64,000 nt of DNA, from NCBI RefSeq assembly GCF_003057875.1, contig NZ_PYXZ01000005.1, positions 96,690-160,689 on the forward strand, written 5' to 3'. Position 1 is the first letter of the stretch, and every line of letters starts with the position of its first letter. Under the pieces are notes generated by a model, which was not told the DNA's origin, did no database searches, and saw only the letters and a program-made list of their open reading frames with translations. The stretch comes from Nocardioides currus. Its GTDB lineage: Bacteria; Actinomycetota; Actinomycetes; Propionibacteriales; Nocardioidaceae. Positions 1-64,000 of the stretch are shown piece after piece. Both the position numbers and the translations under genes were made by a program.

Positions 1-686
1 TCGAACCCGACCATCGAGAAGAACGCGATGGCGGTGGCGATCGTCACCGCCATGAACAGTCCCTTGTCGTCGGGGCTCTCGAAGACGGTGATGCGGCTGA
101 GGTCGCCGTCGCCGCCGGCGATGACCCACAGCCCGATGCCGATCACGATCGCCAGCGCGGTCATCTCGACGATGGTCAGCACGACGTTGAACTTCACGCT
201 CTCGCCCACGCCACGCAGGTTGATCGCGGCGAGCAGCACCATGAACAGCAGCGCCACGACGAGGGTGGTGCCCGAGCTGGGGTCGTCGTCGCCGAGGCCG
301 ATGAGCAGGTTGGCGGCCAGCAGGTTGGACGACGTCGACGCGCTGGTGATGCCGGAGCACACCACGGTGAACGCGACCAGGAAGGTCACGAAGTGCACGC
401 CGAACGCCTTGTGCGTGTAGAGCGCCGCTCCGGCCGCCTGGGGATACTTCGTGACGAGCTCGAGATAGCTGAACGCCGTGATGGTCGCGACGGCGAAGGC
501 CACCAGGAACGGCAGCCAGGCGATCCCGCCGACCTGTCCGGCCAGCTTGCCGGTGACGGCGTACACCCCGGCACCGAGGATGTCCCCGACGATGAAGAGC
601 AGCAGGAGCTTGGGTCCCAGGACCCGCTTCAGGTCAGGGTCCTCCGGGCCGTTGACGTCGTGCTCGGCAGCGCTGCTCGTGGTCAT
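1..686 (-). CDS. APC-family amino acid permease (3' part missing)
   Basis: Not closed inside the window: the gene starts with ATG at 686 and runs off the left edge after about 228 residues. The visible protein has a short charged N-terminus (MTTSSAAEHDVNGPEDPDLK), then a first membrane helix with the sequence GDILGAGVYAVTG, which fits the unwound TM1 substrate-binding motif of APC-superfamily permeases, followed by about five more hydrophobic segments. It should be a cytoplasmic-membrane amino acid transporter with about 12 helices; the substrate cannot be read. It runs leftward, downstream of the PFK gene, with a 90-base gap. Confidence 0.85.
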   Translation of the reverse strand, partial: MTTSSAAEHDVNGPEDPDLKRVLGPKLLLLFIVGDILGAGVYAVTGKLAGQVGGIAWLPFLVAFAVATITAFSYLELVTKYPQAAGAALYTHKAFGVHFVTFLVAFTVVCSGITSASTSSNLLAANLLIGLGDDDPSSGTTLVVALLFMVLLAAINLRGVGESVKFNVVLTIVEMTALAIVIGIGLWVIAGGDGDLSRITVFESPDDKGLFMAVTIATAIAFFSMVGF

Positions 687-776
687 GTCGTGTCCCCTCA
701 CGTGACGGCGATGGCCTCACTGTGTCCTCGCGGGTCCACGATGGCAAGGAGCCGTGCCGTGCCGGAGGTCATCGGC

Positions 777-1805
777 TCAGCCGAAGAACACCTGCGCCTC
801 GGCGTACTCCTCCGGGCTCACGAGCTTCAGCTCGCCGGTGCCCTCGATCAGCTTGAGCCGCTCGATGCGGGTGCCCTTGAGGGCCATCATCGTGCCGAAG
901 TCGCCCTCGGCCACGGCGTCGATGGCCTGCAGCCCGAACCGGGTGGCGAGCCAGCGGTCGAAGGCCGTCGGCGTCCCACCGCGCTGGATGTGGCCGAGCA
1001 CCACCGCCCGCGCCTCCTTGCCGGTGCGCTGCTCGATCTCGCCGGCGATCCGGTCGCCGATCCCGCCGAGGCGGACGTGGCCGAAGGCGTCGAGCTCGCC
1101 GCTGACGAGTGTCATGTCACCACCGTCGCGCGGGATCGCGCCCTCGGAGACCACGATGATCGGGGCGTACTTGCTCTCGAACCGGGTTTCGACCCGCGCG
1201 CAGACGTCGGCGATGTCGAAGGGCTGCTCGGGGATCAGCACCATGCTCGCGCCACCGGCGATGCCGCTGTGCAGGGCGATCCAGCCGGCGTGGCGGCCCA
1301 TCACCTCGACGACGAGCACGCGGTGGTGCGACTCCGCGGTGGTGTGCAGACGGTCGATCGCCTCGGTGGCGATGTTGACCGCCGTGTCGAACCCGAATGT
1401 GAAGTCGGTGCCGGAGAGGTCGTTGTCGATGGTCTTGGGGACGCCGACCACGTTGACGCCGAGGTCGGCGAGCTTGGTCGCGACGCCGAGGGTGTCCTCG
1501 CCCCCGATCGCCACGAGCGCGTCGACGCCGTCCTTGGCGAGGTTCTCCTTGATCCGCTCCACCCCGTTCTCGATCTTGAACGGGTTGGTGCGGCTCGAGC
1601 CGAGGATGGTGCCGCCGCGCGGGAGGATGCCGCGGCACTGCGCGATGCCGAGCTCCATGGTCTGGCCCTCGAGCGGGCCGCGCCAGCCGTCGCGGTAGCC
1701 GACGAACTCGAAGCCGTGCGTCTTGACGCCCTTGCGGACGACGGCCCGGATGACTGCGTTGAGCCCTGGGCAGTCGCCGCCACCGGTGAGCACTCCGACG
1801 CGCAT
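777..1805 (-). CDS. pfp: 6-phosphofructokinase, PPi-dependent type
   Basis: 342 residues, the normal length for a short bacterial PFK. The N-terminus has the nucleotide-site motif GGGDCPGLNAVIR. GGEDT lies at 101-105 and PKTIDND at 123-129, with the catalytic Asp at 127. The residue at 104 is Asp and at 124 is Lys; by the accepted family rule (Gly104/Gly124 in E. coli ATP-PFK, Asp104/Lys124 in PPi-PFKs such as that of Amycolatopsis methanolica) this points to pyrophosphate as phosphoryl donor. It would then interconvert fructose 6-phosphate and fructose 1,6-bisphosphate reversibly in central metabolism. The gene has a -10-like box and a 14-base palindrome in its promoter. An ATP-using exception is possible. 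Confidence 0.9.
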   Translation of the reverse strand: MRVGVLTGGGDCPGLNAVIRAVVRKGVKTHGFEFVGYRDGWRGPLEGQTMELGIAQCRGILPRGGTILGSSRTNPFKIENGVERIKENLAKDGVDALVAIGGEDTLGVATKLADLGVNVVGVPKTIDNDLSGTDFTFGFDTAVNIATEAIDRLHTTAESHHRVLVVEVMGRHAGWIALHSGIAGGASMVLIPEQPFDIADVCARVETRFESKYAPIIVVSEGAIPRDGGDMTLVSGELDAFGHVRLGGIGDRIAGEIEQRTGKEARAVVLGHIQRGGTPTAFDRWLATRFGLQAIDAVAEGDFGTMMALKGTRIERLKLIEGTGELKLVSPEEYAEAQVFFG

Positions 1806-1827
1806 GGTCTCTCCCTCATCGTTGAAT

Positions 1828-1841
1828 TTTGATCGATCAAA
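1828..1841. promoter_or_regulatory. Perfect 14-base palindrome, candidate operator of the PFK gene
   Basis: TTTGATCGATCAAA is a perfect dyad between the PFK start (1805) and the PFK -10 box, at about the expected transcription start. That placement suits a repressor. The regulator is unknown. Confidence 0.55.
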
Positions 1842-1846
1842 CCCTA
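1841..1846 (-). promoter_or_regulatory. -10 box of the PFK gene
   Basis: TAGGGT on the minus strand, giving a leader of roughly 30 bases before ATG 1805. It touches the 14-base palindrome. Confidence 0.5.
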
Positions 1847-1890
1847 GCGAGGCCGCCTGCCCGTGGGAAGGGGGTGGCTCTCGTGCCCAC

Positions 1891-1896
1891 TAGGGT
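1891..1896 (+). promoter_or_regulatory. -10 box, leaderless DUF1028 gene
   Basis: TAGGGT followed by 6 bases and ATG 1903. This is the spacing expected when transcription starts at the start codon; there is no ribosome binding site. Confidence 0.6.
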
Positions 1897-1902
1897 CGCG
1901 TC

Positions 1903-2715
1903 ATGACCTTCTCGATCGTGGCGCGCTCCGACGACGGCGAGTCGTGGGGAGTCGCGGTGGCCTCGAAGTTCCTCGCCGTGGGCTCGGCCGTCCCGGCGGC
2001 CGTCGCGGGCGTGGGCGCCATCGCCACCCAGGCCGACGCCAACGTGTCCTACAAGTTCCTGGCCCTGGGCCACCTCGACGACGGGGCCACCGCGCCGGTG
2101 GCGCTGGACCGGCTTCTCGAGGAGGACGACAAGCGTGACCACCGCCAGGTCGGGATCGTCGACCTCGAGGGCACGGCCGCGAGCCACACGGGGTCGGAGT
2201 GCTATGACTGGGCCGGCGGCACCACCGGGCCGGGATACGCGATCCAGGGCAACATCCTCACCGGCCCCGAGGTGGTGGACGCGATGGAGAAGGCGTGGCT
2301 GGCCTCGCGCGAGCAGCCGCTCGCGCGTCGCCTCACGGCAGCGCTCCGGGCCGGCGACGAGGCCGGCGGTGACTCGCGCGGGCGCCAGTCGGCGGCGCTC
2401 CTGGTGGTGAAGGACGGTGCGGGCTACGGCGGCCTCGACGACGTCGCCGCCGACCTGCGCGTGGACGACCACGCCGATCCGGTGGCCGAGCTGATCAGGC
2501 TGCTCGACCTCAGCGACCTCTACCTCACGGCCTCGACCGAGGAGGAGAAGGTCGCCGTCGACGACGCGCTGCGCAGCGAGCTCGACGACCGCGCACGCTC
2601 GGCCGGACGGGCCGACTTCCGGGCGTGGGTCGGGGCCGAGAACTACGAGATGCGGGTGGCCGAGGACCTCACCTGGGTCGACCGCCGCGTGCTCGAGATC
2701 CTCCGCGCGGGCTAG
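1903..2715 (+). CDS. DUF1028 family protein
   Basis: 270 residues. The N-terminus MTFSIVARSDDGESWGVAVA, followed by GSAVPAAVAGVGAIATQADAN, matches the DUF1028 family, which resembles Ntn-hydrolases; no reaction is established for most members. No signal peptide is seen, so it is probably cytoplasmic. The C-terminal third is Asp/Glu rich and could be a helical extension. A leaderless promoter supports ATG 1903. Its stop overlaps that of the convergent methyltransferase in the shared palindrome CTAG. Confidence 0.85.
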   Translation: MTFSIVARSDDGESWGVAVASKFLAVGSAVPAAVAGVGAIATQADANVSYKFLALGHLDDGATAPVALDRLLEEDDKRDHRQVGIVDLEGTAASHTGSECYDWAGGTTGPGYAIQGNILTGPEVVDAMEKAWLASREQPLARRLTAALRAGDEAGGDSRGRQSAALLVVKDGAGYGGLDDVAADLRVDDHADPVAELIRLLDLSDLYLTASTEEEKVAVDDALRSELDDRARSAGRADFRAWVGAENYEMRVAEDLTWVDRRVLEILRAG

Positions 2716-3305
2716 CGCGGCTTGGTCGCGACGACGTTGAACTCGTTGTAGGTGAACGCCTTCCCGGCGAACCGCGGGAAGGGGAAGCTGCGCCACTTCT
2801 CGGGGCGCAGGCCGAGCGAGGTGGACAGGTCCATCAGGTCCTCCCCCGTCGTCCAGCGCACGTGCGTCGGGTCGGAGGCGTAGCCGCGCTCCTGCGGGCA
2901 GATGAAGAGGATTTTTCCACCCGGCTTGAGGTAGGGCAGGTAGTCCGCCATCACCTGCTCGCCCATCTCGGGCGACATGTGCTCGATGACGTGGGCGACG
3001 AGCATGCCGTCGAAGGACTCGGGCACCCGCAGCTCGGACTTCTCCCACTCCTCCACCGTCAGCGCGTTGACGCCGCGGGCGCGCGCCATCTCGATGGACG
3101 CTGCGTTGTGGTCCACGCCCAGTGATCCCTCACCGAGGGTCTCGAGGTTGCGGCCGATGCCGCAGCCGACGTCGAGGGTGCGGCCGAGCTCGTGACGCCG
3201 GAGGTTCCACTGGTAGGGCGCCTGGACGTTCAGGATCTGCTTCCAGCGGGCGGTCTCCTTGTCCCTGAGCCGGTTGGCGTAGTCCTCACCCCGTGTGTCG
3301 CGCAT
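2712..3305 (-). CDS. Class I SAM-dependent methyltransferase
   Basis: 197 residues. The SAM-binding motif I reads TLDVGCGIGRNLETL, the acidic motif II is LGVDHNAASIEMAR, and a post-motif block HVIEHMSPEMGEQVM is followed by LKPGGKILFICPQ. These fit a Methyltransf_11/23-type fold. The substrate is not evident. A longer reading frame upstream is Arg/Pro-rich shadow sequence; ATG 3305 (MRDTRGEDYANRL) has a -10 box 7 bases upstream and is preferred. It is divergent from the FGGY kinase gene with only 41 bases between the starts. Confidence 0.85.
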   Translation of the reverse strand: MRDTRGEDYANRLRDKETARWKQILNVQAPYQWNLRRHELGRTLDVGCGIGRNLETLGEGSLGVDHNAASIEMARARGVNALTVEEWEKSELRVPESFDGMLVAHVIEHMSPEMGEQVMADYLPYLKPGGKILFICPQERGYASDPTHVRWTTGEDLMDLSTSLGLRPEKWRSFPFPRFAGKAFTYNEFNVVATKPR

Positions 3306-3312
3306 GCGGCAG

Positions 3313-3318
3313 AACCTA
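3313..3318 (-). promoter_or_regulatory. -10 box, leaderless methyltransferase gene
   Basis: TAGGTT on the minus strand, 7 bases before ATG 3305. It fixes the start and excludes the upstream extension. Confidence 0.6.
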
Positions 3319-3334
3319 CCCGAGCGGCTCGGCC

Positions 3335-3340
3335 TAGGTT
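3335..3340 (+). promoter_or_regulatory. -10 box, leaderless FGGY kinase gene
   Basis: TAGGTT, 6 bases before ATG 3347. It is back to back with the methyltransferase promoter. Confidence 0.6.
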
Positions 3341-3346
3341 GGTGCC

Positions 3347-4138
3347 ATGTCCGTCCTTGCCATCGACGCCGGTACGGCGGGGGTGACCGCGGTCGTCGTC
3401 GATCCGGACGGCCGGGTGGTCGCCCGCGCCCACCAGGACCTGGCTGCGCACGCCCCCCGGCCCGGGTGGCTCGAGCAGGCCCCCGAGGGGCTCTGGCAGG
3501 CAACACTCCGGTCGACCCGCGAGGTGCTGGCCGACGTCGACGCGACCGAGGTGACCTCGCTCGGGATCACCAACGAGCGCGGGACGCTGGTCCTGTGGGA
3601 CCGGGAGACCCTCGGCTCGCCGCGCCCCGCCATCGACCGCGCAGACCGGCGCGGCGCAGACGTGTGCGCCCGGCTCCGCGACGCCGGGCTCGAGGACCGC
3701 GTCCGCGACCTCACCGGTCTGCGCCCCGACGCCGCCTCCCCCGCCGCCAAGCTCGGGTGGCTGGCCGAGCACGAGCCGCACACGTGGGCGCTCGTCGAGG
3801 CGGGCCGCTATGCCATCGGCACCCTCGACTCCTACCTCGTCGCCCGGATGACCCGTGGCACCTGGCACGTGACCGACGCGTCCAACGCACGTCGCACCCT
3901 CCTCCTCGGCCAGGAGGAGAACGCGTGGTCCGACGAGCTGTGCCACCTGTTCGGCGTCCCCCCGGACGCGTTGCCCGACGTGGTGCCCAGCTGGACCCGG
4001 ATCGCGCCGACCGATCCGTCGGTCTTCCTCGGCCTGTCCCTGCCGATCGCCGGCATCGCCGGCGACGAGGCCCCGGCCGACCCGGCGCACCAACGCTGGT
4101 ACGCCGCCCTCGAGTCCTCGACCCGGCCCCGGAGCTAG
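3347..4138 (+). CDS. FGGY carbohydrate kinase, N-terminal domain only
   Basis: 263 residues against about 480-510 for glycerol or xylulose kinases. It begins with MSVLAIDAGTAGVTAVVVD (phosphate-1-like DAGT motif), then GWLEQAPEGLW and GITNERGT, which correspond to the FGGY_N domain. It stops after LPIAGIAGDEAPAD, just where the FGGY_C actin-like ATPase lobe should start. In glycerol kinases the hinge reads GDQQAAL. No second half follows: the next DNA encodes a converging coiled-coil protein. It is therefore either a decayed kinase or a repurposed sugar-binding lobe. The leaderless promoter is intact. Catalytic activity is doubtful. Confidence 0.75.
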   Translation: MSVLAIDAGTAGVTAVVVDPDGRVVARAHQDLAAHAPRPGWLEQAPEGLWQATLRSTREVLADVDATEVTSLGITNERGTLVLWDRETLGSPRPAIDRADRRGADVCARLRDAGLEDRVRDLTGLRPDAASPAAKLGWLAEHEPHTWALVEAGRYAIGTLDSYLVARMTRGTWHVTDASNARRTLLLGQEENAWSDELCHLFGVPPDALPDVVPSWTRIAPTDPSVFLGLSLPIAGIAGDEAPADPAHQRWYAALESSTRPRS

Positions 4139-5022
4139 CCCAGTCGCGCGAGCGCTGCCTCGGCCTTCACCAGCTCCGCCTCGGTCTCGGCGAGGGTGTC
4201 GTCGGCCTCGGCCTTGACGTCCTCGGCGTCCGAGAGCTCGTCGTCGTTCTCCTCGAGGTCGCTCTCCAGCTGCGCGATGCGTCCCTTGAGCTCGTCGACC
4301 TCCGCCTGGAGCTGCAGCGACCTGGCCTGGAGTGCCTCGACCTCGTCGACCGCGGCGGTCAGCGCCTCGCGAGCGGCCTCGACCTCGGTCCGTGCCTCGG
4401 CCACGACCTCCTCGGCCGCCCGACGCGCCTTCTGGTCGGCCTCGGGGTCGGGAACGAGGTGCAGGTCGGGTCGCGGCGGCGGCTCGGCCTCGCGCGGAGC
4501 GGCGACGAAGCCCGCCGCCTCCGGCACGGCCAGCGCGTCGGCCACGTCCGCCGCACCGACCCCCGTCGCGGTCAGCGCCGCCACCAGCAGTCCGCTCCGG
4601 ACGGCGGCCGCGGCCCCCTCGTCCACCATGGCCGCGGTGAGCGTCGCCTCGACCTGGTCGGCCACGGCCTGGGTGACCTTGACGCCCTCCTCACGGGCCA
4701 GCCCGCGGGCCTGCGTGGTGACCGCGGCCGTGAGCTGCCGTCGCTGGCGGGTGAGGGCGCGCAGCTCCTCCCCGTCGAGGTTGGCCTGGGCGTCACGCAG
4801 GGCGGCGCCGACGGCCAGCACCTGCTCGACCTGGGCGGCGTCGCGGCGTACGAGCAGGTCGACGACCCAGGCCGCGAGCGACGGCTTCCTCAGCGCCTTG
4901 ACGCGGGCGGCGAACGCCTTGTCGGCCTTGTGCTCCTTGACGAGCGCGTCGCGCGCCGGGGTGAAGTCCGCGAGCGGCAGTCCGTAGAGCCGGTCGGCGA
5001 TCTCGAGGAGCGGGTCGGTCAC
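4135..5022 (-). CDS. Helical coiled-coil protein of unknown function
   Basis: 295 residues from GTG 5022, whose GTGA overlaps the stop of the GNAT gene. The first 180 residues are helical, beginning with DPLLEIADRLYGLPLADFTP. They are followed by a short Pro-rich linker (REAEPPPRPDLHLVPDPEAD) and about 100 residues of Ala/Glu/Leu heptads ending at the C-terminus. No signal peptide or membrane segment is seen. The family occurs in actinobacteria without an assigned role. It is last in the chain regulator-NAT-GNAT-coiled coil, so it is probably co-translated with them. A longer frame to 5220 overlaps GNAT fully and was discarded. Confidence 0.75.
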   Translation of the reverse strand: MTDPLLEIADRLYGLPLADFTPARDALVKEHKADKAFAARVKALRKPSLAAWVVDLLVRRDAAQVEQVLAVGAALRDAQANLDGEELRALTRQRRQLTAAVTTQARGLAREEGVKVTQAVADQVEATLTAAMVDEGAAAAVRSGLLVAALTATGVGAADVADALAVPEAAGFVAAPREAEPPPRPDLHLVPDPEADQKARRAAEEVVAEARTEVEAAREALTAAVDEVEALQARSLQLQAEVDELKGRIAQLESDLEENDDELSDAEDVKAEADDTLAETEAELVKAEAALARLG

Positions 5023-5486
5023 AGCCGCGATCCTAGGAGGCGGTACTCGAGCTCGACCGGGTGCGGCGGCCACGGGCACTCCTGCGTGACGCCGCTCGGC
5101 GTCCAGCCCATCGCGTCGTAGAGCCCGCGAGCCCGGTGGTTGAGGTCGAGCACCCACAGCCGCGTGGCTCCCGCCGCGGCGGCGCGGTCGAACCCCGCCC
5201 GCCCCAGGCCCCGTCCCCACACGTCGGGGTGCACGGCGAGGTGTCGCAGGCTCTCCCGGTCGTGCGCGACGTAGGCGAGCAGACCGGCCTCGCCCGCCAC
5301 CACCTCGACCACGACCTCGGGGTCGTCGAGCAGCAGCACCCAGCGGCTGAGCACCGCGTCGTAGGGAAAGGGCAGGTCGCCGAAGACGTGGGCGAGCCCG
5401 ACCAGGTTGGCGTCGCGCTCGAGGTCGGCGAGTGGACCGGCCTCGTCGGCGGTCGCCGGACGCCAGACCACCGGGCGGCTGGTCAT
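5019..5486 (-). CDS. GNAT family N-acetyltransferase
   Basis: 155 residues. The acetyl-CoA loop motif lies in HPDVWGRGLGRAGFDRA, preceded by the strand SLRHLAVHPDV and followed by LWVLDLNHRARGLYDAMGW, the typical C-terminal GNAT layout. ATG 5486 overlaps the stop of the arylamine acetyltransferase gene (ATGA). The acceptor is unknown. Two acetyltransferases in one overlapping operon could act on related amine substrates, but that is inference. Confidence 0.85.
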   Translation of the reverse strand: MTSRPVVWRPATADEAGPLADLERDANLVGLAHVFGDLPFPYDAVLSRWVLLLDDPEVVVEVVAGEAGLLAYVAHDRESLRHLAVHPDVWGRGLGRAGFDRAAAAGATRLWVLDLNHRARGLYDAMGWTPSGVTQECPWPPHPVELEYRLLGSRL

Positions 5487-6361
5487 GGGCGACCCGCCAG
5501 GTCCCAGGCCTCGTGGGCGCCTCGGGTGCGGGCCCAGAGCACCTGCCACTCCTGCTCGGTGACGTCGCCGACGGGCAGGGCCAGGCGTTCGAGGGCCTCG
5601 CGCCACGCGGCGTACGTCGTGACGTCGGTCGAGCGGCGCGAGGTCGCCGTCACCTCGTGGAGCACGCAGCCCCGCAGCGTGATGCTGGTGGCACCGTCGC
5701 GGCGCTGGACCACGAGGACGCGGCGGAACGGCGAGTCCGGCCCGGAGCCGAGCCGGAGGTGCGCCTGCTCGACGGCGGCCGGGTCGCTCGGGCGGGACGT
5801 GACGACGACGCCGGAGAAGACGCCGGCCGGGTCGTGCCGGAAGGTCCAGGCGGCCGGACCGGTCGGACGACCCGCCGCCTGCGCGCCGTAGCCCGCGCCG
5901 ATCTCGAAGCGGAACCCGTCCTCCTCGTGCTCGCCCCGCACGAGCGGCAGCGGCTCGGCGAAGGCGTCGCCGAGGCCGACGTCGACCCACCAGTGGCCGC
6001 CCGGGTTGGCCTCCGTCGGCAGCCCGCTGACCACGAGGGCGAGGTGGTTGAGCTCGTCGTCGAACTGGTCGGCCGGACGCGTCCAGACGTGGGCGTGGCG
6101 GCGACTGGTGGCGAAGCCGAGGTCGGCCAGCAGGCTCTCGAAGGCCGTGTTCTGCTGGAAGCAGTAGCCGACGCGACCGCCGTCGGCGGCCCGCTGCGCG
6201 CTGGTCGCCACGGCGTCGGGACGGTCGAGCTGGATCGACAGGTTGTCGTAGGGGATGCGCTCGACGTGCGCCCGGTGCAGGGCCCTCAGCGACTCGACGC
6301 AGACGCCCGGACGGGTGTCGAGGCCGAGGCGCCGGAGGTAGGCCTCACTCGTCATCGTCAC
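5483..6361 (-). CDS. nat: Arylamine N-acetyltransferase
   Basis: 292 residues, close to the usual 270-290. The catalytic triad is visible: Cys67 in GRVGYCFQQN (family RGGYCFEQN), His106 in NHLALVV and Asp127 in WWVDVGLGD. The enzyme transfers acetyl from acetyl-CoA to arylamines and hydrazines through a cysteine intermediate, in the cytoplasm. In Mycobacterium nat is linked to sterol and lipid metabolism, but no such genes flank it here. It overlaps its neighbours on both sides by ATGA, between a LuxR-type regulator and a GNAT. The usual RGG before the catalytic YCF is RVG here. Confidence 0.9.
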   Translation of the reverse strand: MTMTSEAYLRRLGLDTRPGVCVESLRALHRAHVERIPYDNLSIQLDRPDAVATSAQRAADGGRVGYCFQQNTAFESLLADLGFATSRRHAHVWTRPADQFDDELNHLALVVSGLPTEANPGGHWWVDVGLGDAFAEPLPLVRGEHEEDGFRFEIGAGYGAQAAGRPTGPAAWTFRHDPAGVFSGVVVTSRPSDPAAVEQAHLRLGSGPDSPFRRVLVVQRRDGATSITLRGCVLHEVTATSRRSTDVTTYAAWREALERLALPVGDVTEQEWQVLWARTRGAHEAWDLAGRP

Positions 6362-7005
6362 TCGTCATCGTCGTCGAGGCCGTGCTCGATCGCCCAGCGC
6401 GTGAGCTGCACGCGGTTGTTCATCTGGAGCTTGCGCAGGGTGTTCTGCACGTGGTTCTGCACGGTGCGGTGGGAGATCACGAGGCGCGCGGCGATCTGCT
6501 TGTAGCTCATCCCCTTGGCGACCATCTTCAAGATCTCGGTCTCCCGGTCGGTCAGCTCGTCGCGCGGGTCGTCGGCCGGCCCGTCGGCCATCCGGCGGAA
6601 CTCCCCCAGCACGAGGCCGGCCAGGCCGGGCGTGAAGACGGTGTCGCCGGCCGCCACGCGGCGTACGGCGTCGAGCAGCTCGTCGCGCGACGCCGACTTC
6701 ACGAGGTAGCCGGTGGCCCCGGCCTTGACGGCCTCGAGGACGTCGTTCTGCTCGCCGGACGCGGACAGGATCAGCACCCGGGCCGAGGGGTCCTGCTGGA
6801 GCACCTGGGCGGTGACCTCGACGCCGTTGGGACCGGGGATCTGGAGATCGAGCACGACCACCTGCGGGCGCGCGGCCGGGAAGCGGGCGAGCGCCTGGTG
6901 CCCGTCGGCGGCCACGGCCACCACGTCGAAGCCGGCAGCGGCCAGGTCGCGCTCCACCGCATCACGCCACATCGGGTGGTCGTCGACCACCATCACCCTC
7001 GTCAT
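6358..7005 (-). CDS. NarL/FixJ-type response regulator (MacR-like)
   Basis: 215 residues. The receiver has acidic residues at 8-9 (VVDDH), phospho-acceptor Asp53 (VVVLDLQIPGPNG) and Lys103 (GYLVKSAS). The LuxR HTH lies at about 148-210 with LTDRETEILKMVAKGMSYKQ and the recognition helix HRTVQNHVQNTLRKL. The C-terminus is acidic (DDDDE). It is close to the actinobacterial MacR regulators that pair with MacS kinases; a MacS-like kinase sits 3 kb away on the same strand (9899), which makes it the likely partner. It is first in a four-gene overlapping operon with a leaderless promoter. Confidence 0.88.
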   Translation of the reverse strand: MTRVMVVDDHPMWRDAVERDLAAAGFDVVAVAADGHQALARFPAARPQVVVLDLQIPGPNGVEVTAQVLQQDPSARVLILSASGEQNDVLEAVKAGATGYLVKSASRDELLDAVRRVAAGDTVFTPGLAGLVLGEFRRMADGPADDPRDELTDRETEILKMVAKGMSYKQIAARLVISHRTVQNHVQNTLRKLQMNNRVQLTRWAIEHGLDDDDE

Positions 7006-7012
7006 GGGGGCG

Positions 7013-7018
7013 AACCTA
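7013..7018 (-). promoter_or_regulatory. -10 box, leaderless response-regulator operon
   Basis: TAGGTT on the minus strand, 7 bases before ATG 7005. Confidence 0.6.
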
Positions 7019-7132
7019 CCGCCGCCGGAGTGCGCTGCTTTACCTCATCGAGGGGTTGAGGCCGGTGTGGCGCGATGGTGTCGTGAAGCCCGGTGCTCGG
7101 CACGCGAGCAGTGACTCATGGGGGCAGGTCAG

Positions 7133-8017
7133 ATGACACGTGCGATCTCGAGAATCCTCGTGGCCCTGTCGGCCGCGTCCGTCCTGTGCCTGGCGCCGCC
7201 GAGCGTGGCGTCGGGCCCGGCGTCGGGAGCCCCCGCGAAGAAGGACCCGGGACGGGTCACGGTGATACAGGCCGTGCCCGGTTCCGTCGTCGACGTCAAG
7301 ATCGACGGCAAGTCCGTCGCCGAGGGGTCGGAGGTGGGCTCGGTGCTGGGTCCCTTCCCGCTGAAGCCGGGCGAGCACACGGTGTCGTTCCGGGACGAGG
7401 GGTCCATGAAGGTCGTCTCGGAGCTCCAGGTGGCGAGTGGCTCCAGCACCGACCTGGTGCTGCACCTGCCGGCCGACCCGGGCGGCGATCCGGTGGTCCA
7501 CTCCTACGCCGAGCCGACCGGGGCGATCGGGCCCGCGAAGGCGCGTGTGGTCCTCGCCCACACCGCGACGGTGGCGCCGGCCGACGTGCGCGTCAACGGC
7601 CAGACCGTCTTCACCAACATCGCCAACGGCGAGTTCGCCGAGGCCGAGCTCCCGGCGGGGTCGAACGAGGTGGCGCTCCTGCCGACCGGCGAGACCTCCG
7701 ACCCGATCCTCGGCCCGGTCGACGTCTCGCTCGACTCGAGCACGTTGTCGATGATCTACGCCTACGGCAACCCCAGTGACGGATCGATGAACGTCATCAG
7801 CCACACCGTCGAGCTGTCGGACGACGGCACCACCCAGCCCACGACCATCGACACGGGATCGGCCGGGCTCGCGGCCGGCGCCGAGGTCACCACGTTCTCG
7901 GGGTCGCCTGCGGGAGACCGACACCCAGCGACGCTGACGCTGCTGGCGGGAGCCGCGTGCGTGCTCCTGGCCCTGGTCCTGCGACCTCGCGGCGCCTCGC
8001 GCCGGCTGCGCGGGTAG
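7133..8017 (+). CDS. Exported DUF4397 protein with C-terminal membrane anchor
   Basis: 294 residues from ATG 7133, which has GGGGCAGG a few bases upstream; an in-frame ATG at 7118 lacks such a site. A signal peptide ends near PPSVASGPASG. Then come two beta-rich repeats (VTVIQAVPGSVVDVKIDGK and VVLAHTATVAPADVRVNGQ), which are DUF4397-type. The C-terminus is a hydrophobic helix followed by RPRGASRRLRG, like a sorting-signal anchor, but there is no LPXTG; the nearest text is SGSPAGDRHP. A class F sortase follows 2 bases later, so it is a candidate substrate or partner. The role is unknown. Confidence 0.8.
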   Translation: MTRAISRILVALSAASVLCLAPPSVASGPASGAPAKKDPGRVTVIQAVPGSVVDVKIDGKSVAEGSEVGSVLGPFPLKPGEHTVSFRDEGSMKVVSELQVASGSSTDLVLHLPADPGGDPVVHSYAEPTGAIGPAKARVVLAHTATVAPADVRVNGQTVFTNIANGEFAEAELPAGSNEVALLPTGETSDPILGPVDVSLDSSTLSMIYAYGNPSDGSMNVISHTVELSDDGTTQPTTIDTGSAGLAAGAEVTTFSGSPAGDRHPATLTLLAGAACVLLALVLRPRGASRRLRG

Positions 8018-8019
8018 CG

Positions 8020-8673
8020 ATGCGACCGGGTCCGGTCGGCGGGGTGGCCCTCCTCGGTGCCCTGCTGCTCGGCCTCGCCGGGTGCTCGTCGGGACCGACG
8101 CGGGGCGTCGGCACCACCACCCCGTCAGCGCCCTCGTCGGACCCGGCCTCGTCGGACCCGCCGGCGCAGCGGGCCGCACCGGCCCGCCGGGCCGGTTCGG
8201 TGCTCCCCGAGGCGCCGGTCGCCGCCACCCTGCCGAGCGGGACGGTGGTGCCGGTCCGGGCCGCCTCGACCACCGGCGGCCTGCTCGACGTCCCTCCGGA
8301 CACGCACGTCGCGGCGTGGTGGCGGGGCGGCTCGCGGCTCGGTGACCCGTTCGGCTCGACCCTCCTCGCCGCCCACGTCGACTCGACGACCCAGGGTCTC
8401 GGGCCGTTCGCGGAGCTGCTCGAGGTCGAGCGCGGCGACCGGGTGGTGCTGAGGTCGGCGCACCTGACCCAGGAGTTCGTCGTCCGGTCCCGGCGGCTGG
8501 TGCCACAGGGTCCGCTGGACGACGAGCAGTGGCTGTTCGCGTCGACCGGACCGCACCGGCTGACGATGGTGACCTGCGCCCCGCCGTACGTCAGGGAGGA
8601 CGGCGGCTACCAGAACCTCGCCGTCGTCACCGCCACGCCCGTCGGCGCCCCGTCCGAGGGGGCGGCCCGATGA
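8020..8673 (+). CDS. Class F sortase, lipoprotein-like
   Basis: 217 residues. The start lies 2 bases after the DUF4397 stop; an earlier in-frame ATG at 7957 is inside that gene and was rejected. The N-terminus ends in the lipobox LAGC (Cys22), followed by a Ser/Pro/Ala-rich spacer of about 45 residues. The sortase core has His119 (LAAHVDS), Cys186 (LTMVTCAPPY) and Arg192 (YVRED), the expected His-Cys-Arg triad. The enzyme would cut and re-join sorting signals outside the membrane. A lipid-anchored sortase is unusual; most have a membrane helix. Confidence 0.85.
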   Translation: MRPGPVGGVALLGALLLGLAGCSSGPTRGVGTTTPSAPSSDPASSDPPAQRAAPARRAGSVLPEAPVAATLPSGTVVPVRAASTTGGLLDVPPDTHVAAWWRGGSRLGDPFGSTLLAAHVDSTTQGLGPFAELLEVERGDRVVLRSAHLTQEFVVRSRRLVPQGPLDDEQWLFASTGPHRLTMVTCAPPYVREDGGYQNLAVVTATPVGAPSEGAAR

Positions 8674-9371
8674 GCGCCACGGCGCCCGCGGGCACGTCGC
8701 GCGACATCCGCATGGGGATCCTCGTGCTCGCGGTCGTCCTGGTCGGCGTCGTGCTCGTCGGGCTCGGCGTGCGCTACTGGACCAAGGACTCGCCGCGCGC
8801 CGAGCTCGCGAGCTCCGGCGTCTACTCGGCGTCCCCCGAGGCCCTCTCACCGGGTGAGACCTTCGTCCAGACCGAGGCGATGCCGTCGGGCGACCTCATG
8901 GTCACCCAGTGGATCAGCGCCGACGCCCCCATCGACACCCTCACGCTCTCGCCGTCCTGGCTCGAGGACGCTCCCGCGGTCGTCGCCGACCGGGTGCGCG
9001 TGGTGGCGGACGACGAGCTGGTCGAGGGTGCGAAGCAGGTCACGGACCAGCCCCGGCGCTACCCCTTCCCCGCAGGTGCCTCCCGGGTGCAGATCAGCTA
9101 CCGCCTGGTCGGCGCCGTCGAGTTCAGCGACTCGGCGCGGGGCCGGGCCCTGGCCCGCCTGACGACGCTGGACGTGGGCTACGACCCCGCGTCGACGAAG
9201 GTCACCCACAGCGTCGTCGCGCCAGCGGTGCTCAACCTGGCCTGCTCCGCGCCGACCACCCCTCGGAAGTCCAAGCCGTGTGGCGAGGCGCTGACCGACG
9301 GCGAGTGGCGGGTGGTCCTCGACCGCACCGAGGCGGGCGAGCGGGTGATGGCCCAGCTGACGCTGGGGTGA
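8670..9371 (+). CDS. Bitopic membrane protein of unknown function
   Basis: 233 residues from ATG 8670, overlapping the sortase stop by ATGA. After 14 polar residues there is one membrane helix (MGILVLAVVLVGVVLVGLGV), then about 200 extracytoplasmic residues rich in beta-type sequence, with two Cys (NLACSAP and SKPCGEAL) that may form a disulfide. No known domain is recognised. It shares an operon with the DUF4397 protein and the sortase and probably works with them at the cell surface. Confidence 0.7.
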   Translation: MSATAPAGTSRDIRMGILVLAVVLVGVVLVGLGVRYWTKDSPRAELASSGVYSASPEALSPGETFVQTEAMPSGDLMVTQWISADAPIDTLTLSPSWLEDAPAVVADRVRVVADDELVEGAKQVTDQPRRYPFPAGASRVQISYRLVGAVEFSDSARGRALARLTTLDVGYDPASTKVTHSVVAPAVLNLACSAPTTPRKSKPCGEALTDGEWRVVLDRTEAGERVMAQLTLG

Positions 9372-9377
9372 GTCGAC

Positions 9378-9902
9378 TCAGGCGTGGTCGGGGCGCTGGT
9401 AGCGACCGCGCCGGTGCTGGAGCGGGGCGTCCTCGGCACCGACGACGGCCTCGTCGATCCGGCACGTCACCTCGAGCGACCAGCCGAGCTCGCGCACGTC
9501 GTGGACCACGCACCCGGCCCAGGTCGGCGCGGTGGCCAGCCGCGGCCCGTGGGGGGTCTCGTGCCACTCGTCGGCGGCGAACAGCCCGCCGGGGGCGGGC
9601 ATCTGTCCGGCGAACTTCTCCGCCAGGTCGCGGTGGCCCCACTCGAGCAGCTGCACGACGCAGCGCGCCCCGGGACCGGCCCGCAGCGCCTCGCCCAGGT
9701 CGGAGTCGGGGTCGAGCAGGCCCAGGACGTACGACGGCTCGCTGACCGCGACCAGCCACGACGACACCGTCAGGCCGACCCGGCCACCCCCGGTCCCCGC
9801 CGTCCACAGGGAGACCTGCCCACCGACCCTCCCGCGCAGGCGGCGGGCGGCGTCGCGCTCGCCCTCGGGGGTCGCGAACGGGTGGTCGGAGTGGATCGTC
9901 AT
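9378..9902 (-). CDS. Flavin reductase-like FMN-binding protein
   Basis: 174 residues. The N-terminal half, FATPEGERDAARRLRGRVGG then VGLTVSSWLVAVSEPSYVLGLL, fits the split-barrel flavin reductase (DIM6/NTAB-like) fold, with LTVSS as the FMN-phosphate contact. It could reduce free flavin with NAD(P)H or serve as an FMN-binding oxidoreductase. ATG 9902 overlaps the kinase gene stop (ATGA), so it is the third gene of plsC-kinase-flavin reductase. It converges on the 8670 gene with 6 bases between stops. Confidence 0.75.
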   Translation of the reverse strand: MTIHSDHPFATPEGERDAARRLRGRVGGQVSLWTAGTGGGRVGLTVSSWLVAVSEPSYVLGLLDPDSDLGEALRAGPGARCVVQLLEWGHRDLAEKFAGQMPAPGGLFAADEWHETPHGPRLATAPTWAGCVVHDVRELGWSLEVTCRIDEAVVGAEDAPLQHRRGRYQRPDHA

Positions 9903-11074
9903 GGTCGTGGTCCTGTCGTCGGCCCTGTCGTCGGCACCGCCAGCTCCCACTCGGTGCCGTGCGCCCCGGTGTCGAGGGTCGCCGTGCCGCCGAGGTCGCC
10001 CAGCCGGCCGCGGATCGACTCGCTGACGCCGAGGCGTCCCTCCTCGAGCGCCGACTCGAGCCGTCCCTCGGGGATCCCCGGGCCGTCGTCGCGCACCGAC
10101 ACGACCACCTGGTCGGGCAGGACCTCGAGCAGCACCCAGGCACGGGCGTCGGGCCCGACGTGCGCGGCCACGTTGTCGAGGCACGAGCCCACCGCGGCGG
10201 CGAGCTCGCCGGCCACCTCGCTGGGCAGCGGCACCGGCACGCCGGGCGTGGCGACGTCGACCCGCAGCGCGTGGCGGGTGCCGAGGTCCTCGAGGAGCCC
10301 GGCCAGGTCGCGCTCGGCGGGGGCGGTCGTGACCGTCCCCTGCTGGCGGATCAGCGAGCGCAGCACTCGTTCCTGCTCGCCGGCCAGCCGCGCCAGGTCC
10401 GCGATCTCGGGATCGCCGGAGGCCGCTCCGCGCCGCTGCACGAGGGCGAGCACCTGGAGCACCCCGTCGTGCACGGCGCGCGCGAGCCGCGTGCGCTCCT
10501 CGGCGGCCGCGGCGACACGCTGGGCGCTGTCGCGCTCCGCGGCCATCCGCTGCAGCGACTCGCACATGTAGCCCACGATCGGCCCGCCGATCATCAGCAG
10601 GAAGACGTTGCCGTAGTTGGCCTGGTCGATGCCGTCGCGCAGCACCAGGTCGGTCACCGAGAGCACGGCGGCGGCGACCAGCCCGCCGCGCCAGTGCCAG
10701 TGGACGGCCCACGCGAGCAGCGCGCCCATCACCCAGAAGCCGGGGATGGTGGCGTTGAAGTCGGCCCCCTTGATGACCGGGGTCACCGCGATGGCCGCGA
10801 CCGCGACGGCGAGGTCAAGGGCCATGAAGAGGGGGGTACGCCGCTGGGCGCTCGTCGAGGCCCGGATCGCCCAGCCCGTCCACGCCACCAGCGCGGCGAC
10901 CACCGCGATCCCCGCCCACGGGTGGTCGTAGTTGTCGCGCCGGTAGAGGTTGAGGACGATCACGTTCACCGTGACCACGACCCGCACCAGCGCGAGGGCG
11001 CGGAACAGCCGGTCCTCGACGGCCGTCCCGGCCCGGTCGGCCTCGGCCGCTGCGGCCGGGTCGCGACGGATCAG
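9899..11074 (-). CDS. MacS-like sensor histidine kinase (probable CTG start)
   Basis: About 391 residues. The N-terminal half has around five membrane helices and starts with the block RLFRALALVRVVVTVNVIVL, as in DUF5931 MacS kinases. Next are the dimerisation helix with phospho-acceptor His (RTRLARAVHDGVLQVLALV) and an ATPase domain with DNVAAHVG and VRDDGPGIP. No ATG, GTG or TTG lies upstream of this block in frame without entering plsC. The best start is CTG 11074, overlapping the plsC stop as CTGA, with GAAGAAGG just before it. The fallback GTG 10987 would cut into the first helix. The likely partner is the regulator at 6358. Confidence 0.8.
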   Translation of the reverse strand: MIRRDPAAAAEADRAGTAVEDRLFRALALVRVVVTVNVIVLNLYRRDNYDHPWAGIAVVAALVAWTGWAIRASTSAQRRTPLFMALDLAVAVAAIAVTPVIKGADFNATIPGFWVMGALLAWAVHWHWRGGLVAAAVLSVTDLVLRDGIDQANYGNVFLLMIGGPIVGYMCESLQRMAAERDSAQRVAAAAEERTRLARAVHDGVLQVLALVQRRGAASGDPEIADLARLAGEQERVLRSLIRQQGTVTTAPAERDLAGLLEDLGTRHALRVDVATPGVPVPLPSEVAGELAAAVGSCLDNVAAHVGPDARAWVLLEVLPDQVVVSVRDDGPGIPEGRLESALEEGRLGVSESIRGRLGDLGGTATLDTGAHGTEWELAVPTTGPTTGPRP

Positions 11075-11805
11075 GACGCCTTCTTCGCCGAGGACGTGGC
11101 GTCGGACGGCTCGACCGGCTCCTTGGCCGCCTTGGTGAGCTCCTTGGCCTTCGAGGCGTACATGTCGACGTACTCCTGCTCGGAGAGCCGCATCACCTCG
11201 TACATGATCTCGTCGGTGATCGAGCGCAGGATGTAGCGGTCGTTGGACATGCCCTCGTAGCGGGAGAAGTCGAGCGGCGGGCCGAAGCGCACGACGGGGC
11301 GGGTCCACTGTCCGAAGACCTTGCCGGTGGGGGCGACGACGTCGGTGCCGACGACCGCGCACGGGATGACCGGGGCGCCGCTCTCGAGCGCGAGCCGCGC
11401 GACGCCGGTCTTGCCGCGGTAGAGCTTGCCGTCGTGGCTGCGGGTGCCCTCGGGGTAGATGCCGAAGAGCTCGCCGGCGGCGAGGATCTTCATGGCGGAC
11501 TTCATCGCGCCCTCGGCGGCGTCGGCGCCGGAGCGGTCGATCGGCACCTGCCCGGCGCCGGAGAAGAACTTCTTCTGGAACCAGCCCTTGATGCCCGGCG
11601 TCGTGAAGTACTCCGCCTTCGCCACGAAGGTCACGCGACGGGGCAGCGTGAGCGGCATGAACAGCCAGTCGGCGTAGGACAGGTGGTTGCTCGCCAGGAT
11701 CGCCGGACCCTCGGCCGGCACGTGGTCGACGCCGTAGGCCTTGGGACGGAAGATGACCCGGAGCAGGGGCCCGATCGCGACCCACTTCAAGAACCAATAG
11801 AGCAC
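11071..11805 (-). CDS. plsC: 1-acylglycerol-3-phosphate acyltransferase
   Basis: 244 residues. The catalytic HX4D motif is at 41-46 (NHLSYAD), the EGTRS glycerophosphate motif at 119-123 and the motif IV region is VIPCAVVGTD. It begins with a hydrophobic segment (MLYWFLKWVAIGPLLRVIF) that fits peripheral or monotopic membrane attachment. It should transfer an acyl group to lysophosphatidic acid in phospholipid synthesis. The Lys/Ala-rich tail (about 210-244) is extra. GTG 11805 has a -10 box 6 bases upstream. First gene of a three-gene operon. Confidence 0.88.
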   Translation of the reverse strand: MLYWFLKWVAIGPLLRVIFRPKAYGVDHVPAEGPAILASNHLSYADWLFMPLTLPRRVTFVAKAEYFTTPGIKGWFQKKFFSGAGQVPIDRSGADAAEGAMKSAMKILAAGELFGIYPEGTRSHDGKLYRGKTGVARLALESGAPVIPCAVVGTDVVAPTGKVFGQWTRPVVRFGPPLDFSRYEGMSNDRYILRSITDEIMYEVMRLSEQEYVDMYASKAKELTKAAKEPVEPSDATSSAKKAS

Positions 11806-11811
11806 GGGGTG

Positions 11812-11817
11812 AGCCTA
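11812..11817 (-). promoter_or_regulatory. -10 box, leaderless plsC operon
   Basis: TAGGCT on the minus strand, 6 bases before GTG 11805. It supports the GTG start. Confidence 0.58.
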
Positions 11818-11877
11818 GCCCCCGGGACCGCCCGCGAGTGCCCCTCGACGCAGTGGATCGTGGTGCATGATCTGCGC

Positions 11878-12648
11878 ATGCTGATCAAGCCGACGGCCGA
11901 GCCGTTCTCCGCCACCGCCCGACCCGAGCTCACCGACGGCCGCAGGATCGGCGTGCTGGTCAGCCACGGATTCACCGGCTCCCCCGCGTCGATGCGCCCG
12001 TGGGCCGAGTCGCTGGCCGAGCGGGGCTTCGCCGTCGAGCTGCCGCTGCTGCCCGGGCACGGCACCCGCTGGCAGGAGCTCAACAAGGTCGGGTGGAGCG
12101 AGTGGTACGCCGCCCTCACGGCGTCCTTCGACAAGCTGCTCGCCGAGAACGACGCCGTGGCCGTGTGCGGGCTGTCCCTCGGAGGCGCCCTGGTGCTGCG
12201 GCTCGCCGCCGACCGGCCCGAGGACGTGGCGGGGGTCGTGGTGGTCAACCCGGCGGTCAACACGACGCGCATGGACGTGAAGGCGCTGCCGGTCCTGCGC
12301 TTCCTCGTCGGGTCCTTCCCCGGCATCGTCAACGACATCAAGAAGCCCGGCGTCGACGAGTTCGGCTACCCGAAGACCCCGCTCAAGGCCGCCTACTCGA
12401 TGATGTGGCACGGCTGGAAGCCGCTGCGCGCCGACCTCGCGAAGATCACCTCGCCGATGCTGCTCTTCAAGTCCGTCGAGGACCACGTCGTCGACGAGAC
12501 GTCGCTGGCGATCATCAAGAAGTCGGTGTCCTCGCGGGAGTTCACGCAGGTCAGCCTGCCGGAGAGCTACCACGTGGCCACGCTCGACAACGACGCGCCG
12601 ACGATCTTCGCCGAGTCGGCCGACTTCATCGCCCGCGTCGCGGGTTGA
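11878..12648 (+). CDS. Alpha/beta hydrolase, carboxylesterase/monoacylglycerol lipase type
   Basis: 256 residues. The oxyanion stretch is GVLVSHGFTGSPASMRPWAE, the nucleophile elbow is CGLSLGGALVLRLA (GxSxG), the acid is in LLFKSVEDHVVD, and the His is in LPESYHVATLDNDA. The order and spacing match Est30-like carboxylesterases. It likely hydrolyses short-chain esters or monoacylglycerols in the cytoplasm. The N-terminus has no signal peptide. It is divergent from plsC with 72 bases between, so the two lipid enzymes may share a control region. Confidence 0.85.
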   Translation: MLIKPTAEPFSATARPELTDGRRIGVLVSHGFTGSPASMRPWAESLAERGFAVELPLLPGHGTRWQELNKVGWSEWYAALTASFDKLLAENDAVAVCGLSLGGALVLRLAADRPEDVAGVVVVNPAVNTTRMDVKALPVLRFLVGSFPGIVNDIKKPGVDEFGYPKTPLKAAYSMMWHGWKPLRADLAKITSPMLLFKSVEDHVVDETSLAIIKKSVSSREFTQVSLPESYHVATLDNDAPTIFAESADFIARVAG

Positions 12649-12658
12649 GCGTTCGGGT

Positions 12659-12664
12659 TACCGT
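12659..12664 (+). promoter_or_regulatory. -10 box, leaderless gene at 12672
   Basis: TACCGT, 7 bases before GTG 12672. It marks the start of the Pro-rich membrane protein. Confidence 0.5.
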
Positions 12665-12671
12665 TCCTGAC

Positions 12672-13121
12672 GTGAGCAGCACCGGCGACCACGAGCGCGC
12701 CCACGACGAGGCCGACCAGGCGGCCTGGCAGTCGATCGTCGACAACTACGGCGACCGGGTCGAGCTCGACGAGCCTTCGGACCCCGCACCCGCCCCGAAG
12801 CCCGCCCCGACGCCCGCACCGACGCCCGAGCCTGCGCCGGTCTCCGAGCCCGTCTTCGAGCGCCCGGCGGCGTACGACGAGGAGCGGTTCGTGCCGCCTC
12901 CCCCGCCGCCGATCCCGCGCCCCGAGCCGAAGCGAGCCGTGGCGTGGGCCGGCCTGTTCGTCGCCCCGCTCCTGGTGCTGGTCGCGTCGGTGCTGAAGTA
13001 CGACCTCGCGCCGCTGGTCGACTACGCGCTGATCGCGTGGTTCGTCGGCGGGTTCGTCTACCTCGTGGCGACCATGTCGAAGACGCCGCGCGACCCCTGG
13101 GACGACGGCTCCCGGGTCTAG
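12672..13121 (+). CDS. Pro-rich two-helix membrane protein
   Basis: 149 residues. An acidic N-terminal part (DHERAHDEADQAAWQSIVDN) is followed by a Pro-Ala repeat linker with runs of APTP/PAPT, then VPPPPPPIP and two membrane helices (VAWAGLFVAPLLVLVASVL and VDYALIAWFVGGFVYLVATM). The tail MSKTPRDPWDDGSRV is polar. The layout, cytoplasmic linker plus small membrane domain, is common in actinobacteria (DUF308-like or unnamed). The function is unknown. Its stop shares the palindrome CTAG with the converging membrane gene. Confidence 0.75.
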   Translation: MSSTGDHERAHDEADQAAWQSIVDNYGDRVELDEPSDPAPAPKPAPTPAPTPEPAPVSEPVFERPAAYDEERFVPPPPPPIPRPEPKRAVAWAGLFVAPLLVLVASVLKYDLAPLVDYALIAWFVGGFVYLVATMSKTPRDPWDDGSRV

Positions 13122-14509
13122 GCGTCCTCGGCCGTCCCCGGCACCGGGTCGTCGTGGGGCCAGGTGACGACGGCCAGGAGCAGCGCGGCGCCGATCAGGA
13201 AGTAGTAGTTGGTGTGCCCCTGCTTCGAGAACAGCACTGTCACGAGCAGGGAGAGCCCGACCCCGAGCGACATCGCGGTGGGACCGGGTCGCGTCCGCAC
13301 GGCCACCAGCGCGGAGACGACGAAGCCGAGCAATGGCGCGGCCGACAGCATCCACGCGGGCAGCGGGCCGACGAGCGTGTCCAGCCCGGGGAGCAGGGAG
13401 ACCGAGTCACGCCGGAACGGCTGCACCAGGTGGAAATCGATGACCGAGTGCACGAACGCCCGCGGGTCCCACACCACGAACGCCCCGACCACGACGCCCC
13501 CGACGAGCGCCGCGGTCCACACGGTGCGCCAGCCGCTGCTGCGTACCACCGTCCACAGGGTCGGGACGTAGGAGACGGCGTACTGCTTCGACGCGAAGAA
13601 GAGCCCCAGGGCGACGCCGGTCGCCCGGTTGCCTCGCACCATCCCCCAGGCGGCGAGCGCGAGGAACATGACCATCACCGGCTCGATCCAGTAGGCGATC
13701 AGCACGGTCGTGGTGAGCGGGTTGACCACGAGCAGGACCGACGCCGCGCGCCCGATCCGGTCCGTGGCGGTGCGCCACGCGAGCACTCCTGCGCCGAGGA
13801 TCGACGCGAGGTGCATCCAGCGCGCGTCCCCGAGCAGGTGGGCCGGGAGGTCGAGCAGCAGGGGCGCCGGCAGGTAGGGGTAGCCGAAGACGATGCGCCC
13901 GTCGACGACGGTGCCGGGTCCGAGGTACTGCGCCGATTCGGCCGCGGTGAAGGGGTTGGGCACGGTGATGCCGTACGGCGAGGAGCCGGACAACGTCGCG
14001 TCGAGGCCGCCCTCGAGGAGCGGGCGGACGTCGATGCGGGTCTCGACCAGGGCCAGGTCCCCGACGGCCAGCAACGCGTACGCCGCCAGCACCACCGCGA
14101 AGGCGAGGTCGGCCCGGCGCCCGCCTGCCCCCACCGCCACCGCGGCCGCAAGGACCAGCACGACGGAGAGGGCGATGGTCGCCGGTGACCCGGAGGTGAC
14201 GAACAGGGACTGGGCCACGGCCATCGCGACGCCGCAGACCAGGCCGAGCACGACGACCCACAGGCCCACCCGGGCGTCGTGGCGGCGGCGCGAACGCGTC
14301 GCCACCAGGAGGAGGCAGCCCACCGCCAGGGCGAGCCCGATCGTGGGGGCGACCAGCTGGGGGCCGATCGGGGCGATCTGGAGCAGGCAGAACAGCGCGG
14401 CGCCGGCCACCAAGGTGCGCAGCACCGGGCCGCCGCCGGACCCGGTCCGGGGCGGGTCGGCCGGGACCACAGCCGGATGGTCGGAGCGTCGAGGCGAGCT
14501 GAGCCTCAC
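13118..14509 (-). CDS. Polytopic membrane protein, paralog 1 of 3 (GT-C/GT87-like)
   Basis: 463 residues from GTG 14509, which overlaps the stop of the next paralog (GTGA). About 10-12 membrane helices. Blocks shared with both neighbours: LLEGGLDATLSGSSPYGIT, FGYPYLPAPLLLDLPAHLLG, NPLTTTVLIAYWIEP, FFASKQYAVS, WDPRAFVHSVIDFHL and FSKQGHTNYYFLIGAALLLA. The topology resembles polyprenyl-phosphate-sugar transferases (GT87/DUF2029), with Asp/Glu in loops. The role as a glycosyltransferase is inference. Last gene of a leftward operon that starts at 20324. Confidence 0.75.
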   Translation of the reverse strand: MRLSSPRRSDHPAVVPADPPRTGSGGGPVLRTLVAGAALFCLLQIAPIGPQLVAPTIGLALAVGCLLLVATRSRRRHDARVGLWVVVLGLVCGVAMAVAQSLFVTSGSPATIALSVVLVLAAAVAVGAGGRRADLAFAVVLAAYALLAVGDLALVETRIDVRPLLEGGLDATLSGSSPYGITVPNPFTAAESAQYLGPGTVVDGRIVFGYPYLPAPLLLDLPAHLLGDARWMHLASILGAGVLAWRTATDRIGRAASVLLVVNPLTTTVLIAYWIEPVMVMFLALAAWGMVRGNRATGVALGLFFASKQYAVSYVPTLWTVVRSSGWRTVWTAALVGGVVVGAFVVWDPRAFVHSVIDFHLVQPFRRDSVSLLPGLDTLVGPLPAWMLSAAPLLGFVVSALVAVRTRPGPTAMSLGVGLSLLVTVLFSKQGHTNYYFLIGAALLLAVVTWPHDDPVPGTAEDA

Positions 14510-15909
14510 GAGGTGGTCCGGGCGGAGATCGGGTCGTCGCGCGGCCAGGTGACGACGGCGAGGAGCAGCGCGGCGCCGGCGAGGAAGTAGTAGTTCATGA
14601 AGGCCTGCTTGGCCAGCAGGATCGTGACCAGCAGGCTGAGCCCGACGCCGAGCGCGAACGCAGTGGCACCACGGTGGGTGCGCCACGCGACGGCGGCGGA
14701 GACGGCGAGGCCCAGCACCGGCGAGAGCATCAGGACGGCGTCGGGCACCGGACCGACGAGCTCCGCCAGCCCCGGGACGAGCGAGATCGAGTCGTCGCGC
14801 GCCGGCTGGAGCAGCAGCCACTCGATCGAGGACCGGACGAAGGCGTGCGGGGCCGTCGCGACGAAGACGCCGATCAGCAGCGCCCCGGTCGCCGCTGCTG
14901 CCCACACCGTCCGCCAGCCGGCGCGCCCGGCGACGCTCCACAGGGACGGCACGAACGACAGGGCGTACTGCTTCGAGGCGAAGAGCAGGCCGAGGGCGAG
15001 CGCCGTCCAGCGGCTCCCCCGCAGCAGCCCCCACAGCACCAGCGCGAGCAGGCAGACCATCAAGGGCTCGACGCAGTAGGCCGTCAGCACCGTGGTCGAG
15101 AGCGGGTTGAGCACCAGGAAGACCGATGCGATCCGGCCGATCCGGTCGGTCGCGAGCCGCCAGCCGAGGCCGCCGGCCGCGACCAGGGCGAGGAGGTGCA
15201 TCCAGCGGACGTCACCCAGCAGGTGCGCCGGTGCGTCGAGGAGGAGCGGGGCCGGCAGGTAGGAGTAGCCGTACATCACACGGCCGTCCTCGATCGAGCC
15301 CGGCGGGTAGAAACGAGCGGCGTCCTGGGCGTCGTACATGTTCGGGATCGTGATGGCGTACGGCGAGTGGCCGGCGAGCATCGCGTCGACCCCGCCCTCG
15401 AGCAGGTGCTGCACGTCGACGACGATGTCGATCGTCGCGAAGTCACCGACCGCCACCGCGGTGAGCACGGTCAGCAGCACCGCGAACCCGACGGTGGCCC
15501 GCCGGCCGGTCGAGGCGAGGGACACGGCGGTCGCCGCCACGAGGACCATGGCCAGGCCGCCACCCACCACCGGCGACGAGCGCAGGAACTCGGACTTCGC
15601 GAGCGTCAGGAAGAGGCCCGCCACCACCCCGACCGACAGGGCCGTGGTGGCGAGCATCGGGTCGTGCGCGGTCCGCCAGCGCAGCGTCACCGCGAGGACG
15701 GCAACCACCGCGAGCACCGCGAGGATCGAGGGACCGAGGAGGAGCGGTCGCCAGGCGACGTACTGGAACATGCAGAACAGTGCGCAGCATGCGACCACGG
15801 TGCGCGCCACGGACCCCCTCGCGCTCCGCGCGGAGGATTCGTCCCGACGGTCGGCGACCGGGCCGACGGCCGTGTCAGCCACGGTGCCGGAGGGGCTCGG
15901 CGAGGTCAC
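14506..15909 (-). CDS. Polytopic membrane protein, paralog 2 of 3 (GT-C/GT87-like)
   Basis: 467 residues with about 10-12 helices, and about half identical by eye to paralog 1. The same blocks occur: LLEGGVDAMLAGHSPYAIT, YGYSYLPAPLLLDAPAHLLG, NPLSTTVLTAYCVEP, LFASKQYALSF and AKQAFMNYYFLAGAALLLA. Two changes stand out: AYWIEP of the other copies is AYCVEP, and SKQGHTNYY is AKQAFMNYY, so a conserved Gly-His pair is lost. If that pair is functional, this copy may be specialised or inactive. Its start overlaps the end of paralog 3 by 35 bases; a GTG nine codons later would shorten the overlap. Confidence 0.75.
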   Translation of the reverse strand: MTSPSPSGTVADTAVGPVADRRDESSARSARGSVARTVVACCALFCMFQYVAWRPLLLGPSILAVLAVVAVLAVTLRWRTAHDPMLATTALSVGVVAGLFLTLAKSEFLRSSPVVGGGLAMVLVAATAVSLASTGRRATVGFAVLLTVLTAVAVGDFATIDIVVDVQHLLEGGVDAMLAGHSPYAITIPNMYDAQDAARFYPPGSIEDGRVMYGYSYLPAPLLLDAPAHLLGDVRWMHLLALVAAGGLGWRLATDRIGRIASVFLVLNPLSTTVLTAYCVEPLMVCLLALVLWGLLRGSRWTALALGLLFASKQYALSFVPSLWSVAGRAGWRTVWAAAATGALLIGVFVATAPHAFVRSSIEWLLLQPARDDSISLVPGLAELVGPVPDAVLMLSPVLGLAVSAAVAWRTHRGATAFALGVGLSLLVTILLAKQAFMNYYFLAGAALLLAVVTWPRDDPISARTTS

Positions 15910-17293
15910 CGGCCGGAGTATGCCAGCGCGGCTGCGGCGTGCGGGGGCTTTCGCGGTAGGTCACGACCGCGACCAGCAGGGCGCCGCCGATGAGGTCCCA
16001 GTAGTTGGGGTGACCCTGCTTGGAGAACAGCACCGACACCGCCAGGCTGAGCCCGATTCCGGCTGCGAAGGTGGCCGCGCCCGGTCGGCACCTCCACGCG
16101 ACGAGCGCCGACGCAGCGGCGCCGAGCACGAAGCCGTAGGGACCCAGCAGGAAGGTCGCCCCGTCACCCAGCACGTCCTGGAGCGCAGGTGTCAGCGTCA
16201 CCGTGTCGTAGCGCAGCGGCTGCTTGAGGTGGAACTCCACGGCCGAGTGCAGGAAGGCACGTGGGTCCCACAGGAAGAACACCGAGCACAGCACCGCCGG
16301 CACCGCCAGCGCGACGAGCACCGCGCGCCGGCCGGAGGCGCGGGCGAGCATCCAGAGGTAGGGAAGGTGCACGACGGCGTACTGCTTCGAGGCCAGGAAG
16401 CAGCCGAACCAGAAGGCGGCCCGGTTGGTGCCGCGCTGCAGCGCGTGCGCGAGGCACACGACGAACAGCAGCAGGATCGGCTCGATCCAGTAGCTCAGGC
16501 TGGTCGCCCAACTGACCGGCATGACCAGCAGGAGGACGGCGGCGACCCGACCCAGCCGGTCGTCCGCGAGCCGCCGGACGAGCACCGCGCTGACGACCAT
16601 GGCCAGCACCACGGCGATGCGGACATCGCCCAGGAGGTAGGCCGGCACCACGACGAGCAACGGGATCGGCAGGTAGGGGTAGCCGTAGGTGATGCGCCCG
16701 TCGACGAGCACCCCCGGCCCGTAGATCCAGTCGTGTCCCGAGTCGTAGACGCCGGGGACGGTGATGGCGTACGGACTGGTGCCGCCGAGCAGCGCATCGG
16801 CCCCGCCGTCGAGGAGGGCCTGCACGTCGGAGACGACGGGCATCGACCGCATCAGGACGGCGACGAGCAGGACGTGCACCGCGAGGAAGGCGGCGAAGGC
16901 CCAGCCACCGCCCCGTTGCAGCGTGGCGCCCGCGACGCCCAGCACGGCGTAGGCGACCGCGAGCGCGGGACCCCACGGCTGGTCGAGGTGGGGACTGGCG
17001 AAGATCCAGAACTGGACGAAGGCGACGCCGAGGAACGCGACGACCAGCACCGCCCCGAACATCCACCACACCTCGCGCGCCGTGTCACGGCACAGCGAGA
17101 CGAGGCAGACCACCACCGAGACGAGCAGCGCGACGGGGAGGAGGAAGACGTTGTCGCGGAGGTTGACCGCGCACAGGGCGAGGCCGGCCGTCCACAGCAG
17201 CCACAGTCGCGTCAGCGACACCTGTCCGAGCCCGTCCATGGGCGCGATTGTTCCAGCGTCCGGTGTCCCTGCGTGGCCGAACCGCGCATTCAC
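15875..17293 (-). CDS. Polytopic membrane protein, paralog 3 of 3 (GT-C/GT87-like)
   Basis: 472 residues from GTG 17293, whose GTGA overlaps the glucokinase stop; an internal ATG at 17239 (MDGLGQVSLTRL) is an alternative. Shared blocks are LLDGGADALLGGTSPYAIT, YGYPYLPIPLLVVVPAYLLG, SLSYWIEPILLLF, FLASKQYAVVHLPYLW, WDPRAFLHSAVEFHLKQPL and FSKQGHPNYWDLIGGALL. It is the most divergent of the three, above all in the first helices. The direct overlap with a ROK kinase gene suggests a sugar-related job, for example transfer of a lipid-linked sugar to a surface polymer. Confidence 0.75.
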   Translation of the reverse strand: MNARFGHAGTPDAGTIAPMDGLGQVSLTRLWLLWTAGLALCAVNLRDNVFLLPVALLVSVVVCLVSLCRDTAREVWWMFGAVLVVAFLGVAFVQFWIFASPHLDQPWGPALAVAYAVLGVAGATLQRGGGWAFAAFLAVHVLLVAVLMRSMPVVSDVQALLDGGADALLGGTSPYAITVPGVYDSGHDWIYGPGVLVDGRITYGYPYLPIPLLVVVPAYLLGDVRIAVVLAMVVSAVLVRRLADDRLGRVAAVLLLVMPVSWATSLSYWIEPILLLFVVCLAHALQRGTNRAAFWFGCFLASKQYAVVHLPYLWMLARASGRRAVLVALAVPAVLCSVFFLWDPRAFLHSAVEFHLKQPLRYDTVTLTPALQDVLGDGATFLLGPYGFVLGAAASALVAWRCRPGAATFAAGIGLSLAVSVLFSKQGHPNYWDLIGGALLVAVVTYRESPRTPQPRWHTPAGDLAEPLRHRG

Positions 17294-18255
17294 CCGTGCG
17301 GGCGGGCGGCCCTCCGTGCGAGCTCCGCGCCGCCGACGAGCCCGGCCTCCGGTCCCAGGGTGGCGGACACGATCGGGGGTACGACACGGTGGGCCGACCC
17401 GACGAGGGAGCGCTGCAACGCGTGGCGCGCCGGCTCGAGCAACCGGTCGCCGGCCTGCGACACGCCACCGCCGACGACGACGAGCTCGGGGTCGAACGCG
17501 GCGACCAGGTTGGCGACACCGACGCCGAGCCAGTCCCCCACGGAGGCGAACGCCGCCCGGGCGACCATGTCGCCGGCCTCGGCCGCGTCGGTCACCATCG
17601 GGCCGGTCAGCCGGTCGGGGTTGCCGCCGGTGGCGTCCTCCAGCACCGAGGGCTGCTCACCCATCCGCTGGCGGGCGGACCGGACGAGCGCGTTGCCCGA
17701 GGAGTACTGCTCCCAGCAGCCGCGGCCACCGCACTCGCAGGCGTGTCCGTCGGGCACGACCTGCATGTGGCCGAACTCGCCGGCCATCCCGTTGGCGCCG
17801 CGCACCAGCCGGCCGCCGAGAAGGAGCGCGCCGCCGATGCCGGTGCCCATGGTCACGACCACGGCGGAGGCCGCGCCCCGCGCAGCGCCGTACGACCACT
17901 CGGCGAGGGCCGCGCAGTTGGCGTCGTTGTCGAGCACGACGGGAGCATGCCACCGCCGGCTCAGCCGGTCGCGGACGTTCTCGCCCTGCCAGGGCAGGTG
18001 GGGCGCGAACATCACCCGCTCGCCGGCCGCGTCGACGAAGCCGGCAGCTGCCACGCCCACGCCGGCGATCGGGGTGCCGTCGGCGGCCTCGAGCACCGCC
18101 TCCTCGAGGGCGTCCTCGACGTGCGCGATGTCGACCCGCCGGCCCGGGGTGGCCCGGCGCGCGGTGCGCACCACGGCTCCGGTCTCGTCCACGACGCCCG
18201 CCAGCACCTTCGTGCCGCCGACGTCGACGCCGACGAAGACGCCGTCCCCGCTCAT
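17290..18255 (-). CDS. glkA: ROK family glucokinase
   Basis: 321 residues. The phosphate motif is DVGGTK at 11-16, the catalytic region LDNDANCAALAE around 108-119, glycine loop VVTMGTGIGGALLLGG, and the ROK zinc motif C173-x-C175-G-x2-G-C180 with WEQ after it. It phosphorylates glucose (or a related hexose) with ATP in the cytoplasm. All catalytic landmarks are present. It sits 19 bases after the Cys-rich small protein gene and overlaps the first of three polytopic membrane proteins, so it may feed sugar phosphate to them. Confidence 0.9.
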   Translation of the reverse strand: MSGDGVFVGVDVGGTKVLAGVVDETGAVVRTARRATPGRRVDIAHVEDALEEAVLEAADGTPIAGVGVAAAGFVDAAGERVMFAPHLPWQGENVRDRLSRRWHAPVVLDNDANCAALAEWSYGAARGAASAVVVTMGTGIGGALLLGGRLVRGANGMAGEFGHMQVVPDGHACECGGRGCWEQYSSGNALVRSARQRMGEQPSVLEDATGGNPDRLTGPMVTDAAEAGDMVARAAFASVGDWLGVGVANLVAAFDPELVVVGGGVSQAGDRLLEPARHALQRSLVGSAHRVVPPIVSATLGPEAGLVGGAELARRAARPHG

Positions 18256-18274
18256 CGGCCGACGGCGCGAACCC

Positions 18275-18703
18275 TCACGCGGGGTCCTCGGGCCAGTCCT
18301 CGCCGGCGCCGTCGAGGTCGATGCGCTCGACGTCCCCGCGGTCGCTCGGCTGTCCGTCCGTGTCGGCGACGGCGGTGGCGAGGATGCCGGCGGCCGCGTG
18401 CACCAGCGACGCGGCTGCGGAGGCGAGGTGGGCCTTCACCTCGGGGCTCAGCTGGCGTACGGCGTGCACGGTCCGGCAGACCGGGCACACGGTGCACTCC
18501 GCGGACCCCGTCGCCAGGTGCTCGCCCAGGTCGTGCGCCGCGGCGGTCGCGTGGCCGGACAGCCCCGACACGGCCTCGCCCAGCCCGTCCCCCAGCCCGG
18601 TGCCCTGCTCGCGGGCCCAGCCGTTGAGGGCGCCCAGCAGCTTGGCGGTCTCCTCGGCGAGCGAGCCGACCTCGGCGTCGCGTCCGTCCTCGGTGTCGCT
18701 CAC
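18275..18703 (-). CDS. Small helical protein with a CxxCxxC-x3-H cluster
   Basis: 142 residues from GTG 18703, overlapping the ArsA gene stop (GTGA). An acidic helical N-terminus leads to C70-x2-C73-x2-C76-x3-H80 (SAECTVCPVCRTVHAVRQL), then a helix SPEVKAHLASAAASLVHAAA and an acidic tail. The Cys/His group could bind zinc or another metal. Homologous arrangements beside an ArsA-like ATPase and an SRPBCC protein are common in actinobacteria; no function is assigned. The frame continues upstream inside ArsA without support. Confidence 0.75.
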   Translation of the reverse strand: MSDTEDGRDAEVGSLAEETAKLLGALNGWAREQGTGLGDGLGEAVSGLSGHATAAAHDLGEHLATGSAECTVCPVCRTVHAVRQLSPEVKAHLASAAASLVHAAAGILATAVADTDGQPSDRGDVERIDLDGAGEDWPEDPA

Positions 18704-19869
18704 GACGCCCCTTCCTCGAACCTGACCTGGAGCTCGCCGCCGACCACCCGGGCACCAGCGATCCGGTGACGGCTCAGACCCTGCGGCAACGTGAGGAGCC
18801 GACGATACGACGCGACGCTGACGACCAGCTCGTCGCCATGCCGGGCGAGACCCACCTCGTCGCGCGTCACGTGCGGGAGGGCCAGGTGCACGACGGCACC
18901 GGCCTCGGTGCGGGTGACCCGGAACGGGCCGTCCGACGTCGCCGCAGCGAGCGGGTCGGACCCACCGTAGACGTCCGCCGCCAGGTCGCGCAGGGCGTCG
19001 ACCCCGACCGGCTCGGCCACGCGATAGACCGAACGCCACTGCGGCACCCCCGCGAACGACTCGTCCACCTGCTCGAGCACCGCGGACTGGGCGGCCACCC
19101 AGCCGGCCCGCCACTCGTCGGCGTCGTCCTCCGGGAAGATCCGGTTGACCACGACGCCGTCCACCCGATAGCCGAACAGCGACAGCATCGTGTAGGAGCG
19201 ACGCGCCTCGGCCAGCACGACCGACTCGGGGGTCAGCACGACGCGGACGCTGGCGTCGGGACCGGTGAGCAGGGCGTGCACCTCGTCGAGCTCGGCGTGC
19301 AGGCGCTCGAGCGCCCCGAACACCGAGTCCTCCGGCATCGGCACCTTGGCGGCCTTCGACAGCACCGGCCCGAGCGCCCTGACGATCTTGCGCTCGACCG
19401 GGAACACGCGCTCCATGTACCACCCGAGCGCCTCGGGAAGGGCCAGCAGCCGCAGCGTCTCGGCGGTCGGTGCGCAGTCGACGACGATCACGTCCCAGGC
19501 GTCGCTCAGGGCCTGGGCCCGCAGCTCGAGCAGGGCGAGGACCTCCTCCGCGCCGGGGATGACCGCCAGCTCCTCGGCGGCCACCGGGTCGACCCCGGCG
19601 ACGTCGAGCACGCGCAGGAGGTAGGACTGGATCTCGGCCCACGACTGCTCGAAGCGCAGCTGGGCGTCGACCTGCTGGACGAACAGCCCGGGCGAGACCT
19701 CGGTGGGCTCGGAGCCGGCCGGCGCTCCGAAGGCGTCCGCCAGCGAGTGCGCCGCGTCGGTCGAGAGCACGAGCGTGCGCCGACCGGCGGCGGCCGACAG
19801 CGCCGCCGTACCAGCAGCGACCGTGGACTTGCCGACGCCGCCCTTGCCGGTGAACAGGAGGATCCGCAC
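18700..19869 (-). CDS. ArsA/GET3-like ATPase
   Basis: 389 residues from GTG 19869. The deviant Walker A GKGGVGKS is at 8-15, switch I-like LSTDAAHSLADAFG at 35-48, and switch II-like VVDCAPTAETLRLLALPE around 129. The C-terminal 80 residues form a beta-rich ArsA_HSP20-like domain (VVHLALPHVTRDEVGLARHG). The protein is not next to arsenite transport genes. It is more like the GET3-type ATPases of actinobacteria whose client is unknown. It lies 17 bases after an SRPBCC gene and overlaps the Cys-rich protein gene. Confidence 0.88.
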   Translation of the reverse strand: MRILLFTGKGGVGKSTVAAGTAALSAAAGRRTLVLSTDAAHSLADAFGAPAGSEPTEVSPGLFVQQVDAQLRFEQSWAEIQSYLLRVLDVAGVDPVAAEELAVIPGAEEVLALLELRAQALSDAWDVIVVDCAPTAETLRLLALPEALGWYMERVFPVERKIVRALGPVLSKAAKVPMPEDSVFGALERLHAELDEVHALLTGPDASVRVVLTPESVVLAEARRSYTMLSLFGYRVDGVVVNRIFPEDDADEWRAGWVAAQSAVLEQVDESFAGVPQWRSVYRVAEPVGVDALRDLAADVYGGSDPLAAATSDGPFRVTRTEAGAVVHLALPHVTRDEVGLARHGDELVVSVASYRRLLTLPQGLSRHRIAGARVVGGELQVRFEEGAS

Positions 19870-19886
19870 GCGCGGGGCCCGCGTGC

Positions 19887-20324
19887 TCAGAGGGTCTCGA
19901 CGCGCTTCTTCAGACCCTTGAGCGCGGCGTCGATCAGGATCTTCTCGCCCTTGCGCTTGAGCATGCCGATCAGCGGGATCGAGACGTCGAGCGCCAGGGC
20001 GTAGGTCACCTCGGTCGAGCCGTTGCCGAGGTCGCGCAGCGTGTAGGAGCCGTCGAGCGCCTTGAGCATCTTGCCCTCGCCGAGGGTCCAGGTGACCTCG
20101 CGGTCGCCGTCCCAGTCGTAGACGAGGGTGTACTCGTCCTTGATCGGCGAGACGTCCAGCGCGAAGAAGACCTGCTCCGCCCGCCCGTCAGCACCCGGCA
20201 CGGTCACCTCGGCCGTCGTCACACCCTTCGCCCACGTGGGGTAGGACTCGAAGTCGGCGATCACGGCCATCACGTCGGACGGCGGGGCGTCGATCACGAT
20301 CGACGAAGTGGTCTGTTCGGCCAT
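19887..20324 (-). CDS. SRPBCC family (polyketide cyclase/START-like) protein
   Basis: 145 residues. The pattern MAEQTTSSIVIDAPPSDVMAV, then IADFESYPTWAKGVTTAEV and a C-terminal helix with LKRKGEKILIDAALKGLKKRVE, is typical of SRPBCC/Coq10-like hydrophobic-ligand proteins. It probably binds a lipid or isoprenoid. A -10 box lies 7 bases before ATG 20324, making this the first gene of a long operon (SRPBCC, ArsA-like, Cys-rich, glucokinase, three membrane paralogs). Confidence 0.85.
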   Translation of the reverse strand: MAEQTTSSIVIDAPPSDVMAVIADFESYPTWAKGVTTAEVTVPGADGRAEQVFFALDVSPIKDEYTLVYDWDGDREVTWTLGEGKMLKALDGSYTLRDLGNGSTEVTYALALDVSIPLIGMLKRKGEKILIDAALKGLKKRVETL

Positions 20325-20331
20325 GGCGGTG

Positions 20332-20337
20332 ACCCTA
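20332..20337 (-). promoter_or_regulatory. -10 box, leaderless SRPBCC-ArsA operon
   Basis: TAGGGT on the minus strand, 7 bases before ATG 20324. Confidence 0.6.
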
Positions 20338-20413
20338 CCGGACCTGCACCACCGCGAACGGTGGCTGGACGCAGCGATAGCCTGCGGTCGGACGTACCCC
20401 CTAGGAGGCCTTC

Positions 20414-22207
20414 GTGCGCGAGTTCGCCACGCCGTTGACGATCGAGATCCCGACCACGGGAAACCTCACCGATGACGTTGTCCGCAACGCGCAGGAGGCG
20501 CCCGACGCCGTCGTCTTCAGCCGCAACGTCGACGGCGAGTGGACCGACGTCACGGCGGCCGCGTTCCTGGCCGAGGTCACCGCCGTCGCCAAGGGCCTGA
20601 TGGCCGCCGGCGTCGAGGCCGGCGACCGGGTCGTGCTGATCTCCAAGACGCGCTACGAGTGGACCCTGCTCGACTACGCCATCTGGTTCGCGGGCGCGGC
20701 GACCGTGCCGGTCTACGAGACCTCGTCGGCCGAGCAGATCGGCTGGATCCTCCAGGACTCGGGCGCGAAGGCCGTCGTCGCCGAGGGCGCCGACCACCTG
20801 GCCCGGGTGCGCGAGGCCCGCGAGGCCGGGTCGGGGGCCGACCTCAACCACGTCTGGTCCATCGAGGACAACGCCGTCAGCGTGCTCGGCCGGCTCGGCG
20901 AGGACATCTCGGACGAGGCGCTCGCGGAGCGGCGTACGGCGACCGCGCCGGCCGACCTCGCGACGCTGATCTACACCAGCGGCACCACCGGTCGCCCGAA
21001 GGGCTGCATGCTCAGCCACGGCAACTTCATGTTCGAGCTCGGCGTCGCGACGCACGAGCTCGACCGGCTCTTCGACGGCGACGACGCCTCGACGCTGCTG
21101 TTCCTGCCGCTGGCACACGTGTTCGCGCGCATCATCCAGGTCGGCGCGGTCAAGAAGCGGGTCCGGCTCGGCCACAGCGCCGACATCAAGAACCTCGTGG
21201 CCGACCTCGGCGTGTTCCGGCCCACCTTCATCCTGGCCGTGCCGCGGGTCTTCGAGAAGGTCTTCAACACCGCCTCCCAGCGGGCGACCGGCGACGGGCG
21301 CGGCAAGATCTTCGACCGGGCCGCCGAGACGGCGATCGCCTACTCCCGCGCCCGGGACAAGGGGCGGGTCCCGCTCCGCCTCCGCGCGCAGCACACGGTC
21401 TTCGACCGGCTGGTCTACGGCAAGCTCCGCACGGCCCTCGGCGGTCGCTGCGAGTTCGCCGTCTCCGGCGGCGCCCCGCTCGGCGAGCGGCTCGGCCACT
21501 TCTACCGCGGCATCGGCATCGCGGTGCTCGAGGGCTACGGCCTGACCGAGACCACCGCCGCGCTGACCGTCAACCTGCCCGACGCGCAGAAGATCGGGAC
21601 GGTCGGGCGCCCCATCCCGGGCACCGCCGTGCGGGTCGCCGACGACGGGGAGCTGCTCTTCCGCGGCGGCCAGGTCTTCGGTGCCTACTGGGGCAACGAC
21701 GCCGCGACCGCCGAGGCCCTGACCGACGGCTGGTTCCGCACCGGCGACGTCGGCGAGGTCGACGACGAGGGCTTCGTCCGGATCACCGGTCGCAAGAAGG
21801 AGATCCTGGTGACGGCCGGCGGCAAGAACGTCGCCCCCGCCGTGCTGGAGGACCGGCTCCGCTCGCACCTGCTCATCGACCAGTGCATCGTCGTCGGTGA
21901 CGGGCAGCCCTTCATCGCCGCCCTCGTCACCATCGACCGCGACTCGTTCCCGGCGTGGGCCGAGGCCCGCGGCAAGTCGGGCTCCGTGGCGGACCACGTC
22001 GACGACCCCGACCTGGTCGCGGAGGTGCAGCTCGCCGTCGACGACGCCAACAAGGCGGTCTCGCGCGCGGAGGCCATCCGCAAGTTCGCGATCCTCGGCG
22101 AGGAGTGGACCGAGGAGGGCGGCCAGCTGACGCCGAGCCTGAAGCTCAAGCGCAACGTGGTGATGCGCGAGTTCCGTGACGACGTCGAGTCGCTCTACGT
22201 GCCCTGA
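20414..22207 (+). CDS. Long-chain acyl-CoA synthetase (AMP-binding)
   Basis: 597 residues, close to FadD15-type enzymes. GTG 20414 has a strong AGGAGG 6 bases upstream. The AMP-binding signature YTSGTTGRPKGCMLSH lies near 187, the A5 motif EGYGLTETTAA near 374, A7 WFRTGDVGEVDDEGF near 440 and A8 GRKKEILVTAGGKNVAP near 458. It activates a long-chain fatty acid to acyl-CoA via acyl-adenylate. The gene is divergent from the SRPBCC/ArsA operon, with 89 bases between starts. Confidence 0.9.
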   Translation: MREFATPLTIEIPTTGNLTDDVVRNAQEAPDAVVFSRNVDGEWTDVTAAAFLAEVTAVAKGLMAAGVEAGDRVVLISKTRYEWTLLDYAIWFAGAATVPVYETSSAEQIGWILQDSGAKAVVAEGADHLARVREAREAGSGADLNHVWSIEDNAVSVLGRLGEDISDEALAERRTATAPADLATLIYTSGTTGRPKGCMLSHGNFMFELGVATHELDRLFDGDDASTLLFLPLAHVFARIIQVGAVKKRVRLGHSADIKNLVADLGVFRPTFILAVPRVFEKVFNTASQRATGDGRGKIFDRAAETAIAYSRARDKGRVPLRLRAQHTVFDRLVYGKLRTALGGRCEFAVSGGAPLGERLGHFYRGIGIAVLEGYGLTETTAALTVNLPDAQKIGTVGRPIPGTAVRVADDGELLFRGGQVFGAYWGNDAATAEALTDGWFRTGDVGEVDDEGFVRITGRKKEILVTAGGKNVAPAVLEDRLRSHLLIDQCIVVGDGQPFIAALVTIDRDSFPAWAEARGKSGSVADHVDDPDLVAEVQLAVDDANKAVSRAEAIRKFAILGEEWTEEGGQLTPSLKLKRNVVMREFRDDVESLYVP

Positions 22208-22217
22208 TCCCGCGGGA

Positions 22218-22233
22218 TGGCCCGTTCGGGCCA
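22218..22233 (+). terminator. Short hairpin after the acyl-CoA synthetase gene
   Basis: TGGCCC-GTTC-GGGCCA, a 6-base-pair stem with a tetraloop, 11 bases after the stop. There is no T-tract, so as a terminator it is weak. Confidence 0.35.
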
Positions 22234-22236
22234 CGC

Positions 22237-22278
22237 ACGAAGTCACTAGGCCAACGACCACCCGACTAGTCACTTCGG
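22237..22278. promoter_or_regulatory. Two facing CGAANNNACTAG sites upstream of the Tad operon
   Basis: ACGAAGTCACTAG at 22237-22249 and, on the other strand, CCGAAGTGACTAG at 22266-22278. The second matches sites before the first Flp pilin gene and the giant surface protein gene. The 265-base gap before cpaB holds these sites and otherwise only an unassigned promoter. The regulator may be the response regulator at 30402; that is inference. Confidence 0.5.
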
Positions 22279-22472
22279 GTGGTGCGAACACTACGGTCGG
22301 GCCGTTTGTTCGGTTTAGCCCACGCCCGGCGTGACAGCGCCCTAGATTCTCCGGCTGGGGCGGAATCTGGGTCCTCCCCGAGGCTGCCACGCAGCGGATC
22401 CGACGCCGCCGACAGCCGTGTGCGCACCCCAGAAGAAACCCCCTGGATTCTCTGACCGCGAAGGATCGCCAC

Positions 22473-23249
22473 ATGGCACGCCGTTCCGTCCTCCTCCTCG
22501 TCGCCGCCCTGATCGCCCTCCTCGGCACGGCGCTGATCGTGCTCTACGTCAAGGGCATCGACCAGCGAGCCACCGAGGGCCAGGAGATGGTCGAGGTCCT
22601 GACCGCCTCCGCCACCATCGAGACCGGCGAGGACGTCGCCAGCGCCCAGGCCGCCGGCAAGTTCGAGAAGTCGCAGGTCCGTCGCGCCGACGTCGTCGAG
22701 GGCGCGCTCACCACGACCTCCTCGATCACCGACGACGTCGCGCTCGGCATGATCTTCCCCGGCGAGCAGATCCTCGCCGGCAAGTTCGGCAGCCTCAGCG
22801 ACGCCGACGGCCTCGTCATCCCCGACGACAAGCTGGCCGTATCGGTCGAGCTCTCCGACCCCGAGCGGGTCGCCGGCTTCGTCAACCCCGGCTCCGACGT
22901 GGCGATCTTCATCTCGGCCGACCCCAAGCTCGTCCTCCCGGACGGCTCGGAGAAGACGCTGCCGCCGTACACTCGCCTGCTGCTCCCGAAGGTGCAGGTC
23001 ATCGGTGTCGGTACGACGAGCGTGTCGTCCAAGACGACCACCACCGAGGCGGGTGCCGAGGTCGTCGAGCAGGTGCCGAGGACCATCCTCACCGTCGCGG
23101 TCGACCAGAAGGACGCGGAGAAGCTCATCTACGCCTCCCGCAACAGCGACGTGTCCTTCGCGCTGCTCACCAAGAACTCGAAGATCGCCGACAAGCCCGG
23201 CGTCACGGCCGACGAGCTGATGCCCGAGATCTTCCGGACTGCCCAGTGA
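22473..23249 (+). CDS. cpaB: CpaB/RcpC-like Flp pilus assembly protein
   Basis: 258 residues. One N-terminal membrane helix (MARRSVLLLVAALIALLGTALIVLYV) is followed by an SAF-type region: TASATIETGEDVASAQAAG, then GMIFPGEQILAGKFG, and a C-terminal RcpC domain with VSVELSDPERVAGFVNPGSD and AVDQKDAEKLIYASRN. CpaB proteins sit in the periplasmic or cell-wall space and support pilus assembly, perhaps contacting the wall. First gene of the Tad operon; its stop overlaps the next start (GTGA). Confidence 0.88.
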   Translation: MARRSVLLLVAALIALLGTALIVLYVKGIDQRATEGQEMVEVLTASATIETGEDVASAQAAGKFEKSQVRRADVVEGALTTTSSITDDVALGMIFPGEQILAGKFGSLSDADGLVIPDDKLAVSVELSDPERVAGFVNPGSDVAIFISADPKLVLPDGSEKTLPPYTRLLLPKVQVIGVGTTSVSSKTTTTEAGAEVVEQVPRTILTVAVDQKDAEKLIYASRNSDVSFALLTKNSKIADKPGVTADELMPEIFRTAQ

Positions 23250-24475
23250 CCGCGATCCTCGAGCCCGACTTCGGGCAGCTGGCCATCGTGCAGACCATGC
23301 TGCACGGGTCGGTGGCGTTCAACACGATCGAGGAGCTCGACGCCCACATCGCTGCGAACCCGCACGAGTTCGCCGTGGTGATCGGCCCCACGGTCGACGT
23401 CGAGGCCGCCACCGCGTTCGCCAAGTGGGCCCGCATCAACCGTCCGGACCTCGGCGTGATCCTCCTGCGTCGCACCGTCGACCACGACGTCCTGACCACG
23501 GCCCTGCGCAGCGGCATGCGTGAGGTCGTCGAGGCCAACGACCTGGCGGGCATCACCACCGCCGTCCACCGCGCCCGATCCGTCGCCAGCGAGATCGCCA
23601 AGACCATCGAGGTCGAGGCGCGGGCCGCCGCCACCTCGGCCGTCGCCCAGGCACGCGCCGACGTCGCCGCCGAGCAGGCGGCCGCGGACGCGCCGCAGGC
23701 CACCGTGCTGACCGTCTTCTCCACCAAGGGCGGGGTGGGCAAGAGCCTGGTCGCGACCAACACGGCCGTCGCGCTCAGCGACGCCGGTCAGCGGGTCTGC
23801 CTGATCGACCTCGACGTCAACAGCGGTGACGTGGCGATCATGCTCCAGCTGACCCCGGCGCGGACCATCAACGACCTGGTGGCCTTCAACGGCAGCATCG
23901 ACGAGCAGGCCATCGAGTCGATCCTGACGCGGCACTCCGACCGGCTCTCCATCGTCGCGGCCCCGGTCCGGCTGGACTCCCCCGACCATGCCTCGGCGGT
24001 CGACATCGGCACGATGATCGACACCCTCAAGGGCATGTTCGACTTCGTCGTCATCGACACGTCGGGGGTCTTCGACGACAACGCGCTGACCGCACTCGAC
24101 CGGACCGACACGATCATCCTGGTCGCGACCCTCGACATCCCGGCGCTCAAGGGCCTCAAGCTCGCGACCGGGACGCTCGACCTCCTCAACTTCTCGCGCG
24201 ACACCTGGAAGTTCGTGCTCAACCGGGCGGACGGCAAGGTCGGCCTCACCACCGACGAGTTCGAGTCGACGCTCGGGCTGAAGTCGGACATCTCGCTCGT
24301 CTCCAGCCGGGAGGTCCTCTCGGCGGTCAACCGCGGGGAGGCTCTGGTGCGCGCCTACCCGTCCCACGCCAACAGCAAGGCGATCACCAGCTTGGCCCAG
24401 TCGTTCGTCAAGGTCGACGACCGGGTGTCCACGGGATCCAAGTCAGGGTCCCGCCTGCGCCTCAGGAGGGGCTGA
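23246..24475 (+). CDS. tadZ: TadZ/CpaE-like ATPase of the Tad pilus
   Basis: 409 residues from GTG 23246. Residues 1-110 form an atypical receiver-like domain (GPTVDVEAATAFAKWARINR, then LRRTVDHDVLTTALRSGMRE). A MinD/ParA ATPase follows, with deviant Walker A KGGVGKS at 161-167 and VCLIDLDVNSGDVAIMLQL. An Ala-rich linker (about 120-150) joins the halves. TadZ/CpaE localises the Tad machine at the membrane or pole. The gene begins inside the cpaB stop and ends 1 base before tadA. Confidence 0.88.
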   Translation: MTAILEPDFGQLAIVQTMLHGSVAFNTIEELDAHIAANPHEFAVVIGPTVDVEAATAFAKWARINRPDLGVILLRRTVDHDVLTTALRSGMREVVEANDLAGITTAVHRARSVASEIAKTIEVEARAAATSAVAQARADVAAEQAAADAPQATVLTVFSTKGGVGKSLVATNTAVALSDAGQRVCLIDLDVNSGDVAIMLQLTPARTINDLVAFNGSIDEQAIESILTRHSDRLSIVAAPVRLDSPDHASAVDIGTMIDTLKGMFDFVVIDTSGVFDDNALTALDRTDTIILVATLDIPALKGLKLATGTLDLLNFSRDTWKFVLNRADGKVGLTTDEFESTLGLKSDISLVSSREVLSAVNRGEALVRAYPSHANSKAITSLAQSFVKVDDRVSTGSKSGSRLRLRRG

Positions 24476-24476
24476 C

Positions 24477-25993
<1,517 letters not shown>

Positions 25994-25997
<4 letters not shown>

Positions 25998-27913
25998 CGC
26001 TCCGGCACTGGAGCCGGTCCGGGGTGCTCCTCGCCTCCGCGATCGCCACCACGCTGCTGACGGCCACGCCTGCGCTCGCCGCCGACGAGGTGAGCATCGA
26101 CCACGTCGAGTCCACGGACGGCGTCGTGTCGATGATCGTCTCCGTCGACGGTGTCCCCGGCGGGGGCATCGGCAGCGACGACTTCGAGGTGCAGGTCGAC
26201 GGCAAGGGCGTGGACGCCGACGTCTCCAGCGTCTCCGCCGGCAACGTGTCACGATCGACCATGCTCGTCGTCGACGCCAGCAACAGCATGCGTGGCGCCA
26301 AGTTCGACGCAGCCTCCGACGCCGTGACCGCGTTCCTCGCCAACGCGCCGTCCGACGTCCAGGTCGGCATGGTCGCCTTCGCCGGCAAGGTCGGCACGGT
26401 GATCAAGCCCAATGGCGACCGCGCGGCCCTGCTCGACGAGTTCAAGAACCTCGACCTGACTGCCGGGACCAGCGTCTACGACGCACTCGACAAGGCCATC
26501 GACGTGGTCGGCACCGAGGGCTCCCGGTCGCTGCTCGTCCTCTCGGACGGGGCGGACACCGGCAGCAGCGCCACCGTGGCCGACATCGCCCGGAAGGCGA
26601 CCGACGCCGAGGTCGTCGTCGACGCCGTGTCGATCGGCTCGGTGGTCGACTCACTGCCCTTCGTCGAGCTGTCCGAGAAGACCTCGGGCCAGACGTTCCC
26701 CGCCGATGCCGACGCGCTCAGCCAGCTCTTCGCCGACCAGGCCGAGGCCCTCGCCCAGCAGATGCTGGTCAAGTTCAGCCTGCCTCCGGGCGTGAGCGGT
26801 GACGCCGACGTCGCCGTCACCGTCCAGGGCGCCGGCGACACCTTCGACGACTCCGCCTTCGTCAACGTCGGCGACCGCAGCTCGACGGCGGTCTCGGTCG
26901 AGCCCGAGTCCACGATCGTCGCCAAGCCCCTGATCGGGACCCCGGTGATGCTCGCCGGCGCCGTCGCCCTCTTCCTCGGGATCGCGGTCCTCCTGTGGGC
27001 CATGATCGCCGGCTCGACCGGCCGCAAGGCCTCGGTGGAGAAGCGCCTCAACTCCTACTTCGCCAGCGGCGACGGCCGGTCCGGCGACGACGTCGGCAAG
27101 CGCCGGGCGGCCGAGTCGGCCGTGTTCATGGACTCGGCGGTCGCGATCACCGACCGGTTGGTCAAGAAGGACTTCGAGGACCGGGTCAACAAGCGCCTGG
27201 TGGGTGCCGGTTCGGCCCTGACCGCGTCGGAGTGGGTGCTGCTGCACGCGGCCATCGCGCTCGGCACCGCGGCGGTCTTCTTCTTCCTCCTCGGCGGCGC
27301 CATGTCGGTCCTTGGCCTCCTGCTCGGGATCGCGCTCCCCTGGCTCTACCTCGGTCGACGCCACTCCAAGCGGCTGCGTGCGTTCAACGGCCAGCTCGCC
27401 GAGACCCTCGGCCTGATGGCGGGCGGCCTCCAGGCCGGTCTGTCCCTCCCGCAGGCCGTCGACACGGTCGTCCGCGAGGGCATCGAGCCCATGTCCGGCG
27501 AGCTGCGACGCGCGCTCGTCGAGCAGCGTCTCGGCATCGACATCTCCGACGCGCTCGAAGGCGTCGGCGAGCGGATGGAGAGCGAGGACTTCTCCTGGGT
27601 GGTCATGGCGATCCGGATCCAGCGCGAGGTCGGCGGCAACCTGGCCGAGATCCTGCACACCGTCGCGGACACGCTGCGCGAGCGGGAGTACCTCCGCCGC
27701 CAGGTCCGCGCCCTGAGCGCGGAGGGCCGCATGTCGGGCTACATCCTTGCCGCCCTGCCGGTCTTCGTGATGATCTGGTTGTCCTTTGCCAACCGTGACT
27801 ACATCGAGGTGCTGTGGACCACCCCGATCGGCTTCGTCATCCTGGGCGTTGCCAGCATGTTCCTCGCCCTGGGCGGCTGGGTCATGGCCAAGATGGCCCA
27901 AGTGGAGGTCTGA
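25994..27913 (+). CDS. tadB: VWA domain fused to TadB (T2SSF) platform protein
   Basis: 639 residues, twice the usual TadB length. A signal peptide ends near TPALAA (29-30). A VWA domain follows (about 85-255) with a complete MIDAS: D94-A-S96-N-S98, Thr in LTAGTS (156-160) and Asp in SDGAD (184-188). A membrane helix lies at about 318-340. The T2SSF domain (about 470-595) has GLMAGGLQAGLSLPQAVD and two terminal helices. The VWA would face outside and the T2SSF loop inside, so the pilus platform carries its own metal-dependent adhesion or partner-binding domain. The reading frame is continuous through the join. Confidence 0.9.
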
Positions 27914-27917
27914 CACC

Positions 27918-28856
27918 ATGTCGTCTTCGATGTTCCTTCTTCTCGGCGCCGTCCTGGTCTTCGCCGCGTTCACGCTCGCCCTCAGCCTGATCGGGGTGAC
28001 GAGCAGCGAGCGCCGCGGGGTGGCCCGGTCGATCGGTGCCATCCAGGCGCTCGACTCCGCTCCGAGCGCGCTCAAGGAGGCCGAGCTCGAGCGCCCCTTC
28101 GCCGAACGCGTGATCGGCCCCCTGGGCGACCGCTTCGTCGACCTCGGTCGCAAGATGGTGCGCGCCGACACGGCGACGAAGCTGCAGTTCCGCCTGGACG
28201 TGGCCGGCAACCCGCCCGGCTGGGGCGTCACCCGGCTGATCGGCCTGAAGGTCCTCGGCCTGTTCGTCTTCGGGCTGGGCAGCTTCTTCTACCTCGCCGT
28301 GCTCGGCATGCCGCTGATCCGGCTGTTCATCATCGCCGGGCTACTGGCCGCCTTCGGCTACGTCCTGCCCAACATCCTGCTCTACAACGCCGGCGAGAAG
28401 CGCTCCAAGCTCATGCGCAACGCGCTGCCCGACGCGATCGACCTGCTCACCGTCTCCGTGGAGGCCGGTCTCGGCTTCGACGCGGCCGTGAGCCGGGTGG
28501 CCCTCAACACGACCGGCCCGCTGTCCCAGGAGTTCGCCCGCCTCCTGCAGGAGATGCAGCTCGGCATCGGCCGCGCCGACGCCATGCGCGCCATGGCCGA
28601 GCGCTCGTCGATCCAGGACCTCAAGTCCTTCTGCATGGCCATGATCCAGGCCGACAGCCTCGGCATCCCGGTCGGCCGGGTGCTGCGGATCCAGAGCTCG
28701 GAGATGCGGGTCAAGCGCCGGCAGCGCGCGGAGGAGAAGGCGCAGCAGGTCCCGGTGCGGATCATGATCCCGCTGGTGCTGTTCATCCTTCCGTGCCTGT
28801 TCATGATCGTGATGGGTCCCGCCGCACTGAGCATGATCGAGATGTTCTCGCGGTGA
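27918..28856 (+). CDS. tadC: TadC (T2SSF) platform protein
   Basis: 312 residues from ATG 27918, 4 bases after tadB. An N-terminal helix (MFLLLGAVLVFAAFTLALSL), two central helices (about 110-160) and the T2SSF domain with LPDAIDLLTVSVEAGLGFDAA and ADSLGIPVGRVLRIQ, then a final helix IPLVLFILPCLFMIVMGPAA. With TadB it forms the inner-membrane platform on which TadA acts. The longer frame starting at 27786 lies inside tadB and was rejected. Its stop overlaps the kinase start (GTGA). Confidence 0.9.
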   Translation: MSSSMFLLLGAVLVFAAFTLALSLIGVTSSERRGVARSIGAIQALDSAPSALKEAELERPFAERVIGPLGDRFVDLGRKMVRADTATKLQFRLDVAGNPPGWGVTRLIGLKVLGLFVFGLGSFFYLAVLGMPLIRLFIIAGLLAAFGYVLPNILLYNAGEKRSKLMRNALPDAIDLLTVSVEAGLGFDAAVSRVALNTTGPLSQEFARLLQEMQLGIGRADAMRAMAERSSIQDLKSFCMAMIQADSLGIPVGRVLRIQSSEMRVKRRQRAEEKAQQVPVRIMIPLVLFILPCLFMIVMGPAALSMIEMFSR

Positions 28857-30427
28857 ACCCGACTGCCTCGCAGACCTTCAACGCGTCGCTGAGGCAGTGG
28901 CGAGTCACCACCGCGGTCCGGGTGTTCGGGCTGGCCCTGGCCACGGGGAGCGCCGCAGCGTCCGGCCAGCTCGGACAGGCGACGCCGCTGATCGCGGCGC
29001 TCGCCCTGATCGCCGGCGTCGCCAGCGCGCTCGAGTGGGGCACCCCCACGTTCAGCACCCGGTGGCTGCCGGTCGGCGAGGCCCTCCTGAGCGCGCTCCT
29101 GCTGCTCAGCGCCCCCGAGCAGCCCGGCGTGGTGGCCTACCTCGCGGTCCCGCCGATCGTCGCGGGTGTCCGCTCCGGGCTGGTGACCACGGTCAACGCC
29201 ACCTTCGTCGCGGCCGTCGCGAGCATCGCCACCACGGTGATCTCCTCCGAGCCGGACACGGTCGAACGCCTGACCCGGGCCGGCGTGTGGCTGCTCGCGG
29301 GATTCGGGGTCGGTCTGCTCGCGAGCTGGCAGCTGCGATCGGTCCGCGACTTCGAGGCCAAGCAGGCGCCGTACGCCGCTGCCAACCAGCTCATGGTCCA
29401 GCTCCACCAGCTCGCCCAGCGTGGCCGCCTCGGGCTGGACAGCGCCCAGCTCGCCGTCGAGCTCGAGACCGAGCTCCGGGCCGCGACGGGCGCGCAGCAG
29501 TCGGCCGTCTTCGTGATCGGCACCGACGACTCGGTCGGCCTGCTGGCCGCCCACGGCGACGCGGCGGCCCTGTTCGCCCTGCGCGACCAGCTCTCCCAGA
29601 GCGGCCAGACCCTCCCCGACGTCGCCGAGCTCCCGCTGCGCGCGGCGGACAAGATCCGCGGAACGGTGCTCCTCATCCGGTCCTCGGGGTGGACCGACGA
29701 GGAGCGCGCGGAGGTGCAGGAGATCGCCGACGAGTTCGTCGTGCGCCTCGACACCGCCGTCCTCTTCGACGACGTCCGCCTGATCGCGACCGCCGAGGAG
29801 CGCAACCGGCTGGCCCGGGAGATGCACGACGGCGTGGCCCAGGAGGTCGTCGCCCTCGGCTTCCTGGTGGACGAGATCGAGACCGTGTCGAGCGACCCCG
29901 AGACGCGGGCGCTCGCGGCCACCCTGCGCGACGAGATCTCGCGCGTCGTCACCGAGCTGCGGTTCTCCATCTTCGACCTGCGCCACCACGTCGCGGAGCA
30001 CCGGCTCTCCGGCGCCCTCGCGGAGTACGTGCGCGAGGTGAGCCACGGCTCCGACCTGCGCGTGCACCTGCTGCTCGACGAGTCCGGCCCACCGCTGCCC
30101 AGCTGGACGGAGTCCGAGCTGCTGCGCGTCGCTCAGGAGGCGATCGGCAACGTGCGCAAGCACGCCCAGGCGATGAACCTGTGGGTGACCCTGACCTCCA
30201 ACACCGCCGGGATCACCCTGCGGGTGGAGGACGACGGGATCGGCAACGCCGCGCCGCGCGAGCGCCACTGGGGCATCCAGACCATGACCGAGCGTGCCGA
30301 GCGGATCGGTGCGCACCTGACCATCTCCCCCCGACCGGACGGCGGCACCGTCGTCCTCCTGTGTTCCACTGACGTGGCCCAGCCCGAAAGGACCGAGACC
30401 CGTGACCATCACCGTTCTTCTCGTTGA
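28853..30427 (+). CDS. Histidine kinase of the Tad locus (HisKA_3 type)
   Basis: 524 residues from GTG 28853, overlapping tadC. About four or five membrane helices occupy residues 15-155. A GAF-like domain follows at about 190-315 (ELRAATGAQQSAVFVIGT). The phospho-acceptor is His325 in NRLAREMHDGVAQEVVALGF. The ATPase has VAQEAIGNVRKHAQA and VEDDGIGN, but its third box is RHWGIQTMTERAERIGAHL. It likely senses a membrane or small-molecule signal and phosphorylates the regulator encoded next, whose gene starts 26 bases before this one ends. Confidence 0.88.
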   Translation: MNPTASQTFNASLRQWRVTTAVRVFGLALATGSAAASGQLGQATPLIAALALIAGVASALEWGTPTFSTRWLPVGEALLSALLLLSAPEQPGVVAYLAVPPIVAGVRSGLVTTVNATFVAAVASIATTVISSEPDTVERLTRAGVWLLAGFGVGLLASWQLRSVRDFEAKQAPYAAANQLMVQLHQLAQRGRLGLDSAQLAVELETELRAATGAQQSAVFVIGTDDSVGLLAAHGDAAALFALRDQLSQSGQTLPDVAELPLRAADKIRGTVLLIRSSGWTDEERAEVQEIADEFVVRLDTAVLFDDVRLIATAEERNRLAREMHDGVAQEVVALGFLVDEIETVSSDPETRALAATLRDEISRVVTELRFSIFDLRHHVAEHRLSGALAEYVREVSHGSDLRVHLLLDESGPPLPSWTESELLRVAQEAIGNVRKHAQAMNLWVTLTSNTAGITLRVEDDGIGNAAPRERHWGIQTMTERAERIGAHLTISPRPDGGTVVLLCSTDVAQPERTETRDHHRSSR

Positions 30428-31049
30428 CGACCATGAGCTGATCAGACAGGGTCTGGCGCGCGCCTTCGAGCGCGACGACCAGTGCACCGTGGTCGGCCAG
30501 GCCGGCACGGTGGCCGCGGGCCTGGCTGCCTACACGGAGCTGCAGCCCGACGTCGTCGTCTCCGACCTCCAGCTGCCCGACGGCCACGGGCTCGACGTGG
30601 TGCGCGGCGTGCGGGCCGAGAGCGACACCGCCGGGGTCGTCGTGCTCACCATGCACGCCGGCGACGACCAGATCTTCGCCGCCATGGAGGCGGGTGCGTC
30701 CGGCTTCGTCGGCAAGGACAGCAAGGCCACCGACGTCGTCAGCGCGGCCAAGCACGCGGCCGTCGCCCCCCGGACCTTCCTGTGCACGGGCCTCGCGGCG
30801 GCGATGATGCGCCGCGCGACCTCACCCTCCACGCCGACGCTCTCGGCGCGCGAGGAGGAGGTGCTCTCGCTGCTCGCCGACGGGCTGGGCACCGGCGAGA
30901 TCGCCGGCAAGCTCTACCTCAGCGAGTCGACCGCCAAGACCCACATCACGCACATCTACCAGAAGCTCGGCGCCGCCAACCGCGCCCAGGCCCTGGTGAC
31001 GGCCATGCGCATGGGACTTCTCGACCACCTGGCGCCGCAGCGCTTCTGA
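30402..31049 (+). CDS. NarL/FixJ-type response regulator of the Tad locus
   Basis: 215 residues from GTG 30402. The receiver has DD at 9-10, Asp55 (VVVSDLQLPDGHG) and Lys105 (GFVGKDS). The LuxR HTH has LSAREEEVLSLLADGLGTGE and the recognition helix ESTAKTHITHIYQKL. It is translationally coupled to the kinase and closes the operon, followed by a strong terminator. Its probable targets carry the dyad AGYCC-GAAN-GGACT found before cpaB, flp1 and the giant surface protein gene; that link is inference. Confidence 0.9.
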   Translation: MTITVLLVDDHELIRQGLARAFERDDQCTVVGQAGTVAAGLAAYTELQPDVVVSDLQLPDGHGLDVVRGVRAESDTAGVVVLTMHAGDDQIFAAMEAGASGFVGKDSKATDVVSAAKHAAVAPRTFLCTGLAAAMMRRATSPSTPTLSAREEEVLSLLADGLGTGEIAGKLYLSESTAKTHITHIYQKLGAANRAQALVTAMRMGLLDHLAPQRF

Positions 31050-31070
31050 CGGGTTCCACAGCCCCTCGGC

Positions 31071-31110
31071 GAGGGCCGGGAGCCGCACACCGGTGCGGCT
31101 CCCGGCCCTC
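31071..31110 (+). terminator. Perfect 18-base-pair hairpin ending the Tad operon
   Basis: The arms 31071-31088 and 31093-31110 are exact complements around a tetraloop ACCG. It lies 22 bases after the regulator stop. It separates the machinery genes from the pilin genes. Confidence 0.85.
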
Positions 31111-31200
31111 GCTGCGTCCGTTCGCGTGCACGTCCCGGACACGCGTACGGCGCTCGCCGACCACCACGAATCTCGTGCCTGACACGCTGCTCGACGCCCC

Positions 31201-31235
31201 GTCCTCCGACCGGTCCCGGACCCGGTCCGGAGGAC
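31201..31235. repeat. Imperfect hairpin upstream of the first pilin gene
   Basis: 13 bases at 31201-31213 pair with 31222-31235 apart from a 1-base bulge; the loop is 8 bases. It lies between the Tad terminator and the pilin control site, in a 327-base gap that also holds the dyad at 31245. It may be a second terminator or a protein site. Confidence 0.45.
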
Positions 31236-31244
31236 TGTGTGGAG

Positions 31245-31262
31245 ATAGCCCGAATGGACTAG
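31245..31262 (+). promoter_or_regulatory. Dyad site upstream of flp1
   Basis: ATAGCCCGAATGGACTAG: half-sites AGCCC and GGACT around GAAT, a near-dyad. It is about 115 bases before the pilin start and matches 38637-38654 (minus strand) closely. Confidence 0.5.
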
Positions 31263-31376
31263 CGCGTCCCGACCGATCTCCTGATCCGACGATCGCGCCG
31301 TTCCAGCAAGATTCTCGTTACCGGGTCCCCCCGGGCCCGCACCACTTTGACTTCACCACAACACTAGGGGTTCACC

Positions 31377-31556
31377 ATGCTCGAGAAGTTCATCACCTTC
31401 ATGATCGTCGGCCGCGACAAGAACAACGAAGAGGGCGCCACCGCCGTCGAGTACGGCCTGCTGGTCGCGCTGATCGCCGCCGTCATCATCGCCGTCGTCG
31501 TCCTGCTCGGCACCCAGATCAACACCGCGTTCAGCTCCATCACCAGCAAGCTCTGA
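31377..31556 (+). CDS. flp: Flp family type IVb pilin 1
   Basis: 59 residues. The short leader is MLEKFITFMIVGRDKNNEEG, then ATAVEYGLLV and a hydrophobic helix to about residue 45. The prepilin cleavage site is after Gly20, with Glu at +5 followed by Tyr, the hallmark of Flp pilins. The leader is longer than that of flp2 and partly hydrophobic. It is the major-pilin candidate, made separately from the Tad machine by its own promoter. Tad prepilin peptidase (TadV) and TadE/F are not in this window. Confidence 0.92.
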   Translation: MLEKFITFMIVGRDKNNEEGATAVEYGLLVALIAAVIIAVVVLLGTQINTAFSSITSKL

Positions 31557-31568
31557 TCGCGTCCAGGA

Positions 31569-31598
31569 GCCGGGGCCTCTCGCTCGAGAGTCCCCGGC
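31569..31598 (+). terminator. Hairpin between the two pilin genes
   Basis: GCCGGGG (31569-31575) pairs with CCCCGGC (31592-31598) and CTCTCG with CGAGAG, with one mismatch between. It follows flp1 by 13 bases and may cap most transcripts, leaving flp2 at a lower level. Confidence 0.7.
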
Positions 31599-31636
31599 CT
31601 TCTGCATTTCGCACCACCAACCCCCCGGAGGTAGGC

Positions 31637-31789
31637 ATGAACGCTCGGCCCGAACACGAGGCAGACCACGAGCGCGGCGCGACCGCCGTGGAGTACGGCC
31701 TGCTGGTCGCACTGATCGCCGGCGTCATCATCACCACCGTCATCTTCCTGGGGCAGCACATCATCCCGCTGTACGAGCTCACCTTCTGA
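31637..31789 (+). CDS. flp: Flp family type IVb pilin 2
   Basis: 50 residues. The leader MNARPEHEADHERG is polar and charged, the cleavage site is after Gly14, and ATAVEYGLLVALIAGV is nearly identical to flp1. The mature protein is 36 residues, ending QHIIPLYELTF rather than the Ser/Thr-rich end of flp1. CGGAGG lies 6 bases before the ATG. It is probably a second pilin or a minor/initiating subunit. It lies downstream of the flp1 hairpin. Confidence 0.9.
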   Translation: MNARPEHEADHERGATAVEYGLLVALIAGVIITTVIFLGQHIIPLYELTF

Positions 31790-31804
31790 CCTCGACAGCG
31801 ACAC

Positions 31805-31838
31805 ACGACCCGGCCCGCTTTGCGCGGTGCCGGGTCGT
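31805..31838 (+). terminator. Hairpin after flp2
   Basis: ACGACCCGGC (31805-31814) pairs with 31829-31838, extended by CCGC/GCGG inside with a one-base bulge. It lies 15 bases after the flp2 stop and also faces the converging metalloprotease gene. Confidence 0.75.
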
Positions 31839-31928
31839 CGTCGTCTCGGGCCCCGCCGCGCGAGCTGCCGGCCGATCGCACGACCACCGTGACCACGAGC
31901 GCGCACCGACGGACGACGCGCCTGGAGG

Positions 31929-33173
31929 TCACGACGCCAGCCTGGAGAGGCTCTCCTGCCATCCCCTGAGCACCTCGGCGCGGGTCAGACCGACCGTTCC
32001 GAGGGCCTGCGTCGTGCTCGCCCCGCCTGCGGCCGCGCGGTAGACCCTGACCAGTCCGCGCTCCCCCGCCTCGGCGGCGATCTCGACGCAGGCCAACCAG
32101 GCCAGCTCGTAGGCCGCCTCCAGGTCGGTGGCCGAGGTGTCGAAGTCGGCGGGTCCCGGTAGCCCGTCCGGCACTCCGTCGCGGCGCACGCTCGCGATCG
32201 CCCGGCCGGCGGTCGTGGTGACCGGGAGGTCGACGTCGCGCAGGGCGACGTAGTCGGCGAACCCCTCCTGCAGCCACGGGTCCGGCGCCGCCGTCGTCGC
32301 GTCGGTGGCGACGTGGGTGAGCTCGTGGCTGATCACCACCTGCGCGCCGGCGCCCCGCAGCCGGCCGGTGACCACCGGATTGACGAAGACGCGCACCGGC
32401 CCCCCGGCTCGCGGGTCGCCGTCGGCAGCCGCGGTGACGGCCGCGATGTCGGTGTAGGTGCCCTCGGCCACGCCGAGCGCGTGGTCGAGCTCGAGCGGGC
32501 TGGCGGGCACCTCGACGACCACCGCGGGCCTCCAGCCGGGCAGCACGCGCCGCACGACCGGGATGGCGCGGCGCACGCGCTGGAGGTAGCCGCGTGCCTC
32601 ACGCGACGCCTGGTCCCCGCCGGCCATCACCAGCACGTCGGGCGTACGTCGCACGGCCAGCCGTCCGCGCAACCAGGTCGGCGAGATGCGGTCTCCGCCG
32701 CCCAGGTCGGTCACGGCCACGCCCTGGCCGTCGGGTGCGAAGTGGGCCAGCACCTCGGCGCGGGCAGGCTGCTGGTCGAACCCGTCGAGCGCCCACGTCA
32801 GGTCGAGTGCCGCCGTCCACGAGCCGTCGCTCGACACGGCGCCCACCTCGTCGACGTACCTCGCCGACAGGTCGGTGAGCCGCAGGTCGCGGGCGTTGTG
32901 CGCGACCGCTCCCAGCAGGGCACGCGCTCGATCGTCACCCGCGGGCGCCAGGTCGGCCGCCGCATCCGCGTCGCCCGCGGCCAGGGCTCGCACGAGTTCC
33001 TGGGTCACCGACGCCGCGGCGCCCGCCCGAGCGGTCGGCGCAGCGGTCCTCGGCGAGAGGTCGGCGCGATAGGGCTCGTCGCTGCCGACGCGCCACACCG
33101 CGAGGGCGACGAGGGCCACCAACAACGAAGGACCGGCCACCCACCAGCGTGGGCGACCGGTCCTCGAGGTCAC
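31929..33173 (-). CDS. Membrane-anchored zinc metalloprotease (gluzincin, HExxH)
   Basis: 414 residues. One N-terminal helix (WWVAGPSLLVALVALAVWRV) is followed by an Ala-rich linker, an NTF2-like stretch (VTQELVRALAAGDADAAADL to about 165) and the peptidase: HELTH at 283-287 in VVISHELTHVATDATT, and the third ligand in WLQEGFADYVALRD. The EGxADY layout fits the MA clan (peptidase MA-like). Its catalytic domain should face outward. It converges on the Flp pilin genes, so a role in processing surface or pilus proteins is possible but unproven. Confidence 0.82.
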   Translation of the reverse strand: MTSRTGRPRWWVAGPSLLVALVALAVWRVGSDEPYRADLSPRTAAPTARAGAAASVTQELVRALAAGDADAAADLAPAGDDRARALLGAVAHNARDLRLTDLSARYVDEVGAVSSDGSWTAALDLTWALDGFDQQPARAEVLAHFAPDGQGVAVTDLGGGDRISPTWLRGRLAVRRTPDVLVMAGGDQASREARGYLQRVRRAIPVVRRVLPGWRPAVVVEVPASPLELDHALGVAEGTYTDIAAVTAAADGDPRAGGPVRVFVNPVVTGRLRGAGAQVVISHELTHVATDATTAAPDPWLQEGFADYVALRDVDLPVTTTAGRAIASVRRDGVPDGLPGPADFDTSATDLEAAYELAWLACVEIAAEAGERGLVRVYRAAAGGASTTQALGTVGLTRAEVLRGWQESLSRLAS

Positions 33174-33177
33174 GGCA

Positions 33178-34170
33178 TCAGCCAGGACGAACCGCGCCGA
33201 CGTACGGCATGGAGTAGAGGCCGGAGACGGCGACGCCGGTGCCGGGATTGGCGGCGTGCACGATCAGGCCGTTGCCGATGTACATGCCCACGTGGCTGAT
33301 CGGGCTGTAGTAGAAGACCAGGTCACCGGGCTGCAGGGCGCTTGCGGAGATGTGCGGGCCGGACGAGTACTGCGCGCTCGAGGAGTGCGGCAGGCCGACG
33401 CCGGCGGCGCCCCAGGCGCGCATGGTCAGGCCGGAGCAGTCGAAGGCGTTGTCGCCGGTGGCGCCGTAGACGTAGGCGTCACCGACCTGCGCCATGGCGT
33501 AGGCGACCGCGGCGGCGGCGCGACCCGAGGCGGGCACGGAGGCCGGCAGGCGGGCCTCGCCCGAGCGGGAGGCGCTCAGGAGTCGCTCGCGCTCCTCGGC
33601 CTCGAGGTCGGCGAGCACGTCCTTCGCGTCGGCGAGCTTCTCGTCGACGCTCTCCTGCTCGGCGGCGAGCTGCTCGGTCGTCTCGGCGATCTCGGCCGCA
33701 CGGTCGGCGGTGGCCTCGCGACGCAGGTCGAGAGCCTCGAGCTCGGTCGAGTAGGCGTCGAACATGGTGTCCTGCAGGTCGTTGAACCCCGACATCGTCG
33801 AGAGCTGACCCAGGAAGGCGGTGGGGTCGTCGGAGACGACGACCTGGCCGACGGTCGAGATCGACTCGCCCTGGTAGCCGCGCAGGACCGAGTCGGCGAC
33901 CTGGTCGCGGACCGCCTCGAGCTTGTCGCTCTGGCGCTCCTCGTCGGCACGGAGCGCGGCGAGGTCGCTGCGCAGGTCGGCGAGGTCGAGCTTGGCGTCG
34001 TTGTAACGCTCCTGCGCCTGCTCGGCCTCGTGGTAGAGCCGGTCGACCTTGGACTTGACGTCCTTGATGCTCGGGTCGGCCTGGGCGGGCGTGACAGGGA
34101 CGAGTGCGATGGCGGCGATCGCCGTGACTCCCAGCAGGGCGCTGGCGAGTCGCATCCGGTCGTGATTCAC
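33178..34170 (-). CDS. NlpC/P60 peptidoglycan hydrolase (RipC-like)
   Basis: 330 residues from GTG 34170. The signal peptide ends near VTPAQADPS. A long coiled coil (about 30-205) precedes the NlpC/P60 domain with Cys245 (DNAFDCSGLTMRAW), His293 (SPISHVGMYIG) and a third polar residue in VHAANPG. It cleaves D-iso-Glu-mDAP bonds in cell-wall peptides and is probably held off until activated by an FtsX-like partner. ATG 34233 gives a longer frame but lies inside the conserved core of the c-di-AMP riboswitch, so GTG 34170 is chosen; an ATG at 34155 is also possible. Confidence 0.88.
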   Translation of the reverse strand: MNHDRMRLASALLGVTAIAAIALVPVTPAQADPSIKDVKSKVDRLYHEAEQAQERYNDAKLDLADLRSDLAALRADEERQSDKLEAVRDQVADSVLRGYQGESISTVGQVVVSDDPTAFLGQLSTMSGFNDLQDTMFDAYSTELEALDLRREATADRAAEIAETTEQLAAEQESVDEKLADAKDVLADLEAEERERLLSASRSGEARLPASVPASGRAAAAVAYAMAQVGDAYVYGATGDNAFDCSGLTMRAWGAAGVGLPHSSSAQYSSGPHISASALQPGDLVFYYSPISHVGMYIGNGLIVHAANPGTGVAVSGLYSMPYVGAVRPG

Positions 34171-34194
34171 GAGCGGGTGTTCTCCCTTGTGTCG

Positions 34195-34370
34195 TACGTC
34201 TACCGGGTGAGCTGACGGGTTCGGGCACGACATGCCCTACGCCTCCTCGGTCATGTGCAGGCACATGTCCTCGGACGCGATTCACCCCAAGTGGGACGTG
34301 GTTCCCCGGCTCCGGGGCCGACGACGGGGGGTCTACGGCACCGAACTCGACGCGGTGCTCGCGCGGACCC
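34195..34370 (-). ncRNA. c-di-AMP (ydaO-yuaA) riboswitch
   Basis: On the minus strand, reading towards the NlpC/P60 start: CCGGGGAACC, then TTGGGGTGAATC, a GTAGGGC block, and CCCGAACCCGTCAGCTCACC followed by CGGTAGAC. These are the conserved core elements of the ydaO-yuaA class in the expected order, and they end 25 bases before GTG 34170. Binding of c-di-AMP usually turns expression off. The 5' limit is approximate. Actinobacterial members often control wall hydrolases, as here. Confidence 0.85.
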
Positions 34371-34471
34371 GAATGGCCCACTTCCACGAGCACCAGAGCG
34401 ACCACAGTAGACGTCTGCGGCCAGCGCCGCCAAACTTCCCAGCTCTTCGGCCAGCGTGTCGCGCCGGCCGT

Positions 34472-34485
34472 GTGACGGACGTGAC
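34472..34485 (-). promoter_or_regulatory. Direct GTCAC repeats upstream of the NlpC/P60 gene
   Basis: On the minus strand two GTCAC words stand 9 bases apart (GTCACGTCCGTCACA), upstream of the riboswitch. Repeats of this kind are bound by OmpR/MtrA-like regulators; the regulator here is inference. Confidence 0.4.
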
Positions 34486-34506
34486 AGATGGGGCGCACGG
34501 GACGAG

Positions 34507-34713
34507 TCAGGCGGACTCGACGACCGGCCCCGCCACCGGTTCGACGAGGCGCAGCGGCGGCACCAGTCCCCCGTCGGCGAGCGCTTCCAGGGCCCGCCGC
34601 TCGTCGTCGTCGAAGGTGAGCTCCGGCGGGGGCCCGAGCAGCACCGTCACCATGCAGTCGTGGCACGCCAGGCCGCGCACCAGGCAGCTGTCGCAGTCGA
34701 TTCGTGTGGTCAT
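34507..34713 (-). CDS. Small protein with two CxxC pairs
   Basis: 68 residues: MTTRIDCDSCLVRGLACHDC, then VTVLLGPPPELTFDDDERRA and a hydrophobic-acidic helix. The pattern C-x2-C-x6-C-x2-C suggests a small zinc ribbon or knuckle. It sits just upstream of the riboswitch and NlpC/P60 gene, on the same strand. No name is known to me. A longer frame upstream is Arg/Pro-rich shadow sequence. Confidence 0.7.
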   Translation of the reverse strand: MTTRIDCDSCLVRGLACHDCMVTVLLGPPPELTFDDDERRALEALADGGLVPPLRLVEPVAGPVVESA

Positions 34714-34760
34714 GGCGGCAGCGTGGCACCGACCACCGACAACGGAACCGGGAGCGGGCC

Positions 34761-36161
34761 TCAGGTGCGGACGTAGATCAGCCAGGAGCCGTCGAGCTCG
34801 GTCACGTCGAAGTCCGAGAGCCCCGCCATCCGCTCGTCGGCCGCCGAGCCCTCGCGCACGAGCACGGCTCCGCTGGCCGCCACGGCCGTGGCCATCCCGG
34901 GACGTCCGGCCATGAAGTCGAGGTAGGCCCGCTGGTCGGCGGGCTCGAAGGCGTCCAGCGGATTGCTGAGCCAGACCTTGGTGCCGTGCACCGCCAGGCT
35001 CTCGACGACGGGCTCGGGGGCGAGGACCACCTGTCCCGGTGCGGCCTGCGCGACCTGGGCCGCGAACCGCTCGTCGTCCTCGGAGAGCGCGTGCGTGCGC
35101 TGGAGGAGGAGTGCTCCGGCCGCCACCGCGCCCACCAGGCACACGACGGTGGCGCGCGCCGACGGCCGACCGAGCGCGGGCGGGACGTCGGGGTCGCCGG
35201 GAGTGGCGGTCCGCGAGGGGGCGCGGCCGGCCGCTGCCGGTGCGGTGAGGAGTAGCAGGAGCCAGATGCCGTTGCGCGCGGCCACGACCGTGGCGACGAG
35301 CAGTCCGGCCAGTGCGACGTACTCCCACAGCGGCAGGCGACGCCGCAGGGCGAACGCCCCGAGGACGACGGCCGCGGCGATCATCAGCAGGTCGAACGGG
35401 TCGCTCAGGTTGGGTGCGGCCCACAGGCCCTCACCCTGCGCGGCCGCCTCGTTCTGCATGACGCCGAGGTAGTACTCCCCCGTGCGCCACGTAGCGGGGT
35501 TGACGAAGAGGGCCGCCAGGGTGGCGAGGCCGACGAGGATCGTCTCGGCCGGACGCCGGGAGAGCCGGGAGAGGAGGAGGTACGCCCCGACCACGCAGAC
35601 ACCGAGGAGCACGGACCCGTGCAGGTTGCCCCACACGGCGACCAGCACGGGCGCCCACCAGATGCCTCGTCCCGGACGCACGTGCTGCGACCGGACCAGG
35701 AGCAGGACGAGTGCGAAGGGCAGCAACGAGAACGTCTGCAGCCGAACGACGGCGAACACCGAGATGCCGCCCAGTAGCAGGGCCCCCAGTGCCAGCGCGG
35801 TCGACCGGTCGCTCGCGCCACGGCGGCGGGCGTCCACCGCGACGACCGCCAGCGTCGCGAGGACGGTGAGGAAGTGCCACAGCAGCAGGGCGGACAGTCC
35901 CGGCCCGTGGAGGACGGAAAGGACGACCTCGGCGACGAGCAGCACGGGTGGCCAGCCGTCGCTCGGGGCGACGGCGAACGGCACACCGTCGGGCACCGAA
36001 CCCGTGCGCCTTACGTCGTCGCCGAGCGCGACGAGCCACAGCAGGTCGGCGCCGACGAGCGCCAGCAGCGCCAGCACGAAGGCGGCGGTGAGCAGGCTGA
36101 CACCGACGGCTCCCCAGGAACGGTCGAGGTCCTCCGGCGCCCCTGGGCCGTGCTGCGTCAT
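34761..36161 (-). CDS. Polytopic membrane protein, GT-C-like
   Basis: 466 residues and about 11-12 membrane helices. After the first helix comes LVALGDDVRRTGSVPDGVPF, then VWGNLHGSVLLGV, FVNPATWRTGEYYLGVMQ, and a C-terminal extracytoplasmic domain of about 110 residues (VVLAPEPVVESLAVHGTKVW). The order is like that of the 43602 protein, to which it seems distantly related. Such proteins resemble GT39-type mannosyltransferases, but no catalytic acidic pair is certain. ATG 36161 (MTQHGPGAPEDLD) is chosen. Confidence 0.7.
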   Translation of the reverse strand: MTQHGPGAPEDLDRSWGAVGVSLLTAAFVLALLALVGADLLWLVALGDDVRRTGSVPDGVPFAVAPSDGWPPVLLVAEVVLSVLHGPGLSALLLWHFLTVLATLAVVAVDARRRGASDRSTALALGALLLGGISVFAVVRLQTFSLLPFALVLLLVRSQHVRPGRGIWWAPVLVAVWGNLHGSVLLGVCVVGAYLLLSRLSRRPAETILVGLATLAALFVNPATWRTGEYYLGVMQNEAAAQGEGLWAAPNLSDPFDLLMIAAAVVLGAFALRRRLPLWEYVALAGLLVATVVAARNGIWLLLLLTAPAAAGRAPSRTATPGDPDVPPALGRPSARATVVCLVGAVAAGALLLQRTHALSEDDERFAAQVAQAAPGQVVLAPEPVVESLAVHGTKVWLSNPLDAFEPADQRAYLDFMAGRPGMATAVAASGAVLVREGSAADERMAGLSDFDVTELDGSWLIYVRT

Positions 36162-36187
36162 GGGCTGGTCACCGGATGCGTGCGGCG

Positions 36188-36457
36188 CTACTCCGCGGCC
36201 GACCGCGTCGGGTCGTCGGCGGGTGAGGCCTCGTTGCGGTCCACGACCTCGATCGCGTCGTCGCGCCCGCACCAGCGGCACGACACCGACTCCACCGACT
36301 CGTCCTTCACCTCGGTCGACTCGACCTCGTGGTCGCCAGCCAGGTCGAAGTGCCAGAACTCGGTGGTGCGTCGGGTGCGCGTCACGTCGAAGCGGGTGAG
36401 GTTGCCACAACCGCCGCAGCGCCAGCGCTGGGTGGCATCGGGGAGGTCTGTCGTCAC
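36188..36457 (-). CDS. Zinc-ribbon protein, 89 residues
   Basis: Two CxxC pairs, C14-x2-C17 (RWRCGGCGNLTRFDV) and C60-x2-C63 (VSCRWCGRDD), 42 residues apart, give a zinc-ribbon layout. Between them are strands TRRTTEFWHFDLAG and acidic turns. GTG 36457 has a -10 box 7 bases upstream. It is divergent from the exonuclease gene. The longer frame above it is the antisense of that gene and was rejected. Function unknown; a nucleic-acid role is possible. Confidence 0.75.
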   Translation of the reverse strand: MTTDLPDATQRWRCGGCGNLTRFDVTRTRRTTEFWHFDLAGDHEVESTEVKDESVESVSCRWCGRDDAIEVVDRNEASPADDPTRSAAE

Positions 36458-36464
36458 GCCGGCC

Positions 36465-36470
36465 ACCCTA
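36465..36470 (-). promoter_or_regulatory. -10 box, leaderless zinc-ribbon gene
   Basis: TAGGGT on the minus strand, 7 bases before GTG 36457. It decides this start. Confidence 0.6.
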
Positions 36471-36507
36471 GTGGCGCGCCTTCCCCGGCGATGTCGGTGG
36501 TCCGATC

Positions 36508-36513
36508 TAGCGT
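36508..36513 (+). promoter_or_regulatory. -10 box, leaderless exonuclease gene
   Basis: TAGCGT, 7 bases before ATG 36521. Confidence 0.58.
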
Positions 36514-36520
36514 CGACGAC

Positions 36521-38299
36521 ATGAGCACCACGGCCACCACCCCGTCCCGGTGGGAGACCCAGCGCAGCTTCGACGAGCTGGGACGGCCGTTGCGCGACAT
36601 CACCTTCTGCGTCGTGGACCTGGAGACGACCGGCGGGTCCGCCGCAGCCGGGTCGATGATCACCGAGATCGGCGCGGTCAAGGTGCGCGGCGGTGAGGTG
36701 CTCGGCGAGTTCCAGACCCTCGTCAACCCACACACCGCGATCCCCCCGTTCATCGCGGTGCTCACCGGCATCACCAACTCGATGGTCAGCGACGCCCCGG
36801 CCATTGAGTCGGCCCTGCCCGCGTTCTTGGAGTTCGCGGCCGGCACCGTCCTGGTCGCCCACAACGCGCCGTTCGACGTCGGCTTCCTCCGGCACTTCGC
36901 CGACGCCCAGCGCCTCGCGTGGCCCGGCTTCGAGGTGCTCGACACCGCCAGGCTCGCCCGCCGCGTCATCACCCGTGACGACGCCCCCAACTGCAAGCTC
37001 TCGTCCCTCGCGCAGCTGTTCAACGCGACCACGACCCCCAACCACCGGGCCCTCTCCGACGCCCGCGCCACCGTCGACGTCCTGCACGGGCTCATGGAGC
37101 GCCTCGGTGGGGTCGGCGTCCACACGCTCGAGGAGCTCCAGACCTTCAGCTCCCGCGTCACCACGGCCCAGCGCCGCAAGCGTCACCTCGCCGAGGGGCT
37201 CCCCCACGCACCGGGCGTCTACCTCTTCCGCGACGACCGCGCGCGGGTGCTCTACGTCGGCACGTCCAAGGACCTGCGCAGCCGCGTCCGCACCTACTTC
37301 ACGGCCTCGGAGACCCGCACCCGGATGGGCGAGATGGTCGGGCTGGCCGAGTCCGTCACCACGATCACCTGCGCCACCCCGCTGGAGGCCGAGGTCCGCG
37401 AGCTGCGCCTGATCGCCGAGCACAAGCCGAAGTACAACCGCCGCTCGCGCTTCCCGGAGAAGATGCACTTCGTCAAGCTCACCCGCGAGCCCTGGCCGCG
37501 GTTGTCGATGGTCCGGCGGGTGCTCGACGACGACGCCGACTACCTCGGCCCGTTCTCGTCGAGGAAGTCGGCCGAGAAGTGCCTGGCCGCACTCCACGAC
37601 ACCTTCCCCGTCCGCCAGTGCTCCGACCGGTTCGGCGCGACGCCCTCGCGGGCTCCGTGCGTCCTCGCGGAGATGGGCCGGTGCCTGTCACCGTGCGACG
37701 GCAGCACCGACGCATCGACGTACGCCGCGGTGGTCCGCCAGCTCCGCGACACGCTGCTCCGACGTCCCGACGACGTCGTCGACGCCATCCAGCGGCGGAT
37801 GACCTCGCTGGCCGACCTCGACCGGTTCGAGGAGGCGGGCATCCACCGCGACCGGCTGGCCACCTTCGTCCGCGCCGCCGCGCGCACCCAGCGCCTGTCG
37901 GCCCTCAGCCGGTGCCCGGAGGTGGTCGCCGCGCGGCGCGAGGACGACGGCCGGTGGGCGGTCCACGTCGTGCGCCACGGCCGTCTCGCCGCCGCGGGCG
38001 TCATCCCGTCCGGTGCCGACGCCCACCACTTCGTCCACCAGCTCCGGGCCAGCGCCGAGACGGTCGCCGACGCGCCGGGGCCGGTCCCCGCCGCGACCGC
38101 GGAGGAGACCGAGAAGGTGCTCCGCTGGCTGGAGGCGCCGGGCGTCCGGCTGGTGGACGTCGACGGCGAGTGGGTGTGCCCCGTCGGGGGCGCCACCCGC
38201 CACCTGTCGGTCTACGACGCGGTCAACCAGTCACGGCTGTCGCTCGTGCCGTTCGACGAGCAGCGGCTGCCGTCGACCGTGCACCAGCCGGCGCGCTGA
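36521..38299 (+). CDS. DEDDh exonuclease / GIY-YIG (UvrC-like) fusion nuclease
   Basis: 592 residues. The exonuclease domain (about 25-190) has all three motifs: VVDLETTGG, VAHNAPFDVGFL and HRALSDARAT. Then comes a GIY-YIG domain (about 230-310) with GVYLFRDDRARVLYVGTSKD and an Arg-rich helix, and a UvrC-like middle with EMGRCLSPCDG and a helical end. No UvrC RNase H or HhH domain is seen. The actinobacterial family (mycobacterial UvrC2-like) is thought to act in DNA repair, with the GIY-YIG domain nicking and the DEDDh domain trimming. ATG 36521 has a leaderless promoter. Confidence 0.88.
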   Translation: MSTTATTPSRWETQRSFDELGRPLRDITFCVVDLETTGGSAAAGSMITEIGAVKVRGGEVLGEFQTLVNPHTAIPPFIAVLTGITNSMVSDAPAIESALPAFLEFAAGTVLVAHNAPFDVGFLRHFADAQRLAWPGFEVLDTARLARRVITRDDAPNCKLSSLAQLFNATTTPNHRALSDARATVDVLHGLMERLGGVGVHTLEELQTFSSRVTTAQRRKRHLAEGLPHAPGVYLFRDDRARVLYVGTSKDLRSRVRTYFTASETRTRMGEMVGLAESVTTITCATPLEAEVRELRLIAEHKPKYNRRSRFPEKMHFVKLTREPWPRLSMVRRVLDDDADYLGPFSSRKSAEKCLAALHDTFPVRQCSDRFGATPSRAPCVLAEMGRCLSPCDGSTDASTYAAVVRQLRDTLLRRPDDVVDAIQRRMTSLADLDRFEEAGIHRDRLATFVRAAARTQRLSALSRCPEVVAARREDDGRWAVHVVRHGRLAAAGVIPSGADAHHFVHQLRASAETVADAPGPVPAATAEETEKVLRWLEAPGVRLVDVDGEWVCPVGGATRHLSVYDAVNQSRLSLVPFDEQRLPSTVHQPAR

Positions 38300-38305
38300 G
38301 GCGGC

Positions 38306-38584
38306 TCAGTCCAGACCGAGCGAGAACGCCGACTCCAGGTCGTGCTTGGAGAACGTGCGGAAGGCGATGTGGGTCTCGGTCGAGGTGACGCCCTCGACCT
38401 TGTTGAGGGAGTCGGCGACCACGGCCGCGACGTCCTCGTGCTTGCTGACCCGGATCATCGCGATCAGGTCGATCTGGCCGGTCACCGAATAGACCTCGCT
38501 GACGCCGTCGAGGGCCGCGATCGCCTCGGCGACCTCGGGGATGCGGGCGACGTCGGCCTTCACGAAGACGATGGCGGTGATCAT
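38306..38584 (-). CDS. Lrp/AsnC ligand-binding (RAM) domain protein
   Basis: 92 residues, a stand-alone RAM domain without DNA-binding HTH: MITAIVFVKADVARIPEVAE, then GVSEVYSVTGQIDLIAMIRV and a closing strand ETHIAFRTFSKHD. Stand-alone RAM proteins bind amino acids and may modulate Lrp partners. ATG 38584 has a -10 box 6 bases upstream. It converges on the nuclease gene. Confidence 0.88.
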   Translation of the reverse strand: MITAIVFVKADVARIPEVAEAIAALDGVSEVYSVTGQIDLIAMIRVSKHEDVAAVVADSLNKVEGVTSTETHIAFRTFSKHDLESAFSLGLD

Positions 38585-38590
38585 GGGGCC

Positions 38591-38596
38591 ACCGTA
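38591..38596 (-). promoter_or_regulatory. -10 box, leaderless RAM-domain gene
   Basis: TACGGT on the minus strand, 6 bases before ATG 38584. Confidence 0.55.
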
Positions 38597-38636
38597 GCGG
38601 TCGGCCCGCCCCGCCCGGCCCGATCGGGTGGTGTGA

Positions 38637-38654
38637 CTAGTCCTTTCGGACTAT
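38637..38654 (-). promoter_or_regulatory. Dyad site upstream of the giant surface protein gene
   Basis: On the minus strand ATAGTCCGAAAGGACTAG: perfect half-sites AGTCC and GGACT around GAAA. It is 78 bases before ATG 38732 and resembles the sites before cpaB and flp1. Confidence 0.55.
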
Positions 38655-38731
38655 GCCCGACCATTCGCCGTCCACGAGTCGCCCGCCGCCCCTAGCGTGC
38701 GCATGTCATGTCGCGAATCTGGGGGATCAAC

Positions 38732-41700
38732 ATGCCTGTGCCCGTGCCTGCTCGACGCTCGATCATCGGGCGGTTCATCCCCGCCCTGGTGCTGGCGATC
38801 GGCATGTCCCTCCTCGCAGCAGCGCCGCCCGCGAGCGCTGCGGCCGAGGCTCCGAGCGGCCTCACCGCCAGCGGATCGCCCATCCCGACCCTGTCGTGGG
38901 GCGTCGTGTCGACGGCCGACCGCTACCGCGTGCAGGGCTCCGAGGACGCGAGCTTCTCCAACCTGCTGTTCAACGAGGAGACCAACGGCAACCGCTACAC
39001 GCCGACGCGACCCTTCCGTGCCGGCACGCTCTACTGGCGGGTCCAGGCCTCCGACCAGACCGGCACCAGCGGCTTCAGCACGTCGCAGGTGACGATCGCG
39101 GCCCCCAAGGTGCCGACCAACCTGGCCGTGTCCTCCCCCGCCGGCCAGGTGCTACCGCCCGTCTCGCCCCCGGTCATCTCCTGGGCCCCCGTCGCCGGTG
39201 CCACCAACTACGAGATCGAGATGGACGCCGAGGGCGACGGCGTCGGCGGCACGCTGCGCGGCAACATCCGCACCACGACCTTCGTCTGGCCGGACCCGCA
39301 GGGCGTCGGCGAGCGCGCGGGCTCCGAGGACTTCTTCGTCCGCGTCCGCGCCCGCTTCGACTTCGATCTCCAGAGCGACTGGTCCTCGTGGGTCAAGTAC
39401 GACGTCGCCCAGCTCCCGCCCGTGACCTCCACCACCTGCGCCACCGGCCTCGTCTGCGCCCCCGACCCGACCGCGGGCGTCCGTGACAGCCGCACCGTGC
39501 AGGACGTCGTCTTCGACTGGGACCCGGTCAAGGGCGCCAAGCAGTACGAGGTCTGGGTGGCCCTTGACCGCGACTTCAACAACCAGGTCGAGAAGCGGAT
39601 CGTGAGCTCGACGCGCTACTCGCCCCAGACGACGTACGACAACAACAACTACTTCTGGAAGGTCCGCGCCTACAACGCGGCCGAGCAGCCCACCCCGTGG
39701 CCCGCCTCCCCCAACGTCTTCCAGCGCCGCTGGCCGATGTCGCCCACGCTGGTCTACCCGCCCGTGGCCTCGTCGCCGGCCATCGGTGACGACCTCTACT
39801 TCCAGTGGAGCCCGGTCAAGCACGCCACCCGCTACCGGCTCGACGTCGGCGGCGACGTCAACTTCACGCCCGGGTCGTTCGTCAAGTGCTACACCGCGAG
39901 CACGACCTACACCCCCGGCTTCCGCAACGACGGGTGCATGCCGCCGCAGGGCTCGGTCGTCTTCTGGCGGGTCTTCGCCTACGACCTGCCCGGCCCCTAC
40001 GGCACGCCCGACACCGGCGAGCCCGGCGTGGAGAGCAACGTCTCGGCCACCGGCCGCTTCGTCTACGACTCCGGCGCCGTCAACCTCACCTACCCGGCCG
40101 ACGGCGCGACCGTCGCCGTGCCGACGATGGCGTGGCAGCCCAGCAGGGACGCCGAGCGCTACCGGGTGACCGTCACCAACGTCTCCACGGGCGAGGAGCG
40201 CGTCGTCGAGACGACCGCCCTGTCGTGGACGCCGTACGGCGCGCTGCCCACCGACAACGACAACGACGACCCGACCCGCCAGCCCGACACCTTCGTCTGG
40301 AAGGTGTCCGCCCGTGACGCCGACGGCAAGTACTCGCCGGCCCCCCTCTACGCGACGCGTTCGTTCGTGCTGCCCGAGACGCCGCCGGCCGCGGGCGGAC
40401 AGCCGCTGCGCCCCCTCGCCAACGAGCACGACACGATCACCTCGCGGTTCCCGTCGCTGTCGTGGCAGCCGTGGTCGCAGGCCGAGCCCGGCGCGGTCTA
40501 CTACTCGTTGAAGGTCGCCCAGGCCGGCTACGTGTTCGGCACCAACGAGACCGAGGTGCTCGGTGCCCGGCTGAACTACCCGGCCGTGACCGACCAGAAC
40601 GACTTCTTCCTCTCCCCCGGCACCTACGACTGGTGGGTGGAGGCGCGCAGCTCGAGCAACAACCAGATCCTCGGCACCGGCACCAGGAGCACCTTCACGA
40701 TCGCGGACCAGGGCGAGGTCACCGGCCAGCGCGTCGCGCTCGACGGCAAGGCTGTCGACGCCGGCAACACCTGCAACCGCCGGCTCGTGCTGGTCAACCA
40801 GGTCGCCGACGAGGCCACCATCTGCCAGGGCCTGCCGGCCACGCCGGTGCTCGACTGGGACTCCATGCCCGGCGCCGGCGGCTACATGATCTACCTCTCC
40901 GAGGACCCCGACTTCACCAACCTGCTCCTCGACCCGCAGAACACGACGACGCAGAACTCCCGCTGGACCCCGTCGTTCGCCGACGCGCTGCCGGCCTTCG
41001 ACGACAACGAGTCGGGCCCGGCCTACTACTGGTTCGTCCGCCCCTGCGTGCGCATCAGCCAGTTCAGCAACTGCGGACCGGACCCGAGCGGGTCCGAGGA
41101 CGTCGGGACCAACGCGTTCCGCAAGGTCTCACCCAAGGTCGTGCTCACCTCCCCCGCAGCTGACACGTCCTTCGCCGACGAGGTCACCTTCACGTGGCAG
41201 GACTACTACGACACCAACCAGGCGAAGCCCTCGCCGTACGGCGGTGCCACGCCGAGCCACCAGACCGGCAAGCGCTACCGCATCCAGGTCGCCCAGTCGG
41301 CCACGATCACCGACTCCAACGCCATCGACGACCGGTACGTGGACCAGGCGACGTACACCGCCTACGAGAACACCTACCCCGAGGGTGACCTGTGGTGGCG
41401 CGTGCAGGCCATCGATGCCCGGGAGAACAAGCTGGCCTGGTCCGACACCCGCAAGATCGTCAAGGCCACGCCCGCGCCCAATCTCGACCCCAACGTCGCG
41501 GCCCCGGTCGAGCGCCCGAGCGTTGACCCTGCCGCCAGGCCCGCCTACGGCAGCCACGTCGGCGCCGGCCCGGTGACGTTCCAGTGGTCGGCCGAGACCT
41601 TCGACGCCACCTGGGACATCGAGCTCTACAAGAACGACGACACCTCCCTGTCCGCGGCCAACCGCGTGTTCTCCGAGCAGGTGCGCCAGGCCGCCTTCGC

Positions 41701-42949
41701 CTGGACCGAGCCGCTGGCCGCGTCGTCCGAGGCCTACCGCTGGCGGGTGCGGCGCACCGACGTCCGCGGCAAGCCCGGCCGCTGGTCGGACTTCGGCCGG
41801 TTCTGGATCGACCCGCTCCCGGTCACGCTGGCGACGCCGGCCGACACCGCGGTCATCGATCCCTACGGAGCCTCCTTCACCTGGGCGCCGTACGCCGCGT
41901 CGGCCTCCTCCCAGGCCTCGCGCTACCTGTTCGACATCGAGCCCGTCGGCGGGGTCGGCTACAACCCCGGGCCCGTGAGCACCCCGGCCACGGCCTGGTC
42001 GCCGCAGCAGACCATGCCGTCCGGCTCCTACACCTGGTCGGTCACGTCGTACGACGCCCGCGGCAACCGCATCGGGTCCAGCCCGACGTGGCGCTTCGAG
42101 GTCGACGGCGCGGTCCGGGTCGTCACCCCGGCGGCGATCCAGGCGCCCGGCGGCTCGGCCGTGGGCCAGACCCTCACCAGCTCCGACCCGGTGTGGTCGC
42201 GTCCGGACGTGATCAACGCCTACCAGTGGCTGCGTGACGGCCAGCCGATCGGCGGCGCCAACGCGCCGACCTACACGCTGATCAACGAGGACTACACCCG
42301 TGCGGTGTCCCTGCGCGTGACCGGTCGCAAGCCCGGCTTCAGCGACGGCTCGTCGACCAGCAACGCCTTCGCGATCACGGCGGGCGGTGCGGTCATCAAC
42401 ACGATCGCCCCGGTCATCTCCGGCAAGGCGGCCCCCGGCAACACGCTCAACGTCACCGGCGGGATGTGGTCGCAGCAGTCGGAGCTCAGGTACCAGTGGC
42501 TGCGCCAGGGCGCGCCCATCCCCAACGCGACCGGGTCGAGCTACAACCTGTCCGCGCTCGACGCCGGCAAGCAGCTGACGGCGATGGTGTTCGCCAAGGC
42601 CAACGGCTTCGCCGAGGGCTCCGCCAGCACGGCGCCGGTCCAGGTCGCGCGCCTGACCTCGACGGTCACCCTCGCCCTGTCCGCCGACCGGGTCAGCCGC
42701 AAGACGCGCGTGAAGGTCGGTATCACGGTCGCGGTGCCCTACCTCCCGGGACCGACCGGCCAGGTCAAGGTGTTCGACGGCGCCAAGGCGCTGAAGACCC
42801 TCACCCTGCTGAGCAAGAGCAACGGCCAGGTGTCCTGGAAGCTGCCCAAGCTCAAGAAGGGCAAGCACAAGATCAAGGTCGTCTACCTCGGCACGCCGTC
42901 GGTCGTCGGGTCGAAGTCGAAGGTGACCAAGCTCTTTGTGGGCAAGTGA
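38732..42949 (+). CDS. Giant secreted protein with Fn3-like and Ig-like repeats
   Basis: 1405 residues from ATG 38732, which has GGGGGATC just upstream; ATG 38708 is an alternative. The signal peptide ends at APPASAAAEA. Residues about 30-1120 hold around ten beta-sandwich units of Fn3 type, each with a motif such as FDWDPVKGAKQYEVWVA or LYFQWSPVKHATRYRLDVGG and a later WRVQA or WKVRA. Residues about 1127-1305 hold two Ig-like repeats with NAYQWLRDGQPIGG and LRYQWLRQGAPIPN. The C-terminus is a Lys-rich Ig-like domain (LKKGKHKIKVVYLG). No LPXTG or membrane anchor is seen. It is probably a surface adhesin or matrix protein. The promoter carries the Tad-locus dyad. Confidence 0.88.
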   Translation: MPVPVPARRSIIGRFIPALVLAIGMSLLAAAPPASAAAEAPSGLTASGSPIPTLSWGVVSTADRYRVQGSEDASFSNLLFNEETNGNRYTPTRPFRAGTLYWRVQASDQTGTSGFSTSQVTIAAPKVPTNLAVSSPAGQVLPPVSPPVISWAPVAGATNYEIEMDAEGDGVGGTLRGNIRTTTFVWPDPQGVGERAGSEDFFVRVRARFDFDLQSDWSSWVKYDVAQLPPVTSTTCATGLVCAPDPTAGVRDSRTVQDVVFDWDPVKGAKQYEVWVALDRDFNNQVEKRIVSSTRYSPQTTYDNNNYFWKVRAYNAAEQPTPWPASPNVFQRRWPMSPTLVYPPVASSPAIGDDLYFQWSPVKHATRYRLDVGGDVNFTPGSFVKCYTASTTYTPGFRNDGCMPPQGSVVFWRVFAYDLPGPYGTPDTGEPGVESNVSATGRFVYDSGAVNLTYPADGATVAVPTMAWQPSRDAERYRVTVTNVSTGEERVVETTALSWTPYGALPTDNDNDDPTRQPDTFVWKVSARDADGKYSPAPLYATRSFVLPETPPAAGGQPLRPLANEHDTITSRFPSLSWQPWSQAEPGAVYYSLKVAQAGYVFGTNETEVLGARLNYPAVTDQNDFFLSPGTYDWWVEARSSSNNQILGTGTRSTFTIADQGEVTGQRVALDGKAVDAGNTCNRRLVLVNQVADEATICQGLPATPVLDWDSMPGAGGYMIYLSEDPDFTNLLLDPQNTTTQNSRWTPSFADALPAFDDNESGPAYYWFVRPCVRISQFSNCGPDPSGSEDVGTNAFRKVSPKVVLTSPAADTSFADEVTFTWQDYYDTNQAKPSPYGGATPSHQTGKRYRIQVAQSATITDSNAIDDRYVDQATYTAYENTYPEGDLWWRVQAIDARENKLAWSDTRKIVKATPAPNLDPNVAAPVERPSVDPAARPAYGSHVGAGPVTFQWSAETFDATWDIELYKNDDTSLSAANRVFSEQVRQAAFAWTEPLAASSEAYRWRVRRTDVRGKPGRWSDFGRFWIDPLPVTLATPADTAVIDPYGASFTWAPYAASASSQASRYLFDIEPVGGVGYNPGPVSTPATAWSPQQTMPSGSYTWSVTSYDARGNRIGSSPTWRFEVDGAVRVVTPAAIQAPGGSAVGQTLTSSDPVWSRPDVINAYQWLRDGQPIGGANAPTYTLINEDYTRAVSLRVTGRKPGFSDGSSTSNAFAITAGGAVINTIAPVISGKAAPGNTLNVTGGMWSQQSELRYQWLRQGAPIPNATGSSYNLSALDAGKQLTAMVFAKANGFAEGSASTAPVQVARLTSTVTLALSADRVSRKTRVKVGITVAVPYLPGPTGQVKVFDGAKALKTLTLLSKSNGQVSWKLPKLKKGKHKIKVVYLGTPSVVGSKSKVTKLFVGK

Positions 42950-42960
42950 CATCGCGGCAG

Positions 42961-42966
42961 TAGTCT
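42961..42966 (+). promoter_or_regulatory. -10 box, leaderless gene at 42973
   Basis: TAGTCT, 6 bases before GTG 42973. It lies just after the stop of the giant protein gene. Confidence 0.55.
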
Positions 42967-42972
42967 CCGCTC

Positions 42973-43605
42973 GTGAACTGGCTCGGTGACCACTGGCTCG
43001 ACGTCCTCGGCTGGGGCGGAAGTGCACTCCTGGTGTACTCCCTGCTCCAGTCGAGGGTGCTGCGCCTGCGCGTCCTCAACCTGGCGGCCTGCCTGATCCT
43101 GACGGTCTTCAACTGGGCTCTCGAGGTCTGGCCGATGGTCGGCATGAACATCGTGCTCTCGGCGATCAACCTGTGGTTCATCGTCAAGCTGATGAGCGAC
43201 CGCCACGACGAGGCCGCCTTCGAGGTGCTGCAGGTGCGGGGCGACGACGAGTACCTGCGCCACGTGCTGCGGGTGCACGGCGCCGACATCTCGAGGTTCA
43301 ACCCCGAGTTCGTGCACGACCCGGCCGCCACCGACCAGAGCGCCTTCCTCGTCACCCGCGGCGACGAGACCGTCGGGGTCGTGCTGCTGACGGCGGAGGG
43401 CGACACCGCGCATGTCCTGCTCGACTACGTCACGCCCCGCTACCGCGACTTCTCCCCCGGCGAGTTCATCTGGCGCAAGAGCGGGATGCTGAGCGAGAAC
43501 GGCTACCGCCGGGTCGTCACCTCGCCGCACATGGTCGCCCCCTACTACGACCGGGTCGGGTTCCACCGCGACGGCGGTTCGTGGGTGCTCGAGCTGACCC
43601 GATGA
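42973..43605 (+). CDS. YgjV-like membrane domain fused to a GNAT-like domain
   Basis: 210 residues. The first 80 hold three helices with LGWGGSALLVYSLLQSRVLR and FNWALEVWPMVGMNIVLSAI, as in the YgjV/inner-membrane family. The rest (about 90-210) looks like a GNAT fold: FLVTRGDETVGVVLLTAEGD, LLDYVTPRYRDFSPGEFIW, SENGYRRVVTSPHMVAPYYD and a terminal strand, but the acetyl-CoA P-loop is weak. It would be a membrane-tethered acyltransferase-like protein. It overlaps the next gene (ATGA). Confidence 0.72.
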   Translation: MNWLGDHWLDVLGWGGSALLVYSLLQSRVLRLRVLNLAACLILTVFNWALEVWPMVGMNIVLSAINLWFIVKLMSDRHDEAAFEVLQVRGDDEYLRHVLRVHGADISRFNPEFVHDPAATDQSAFLVTRGDETVGVVLLTAEGDTAHVLLDYVTPRYRDFSPGEFIWRKSGMLSENGYRRVVTSPHMVAPYYDRVGFHRDGGSWVLELTR

Positions 43606-44987
43606 TCACCACGCTCATCCGGCGCGTGCTGCCGGTGGCGGTGGTCGCGATCCTCCTCGGCGCCGTGGTCCGCGCGCAGTCGCGCCCGCCACTCGGCGCC
43701 GACGGCTACTTCCACCTGCGCATGGGACACGAGCTGCTCGGCGGCTGGTCGATCCGCGACCCCGGTCACCTCGGCCCCTACGACACGGCCGACTGGCTGC
43801 CCACCCAGTGGCTCTCCCAGATCGGCATGGCGGCCATCGAGGACCGCGCCGGGCTGGCCGGCGTCATGTGGGTCGCCGGCGTCCTCGTGCTCGTCCTCGC
43901 CCTCGCCGTCTTCGTCGTGTGCCGGCAGACGGCCGCCCCGCTGCCGGCGGCGCTCGCCACCATCCTCGCCTGCTCCGCCGCGAGCCCCGGGTTCTCGGCC
44001 CGACCGCAGGTGTTCAGCTACCTCTTCGTGCTGGTGGTCACCGCCGCGTGGCTGGCCACGCTGCGCGACGGCCGGGCCCGGTGGTGGCTGGTCGCCGTCG
44101 CCTGGGTCTGGGCCCCCCTCCACGGGCTCTGGCCGATCGGGATCGTCATCGCCGTCACCGCGATCGCCGGACTCGCCCTCGAGCGCACCCTGCCCGCGCG
44201 CCAGCTCGCACGCCTCGCGCTGATCCCCGTGCTGTCCGCGCTGGTGGTGCTGGCCACCCCGCTCGGGTTCGGGGTGTACGGCGCCGTGCTGGCCGTCGGC
44301 TCCCGCGCGCAGTACTTCGCCGAGTGGGGGCCCACCGACTTCACCGAGCCCTACGCCATCGCGCTCCTCGCCATGTTCGCCGTGGTGCTGCTGGTCGGCC
44401 TCAAGCGTCGCAGCCTCGCCTGGGGCCAGCTGCTGCTCGTCGGGCTGGCCGGGGCGCTGGCCGTGTCCTCGGCACGGATGACCGTGCTCGCGGCGCTGGT
44501 GCTCGCGCCGTTGGTGGCCGAGGCGCTCCAGGAGTTCGTGCCCGCGGCACCGGGCCTGCAGCGGCGCGAGGCGCTGTCGCTGGCCGTCGTCGCCGTCCTC
44601 TGCGGCGGAGTGCTCGCCGCCGTCGTGCACGCACGCGCCGACGACGAGGTCGCACCCGCGTGGCTGGACGCCCACCTCGACGCCGTACCCGCCGGCACGC
44701 GCGTCCTCAACGACTGGGACACCGGCGCCTACTTCCTGTGGCGCCACCCCCAGCTCGCCCTCGCCATGCACGGGTACGGCGACGTGTTCACCGACGACGA
44801 GCTGCAGCGCAACCTCGACATCACCCGGCTCAAGCCGGGCTGGGACGACGAGGTGGCCGACCTCGACGCCGAGCTCGCGCTGGTCGACCCCGACACCCCG
44901 CTCGGCTATGCGCTGGTCGAGGACCTCGGCTGGCAGGTCATCGAGGCGGACGACGACTTCGCGCTGCTGAGCCCGCCGGAGAGCTGA
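43602..44987 (+). CDS. Polytopic membrane protein, GT-C-like (second copy)
   Basis: 461 residues and about 10-11 helices. The first loop GADGYFHLRMGHELLGGWSI and DTADWLPTQWLSQIG fits the GT39-like pattern, where D-x-x-x-H-L marks a lipid-sugar site. WAPLHGLWPIGI matches WGNLHGSVLLGV in the 34761 protein. The C-terminal extracytoplasmic domain (about 345-461) starts near VPAGTRVLNDWDTGAYFLW. It overlaps the YgjV-GNAT gene (ATGA), and both follow the giant surface protein, so glycosylation of that protein is a fair guess, not shown. Confidence 0.7.
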   Translation: MITTLIRRVLPVAVVAILLGAVVRAQSRPPLGADGYFHLRMGHELLGGWSIRDPGHLGPYDTADWLPTQWLSQIGMAAIEDRAGLAGVMWVAGVLVLVLALAVFVVCRQTAAPLPAALATILACSAASPGFSARPQVFSYLFVLVVTAAWLATLRDGRARWWLVAVAWVWAPLHGLWPIGIVIAVTAIAGLALERTLPARQLARLALIPVLSALVVLATPLGFGVYGAVLAVGSRAQYFAEWGPTDFTEPYAIALLAMFAVVLLVGLKRRSLAWGQLLLVGLAGALAVSSARMTVLAALVLAPLVAEALQEFVPAAPGLQRREALSLAVVAVLCGGVLAAVVHARADDEVAPAWLDAHLDAVPAGTRVLNDWDTGAYFLWRHPQLALAMHGYGDVFTDDELQRNLDITRLKPGWDDEVADLDAELALVDPDTPLGYALVEDLGWQVIEADDDFALLSPPES

Positions 44988-44993
44988 CCTGCC

Positions 44994-46019
44994 TCAGCGC
45001 GAGGAGGCGGTCACCCAGCGGTCCAGCGTCGCACGGGCCGCGCCGTCGTCGATCGCCTTCGCGGCACGGGCGATGCCGTCGGCCAGGGCGGTCATCGGCT
45101 CGGTGGTCGGGGCGTCGTGCACGGCGAGCGCGGCGCCCGCGTTGAGGACCACCGCGTCGCGGACCGGACCGGTCTCGCCGTCCATCACGCGACGGACGAC
45201 GTCGGCGTTGTGCGCGGCGTCGCCACCGCGCAGGTCCTCGGTCGTCGCGGGCGCGACCCCGAGGACGGCGGGATCGACCACGCTCTGGTGCACCTCGCCT
45301 CCGTGGACGGCCCACAGCGTGGAGGTCGTGGTCGTGGTGAGCTCGTCGAGGCCGTCGTCGCCGCGGAACACCCAGGCGTCGACGCCGCGGGAGGCGAACA
45401 CACCGGCCATCACCGGAGCGGCGGCCGGGTCGGCACAGCCGATCGCCTGCGCCGCCGGGCGGGCCGGGTTGGTGAGGGGGCCGAGGAGGTTGAAGGACGT
45501 CGCGATGCCGAGCTCGCGGCGCGGGACGGCCGCGTGACGCATCGCCGGGTGGAAGGCCGCGGCGAAGCAGAAGGTGATGCCCGCCTCGGCGGCGACCTCG
45601 GCCACCCGGGCGATCGGCAGGTCGAGGCGGATGCCGAGCTGCTCGAGCACGTCGGCGGAGCCGGAAGTGGAGGAGGCTGACCTGCTGCCGTGCTTCACGA
45701 CCCGGGCGCCGGCGCCGGCCGCGACGATCGCGGCCATCGTCGAGATGTTCACCGACATCGACCGGTCGCCGCCCGTGCCCACGACGTCGAGCAGCCGCCC
45801 CTCGACCGAGATCGAGTTGCCCGCGGCCAGCATGGCGTCGGCCAGCGCGGTGACCTCGTCGACGGTCTCGCCCTTGGCACGCAGCGCCACCGCGAAACCG
45901 GCGATCTGCGCGGGCGTGGCCTCGCCGGCCAGGATGGTCGCCATCGCCCACGAGGTCTGCTCGGCCGTGAGGTCACGGCGGGCAGTCAGGGTCGAGAGGA
46001 CATCGGGCCAGGTCGTCAT
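44994..46019 (-). CDS. trpD: Anthranilate phosphoribosyltransferase
   Basis: 341 residues. The PRPP site has VVGTGGDRSMSVNISTMAA, the anthranilate/metal region KHGSRSASSTSGSADVLEQL, and the end of the hinge is SFNLLGPLTNPA. It joins anthranilate and PRPP in tryptophan synthesis. The gene stands alone; no other trp gene is in the window. It is the usual neighbour of ctaE in actinobacteria. ATG 46019 begins MTTWPDVLSTLTARRDL. Confidence 0.92.
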   Translation of the reverse strand: MTTWPDVLSTLTARRDLTAEQTSWAMATILAGEATPAQIAGFAVALRAKGETVDEVTALADAMLAAGNSISVEGRLLDVVGTGGDRSMSVNISTMAAIVAAGAGARVVKHGSRSASSTSGSADVLEQLGIRLDLPIARVAEVAAEAGITFCFAAAFHPAMRHAAVPRRELGIATSFNLLGPLTNPARPAAQAIGCADPAAAPVMAGVFASRGVDAWVFRGDDGLDELTTTTTSTLWAVHGGEVHQSVVDPAVLGVAPATTEDLRGGDAAHNADVVRRVMDGETGPVRDAVVLNAGAALAVHDAPTTEPMTALADGIARAAKAIDDGAARATLDRWVTASSR

Positions 46020-46093
46020 GCGCCCGAGTGTTCCAGACGGGCCGGGCCGGGTCGGGGCCCGTCTCGCCGCACCGGCGACGGTGGGCGGGCCGG

Positions 46094-46495
46094 TCAGCTG
46101 GTGGTGGCGGGCACCCGCGCGCGGAGCAGCGAGACGACGGTCTCCGCCAGGTGGACCGGGTCGATCGGGTGGGGTACGGCGGCCTCCGCACGCGACCACG
46201 TCGCGAGCCAGGCGTCCTGCGGCCGGCCGGTCAGCACGACCACCGGCGGGCACTGGTAGATCTCGTCCTTGAGCTGCTTGGCGATGCCCATGCCGCCGGC
46301 GGGGACGGCCTCGCCGTCGAGGATCGCCAGGTCGATGTGACCGGCGTCCATGTTCTGGATGACGACGGGCTCGGTCGCGACCTCGACGTACTCCAGCTCG
46401 GGCAGGTCGGGGTGCGGCCGACGACCGAGGGCGAGGATGACCTGCTGACGGACGTCGATGTCGTCGCTGTAGACGAGGACCTTGAGTCGGCTCAC
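46094..46495 (-). CDS. Receiver-like protein with an altered phosphorylation site
   Basis: 133 residues from GTG 46495. It keeps the acid pair at 11-12 (LVYSDD), Asp60 (DLAILDGEA) and Thr89 (VVLTGR). The conserved Lys is replaced: the KP position reads AEAAVPHPIDP, with His109. No output domain follows. It may be phosphorylated slowly or act as a binding module only. It lies beside trpD and the aa3 oxidase genes, a common actinobacterial arrangement. Confidence 0.8.
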   Translation of the reverse strand: MSRLKVLVYSDDIDVRQQVILALGRRPHPDLPELEYVEVATEPVVIQNMDAGHIDLAILDGEAVPAGGMGIAKQLKDEIYQCPPVVVLTGRPQDAWLATWSRAEAAVPHPIDPVHLAETVVSLLRARVPATTS

Positions 46496-46502
46496 GGGCG
46501 TG

Positions 46503-46508
46503 ATGCTA
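46503..46508 (-). promoter_or_regulatory. -10 box, leaderless receiver-like gene
   Basis: TAGCAT on the minus strand, 7 bases before GTG 46495. It overlaps the last codon of ctaG. Confidence 0.5.
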
Positions 46509-47444
46509 CCGGTCGACCTCGCGGCCCACTCCGCGGTGCTGCTCGCGCGCCTCCATCAGGTCGAGACGACGGTCCTCGCGCGCCGCCTCCTTCATCGACG
46601 ACCGCACCCACTGCACGAACAGCACGCCGAAGAACACCAGCCCGATCAGGTCGCCGGACGCCCACAGGATCCCGCCGGCCGTGTGCTGGTCCTCCAGCAT
46701 CGGCGGCAGCCACGACCCCATCGGCCCCTCGCGAAGCGCGGCGTAGTGCGACTCCCCCAGGATCGTGGTCTGGCCCATGATCGTGACACCGAGGAACGCG
46801 TGGAACGGCAGCGTGAGGACGGTCAGCAGCACCCGGAACGGGTAGCCGACGCGACCCGGCAGCGGGTCGATGCCCATCAGCGGCCAGAAGAACAGAGCGC
46901 CGACGGTGACCAGGTGGACGTGCATGAGCTCGTGCACGAACGCGGAGGCCAGCGACGCGTCGTACCACCCGGAGAAGTAGAGCGCCCACGGCGAGACGAT
47001 GTAGAGCAGGAACGTGAGTGGCGGGAAGGACAGCACCTGCGCCACCCGCGAGTGGAGCACCGCGAGGAGCCAGCGGCGCGGCGTCGGCGGCAGCGTGCGC
47101 AGCGCGAGCGTGACGGGCGCGCCGAGCGCGAGCGACAGCGGCACCACCATCGACAAGATCATGTGCTGGACCATGTGGACGCTGACCAGGGTGGTGTCGT
47201 AGCGCCCGATCCCGGACGCGGTGGCGACGAAGAACGAGCCCATCCCGGCGACGACGAACGCCAGGGTCCGACCCACCGGCCAGGCGTCCCCGCGGCGGCG
47301 CAGGACGACCACCCCGACGAGGTAGAGACCGGCGATCCAGACGGTCAGGACGAACGGGACCGGATCGATCCCCCAGTCGGTGAAGACACGCCCGAGGGTG
47401 AACCTCGGGAGGTCCAGATCGCTCACCCACGCCGCCGTCTTCAC
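46506..47444 (-). CDS. ctaG: Cytochrome c oxidase assembly factor CtaG (caa3 type)
   Basis: 312 residues with about seven membrane helices. The characteristic His blocks are visible: SVHMVQHMILSMVVPLSLAL and AFVHELMHVHLVTVGALFFW, as well as LPFHAFLGVTIMG. CtaG proteins help insert copper (CuB) into cytochrome oxidase. The C-terminus (KEAAREDRRLDLMEAREQHR) is a polar tail. It is divergent from ctaE with 73 bases between, beside the oxidase and bc1 genes it would serve. Confidence 0.88.
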   Translation of the reverse strand: MKTAAWVSDLDLPRFTLGRVFTDWGIDPVPFVLTVWIAGLYLVGVVVLRRRGDAWPVGRTLAFVVAGMGSFFVATASGIGRYDTTLVSVHMVQHMILSMVVPLSLALGAPVTLALRTLPPTPRRWLLAVLHSRVAQVLSFPPLTFLLYIVSPWALYFSGWYDASLASAFVHELMHVHLVTVGALFFWPLMGIDPLPGRVGYPFRVLLTVLTLPFHAFLGVTIMGQTTILGESHYAALREGPMGSWLPPMLEDQHTAGGILWASGDLIGLVFFGVLFVQWVRSSMKEAAREDRRLDLMEAREQHRGVGREVDR

Positions 47445-47505
47445 GGTGTGAACAATATGACGGCGAAAGTCAGGGGGTCGGGGTGGCCCTCAGACGGCCT
47501 AGAGA

Positions 47506-47511
47506 CATAAT
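47506..47511 (+). promoter_or_regulatory. -10 box, leaderless ctaE-qcrCAB operon
   Basis: CATAAT, 6 bases before GTG 47518. It is the best match to a consensus -10 in the window. Confidence 0.62.
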
Positions 47512-47517
47512 GAGTGC

Positions 47518-48159
47518 GTGGCGACAGCAACAGCGACGATTCCGGCCTCCCGACTGCACGGGCACCACGATCGACCGAGCATGGTCAGCGTGGGGACGAT
47601 CATCTGGCTCTCCAGCGAGCTGATGTTCTTCGCGGCCCTCTTTGCCTCCTACTTCACCATCCGCGCGGTGAGCCCCGAGCTGTGGGCGCAGGAGACCGAG
47701 AAGCTCAACGTGCCCTTCTCGACGGCCAACACCATCATCTTGGTGTTGTCCTCGGTGACCTGCCAGCTCGGCGTCTTCGCCGCCGAGCGCGGCCAGGTCG
47801 GGCGCAAGGGCTCGGTGCTCAACGTCGGCGGCTGGGGCCTGCGCGAGTGGTTCATCCTGACCTACATCATGGGCGCGATCTTCATCGGTGGCCAGGCGCT
47901 GGAGTACGCCGAGCTCGTGCACGAGGGCGTGACGATCCCCGACTCCGCCTACGGCACGATGTTCTACCTCACCACCGGCTTCCACGGGATCCACGTCACC
48001 GGCGGCCTGATCGCGTTCCTGTTCGTGCTGGGACGCACCTACCTCGCCCGCCGGTTCACCCATGAGCAGGCCGTGACGGCCATCGTCGTCTCCTACTACT
48101 GGCACTTCGTCGACGTCGTGTGGATCGGGCTGTTCGCCACGATCTACCTCATCAAGTAG
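47518..48159 (+). CDS. ctaE: Cytochrome aa3 oxidase subunit III
   Basis: 213 residues with five helices, the usual form of the short actinobacterial subunit III. Key blocks are [20 protein letters not shown] with the proton-side Glu, [28 protein letters not shown], and the C-terminal [15 protein letters not shown] then [20 protein letters not shown]. Part of the bc1-aa3 supercomplex. It is first in the operon ctaE-qcrC-qcrA-qcrB. Confidence 0.92.
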
Positions 48160-48189
48160 CCCTCGCCCCGAGACCGCTAGGAATTGACT

Positions 48190-49068
48190 GTGCGTTTGTT
48201 GAACCGCTCCGCAGGCCGGATCTCCCGGCACCGCCGCGGGCCTGCCGCCGGACTGGCCGTGCTCCTCCTGGGGCTGCTGCTGACCGGTGGCCTCTACACC
48301 GTCTTCGCCCCGGCCCAGGCCGAGAAGGCGACGAGCGACACCGAGGCCGTCGCGGAGGGCCGCAAGCTCTTCCTCGTCGGCTGCGCGTCGTGCCACGGGC
48401 AGAACGGTGAGGGCATCTCGACGGTCCGCGAGGGCTACGAGAAGGGCCCCTCGCTCGTCGGTGTCGGTGCGGCGGCCGTCGACTTCCAGGTCGGCACCGG
48501 ACGCATGCCCATGGCGCAGCCGGGCTCGCAGGCACCTCGCAAGACCGTGGCCTACAGCGACGAGGAGGTCGCTGCGATGGCGGCGTACGTCGCGTCGCTG
48601 GCCCCCGGACCGGCCGTGCCCACCGAGGAGGACTACTCCATCGACGGCCTGTCCGCCGACGAGCGCGAGGAGGCCATCGTCCGCGGTGGCCAGATCTTCC
48701 TGACCAACTGCACCGCATGCCACAACTTCAACGGCTCCGGCGGAGCCATGCCCCGCGGCGGCTACGCCCCGTCGCTGCACGGCGTCGAGGGCAAGTACAT
48801 CTACGAGGCGCTGCTGACCGGCCCGCAGGCCATGCCCAACTTCAGCAACGGCAACCTCTCCCCCGAGGAGAAGCGCGACGTCATCGCCTACCTCGGCAGC
48901 ATCCAGGACACGCCCAACTACGGCGGGTTCGGCCTCGGCGGGCTCGGCCCGGTCTCCGAGGGCATGTTCGCCTGGGTCCTGGGCATCGGCGGCCTCGTCG
49001 GCTTCGCCGTGTGGATCGCCGCGCACACCACCCGCAGCACCAAGGTCAAGGAAGGGGCCGACGCATGA
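48190..49068 (+). CDS. qcrC: Diheme cytochrome c subunit QcrC of the bc1 complex
   Basis: 292 residues from GTG 48190, with TAGGAA 8 bases upstream; TTG 48184 is too close to that site. Two heme motifs: CASCH at 65-69 and CTACH at 174-178. One helix lies at the N-terminus and one at the C-terminus (FAWVLGIGGLVGFAVWIAAH). In actinobacteria this diheme c passes electrons from the Rieske protein straight to aa3 oxidase, without soluble cytochrome c. It overlaps qcrA (ATGA). Confidence 0.93.
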   Translation: MRLLNRSAGRISRHRRGPAAGLAVLLLGLLLTGGLYTVFAPAQAEKATSDTEAVAEGRKLFLVGCASCHGQNGEGISTVREGYEKGPSLVGVGAAAVDFQVGTGRMPMAQPGSQAPRKTVAYSDEEVAAMAAYVASLAPGPAVPTEEDYSIDGLSADEREEAIVRGGQIFLTNCTACHNFNGSGGAMPRGGYAPSLHGVEGKYIYEALLTGPQAMPNFSNGNLSPEEKRDVIAYLGSIQDTPNYGGFGLGGLGPVSEGMFAWVLGIGGLVGFAVWIAAHTTRSTKVKEGADA

Positions 49069-50162
49069 TCGAGCCCGGAAACGACGACGCCACGGGCTCG
49101 ACCGCCCACGGCGGGACGCCGGCCATCCCGGAGGAGCCCATCGCCAACCCCGGCCTGCCGGCCCACACGTGGCGACCGACCGACCTCGACGAGGGTGCCG
49201 CCAAGCGCGCCGAGCGCCAGGTCGCCGGGTTCTTCTTCCTCTCGATGGTCTGCACGGTCCTGTTCATCGTCGCCTACTTCACCCTCCAGATCGGCGACAA
49301 CTTCGACACCTTCATCGGCCTCGGTGCGTCCACGGTGGCGCTCGGGCTGGCCCTGGGTGGTGCGATGCTGTTCATCGGCGTCGGCATCATCCAGTGGGCT
49401 CGCAAGCTGATGGGCGACCACGAGATCTCCGAGCTGCGCCACTCCGCCTCCTCCAGCGTCGAGGACCGCGAGGCGACCCTCGCCGCCCTCGACATCGGCA
49501 TCGAGGAGTCCGGCATCGGTCGTCGGCCGCTGGTGCGCAACTCGCTGCTCGGTGCGGTCGGCATGGTCGGCCTGCCGCTGGTCGTGATCCTGCGCGACCT
49601 CGGACCGACCAACAACCAGGTCGCCAACGCCGAGGCCGGCACCGGTCTCCAGCACACCATCTGGAAGAAGGGCATGCGCCTGGTGCGCGACGTCGTCGGC
49701 ACCCCGATCATGGCCTCCGAGCTGGAGATCGGCGACCTCGTCAACGCGGCGCCTGAGGCGCTGTTCCCGACCGAGGAGAACGGCTACCCCGAGATCGAGG
49801 GCGTGAAGCTCAACGTCCAGAAGGCCAAGGGCGCCATCATCATCGTCAAGATGGAGCCCGACGAGATCAAGCACGGCAAGGGCCGGGAGAACTGGACCGT
49901 CGACGGCGTGATCTGCTACTCCAAGATCTGCACCCACGTCGGGTGCCCGATCTCCCTGTACGAGCGGACCACGCACCACGTGCTCTGCCCGTGCCACCAG
50001 TCCACGTTCGACCTGGCCGACAGCGCCAAGGTCATCTTCGGACCCGCTCACCGCCCTCTCCCCCAGCTGCCCCTGGCAGTCGACGACGAGGGCTATCTGA
50101 TCGCACAGGCCGACTTCGACGAACCTGTCGGGGCAAGCTACTGGGAGCGTGAGAAGCAATGA
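49065..50162 (+). CDS. qcrA: Rieske iron-sulfur subunit QcrA
   Basis: 365 residues. Three N-terminal helices (about 50-180), as in actinobacterial QcrA, precede the Rieske fold: CTHVGC at 289-294 and CPCH at 308-311, the ligands of the 2Fe-2S cluster. The gap with FGPAHRPLPQLPLAV fits the Pro loop. It takes electrons from menaquinol at the outer face. ATG 49065 overlaps qcrC, and the stop overlaps qcrB. Confidence 0.93.
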   Translation: MIEPGNDDATGSTAHGGTPAIPEEPIANPGLPAHTWRPTDLDEGAAKRAERQVAGFFFLSMVCTVLFIVAYFTLQIGDNFDTFIGLGASTVALGLALGGAMLFIGVGIIQWARKLMGDHEISELRHSASSSVEDREATLAALDIGIEESGIGRRPLVRNSLLGAVGMVGLPLVVILRDLGPTNNQVANAEAGTGLQHTIWKKGMRLVRDVVGTPIMASELEIGDLVNAAPEALFPTEENGYPEIEGVKLNVQKAKGAIIIVKMEPDEIKHGKGRENWTVDGVICYSKICTHVGCPISLYERTTHHVLCPCHQSTFDLADSAKVIFGPAHRPLPQLPLAVDDEGYLIAQADFDEPVGASYWEREKQ

Positions 50163-51910
50163 GTCTCGACACCAGCAAGGTCGCCACGTCCAACGGCGCC
50201 ACCGCCGCGACCGCCGGCAAGCCGTCCAAGCTCGGCGGCGTCGCCGGGTGGGCCGACGAGCGCCTCGGCCTCGCCGGCGCGATGAAGAAGAACCTGCGCA
50301 AGGTCTTCCCCGACCACTGGTCCTTCATGCTGGGCGAGATCGCCCTGTGGAGCTTCGTGGTCCTGCTCCTGACCGGCGTGCTCCTCACGCTCTGGTTCAC
50401 CCCGAGCATGGGCGAGGTCCACTACGAGGGTTCCTACGACCAGCTCCGCGGCATCGAGATGTCGGAGGCCATGGCCTCCACCCTCAACATCTCCTTCGAC
50501 GTCCGCGGCGGCCTGCTGCTGCGCCAGATGCACCACTGGGCGGCGATGCTCTTCATCGCCTCGATGATGGTGCACCTGCTGCGCGTCGCCTTCACCGGCG
50601 CCTTCCGCAAGCCGCGCGAGGTCAACTGGGTCATCGGCTGCCTGCTGCTGCTCCTGGGCACCCTGGAGGGCTTCACCGGCTACTCCCTGCCCGACGACCT
50701 GCTCTCCGGCACCGGCGTCCGTGCCGCCGACGGCTTCCTGAAGGCCACCCCGGTGGTCGGCAGCTACATGTCGTTCTTCCTCTTCGGCGGCGAGTTCCCC
50801 GGACAGGCGATCATCCCGCGCCTCTACATCATCCACGTGCTGCTGATCCCGGGCCTGCTGCTCGGCCTGATCGCGGCCCACATGCTGCTGCTCGTCTACC
50901 ACAAGCACACGCAGTGGCCCGGCCCCGGCCGCACCGAGCAGAACGTCGTGGGCTTCCCGATGCTCCCGGTGTACGCCGCCAAGGCCGGTGGCTTCTTCTT
51001 CATCGTCTTCGGCGTCACCGCGATCATGGGTGGCCTGCTGTCGATCAACCCGGTGTGGAAGTTCGGTCCCTACGACCCGACCAAGGTGACGGCCGGTTCG
51101 CAGCCCGACTGGTACATGGGCTGGCCCGACGGGCTGCTGCGGATCATGCCCGGCTGGGAGTCGGTGATCTTCGGCTACACGATCTCGTGGAACGTGATGA
51201 TCCCGATCCTGATCGTGCCGCCGACGATGCTGGTCATCTTGATCCTGCTGCCCTTCATCGAGGCCTGGATCACCGGTGACAAGCGCGAGCACCACCTGCT
51301 CCAGCGCCCGCGCAACGCCCCGACCCGCACCGCGGTCATGGTGTCCCTGATGACGTTCTACGGGCTCGCCTGGGCGGCCGGCGGCAACGACATCATCGCC
51401 ATCAAGTTCCACATGAGCATCAACCACATCACCTACTTCATGCGGGTGATGGTGTTCCTGGGACCGGCGATCGCCTTCTTCGTGACGCGCCGCTGGTGCA
51501 TCTCGCTCCAGCGCCACGACAACGAGAAGCTGCTGCACGGCTACGAGACCGGCATCATCATGCGCTCCCCCGAGGGCGGCTACTCCGAGCGGCACCTGCC
51601 GATCAGCGAGGCGTCGGCCTACTCCCTCACCGCGCGTGACCGCGACGAGATCTACACCGTCGAGGGCGACACCGACGCCAACGGCGTCGTCGCCCCGGGC
51701 TCCCGGGCCCAGGCAGTGCGGGCCAAGCTGTCGGAGAAGATGTACGGCTACAACGTGCAGAAGCCGACCGCCGAGGAGATCGAGGAGGCGCACCACCACG
51801 CCGAGCACGAGCACGAGCTCGAGGCAGGTCTCGACCACCCGGCCGACGGGCACCAGTTCGACGGCCACAGCGACCACACGGTCGACGAAGCGCCACTGCG
51901 GGGACACTGA
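50159..51910 (+). CDS. qcrB: Cytochrome b subunit QcrB
   Basis: 583 residues, the long actinobacterial form. The heme-binding helices include LLLRQMHHWAAMLFIASMMVH and LYIIHVLLIPGLLLGLIAAH, and GYSLPDDLLSGTG; PDWYMGWPDGLLR stands for the quinol-site PEWY region. About eight helices end near residue 445, then a long cytoplasmic tail rich in His/Glu (HHHAEHEHELEAGLDH) closes the protein. It oxidises menaquinol. A terminator follows 25 bases later. Confidence 0.93.
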   Translation: MSLDTSKVATSNGATAATAGKPSKLGGVAGWADERLGLAGAMKKNLRKVFPDHWSFMLGEIALWSFVVLLLTGVLLTLWFTPSMGEVHYEGSYDQLRGIEMSEAMASTLNISFDVRGGLLLRQMHHWAAMLFIASMMVHLLRVAFTGAFRKPREVNWVIGCLLLLLGTLEGFTGYSLPDDLLSGTGVRAADGFLKATPVVGSYMSFFLFGGEFPGQAIIPRLYIIHVLLIPGLLLGLIAAHMLLLVYHKHTQWPGPGRTEQNVVGFPMLPVYAAKAGGFFFIVFGVTAIMGGLLSINPVWKFGPYDPTKVTAGSQPDWYMGWPDGLLRIMPGWESVIFGYTISWNVMIPILIVPPTMLVILILLPFIEAWITGDKREHHLLQRPRNAPTRTAVMVSLMTFYGLAWAAGGNDIIAIKFHMSINHITYFMRVMVFLGPAIAFFVTRRWCISLQRHDNEKLLHGYETGIIMRSPEGGYSERHLPISEASAYSLTARDRDEIYTVEGDTDANGVVAPGSRAQAVRAKLSEKMYGYNVQKPTAEEIEEAHHHAEHEHELEAGLDHPADGHQFDGHSDHTVDEAPLRGH

Positions 51911-51934
51911 CCCCTCGCCGTACGCCACGTGAGC

Positions 51935-51965
51935 AAGGCCCCGGACCCGCGAGGTCCGGGGCCTT
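51935..51965 (+). terminator. Terminator after qcrB
   Basis: AAGGCCCCGGACC (51935-51947) pairs fully with 51953-51965 around a 5-base loop. It closes the ctaE-qcrCAB operon. Confidence 0.88.
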
Positions 51966-52002
51966 CTCCGTCCCCGGAATCAGACGCCCGCCCTCTTCGT
52001 TG

Positions 52003-52014
52003 AACCATCAACCA
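52003..52014. promoter_or_regulatory. TTGA-N4-TCAA dyad upstream of the LLM oxidoreductase gene
   Basis: TTGAACCATCAA is a short dyad about 20 bases before ATG 52035. This shape is common for MarR-type sites, but no such regulator is nearby. Confidence 0.3.
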
Positions 52015-52034
52015 ATGTGTGCGGAGAGGACCCC

Positions 52035-53087
52035 ATGGACGTGCAGCTCGGACTCGACACCTTCGGTGACGTCACCCATGACGCCGACGGCTCCCTGCTC
52101 CCCCACCATCAGGTGCTGCGCAACGTCGTCGAGCAAGCGGTCCTGGCCGATCAGGTCGGCGTCGACGCGTTCGGCGTCGGCGAGCACCACCGCGACGACT
52201 TCGCCGTGTCGGCCCCCGACATCGTGCTGGCTGCGGCCGGCGCGCGCACCGAGCGCATCGTCCTGGGCACGGCGGTGACCGTGCTGAGCTCCGACGACCC
52301 CATCCGGGTCTACGAGCGCTTCGCCACGCTGGACGCACTGACCAACGGCCGCGCGGAGGTCACCCTGGGCCGCGGGTCGTTCACCGAGTCGTTCCCGCTC
52401 TTCGGCCTCGATCTCGCCGACTACGAGGTGCTCTTCGAGGAGAAGCTCGCGCTGTTCGCGCGGCTGCGCGAGGAGCGTCCGGTCTCCTTCCAGGGCCGGA
52501 CCCGGATGCCGCTGCAGCCCACGCAGGTCCACCCGACGACGCAGAAGGGCCGGCTGAGCGCGTGGGTCGGCGTCGGTGGCTCGCCCGAGTCCGTCCTGCG
52601 CGCCGCGCGCCACCAGATCCCGATGATGCTCGCCATCATCGGCGGCGCGCCGGGTCGCTTCGCGCCGTACGCCGATCTCTACCGTCGCGCCCTCACCGAG
52701 CTCGAGCTCCCGCAGCTGCCGATCGGCGTGCACTCCCCCGGTTTCGTCGCCGAGGACGACCGCGAGGCCCGCGACCTCCTCTTCCCGCACTTCAAGACCA
52801 ACCGCGACCGCATCGGCGCCGAGCGCGGCTGGGGGCCGGCCACCCGCGAGCAGTTCGAGGCGGAGGCCGACCACGGTGCCCTCTTCGTCGGCTCGCCCGA
52901 GACGGTGGCGCAGAAGATCGCCCGGACCGTCACCGAGCTGGGGCTGTCGCGCTTCGACCTGAAGTACAGCAACGGCACGATGCCGCACGAGCACCTGATG
53001 GAGACGATCCGGCTCTACGGGACCGAGGTGGCGCCGCGGGTGCGCGAGCTGCTGGCGGGGCGCGAGACGGTCTCAGCCGAGCGCTGA
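52035..53087 (+). CDS. LLM-class flavin/F420-dependent oxidoreductase
   Basis: 350 residues from ATG 52035, preceded by GGAGAGG. The TIM-barrel luciferase-like signs are VDAFGVGEHHRDDFAVSAPD, RIVLGTAVTVLSSDDPIRVY and ITEVTLGRGSFTESFPLFG-like text at 113-131. It belongs to the group of small LLM proteins with the VGEHH motif. The cofactor may be FMN or F420. The last 15 bases overlap the converging L,D-transpeptidase gene. The frame begins earlier at 52017 without a better start. Confidence 0.85.
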   Translation: MDVQLGLDTFGDVTHDADGSLLPHHQVLRNVVEQAVLADQVGVDAFGVGEHHRDDFAVSAPDIVLAAAGARTERIVLGTAVTVLSSDDPIRVYERFATLDALTNGRAEVTLGRGSFTESFPLFGLDLADYEVLFEEKLALFARLREERPVSFQGRTRMPLQPTQVHPTTQKGRLSAWVGVGGSPESVLRAARHQIPMMLAIIGGAPGRFAPYADLYRRALTELELPQLPIGVHSPGFVAEDDREARDLLFPHFKTNRDRIGAERGWGPATREQFEAEADHGALFVGSPETVAQKIARTVTELGLSRFDLKYSNGTMPHEHLMETIRLYGTEVAPRVRELLAGRETVSAER

Positions 53088-54278
53088 GCCGGCCTTGTAC
53101 GCCGCGAAGTCCTCGTTCCAGTCGCCGTACCCGTTGTCGAGGGTCATGTAGCGGTCGGTGCCGGTGTACTCCACGACGTCGCCGCGCTTGGTCATCGCGT
53201 AGAGCCAGGCCGCGTTCTCGGTCGACATGCCGGTGCAGCCGTGGGAGACGTTGGCGTAGCCCTGCGAGCCGACCGACCACGGTGCCGCGTGGATGAACTC
53301 GCCGGTGTCGGTGAGCCGCATCGCCCACTGGACGTCGTCGATGTCGTAGGCCTCGGGGTCGGAGCTCGAGATACCGACCGTCTCGGAGTTCATCCGCTTC
53401 TCGGCGAACTTCTCGCTGATCACCTTCGTGCCCGACCGGGTGGTGAACCCGGCCTTGCCCGTCGTGATCGGGATGGTGCGCAGCAGCGTGCCGTTGGAGA
53501 ACACCTGCATCTGGTGGGTCTGTGCGTTGACCTTGTAGACGTTGGCGTCGCCGATGTGGAAGTCGACGCGGCGGCTCTCCTGGCCGTAGATGCCGTTGCC
53601 GGCCGGGATCGAGTTGAGGTCGAGGTCGACGGAGACGTCCGTGCCGGCCTGCCAGTACGTCTTCGGGCGGTAGCGCACCTGGGTGTCGCTGAACCAGTGC
53701 CACGAGCCCGCCTGCGCCGGCGTGGTGGTGACCGTCATGTGCCGCTCGAAGGCGGCCTTGTCGGTGACCGGGAGGTCGAACTTCACCACGACCGGCATCC
53801 CGACACCTACGGTCTCGCCCGCCAGCGGGGCCACCGACGGGTAGGCCTGCTCGGCCAGCGTCAGGTCCTCGGTGTGGAAGCGCAGGACCTTGGTCACGGA
53901 CTCGCCGTCGCTGCGGGTGGCGCGCGCCCGGGCGACGTAGTCGGTGCCGGGCTCGAGGCGCGAGGAGAGCACCCACGCCTCGCCCTTGACGTCCCCCTGG
54001 AGCGGGGTGCCGTCCTTGGCGGTCACGTCGACGCCCTCGAGCGTGCCCTCGGCGGCCCGGATCCGCAGCGGCTGGGCGATGTTCACCGAACGCAGGTCGG
54101 ACGCGGTCGCGGTGATCTTGACGGGCTTCACCGGCGCGGCCTGCTCGGTGGCCTCCGTCGATCCGCTGGAGGATCCGTCGGCATCGGCGGACCCTCCGGC
54201 GCTGCCGGCCGCGTCGCAGGCGGCCAGCGAGGCCGTCAGGAGCAGTGCGGCGCCGATGGCGCGGAGACGTGCCGACAT
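53073..54278 (-). CDS. L,D-transpeptidase lipoprotein (Ig-YkuD)
   Basis: 401 residues. The lipobox is LAAC with Cys21, followed by a Ser/Gly/Ala spacer. Two Ig-like domains (about 50-260) precede the YkuD domain, with TGEFIHAAPWSVGSQGYANV and SHGCTGMS holding catalytic Cys348. It forms 3-3 cross-links in peptidoglycan. The order Ig-Ig-YkuD matches mycobacterial LdtA-type enzymes. It lies downstream of the ctaC-ctaD-ctaF operon but has its own control region with GTCACG repeats. Confidence 0.9.
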   Translation of the reverse strand: MSARLRAIGAALLLTASLAACDAAGSAGGSADADGSSSGSTEATEQAAPVKPVKITATASDLRSVNIAQPLRIRAAEGTLEGVDVTAKDGTPLQGDVKGEAWVLSSRLEPGTDYVARARATRSDGESVTKVLRFHTEDLTLAEQAYPSVAPLAGETVGVGMPVVVKFDLPVTDKAAFERHMTVTTTPAQAGSWHWFSDTQVRYRPKTYWQAGTDVSVDLDLNSIPAGNGIYGQESRRVDFHIGDANVYKVNAQTHQMQVFSNGTLLRTIPITTGKAGFTTRSGTKVISEKFAEKRMNSETVGISSSDPEAYDIDDVQWAMRLTDTGEFIHAAPWSVGSQGYANVSHGCTGMSTENAAWLYAMTKRGDVVEYTGTDRYMTLDNGYGDWNEDFAAYKAGSALG

Positions 54279-54379
54279 GAGCTGGAACCCCCGTGGAAGA
54301 TCAAAGATGAGCGATCCTCAGCGTAACCCCGGGCTGGGCGCGCGACCCACTCCTCGACGACGCGCCGCCCGTGCACTAC

Positions 54380-54407
54380 GTCACGGACAGGTCACGATCG
54401 GGTCACG
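54380..54407. promoter_or_regulatory. Three GTCACG direct repeats at 11-base period
   Basis: GTCACG at 54380, 54391 and 54402, exactly 11 bases apart, about 100 bases upstream of the L,D-transpeptidase start. One-turn spacing suits OmpR/PhoB-family dimers such as MtrA or PhoP. Confidence 0.6.
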
Positions 54408-54434
54408 GCCACCCGTCGCCGTACGCGCGTCGGC

Positions 54435-54833
54435 TCAGTGGGCGTGCTCGCCGCGGTAGTACTCGAAGATCCAGCCGCTCAGCGTCACGGCGCCGATGAC
54501 GCCGCCGATGATGAACAGCCACCAGGCCGCCATCGCGGTCGCGAAGACCACCGTGCCCAGGGCCATGGCGCACCACAGGGGCCACCACGAGTAGGGCGGG
54601 AAGAAGCCGAGCTCGCCCGCGCCGTCGGCGATCTCGCCGTCCTTGCGGTCCTCGGGGCGGGGGTCCATGCGCGCGGCGTGGACGCCGAGGTAGAGCGAGA
54701 CCATCAGCGTCAGCAGGGTGGTCATCGTCAGCGCGGAGGTGCCGGTCCAGTCACCGGTGATCAGCCAGTAGGCCGGGGTCACCAGGACCAGGAACACCGT
54801 GCAGATGACGAACAGCCAGGTCTCGTGCTTCAT
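54435..54833 (-). CDS. ctaF: Cytochrome aa3 oxidase subunit IV
   Basis: 132 residues with four helices: [59 protein letters not shown] and [20 protein letters not shown]. This is the actinobacterial CtaF pattern. It closes the ctaC-ctaD-ctaF operon; ATG 54833 overlaps the ctaD stop. A polar loop ([20 protein letters not shown]) separates helices 2 and 3. Confidence 0.9.
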
Positions 54834-56629
54834 CGGGTCTCCCCCTGGGTGTTGCCGTCGTTGTCGGCGTGGCTGTCGAGGTCACCGTCGACGAGGTGGC
54901 CCTCGATGCGGTCCTCGAGCATCTCCTCACGCCCGTGCACCTCGGGCGCGTCCGCGACCTCGCCGCGGCGCTCGGCGTCGTTCTCGTGCAGCTCGAGCAG
55001 CGCGATCTCCGGGTGGTGCAGGTCGAAGGCCGGCGACTCGGAGCGGATGCGCGGGATGGACAGGAAGTTGTGGCGCGGCGGCGGCGAGCTGGTGGCCCAC
55101 TCCAGCGAGCGGCCCCAGCCCCACGGGTCGTCGACGCCGACGAGCGGCGCCTTGCGGGAGACGAAGACGTTGTAGAGGAACGGCAGCGTCGAGGCACCCA
55201 GCAGGAAGGCGCCGATGGTGGACACCTGGTTGAGGGTGGTGAAGCCGTCCTCGGGCAGGTAGTCGGCGTAGCGACGCGGCATCCCCTCGACACCCAGCCA
55301 GTGCTGGACGAGGAAGGTGGTGTGGAAGCCGACGAACAGCAGCCAGAAGTGCAGCTTGCCGAGGCGCTCGTCGAGCATCCGGCCCGTCATCTTCGGCCAC
55401 CAGAAGTAGAAGCCGGCGAACATCGCGAAGACCACGGTGCCGAAGACGACGTAGTGGAAGTGAGCCACCACGAAGTAGGAGTCGGAGACGTGGAAGTCGA
55501 GCGGCGGGCTGGCCAGGATGACGCCGGTGAGGCCACCGAAGAGGAAGGTGGTCAGGAAGCCGATCGACCACAGCATGGGGGTGTCGAAGGACAGAGATCC
55601 CCCCCACATCGTGCCGATCCAGTTGAAGAACTTCACCCCGGTGGGCACGGCGATCAGGAACGTCATGCCGGAGAAGAACGGCAGGTCGACCGCGCCGGTG
55701 ACGAACATGTGGTGGGCCCACACGGCCACCGAGAGGATCGCGATGCCGAGCGTGGCGCCGACCAGGCCGACGTACCCGAACAGCGGCTTGCGGCTGAAGA
55801 CCGGAAGGATCTCGGAGACGATGCCGAAGAACGGCAACGCGATGATGTAGACCTCGGGGTGGCCGAAGAACCAGAACAGGTGCTGCCACAGGATCGGCCC
55901 GCCGTGCACGGGGTCGAAGACGTGGGCGCCGAAGAGCCGGTCGGCCTCGAGCGAGAGCAGCGCGCCGGCCAGGATCGGAAATGCGATCAGCACGAGCAGC
56001 GAGGTGATCAGCGTGTTCCACACGAAGATCGGCATCCGGAACATGGTCATGCCGGGGGCGCGCATGCAGATGATCGTGGTGATGAAGTTGACCGCACCGA
56101 GGATCGTGCCGAGACCGGCCATCCACAGGCCCATGATCCACAGGTCACCGCCGACGCCGGGCGAGCGCACCGCGTCGGAGAGCGGCGTGTAGGCGAACCA
56201 GCCGAAGTCGGCCGCGCCCGCGGGCGTCAGGAAGCCGGAGGCGGCGATCAGGCCGCCGAAGAGGAACAGCCAGTAGCTGAACATGTTGAGGCGCGGGAAC
56301 GCCACGTCGGGCGAGCCGATCTGCAGCGGCATGATCACGTTGCCGAAGCCGAAGAACAACGGGGTCGCGAACAGCAGCAGCATGATCGTGCCGTGCATCG
56401 TGAAGAGCTGGTTGTAGAGCTCGTCGTTGACGACCTGGTTGCCCGGGAACGCCAGCTCGGAGCGGATCAGCATGGCCATCAGGCCACCGACCATGAACCA
56501 GCTGAACGAGGTGATGAGGTACATCTTCCCGATCAGCTTGTGGTCGGTGGTCGTCATGATCCGGACCAGCTGCTGGCCCAGGGTCTTGCGCTCTACCTGT
56601 GCGGCGGCGGCCGCGGTCGCGGTGCTCAC
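54830..56629 (-). CDS. ctaD: Cytochrome aa3 oxidase subunit I
   Basis: 599 residues, 12 helices. Ligands of the heme-copper centre are seen: [20 protein letters not shown] (heme a His), [20 protein letters not shown] (CuB His and the His-Tyr pair), [12 protein letters not shown], and [13 protein letters not shown] (heme a3 and a His). The subunit reduces O2 and pumps protons. The C-terminal tail of about 70 residues ([19 protein letters not shown]) is extra. It overlaps both neighbours in the operon. Confidence 0.95.
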
Positions 56630-57543
56630 TCGGAGCCCCCTTCAGTCTCGTCGTCGAGCCCGGCCTGCGTCCGGACGTTGGCACCGCCGAGCAGCGGCTC
56701 CGTGGACTCGTCGCCCTGCTCCGCCAGGTCGGCGAGGTGGGCGTCGTAGTCCTCCTGGCTGACCACCTTGACCTTGAAGAGCATCCGCGAGTGGTCGACC
56801 CCGCAGAGCTCGTAGCACTTGCCCTCGTACGTGCCGATCTGCGTCGGGGTGACCTGGAACTTGTTGATCCGGCCCGGGACGACGTCCATCTTCATCAGGA
56901 AGTTCGGCACGCCGAAGTCGTGGATCACGTCGGGCGAGTGCAGGTTGAACTGCACGAGCTGGTCGACCGGGAGCCACAGCGTCGGGATCGTGTCGCCGTC
57001 CCCGACCGTGAAGACGTAGTCGTCGTAGCGGTAGTCGTTGTCGTCGTAGTTGGGCGTCGCCGGACCGGTCGGGTCGCCGACGCCGTAGTTGAACGTCCAC
57101 TGCCACTGCTGGCCGACGACCTCGATGGTCACGTCCGGCTCGGGCTCGATGTTGATCATCTTGTTCTGGACGTTGACGGTCCAGTAGAAGAAGACGATCA
57201 CCATCATGATCGGGGCGATCGTGTAGAAGATCTCGAGCGGCAGGTTGTAGCGCGTCTGCACGGGGATCTCGTCGTCGTTGCGGCGGCGGTACTTCACCAC
57301 GACCCAGAAGATCAGGGCCCAGACGATCACGCCGGTGACCATCGCGGCCACCCAGGCCCACTTCCAGAGCTCGAAGGTGGCGGGCGACTGGCTGGTCGCC
57401 GGCTCCGGCATGGCCAGGCGGGCGATCTGGTCCTTGTCGGCCGCGTCGCACGCACTCAGGAAGAGCAGGGTCGCCGCGAGGAGCGCACCCGTGGCAAGCC
57501 GGCGCGCTGGCGCCGCTGCCCGCTTGGGGAGTTGCAGACCCAC
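56626..57543 (-). CDS. ctaC: Cytochrome aa3 oxidase subunit II
   Basis: 305 residues from GTG 57543, with AGAGAGG upstream; a GTG at 57576 would add 11 residues. The lipobox is LSACDAAD. Two membrane helices ([20 protein letters not shown] and [19 protein letters not shown]) precede the cupredoxin domain. The CuA site is C243-x3-C247 with H251 ([13 protein letters not shown]); [14 protein letters not shown] gives the first His. Trp-rich [13 protein letters not shown] lies on the electron path. First gene of the ctaC-ctaD-ctaF operon. Confidence 0.94.
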
Positions 57544-57670
57544 GAACGAGCCTCTCTCTAGGTCCAGTCTCGACACCTGCCAACAGTAACGTCATTCACG
57601 CCCGATGGCGCTGGCGGGTCGGGTGTCGTGCCCGACACGTTCTCGCCACCGGCGCCCATGTCGCATGGTC

Positions 57671-57676
57671 TAGGTT
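57671..57676 (+). promoter_or_regulatory. -10 box, leaderless cysteine desulfurase gene
   Basis: TAGGTT, 6 bases before GTG 57683. Confidence 0.58.
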
Positions 57677-57682
57677 CGCCCC

Positions 57683-58774
57683 GTGAGCAGGGACCTCGAT
57701 GCCGCGTCCTCGACACCCCTCCACCCGGCCGCTCGCGATGCGTTCCTGGCCGCGCTGGAACGGGGGTATGCCGACCCTCGCCGCCTGCACGCGACCGCAC
57801 GCGACGCCCGCCTCCTGCTCGACAACGCGCGCGAGGCGACGGCCGACGCCCTCGACGTACGCCCCGACGAGGTGAGCTTCACCGCCACCGGAACCGACGC
57901 GGTCCACCGCGGGCTGCTCGGCCTCGCGCAGCGGGGCCTGCGCGAGGGGCTGCCGATCGCGCACACGGCCGTGGAGCACTCCGCGGTCCTGCACGCCGCC
58001 CGATGGGCGGGCACGCCGCTGTCGGTCCCGGTCGACACCGTCGGACGCCTGGACCCTGCGGTCCTGCCGTCCACCGCGGCGGTGCTGGCAGTGCAGAGCG
58101 CCAACCACGAGGTCGGGACGCTCCAGCCCGTGGGATCGGTCGAATCCGCGGTCCCGCTCTTCATGGACGCCTGCGCCTCGATGGGGCGGCTGCCGCTCCC
58201 CCGCGGCTGGTCCGCGGCGGCCGGCTCGGCGCACAAGTGGGGCGGACCGGCCGGCGTGGGCGTGCTGCTGGTCCGCAAGGGCGCCCGGTGGCGCAACCCC
58301 TTCCCCGAGGACGACCGCGTCGACGAGCGCACGGCCGGGTTCGAGAACGTCCCCGCGATCCTCGCCGCCGCCGCGTCGCTCCAGGCGGTGGTCGCCGAGC
58401 GGGACGAGGTCAACGCGCGCCAGCACGCCTTGGTCGACGTCGTGCGCGCCCGGGTCGCGGCCGAGGTGCCCGACGTCGAGGTCGTCGGCGACCCCGTCGA
58501 CCGGCTACCCCACCTCGTGACCTTCTCGTGCCTGTACGTCGATGGCGAGGCGCTGGTCCACGAGCTCGACCGACGCGGCTTCGGCATCGCGAGCGGGTCG
58601 GCCTGCACGTCCTCGACGCTCGCGCCCAGCCACGTGCTCGCGGCGATGGGCGTGCTGACCCACGGCAACGTCCGGCTCTCGCTGCAGCGCGACGCCACCC
58701 GCGAGCAGGTCGACGCGTTCTGCGACGCGCTGCCCGACGTGGTCGGCGGTCTCCGGGCGCGGGTGGGGCTGTGA
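57683..58774 (+). CDS. Cysteine desulfurase (NifS/IscS-like)
   Basis: 363 residues. PLP lysine is Lys185 (GSAHKWGGPAGVGVL), the sulfur-carrying cysteine is Cys308 (GSACTSS), and the PLP contacts are AVEHSAVLHAARW and AVQSANHEVGTLQP. The class is group I, with a loop like that of IscS. It moves sulfur from cysteine to a carrier, here likely the TusA-like protein encoded next, whose start overlaps the stop (GTGA). Shorter than IscS (about 400) at both ends. Confidence 0.9.
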   Translation: MSRDLDAASSTPLHPAARDAFLAALERGYADPRRLHATARDARLLLDNAREATADALDVRPDEVSFTATGTDAVHRGLLGLAQRGLREGLPIAHTAVEHSAVLHAARWAGTPLSVPVDTVGRLDPAVLPSTAAVLAVQSANHEVGTLQPVGSVESAVPLFMDACASMGRLPLPRGWSAAAGSAHKWGGPAGVGVLLVRKGARWRNPFPEDDRVDERTAGFENVPAILAAAASLQAVVAERDEVNARQHALVDVVRARVAAEVPDVEVVGDPVDRLPHLVTFSCLYVDGEALVHELDRRGFGIASGSACTSSTLAPSHVLAAMGVLTHGNVRLSLQRDATREQVDAFCDALPDVVGGLRARVGL

Positions 58775-59010
58775 CCTCGTCGCCCGCCCTCGAGCTGGAC
58801 TGCCGCGACATGCGCTGCCCGATGCCGGTCATCGAGCTCGGACGGCACCTCGCCGACGTCGAAGTCGGCGAGGTGATCGGGGTGGTCGCCCGCGACGTGG
58901 CGGCCCGGGTCGACGTCCCGGCGTGGTGCCGGCTGCGCGGGCAGGAGTTCGCCGGCGAGGACACCGCCGCCGACGGTGTGCCGCGCTACCTGGTGCGCCG
59001 GGTCAGCTGA
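58771..59010 (+). CDS. TusA-like sulfur carrier
   Basis: 79 residues from GTG 58771. The TusA motif CPMP with reactive Cys16 is in LDCRDMRCPMPVIELGRHL, then VEVGEVIGVVARDVAARVDV. It would take persulfide from the desulfurase just upstream and pass it on, for example to tRNA or cofactor thiolation. The second half DVPAWCRLRGQEFAG fits the family. Confidence 0.87.
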   Translation: MTSSPALELDCRDMRCPMPVIELGRHLADVEVGEVIGVVARDVAARVDVPAWCRLRGQEFAGEDTAADGVPRYLVRRVS

Positions 59011-59032
59011 CTCAGCCGGTGGCGCGTCCTCG

Positions 59033-60019
59033 TCAGGGGTGCAGCGTCTTCAGGTGCGGCTCGAAGTCCGCGGTCGCGTCGGCGCCGTACGTCGCCGTGC
59101 AGCGCGCCAGGAAGGCCGCGCGCGAGAGGACGTATTCCTGCGTGCCGACCTGCTCGACGACGTAGACCGCGAGCAGGCAGCCGAGCTGGGCGGCGCGCTC
59201 GAGCGAGAGGCCCCAGCCGAGAGCGGCGAGGAAGCCGGCCCGGAACGCGTCGCCGACGCCGGTCGGCTCGACCTTCTCGATCTCCGGCACCGCGGCGACG
59301 GTGATCGACGCCTCGCCGTGGCGGTCGATGCGGACGCCCTCGGCGCCCAGCGTGACGACCCAGGTGCCGACGCGGGAGAGCACCTCGTCGGCCGACCAGC
59401 CGGTCTTCTGGGTGATGAGGTTGGCCTCGTACTCATTGGAGAAGAGGATCTCGGCGCCGTCGATCAGCGGTCGGATCATGTCGCCGTCGCCGAAGGCGAG
59501 CTGCTGCGAGGGGTCGGCGACGAACTTGTAGCCGCGCTGGCGGCACTCGTCGGTGTGCCGGAGCATGCCCTGCGGGTCGTCGGGGCCGATCAGGACGTAG
59601 TCGGGGTCGCCGACGCGGTCGACGATCGGCTTGAGCTCGATCTCACGGGACTCGCTCATCGCGCCGGCGTAGAAGCTGGCGATCTGCGCGTGGGCCGTGT
59701 CGTTGGTGCACACGAAGCGGGCCGTGTGCCGGGTCTCGGAGACGTGCACCGAGTCGCAGTCGACGTTGTGGCGCTGCAGCCAGGCGCGATACTCCGCGAA
59801 GTCCTCGCCGACGGCGCCCACCAGGACCGGCGTCAGGCCGAGGTTGCCGAGTCCGAAGCAGATGTTGGCGGCGCAGCCACCGCGGCGGACCTCGAGGTCC
59901 TCGACGAGGAAGGAGACCGACAGCTTGTCGAGCTGGTCGACGACCAGGCTGTCGGAGAACCTGCCCGGGAAGGACATCAGGTGGTCGGTCGCGATCGATC
60001 CGGCGATGAGAAGAGGCAC
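59033..60019 (-). CDS. PfkB-family carbohydrate/adenosine kinase
   Basis: 328 residues from GTG 60019. The N-terminal motif is GGCAANICFGLGNLGLTPVL (ribokinase GG pair), the middle strand is VLIGPDDPQGMLRHTDE, and the ATP/anion hole is EPTGVGDAFRAGFLAALGWG with catalytic Asp. Actinobacterial members of this group phosphorylate adenosine. A leaderless promoter fixes the start. A longer upstream frame was rejected. Confidence 0.88.
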   Translation of the reverse strand: MPLLIAGSIATDHLMSFPGRFSDSLVVDQLDKLSVSFLVEDLEVRRGGCAANICFGLGNLGLTPVLVGAVGEDFAEYRAWLQRHNVDCDSVHVSETRHTARFVCTNDTAHAQIASFYAGAMSESREIELKPIVDRVGDPDYVLIGPDDPQGMLRHTDECRQRGYKFVADPSQQLAFGDGDMIRPLIDGAEILFSNEYEANLITQKTGWSADEVLSRVGTWVVTLGAEGVRIDRHGEASITVAAVPEIEKVEPTGVGDAFRAGFLAALGWGLSLERAAQLGCLLAVYVVEQVGTQEYVLSRAAFLARCTATYGADATADFEPHLKTLHP

Positions 60020-60025
60020 GGCCGA

Positions 60026-60031
60026 ACAGTA
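60026..60031 (-). promoter_or_regulatory. -10 box, leaderless PfkB kinase gene
   Basis: TACTGT on the minus strand, 6 bases before GTG 60019. Confidence 0.52.
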
Positions 60032-60114
60032 CCCGCGGGCGGGCCCTGACCCGCATCCTCGGGGACGCGCGAAACTACCGATTGGTACGGCGCGGGATAC
60101 CTGTCGGTAGCCGT

Positions 60115-60120
60115 TAGCGT
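60115..60120 (+). promoter_or_regulatory. -10 box, leaderless gene at 60128
   Basis: TAGCGT, 7 bases before ATG 60128. Confidence 0.52.
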
Positions 60121-60127
60121 CGCAGCC

Positions 60128-60370
60128 ATGACGACCCGAGACCCCGCGTCCCACCTGGTCCACGACGAGCTGGCGCCGGCCTCCGAGCTGGCGGCCGACT
60201 GCCGCGCCACGGGGCTCAACCTGCGCCTCGAGCGCGTCGCCCGGGCCGCCGCGAGCACCCCGCCCAGCATCCGCTACGAGGACTTCCCGACCGATCGGCC
60301 CAAGCGCGAGATCACGATCAGCGAGGCGGCGACCCGCCTCGCCAACGCGCTCCACCTGCATCTCGACTAG
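60128..60370 (+). CDS. Hypothetical protein, 80 residues
   Basis: MTTRDPASHLVHDELAPASE, then LAADCRATGLNLRLERVARA and a C-terminal amphipathic helix EITISEAATRLANALHLHLD. No domain is known to me. A -10 box and a strong terminator frame it, which supports expression as a single gene. It lies between the PfkB kinase gene and erpA. Confidence 0.6.
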   Translation: MTTRDPASHLVHDELAPASELAADCRATGLNLRLERVARAAASTPPSIRYEDFPTDRPKREITISEAATRLANALHLHLD

Positions 60371-60394
60371 CCCTCCCAGGTGTCGAGACAGACG

Positions 60395-60423
60395 AACGCC
60401 CCCGTCCGACGGACGGGGGCGTT
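60395..60423. terminator. Terminator between the 60128 gene and erpA
   Basis: AACGCCCCCGTCC (60395-60407) pairs fully with 60411-60423, loop GAC. It serves the gene at 60128 and, on the other strand, erpA. Confidence 0.88.
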
Positions 60424-60434
60424 TGTCGTGTGGA

Positions 60435-60797
60435 TCAGTGGAACGAGTCGCCGCAGGCGCACGAGCCGGTGGCGTTGGGGTTGTCGATCGTGAAGCCCTG
60501 CTTCTCGATCGAGTCCACGAAGTCGATCTGCGCACCGTTGAGGTAGGGGACGCTCATCCGGTCGACGACGACGGTCACGCCGTCGAAGTCGGTGGTGACG
60601 TCGCCGTCGAGGGTGCGCTCGTCGAAGAAGAGCTGGTAGCGCAGGCCCGAGCAGCCACCCGGCTGCACGGAGATGCGCAGGGCCAGGTCGTCGCGACCCT
60701 CCTGCTCGAGGAGGCTCTTGACCTTCGACGCAGCGACATCGCTCAGGTTGATCTGGTCGCTGCGGCGGTCGGTGGTCGTGTCGAGCTGCTCGGTCAT
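60435..60797 (-). CDS. erpA: Iron-sulfur cluster insertion protein ErpA
   Basis: 120 residues. The three cluster-binding cysteines are Cys49 (PGGCSGLRYQLFF), Cys113 and Cys115 (GSCACGDSF). ATG 60797 has GGGAG 6 bases upstream. The protein delivers 2Fe-2S or 4Fe-4S clusters to client enzymes. Odd: the same frame is open without a stop through the repeats and the DUF559-like gene upstream up to 62261, so a read-through fusion is possible on paper. The protein itself is complete and normal. Confidence 0.93.
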   Translation of the reverse strand: MTEQLDTTTDRRSDQINLSDVAASKVKSLLEQEGRDDLALRISVQPGGCSGLRYQLFFDERTLDGDVTTDFDGVTVVVDRMSVPYLNGAQIDFVDSIEKQGFTIDNPNATGSCACGDSFH

Positions 60798-62099
60798 GGG
60801 TGCTCCCAAAAGAATTGACGGGCGGTTGCCTGGCTCAATCCTCGCACACCGGTGGATATTCCCCGAGCCGATGCGACCAGCTCCCGCGTGGCCTGCGGTG
60901 GCGCCTCGCGTCGAGTCCAGGTGGCGGCACATCGCGGCCGCGGAGCGCCGTACGACGCAATCTGCCGCCACCCTTTCCGGGGGCATCCGGGGGGTGGCGG
61001 CACATCGCGGCCGCGGAGCGCCGTACGACGCAATGCGCCGCCACACACTGTGGGCGAACGCGAGGTGGCGGGGAATCGACAGAGCCGGACCGTCGAGTAG
61101 GTCAAGCGCCGCTGCTCCGGCGTCGCGGCGGGCAGCTGGGGATTCGAGCGAGGAACGCCGACCGGACGGCGTGTACAGCGACTGTCGCACCAGCTCGAGC
61201 CACGGCTGTAGCCGCCGGGGGTCGTGCGTGCGTCCGACGGCACGGTCGATGTCATCGAGAACTGTCACCCCGCGGTGCAGGAGGTCGCCCAGGGTGTAGC
61301 CACGGCGAACGTGACCGGCCCTGTCGATCCGCCGGCTGCGCTGCAGGTCCTTGACGCGGCGGTGCGCCTTCTCGTGCTCGGCGCCGTCGTACTCGTGGAT
61401 CGACCTGGTCCCCTGGAGCCACAGGTCTGCTCGGGCGATCTCGACCCCGTGCTCGTCCGCCAGCACCCACTGGGTCTCGACCTCGACCCCGCAGCTGACG
61501 TGGAGGATGCGCAGGAGCGTCTCGGGAAGGGACTCGGCTGCCGCGTCCACCAGCGGGAGCGCGCGTCTGAGGGCCGTGGCCCCGGGCCGCCGGCTCCGAC
61601 TGATCGTGACCAGCTCGTCGATCTCGACGATGCCGAGGTGCAGTGCACTGTCGAGCACGGCCACCAGGTCGAGCAACGAGAGCCAGCGGGCAGCGGCCAC
61701 GATGGCTTCGGCAGGGACGGCGATCCGCAGCCCTCGCCGGTCCACGAACTCGACAGGCTGGATGTGGCGGCTCGTGTGGACGCCAGCACGCATCGGCCGC
61801 GGATCGTTCTTGCCGAGCGCAAGGAAGATCGGGCAGTCATCAGGAACCGGTGGCAGCGAGACTCCCCATTGCTCGAGCGCCGTCAGGCCGGTGAAGCACC
61901 CGCCCGCGGTCATGAGCAGCTGCCAGCCGCCCAGGTCCTCCGCGGACCACAGCGGCGGGTACTCGACCGAGGTCGCCGGGTCGGTTGTGGCGCGATGCAC
62001 GGCGTACGTCACCTGGTGCCAGTCGACGCCGCGACGGTGTCCACGAACGGGCGAGCCCGCCATCGGTCCGTCTTCTCGAGAGATCGTGGCTTCGGTCAT
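60798..62099 (-). CDS. AbiEi/DUF559-like protein with no stop of its own
   Basis: From ATG 62099 (MTEATISREDGPMAG). The N-terminal part to about 140 resembles AbiEi-type antitoxin or winged-helix proteins: WSAEDLGGWQLLMTAGGCF, ALEQWGVSLPP. The C-terminal part has SLPETLLRILHVSCGVEVET, ARADLWLQGTRSIHEYDG and EHEKAHRRVKDLQRSRRI, a DUF559/Vsr-like restriction-endonuclease-type core (about 195-285). Normal sequence fades after about residue 330; then the frame runs through two REP-like repeats and, with no stop, reaches the erpA start. The 3' end was probably lost when the repeats arrived. Confidence 0.6.
60920..61044. repeat. REP-like doublet 1 (2 units, 20-base spacer)
   Basis: Units at 60920-60972 and 60993-61044, each about 53 bases, begin GGTGGCGGCA and end in its complement (unit 2 has lost the last bases). 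The spacer of 20 bases (60973-60992) carries CCGG/CCGG. The ends can pair as a hairpin. A partial unit lies at about 61063. They sit at the 3' end of the DUF559-like gene. Confidence 0.85.
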
Positions 62100-62209
62100 G
62101 CGGCCGAGGCTCGGCCACTCCTCCGACACGCGGGAGGATCGCGTGCACCTCCCTGTGGATGGGAGGACTGGCGCCGTACCTGTGGACGCCGTGCGCTCCG
62201 TCGACGCCC

Positions 62210-62335
62210 GGTGGCGGCAGATTGCGGTCGGCGGGCGCTGGACGACGCAATCTGCCGCCACCCCCGCGATTCAATTCGGGACGGTGGCGGCACATCGCAG
62301 CCGGAAGGCGTCGTACGACGCAATCTGCCGCCACC
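62210..62335. repeat. REP-like doublet 2 (2 units, 20-base spacer)
   Basis: Units at 62210-62262 and 62283-62335, again 53 bases each with a 20-base spacer (CCCG...CGGG). Same orientation as doublet 1 and about 80% alike to it by eye. It lies upstream of ATG 62099, so the DUF559-like gene is boxed in by two doublets. The rest of the 286-base gap to the glycerate kinase stop holds nothing else I can name. Confidence 0.85.
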
Positions 62336-62385
62336 CCCACGAGGCGCTCCGGCACGAGTGACGGGACGCGACGGGACGAGCCGCC

Positions 62386-63468
62386 TCAGCGCGACCAGGT
62401 GCGGGCGGTGCGCTCGGCGAGGTCGGCGAGCGAGCCGGCGGGGTCGGCGAAGGCGCGTTCCTCGCCGACGAGGTCGACCAGGGAGTAGGCCGACTCGATG
62501 CCCAGCGCGCGCATCTCGCGGGAGCCGACGAGCACCTGGCCGGCGAGGGCGATGCACGGGCGCAGCGCGTCGGCGGCGATCTCGGCGACGCCGTAGGGCA
62601 CCTTGCCCGAGCGGCTGGAGAAGTCGAAGGCTCCCTCCCCGGTGACGACGAGGTCGGCCGCACGCGCGCGCTCGGCGAGGCGGACGTGCTCGGCGACGAG
62701 GGCGATCCCGGGCTCGCGGGTGGCGCCGAGGGCGAGCAGGGCGAAGCCGATCCCGCCGGCGGCACCTGCGCCCTTCTCCAGGGAGGTACGGCGATCGGTG
62801 GCCGCCGCGAAGCGCTCGAGGACGCCGTCGATCTCGACGATGCGGTCCTCCTCGATCCCCTTCTGCGGGCCGAAGGTCTTGGTGGCGCCGAACAGGCCGG
62901 TCAGCGGGTTGTCGACGTCGGTCGCCGCGACGAGCTCGACCCCCGCCAGCCGCTCGCGGGCCGGGCCGAGGTCGACGGTGGTGACCGTGTCGAGCGCGAT
63001 CGCGCCGCTGTCGAGGATGCCGTCGGAGGTGGCGCCGAGCGCGGCCAGCACGCCCGCTCCCCCGTCGTTGGTGCCCGACCCACCGAGCCCGACCACGACC
63101 TTGCGCGCCCCGGACTCGACAGCCGCGACGATCTGCTCCCCCACGCCGAAGCTGTCCCCGAACTCGGCGCCGCCGTCCATCAGGTGCAGCCCGACGGCCT
63201 GGGCGGTCTCGATGTAGGCGACGTCCTCGACGAAGAGCACCGTCGCCGGGACACGCTCACCGTGCGGCGCCTCGACGGTGATCGCGAGCAGCTCGCCGCC
63301 GAGCGCGGCGTGCAGCACGTCGACGAACCCCGGCCCGCCGTCGGCCATCGGGGCGAGGTCGAGCGCGTCGTCGGGTGCGCGCCGCGCCCAGCCCTCGGCG
63401 ATCGCGTCGCACGCCTCGACGGCGGTCAGCGTGCCCGCGAACTTGTCGGGGGCGATCAGCACGCGCAT
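62386..63468 (-). CDS. glxK: Glycerate kinase
   Basis: 360 residues from ATG 63468, preceded by AGGA; ATG 63477 is three codons earlier. Family blocks: VLIAPDKFAGTLTAVEACDAI, PMADGGPGFVDVLHAALGG, VGLGGSGTNDGGAGVLAALG, and TGEGAFDFSSRSGKVPYGVA. It makes phosphoglycerate from glycerate with ATP, in the cytoplasm. The family is GlxK/GarK type (glycerate 2-kinase class). It is separated from the gene at 63546 by 77 bases. Confidence 0.92.
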   Translation of the reverse strand: MRVLIAPDKFAGTLTAVEACDAIAEGWARRAPDDALDLAPMADGGPGFVDVLHAALGGELLAITVEAPHGERVPATVLFVEDVAYIETAQAVGLHLMDGGAEFGDSFGVGEQIVAAVESGARKVVVGLGGSGTNDGGAGVLAALGATSDGILDSGAIALDTVTTVDLGPARERLAGVELVAATDVDNPLTGLFGATKTFGPQKGIEEDRIVEIDGVLERFAAATDRRTSLEKGAGAAGGIGFALLALGATREPGIALVAEHVRLAERARAADLVVTGEGAFDFSSRSGKVPYGVAEIAADALRPCIALAGQVLVGSREMRALGIESAYSLVDLVGEERAFADPAGSLADLAERTARTWSR

Positions 63469-63545
63469 GCGGCTCATCCTGTCCTACGCACGGGCGGCTC
63501 ACGCCGTCGCCGCTCCGTCGCCGCTCCGCCACGCGATCGTGAGGA

Positions 63546-64000
63546 TCAGCCGGTCGCGAGCGCGCTGCCCTCGTCCTCCTCGAGGACGAGGGCCAGCGCC
63601 TGGTCGAGCGACATCGCGGCGCCCTCGGCGTGCAGGCGTTCGTACGCCGCATCGCCCACCGCCGCCCGGATGCCGGCCACGACACGCTCGTGCTCGGGCC
63701 GGTCGCCGGGATGGCGGCGGGCACCGAGCACCCGCAGCGCCTCGTCACCGGCGCCGATCAGGACGGCGCCGAGCTCGGAACGGCCCAGTCCGTGCTCGGG
63801 GCCGGCGAGCTGGGAGATCGTCCACGCGGCCATCAGCCGGCGTCCGATGCACCAGCAGATGCGGAGGGCCTGGTGGGTGAGGCGGCGCGCCTCGGCGTAG
63901 TCCCCGCGGTGCTCGGCGAGGTAGCTCAGGTTGGAGAGGAAGACGCTGACGTACATCTCGTCGTCCAGGGTCGTGGAGATCTGCAGGCCCTCCTCGTAGG
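63546..64000 (-). CDS. C-terminal part of a TPR/LuxR-type ATPase regulator (5' end missing)
   Basis: The gene enters from the right edge; 151 residues are visible. They are TPR-like helices: YVSVFLSNLSYLAEHRGDYA, TAHQALRICWCIGRRLMAA-like text, and GAVLIGAGDEALRVLGARRH. The last part PEHERVVAGIRAAVGDAAYE and EGAAMSLDQALALVLEEDE is the standard C-terminus of large actinobacterial ATPase/LuxR or adenylate-cyclase-like regulators. The N-terminal domains are outside the window, so the exact class cannot be told. Confidence 0.75.
   Translation of the reverse strand, partial: YEEGLQISTTLDDEMYVSVFLSNLSYLAEHRGDYAEARRLTHQALRICWCIGRRLMAAWTISQLAGPEHGLGRSELGAVLIGAGDEALRVLGARRHPGDRPEHERVVAGIRAAVGDAAYERLHAEGAAMSLDQALALVLEEDEGSALATG

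Follow-up and report, generated by a model that had tools for sequence, protein, structure and literature searches.

A VWA domain joined in frame to the platform protein TadB in tad loci of Nocardioides currus and other Actinomycetota

The gene positioned between tadA and tadC in Nocardioides currus encodes a single chain of 639 residues, in which a putative signal peptide, a VWA domain with complete MIDAS, a linker and a full TadB follow one another. It was analysed in the window (here and below, the whole stretch of 64,000 nucleotides from contig NZ_PYXZ01000005.1). This VWA-TadB fusion is a widespread variant of the known platform protein TadB and is not peculiar to the N. currus genome. 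We tentatively consider it as an old form of TadB, whose VWA, tethered at the base of the pilus, would provide metal-dependent docking with an accessory function, and assign to this reading a probability of roughly 0.42. Type IV filament machines are commonly depicted with a platform that acts in the membrane as a rotor or extruder and exposes no domain outside. A platform bearing a strongly conserved domain of binding type offers a handle on how the base of the Tad pilus meets the filament or the wall. Tad machines have received little attention in Actinomycetota, which are a large phylum, and the many natural unfused forms found in similar operons constitute a ready control set. No description of the fusion was found in open-access full text as far as its available portions extend, subscription papers and preprints being outside this scope and protein databases possibly listing the architecture without comment. 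In the text searched, neither "VWA" nor "von Willebrand" occurs in a survey of type IV filaments (PMC6668835) or in a study of Micrococcus luteus Flp (PMC4322843), and "von Willebrand" is absent from the searched text of the CpaF structure paper (PMC11300603).

Architecture of the fusion gene and its tad operon

According to the original prediction, a signal peptide and a VWA domain with full MIDAS (DASNS, Thr, SDGAD) are joined in frame to T2SSF of TadB, which normally has no ectodomain, and each element of this description held upon closer analysis. The gene is one ORF without interruption, its third-position G+C (0.96) is coding-like, and its start overlaps the tadA stop by 4 bases. Both domains exceed the curated Pfam cut-offs, VWA_2 over residues 89-186 (E 4.9e-18) and T2SSF as one stretch over residues 473-596 (E 4.1e-22, 78.9 bits vs cut-off 25.2), and T2SSF, VWA_2 and VWA are the only Pfam matches of the protein at E ≤ 0.001. 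It is assigned to TadB by this single T2SSF above cut-off and by the gene location directly between tadA and tadC, and to the VWA domains with MIDAS by the DxSxS, T and D residues together with the VWA fold. All five MIDAS residues (D94, S96, S98, T159, D185) are in place. A motif of AxA type located near the expected position in 101/120 fused rows argues for the signal peptide, and four of four unfused TadBs scanned match T2SSF alone. Assembly error, lost stop codon or sequencing artefact are excluded because dozens of other genomes carry the same fusion. Features of the locus are collected in the table.

Table. Features of the fusion gene and of the tad operon in the window, in window positions
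Feature	Coordinates	Strand	Basis
CpaB/RcpC	22473..23249	+	Pfam RcpC E 7.6e-19
TadZ/CpaE-like ATPase	23246..24475	+	AAA_31/ParA; CpaE_hom_Actino below its cut-off
TadA ATPase	24477..25997	+	T2SSE E 1.6e-64; TIGR03819 below its cut-off
VWA-TadB fusion gene, 639 aa	25994..27913	+	single ORF; Pfam VWA_2 and T2SSF
Putative signal peptide, residues 1-30, AxA-type end (ALA), cleavage inferred	25994..26083	+	sequence; helix 2-22 in model; AxA motif in 101/120 fused rows
Ectodomain, residues 33-292: N-terminal strands, VWA core, C-terminal strands	26090..26869	+	AlphaFold2; VWA structure matches
MIDAS motif 1: D94, S96, S98 (DASNS)	26273..26287	+	sequence, alignment of fused rows
MIDAS T159	26468..26470	+	sequence, alignment of fused rows
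MIDAS motif 3: S184-D185-G186-A187-D188	26543..26557	+	sequence, alignment of fused rows
Variable A/P-rich linker, residues 293-315	26870..26938	+	pLDDT < 50 over 295-315; length and entropy over 118 rows
TadB proper: TM1 (from residue 316), TM hairpin, cytoplasmic T2SSF (473-596), C-terminal TM helices; topology inferred	26939..27910	+	Pfam, AlphaFold2
TadC	27918..28856	+	T2SSF E 1.8e-17
Sensor histidine kinase (start not settled)	28853..30427	+	HisKA_3, HATPase_c
LuxR-type response regulator	30402..31049	+	Response_reg, GerE
Flp pilin 1, 59 aa	31377..31556	+	Flp_Fap E 5.4e-16
Flp pilin 2, 50 aa (start inferred)	31637..31789	+	in-frame Flp_Fap match just over cut-off

The operon has the order cpaB, tadZ, tadA, VWA-tadB, tadC, histidine kinase, response regulator, flp, flp, the kinase and the LuxR-type regulator (28853-31049) lying between tadC and flp. 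TadE is represented in the same genome by six matches on four other contigs and by none on the window's contig, and the tie between these genes and the tad locus of the window is assumed. One of the other contigs (L227:7398-9909) carries a TadE gene and a gene for a TadG-like protein of 596 aa, upstream of an ORF which by eye is groEL-like. Three further pairs of T2SSF genes are present in this genome (L063, L064, L065), where the VWA profile finds none. At 38708-42949 of the window a predicted secreted protein of 1413 aa with matches to bacterial Ig-like domains is encoded; nothing ties it to the tad locus.

Distribution and evolutionary history of the fusion

A survey among actinobacterial Tad loci, proposed earlier as a check, found the fusion to be widespread. 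Searching with the window protein revealed it in at least 39 of 59 genomes of the genus, own genome included; among the matches listed, 8 of the 59 have only an unfused orthologue (a match from about residue 316 with E 3e-72 or better) and 12 have neither, and the four named relatives found are all Nocardioides. In other families of the order the fusion is present in at least 2 of 37 genomes, while a 20-row profile detected it in the class in at least 40 of 296 genomes, which belong to 14 families (a single match spans the fusion in 37 of these genomes, and three, G124, G248 and G327, were recognised by pieces), and in the phylum sample it amounts to at least 49 of 346 genomes, 46 of them lying outside the window's class in 26 families. 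The phylum count takes one match over both halves that starts at model position ≤ 100, and the partial cases G433, G647, G639, G428 and G513 stay outside it. All these values are lower bounds read from the listed matches, with the best few candidates scored per genome. A collection of plasmids gave 316 matching records, none of which covers 80% of the query.

Fused and unfused loci differ in the spacing between the tadA stop and TM1, which falls into two modes, 669-1407 bases in the former and 0-198 bases in the latter, with one row (L172) lying in between at 438 bases. On the TadB tree (175 rows, 122 fused), which is a quick tree with some long branches, the fused/unfused label changes 18 times, at least 13 changes being forced by well-supported branches, as compared to a mean of 45.6 for shuffled labels. 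This tree leaves out a cut copy of the window (L002), a row cut at a contig end (L171) and L172 for its intermediate gap; rows L219 and L222 were scored as fused on account of a divergent VWA being present. Distances between VWAs and between TadBs correlate over 120 fused rows with r 0.84 vs ≤ 0.19 in 999 permutations, and for 82/120 rows the closest VWA belongs to one of the five TadBs at the smallest distance; as judged from these distances, VWA and TadB are shown to have evolved together, by common descent.

When VWAs from different proteins are compared, 64 TadB-VWAs appear on one side of a branch (support 99) vs 20 other VWAs, with L271 and the long branches L219 and L222 left out; the 20 were picked from high-scoring hits and are not exhaustive, three of them being open at the 5′ end of the stretch. 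In the first clade test, with 21 other VWAs, the TadB-VWA clade was rejected (AU p 0.008), the cause being the single row L271. This VWA ORF (L271:3-941, minus strand) is truncated directly after the VWA, where the contig ends, and groups within TadB-VWAs. It may be the front of another fusion, and since its genome, G616, carries a fused TadB elsewhere, there are perhaps two. Resolution of this case removes an objection to a single origin. Unfused Nocardioides TadBs L046, L050 and L051 still start with an apparent signal peptide, TM1 following shortly after, and L046 retains a stretch resembling the linker end of the fused relative L028. The compared sequences are explained most simply, and also fitted best, by one old fusion with repeated loss thereafter; most of the fused/unfused changes would then be losses, although parsimony alone leaves the direction of each change unfixed.

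Among rows with more than 12 kb of sequence, cpaB, tadZ, tadC, flp and a response regulator like that of the window are found, respectively, in 41, 45, 45, 42 and 16 of 45 unfused loci and in 31, 32, 32, 28 and 18 of 32 fused ones. No separate VWA ORF was detected in these 45 and 32 rows by the TadB-VWA profile, which a very different VWA could escape, and the idea of the VWA residing as a neighbouring gene in unfused loci was accordingly rejected. Loci without VWA look otherwise complete, so the best reading of their gene content would be an accessory rather than essential VWA; its repeated absence shows the domain to be dispensable for whatever the locus does.

The absence of separate VWA ORFs from these 77 rows also bears on the assumption that in practice two proteins are made, the fused chain being cut or internally started to give a free VWA and a normal TadB, since separate genes might be expected if separate products served equally. 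The variable linker suits cleavage, but a Met aligned to position 318, the position checked for a conserved internal start, exists in just 2/120 fused rows, and we regard the two-protein scheme as very unlikely.

Predicted structure, conservation and possible role of the ectodomain

AlphaFold2, supplied with 20 relatives, modelled the full chain with mean pLDDT 77 and pTM 0.44 as a helix 2-22, strands 33-79, VWA core 87-254, strands 257-291 and a long helix (TM1) starting from residue 316, the residues 295-315 having low confidence (pLDDT < 50); the ectodomain taken alone (31-310) reached pLDDT 91 and pTM 0.86. Judging by the order of elements, the strands flanking the VWA core look like one additional sheet beside the VWA. 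Structure searches with the VWA part as query matched the ectodomain model strongly to VWA structures at Z about 20-24, among them 4fx5 (Z 23.6, rmsd 1.9 over 173 aligned residues), the ArnAB complex with one chain (23.2), Mfa5 (22.0), SpaC (20.4) and integrin I domains (about 20). Many unrelated VWAs score alike, however, and a common fold shows no function.

In the first set, which counts 45 fused ORFs with that of the window among them, none of the five MIDAS residues varies. Among 120 complete fused rows, which comprise the window's own copy and do not count the cut rows L117 and L041, MIDAS is exact in 116, S96 is replaced by Thr in two (L126, L142), and in two more the MIDAS is lost with the VWA domain kept; these MIDAS-less fused TadBs (L219:6159-8366 and L222:6431-8623) come from distant genomes. 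Relative to the window, the median identity is highest in T2SSF (0.59), lower in the VWA core (0.35) and lowest (0.20) in the stretch formed by TM1 and the cytoplasmic part behind it. Mean entropy was estimated over 118 rows, leaving out L117, L041, L219 and L222, so that the values for MIDAS are given without the two site-less rows. It constitutes 1.14, 1.71 and 1.13 for the three MIDAS loops, 1.8-2.8 for other loops, 1.48-2.23 for core strands, 1.33 for T2SSF and 3.03 for the linker, which over the same rows has a length of 11-40 residues (median 24) and consists by 35% of Ala plus Pro. Ligand binding by the VWA is plausible because two of the three MIDAS loops are its least variable segments. 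Conservation alone is no proof of a binding face, since loop 214-218, which presumably belongs to the metal face, varies widely (entropy 2.76) and the core strands are conserved about as much as the second MIDAS loop.

In the reading that we prefer, the flexible linker would tether the predicted exported, MIDAS-competent VWA immediately outside the membrane, at the site where the Flp filament emerges from the platform. The divalent metal of the VWA would then bind to an acidic group belonging to a ligand located between the membrane and the wall. Most likely this ligand would be a component of the pilus system itself, i.e., the minor-pilin tip complex or the filament, so that the VWA may dock the nascent filament or tip to the platform, or hold it there, and may thereby tune nucleation, retention or switching between extension and retraction. 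As ligand, a part of the machine is favoured over an environmental molecule because the MIDAS loops are uniformly conserved across very different classes. The two site-less fused rows and the repeated absence of the domain count against such MIDAS-based docking, and the mixed conservation of the VWA surface weighs slightly in the same direction. Acidic columns tracking the presence of VWA were sought in CpaB (81 rows), Flp (72) and TadC (175), and none was significant after tree pairing, with few informative pairs and weak power; before pairing, one candidate column was seen in CpaB, one in TadC and none in Flp.

A location predicted immediately outside the membrane, a linker that is short and flexible, and the same conserved MIDAS loops are also consistent with a wall anchor, in which metal-dependent attachment of the VWA to peptidoglycan or a wall polymer would keep the pilus machine in place beneath the wall, as a monoderm stand-in for part of the job performed by periplasmic alignment proteins of diderms. 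Actinomycetota are indeed regarded as monoderm. This alternative seems doubtful, as many unfused loci have the same neighbours, no wall-binding domain is recognised by Pfam, and VWAs with MIDAS usually bind acidic protein groups.

Binding of the host, also suggested in the original prediction, now looks less likely, and an adhesin role in general, with host or environmental ligands bound outside the cell, is highly improbable. In its fold the VWA resembles two pilus adhesins, SpaC and Mfa5 (Z 20-22), though unrelated VWAs score as high. The 11-40 residues anchoring the VWA to the membrane platform should keep it inside the monoderm wall, which is thick, and the MIDAS residues are conserved across many families.

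The suggestion that the VWA passes force or signal to the platform survived only in a weakened form, and we consider as rather unlikely that the domain is a mechanosensor or signal receptor of the base, reading filament tension or contact and passing it to TadB/TadA or to the histidine kinase of the operon. Precedents are provided by force-induced changes in PilY1 involving its VWA (PMC8806160) and by the VWA of CpaL/TadG proposed as a mechanosensor (PMC12607857), and a kinase/regulator pair does lie in the operon. Rigid transfer of force disagrees with the linker, which, being A/P-rich, variable and predicted to be disordered, would make a poor lever. The two-component pair gives no support for signalling via VWA because a regulator like that of the window is kept in 11/11 unfused as well as 13/13 fused loci among the 24 Nocardioides loci checked, i.e., independently of the VWA.

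The fusion in comparison with known VWA-bearing pilus proteins

In other pili the VWA works with tip proteins, as described for CpaL/TadG (PMC12607857) and PilY1 (PMC8806160). Caulobacter CpaL, the TadG orthologue, is a minor-pilin-like protein with a VWA predicted to hold canonical MIDAS and proposed as a mechanosensory element, possibly at the pilus tip (PMC12607857), and TadG-like proteins of Myxococcus are reported to form customised tips (PMC12075869). All 13 Nocardioides TadG-like proteins examined (8 from fused and 5 from unfused genomes) match Tad (PF13400), seven above cut-off and six below it (L234, L238, L243, L244, L247, L255), and Pfam recognises a VWA in none of the 13. The VWA profile applied to 32 minor-pilin and neighbouring loci found the domain only in six fused TadBs lying there. 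Relocation of the VWA to TadG when it is missing from TadB was thus not seen in the TadG-like proteins of the five unfused genomes, the other three unfused genomes having no TadG-like protein by motif scan. As far as these sequences indicate, the platform is the part of the Tad machine on which the VWA is seen in these Nocardioides genomes, the TadG-like proteins examined being devoid of it; no claim of domain transfer between proteins is made. A more specific scheme, in which the VWA module of the TadG/CpaL tip protein of other Tad machines sits in Actinomycetota on the platform of the motor as a metal-gated clamp or sensor, gripping the filament or tip complex and coupling pilus load to TadA-driven extension and retraction, appears unlikely.

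With TadG/CpaL the fusion shares the presence of a MIDAS VWA in a Tad machine, but there the domain is carried by a pilin-like protein (PMC12607857) and here by the membrane platform. The fusion protein has no match to PF13400 at E ≤ 0.001, and its helix 2-22 ends by eye in an AxA motif, not in a prepilin site. The C-terminal half of the fusion protein is helical with T2SSF and contains no beta-propeller, whereas PilY1 carries a C-terminal beta-propeller domain. PilY1 and PilB of Streptococcus sanguinis (T4aP) have in common with the fusion a VWA attached to a type IV pilus system, but in these cases it belongs to a tip-associated protein or minor pilin (PMC8806160, PMC12075869, PMC6916266) and not to the platform. 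SpaC and Mfa5 share the VWA fold, both being tip adhesins of other pilus types and not platform proteins. Membrane VWA proteins of BatA/BatB type have a VWA of similar fold (3ibs, 4jdu, Z 20-21), but they are not known to possess T2SSF or to be located in tad operons. With TadB/CpaG of Tad (T4cP) the fusion has in common one T2SSF, a similar layout of TM segments and the gene location between tadA and tadC; what sets it apart are the putative signal peptide and, ahead of TM1, about 260-280 residues of VWA ectodomain.
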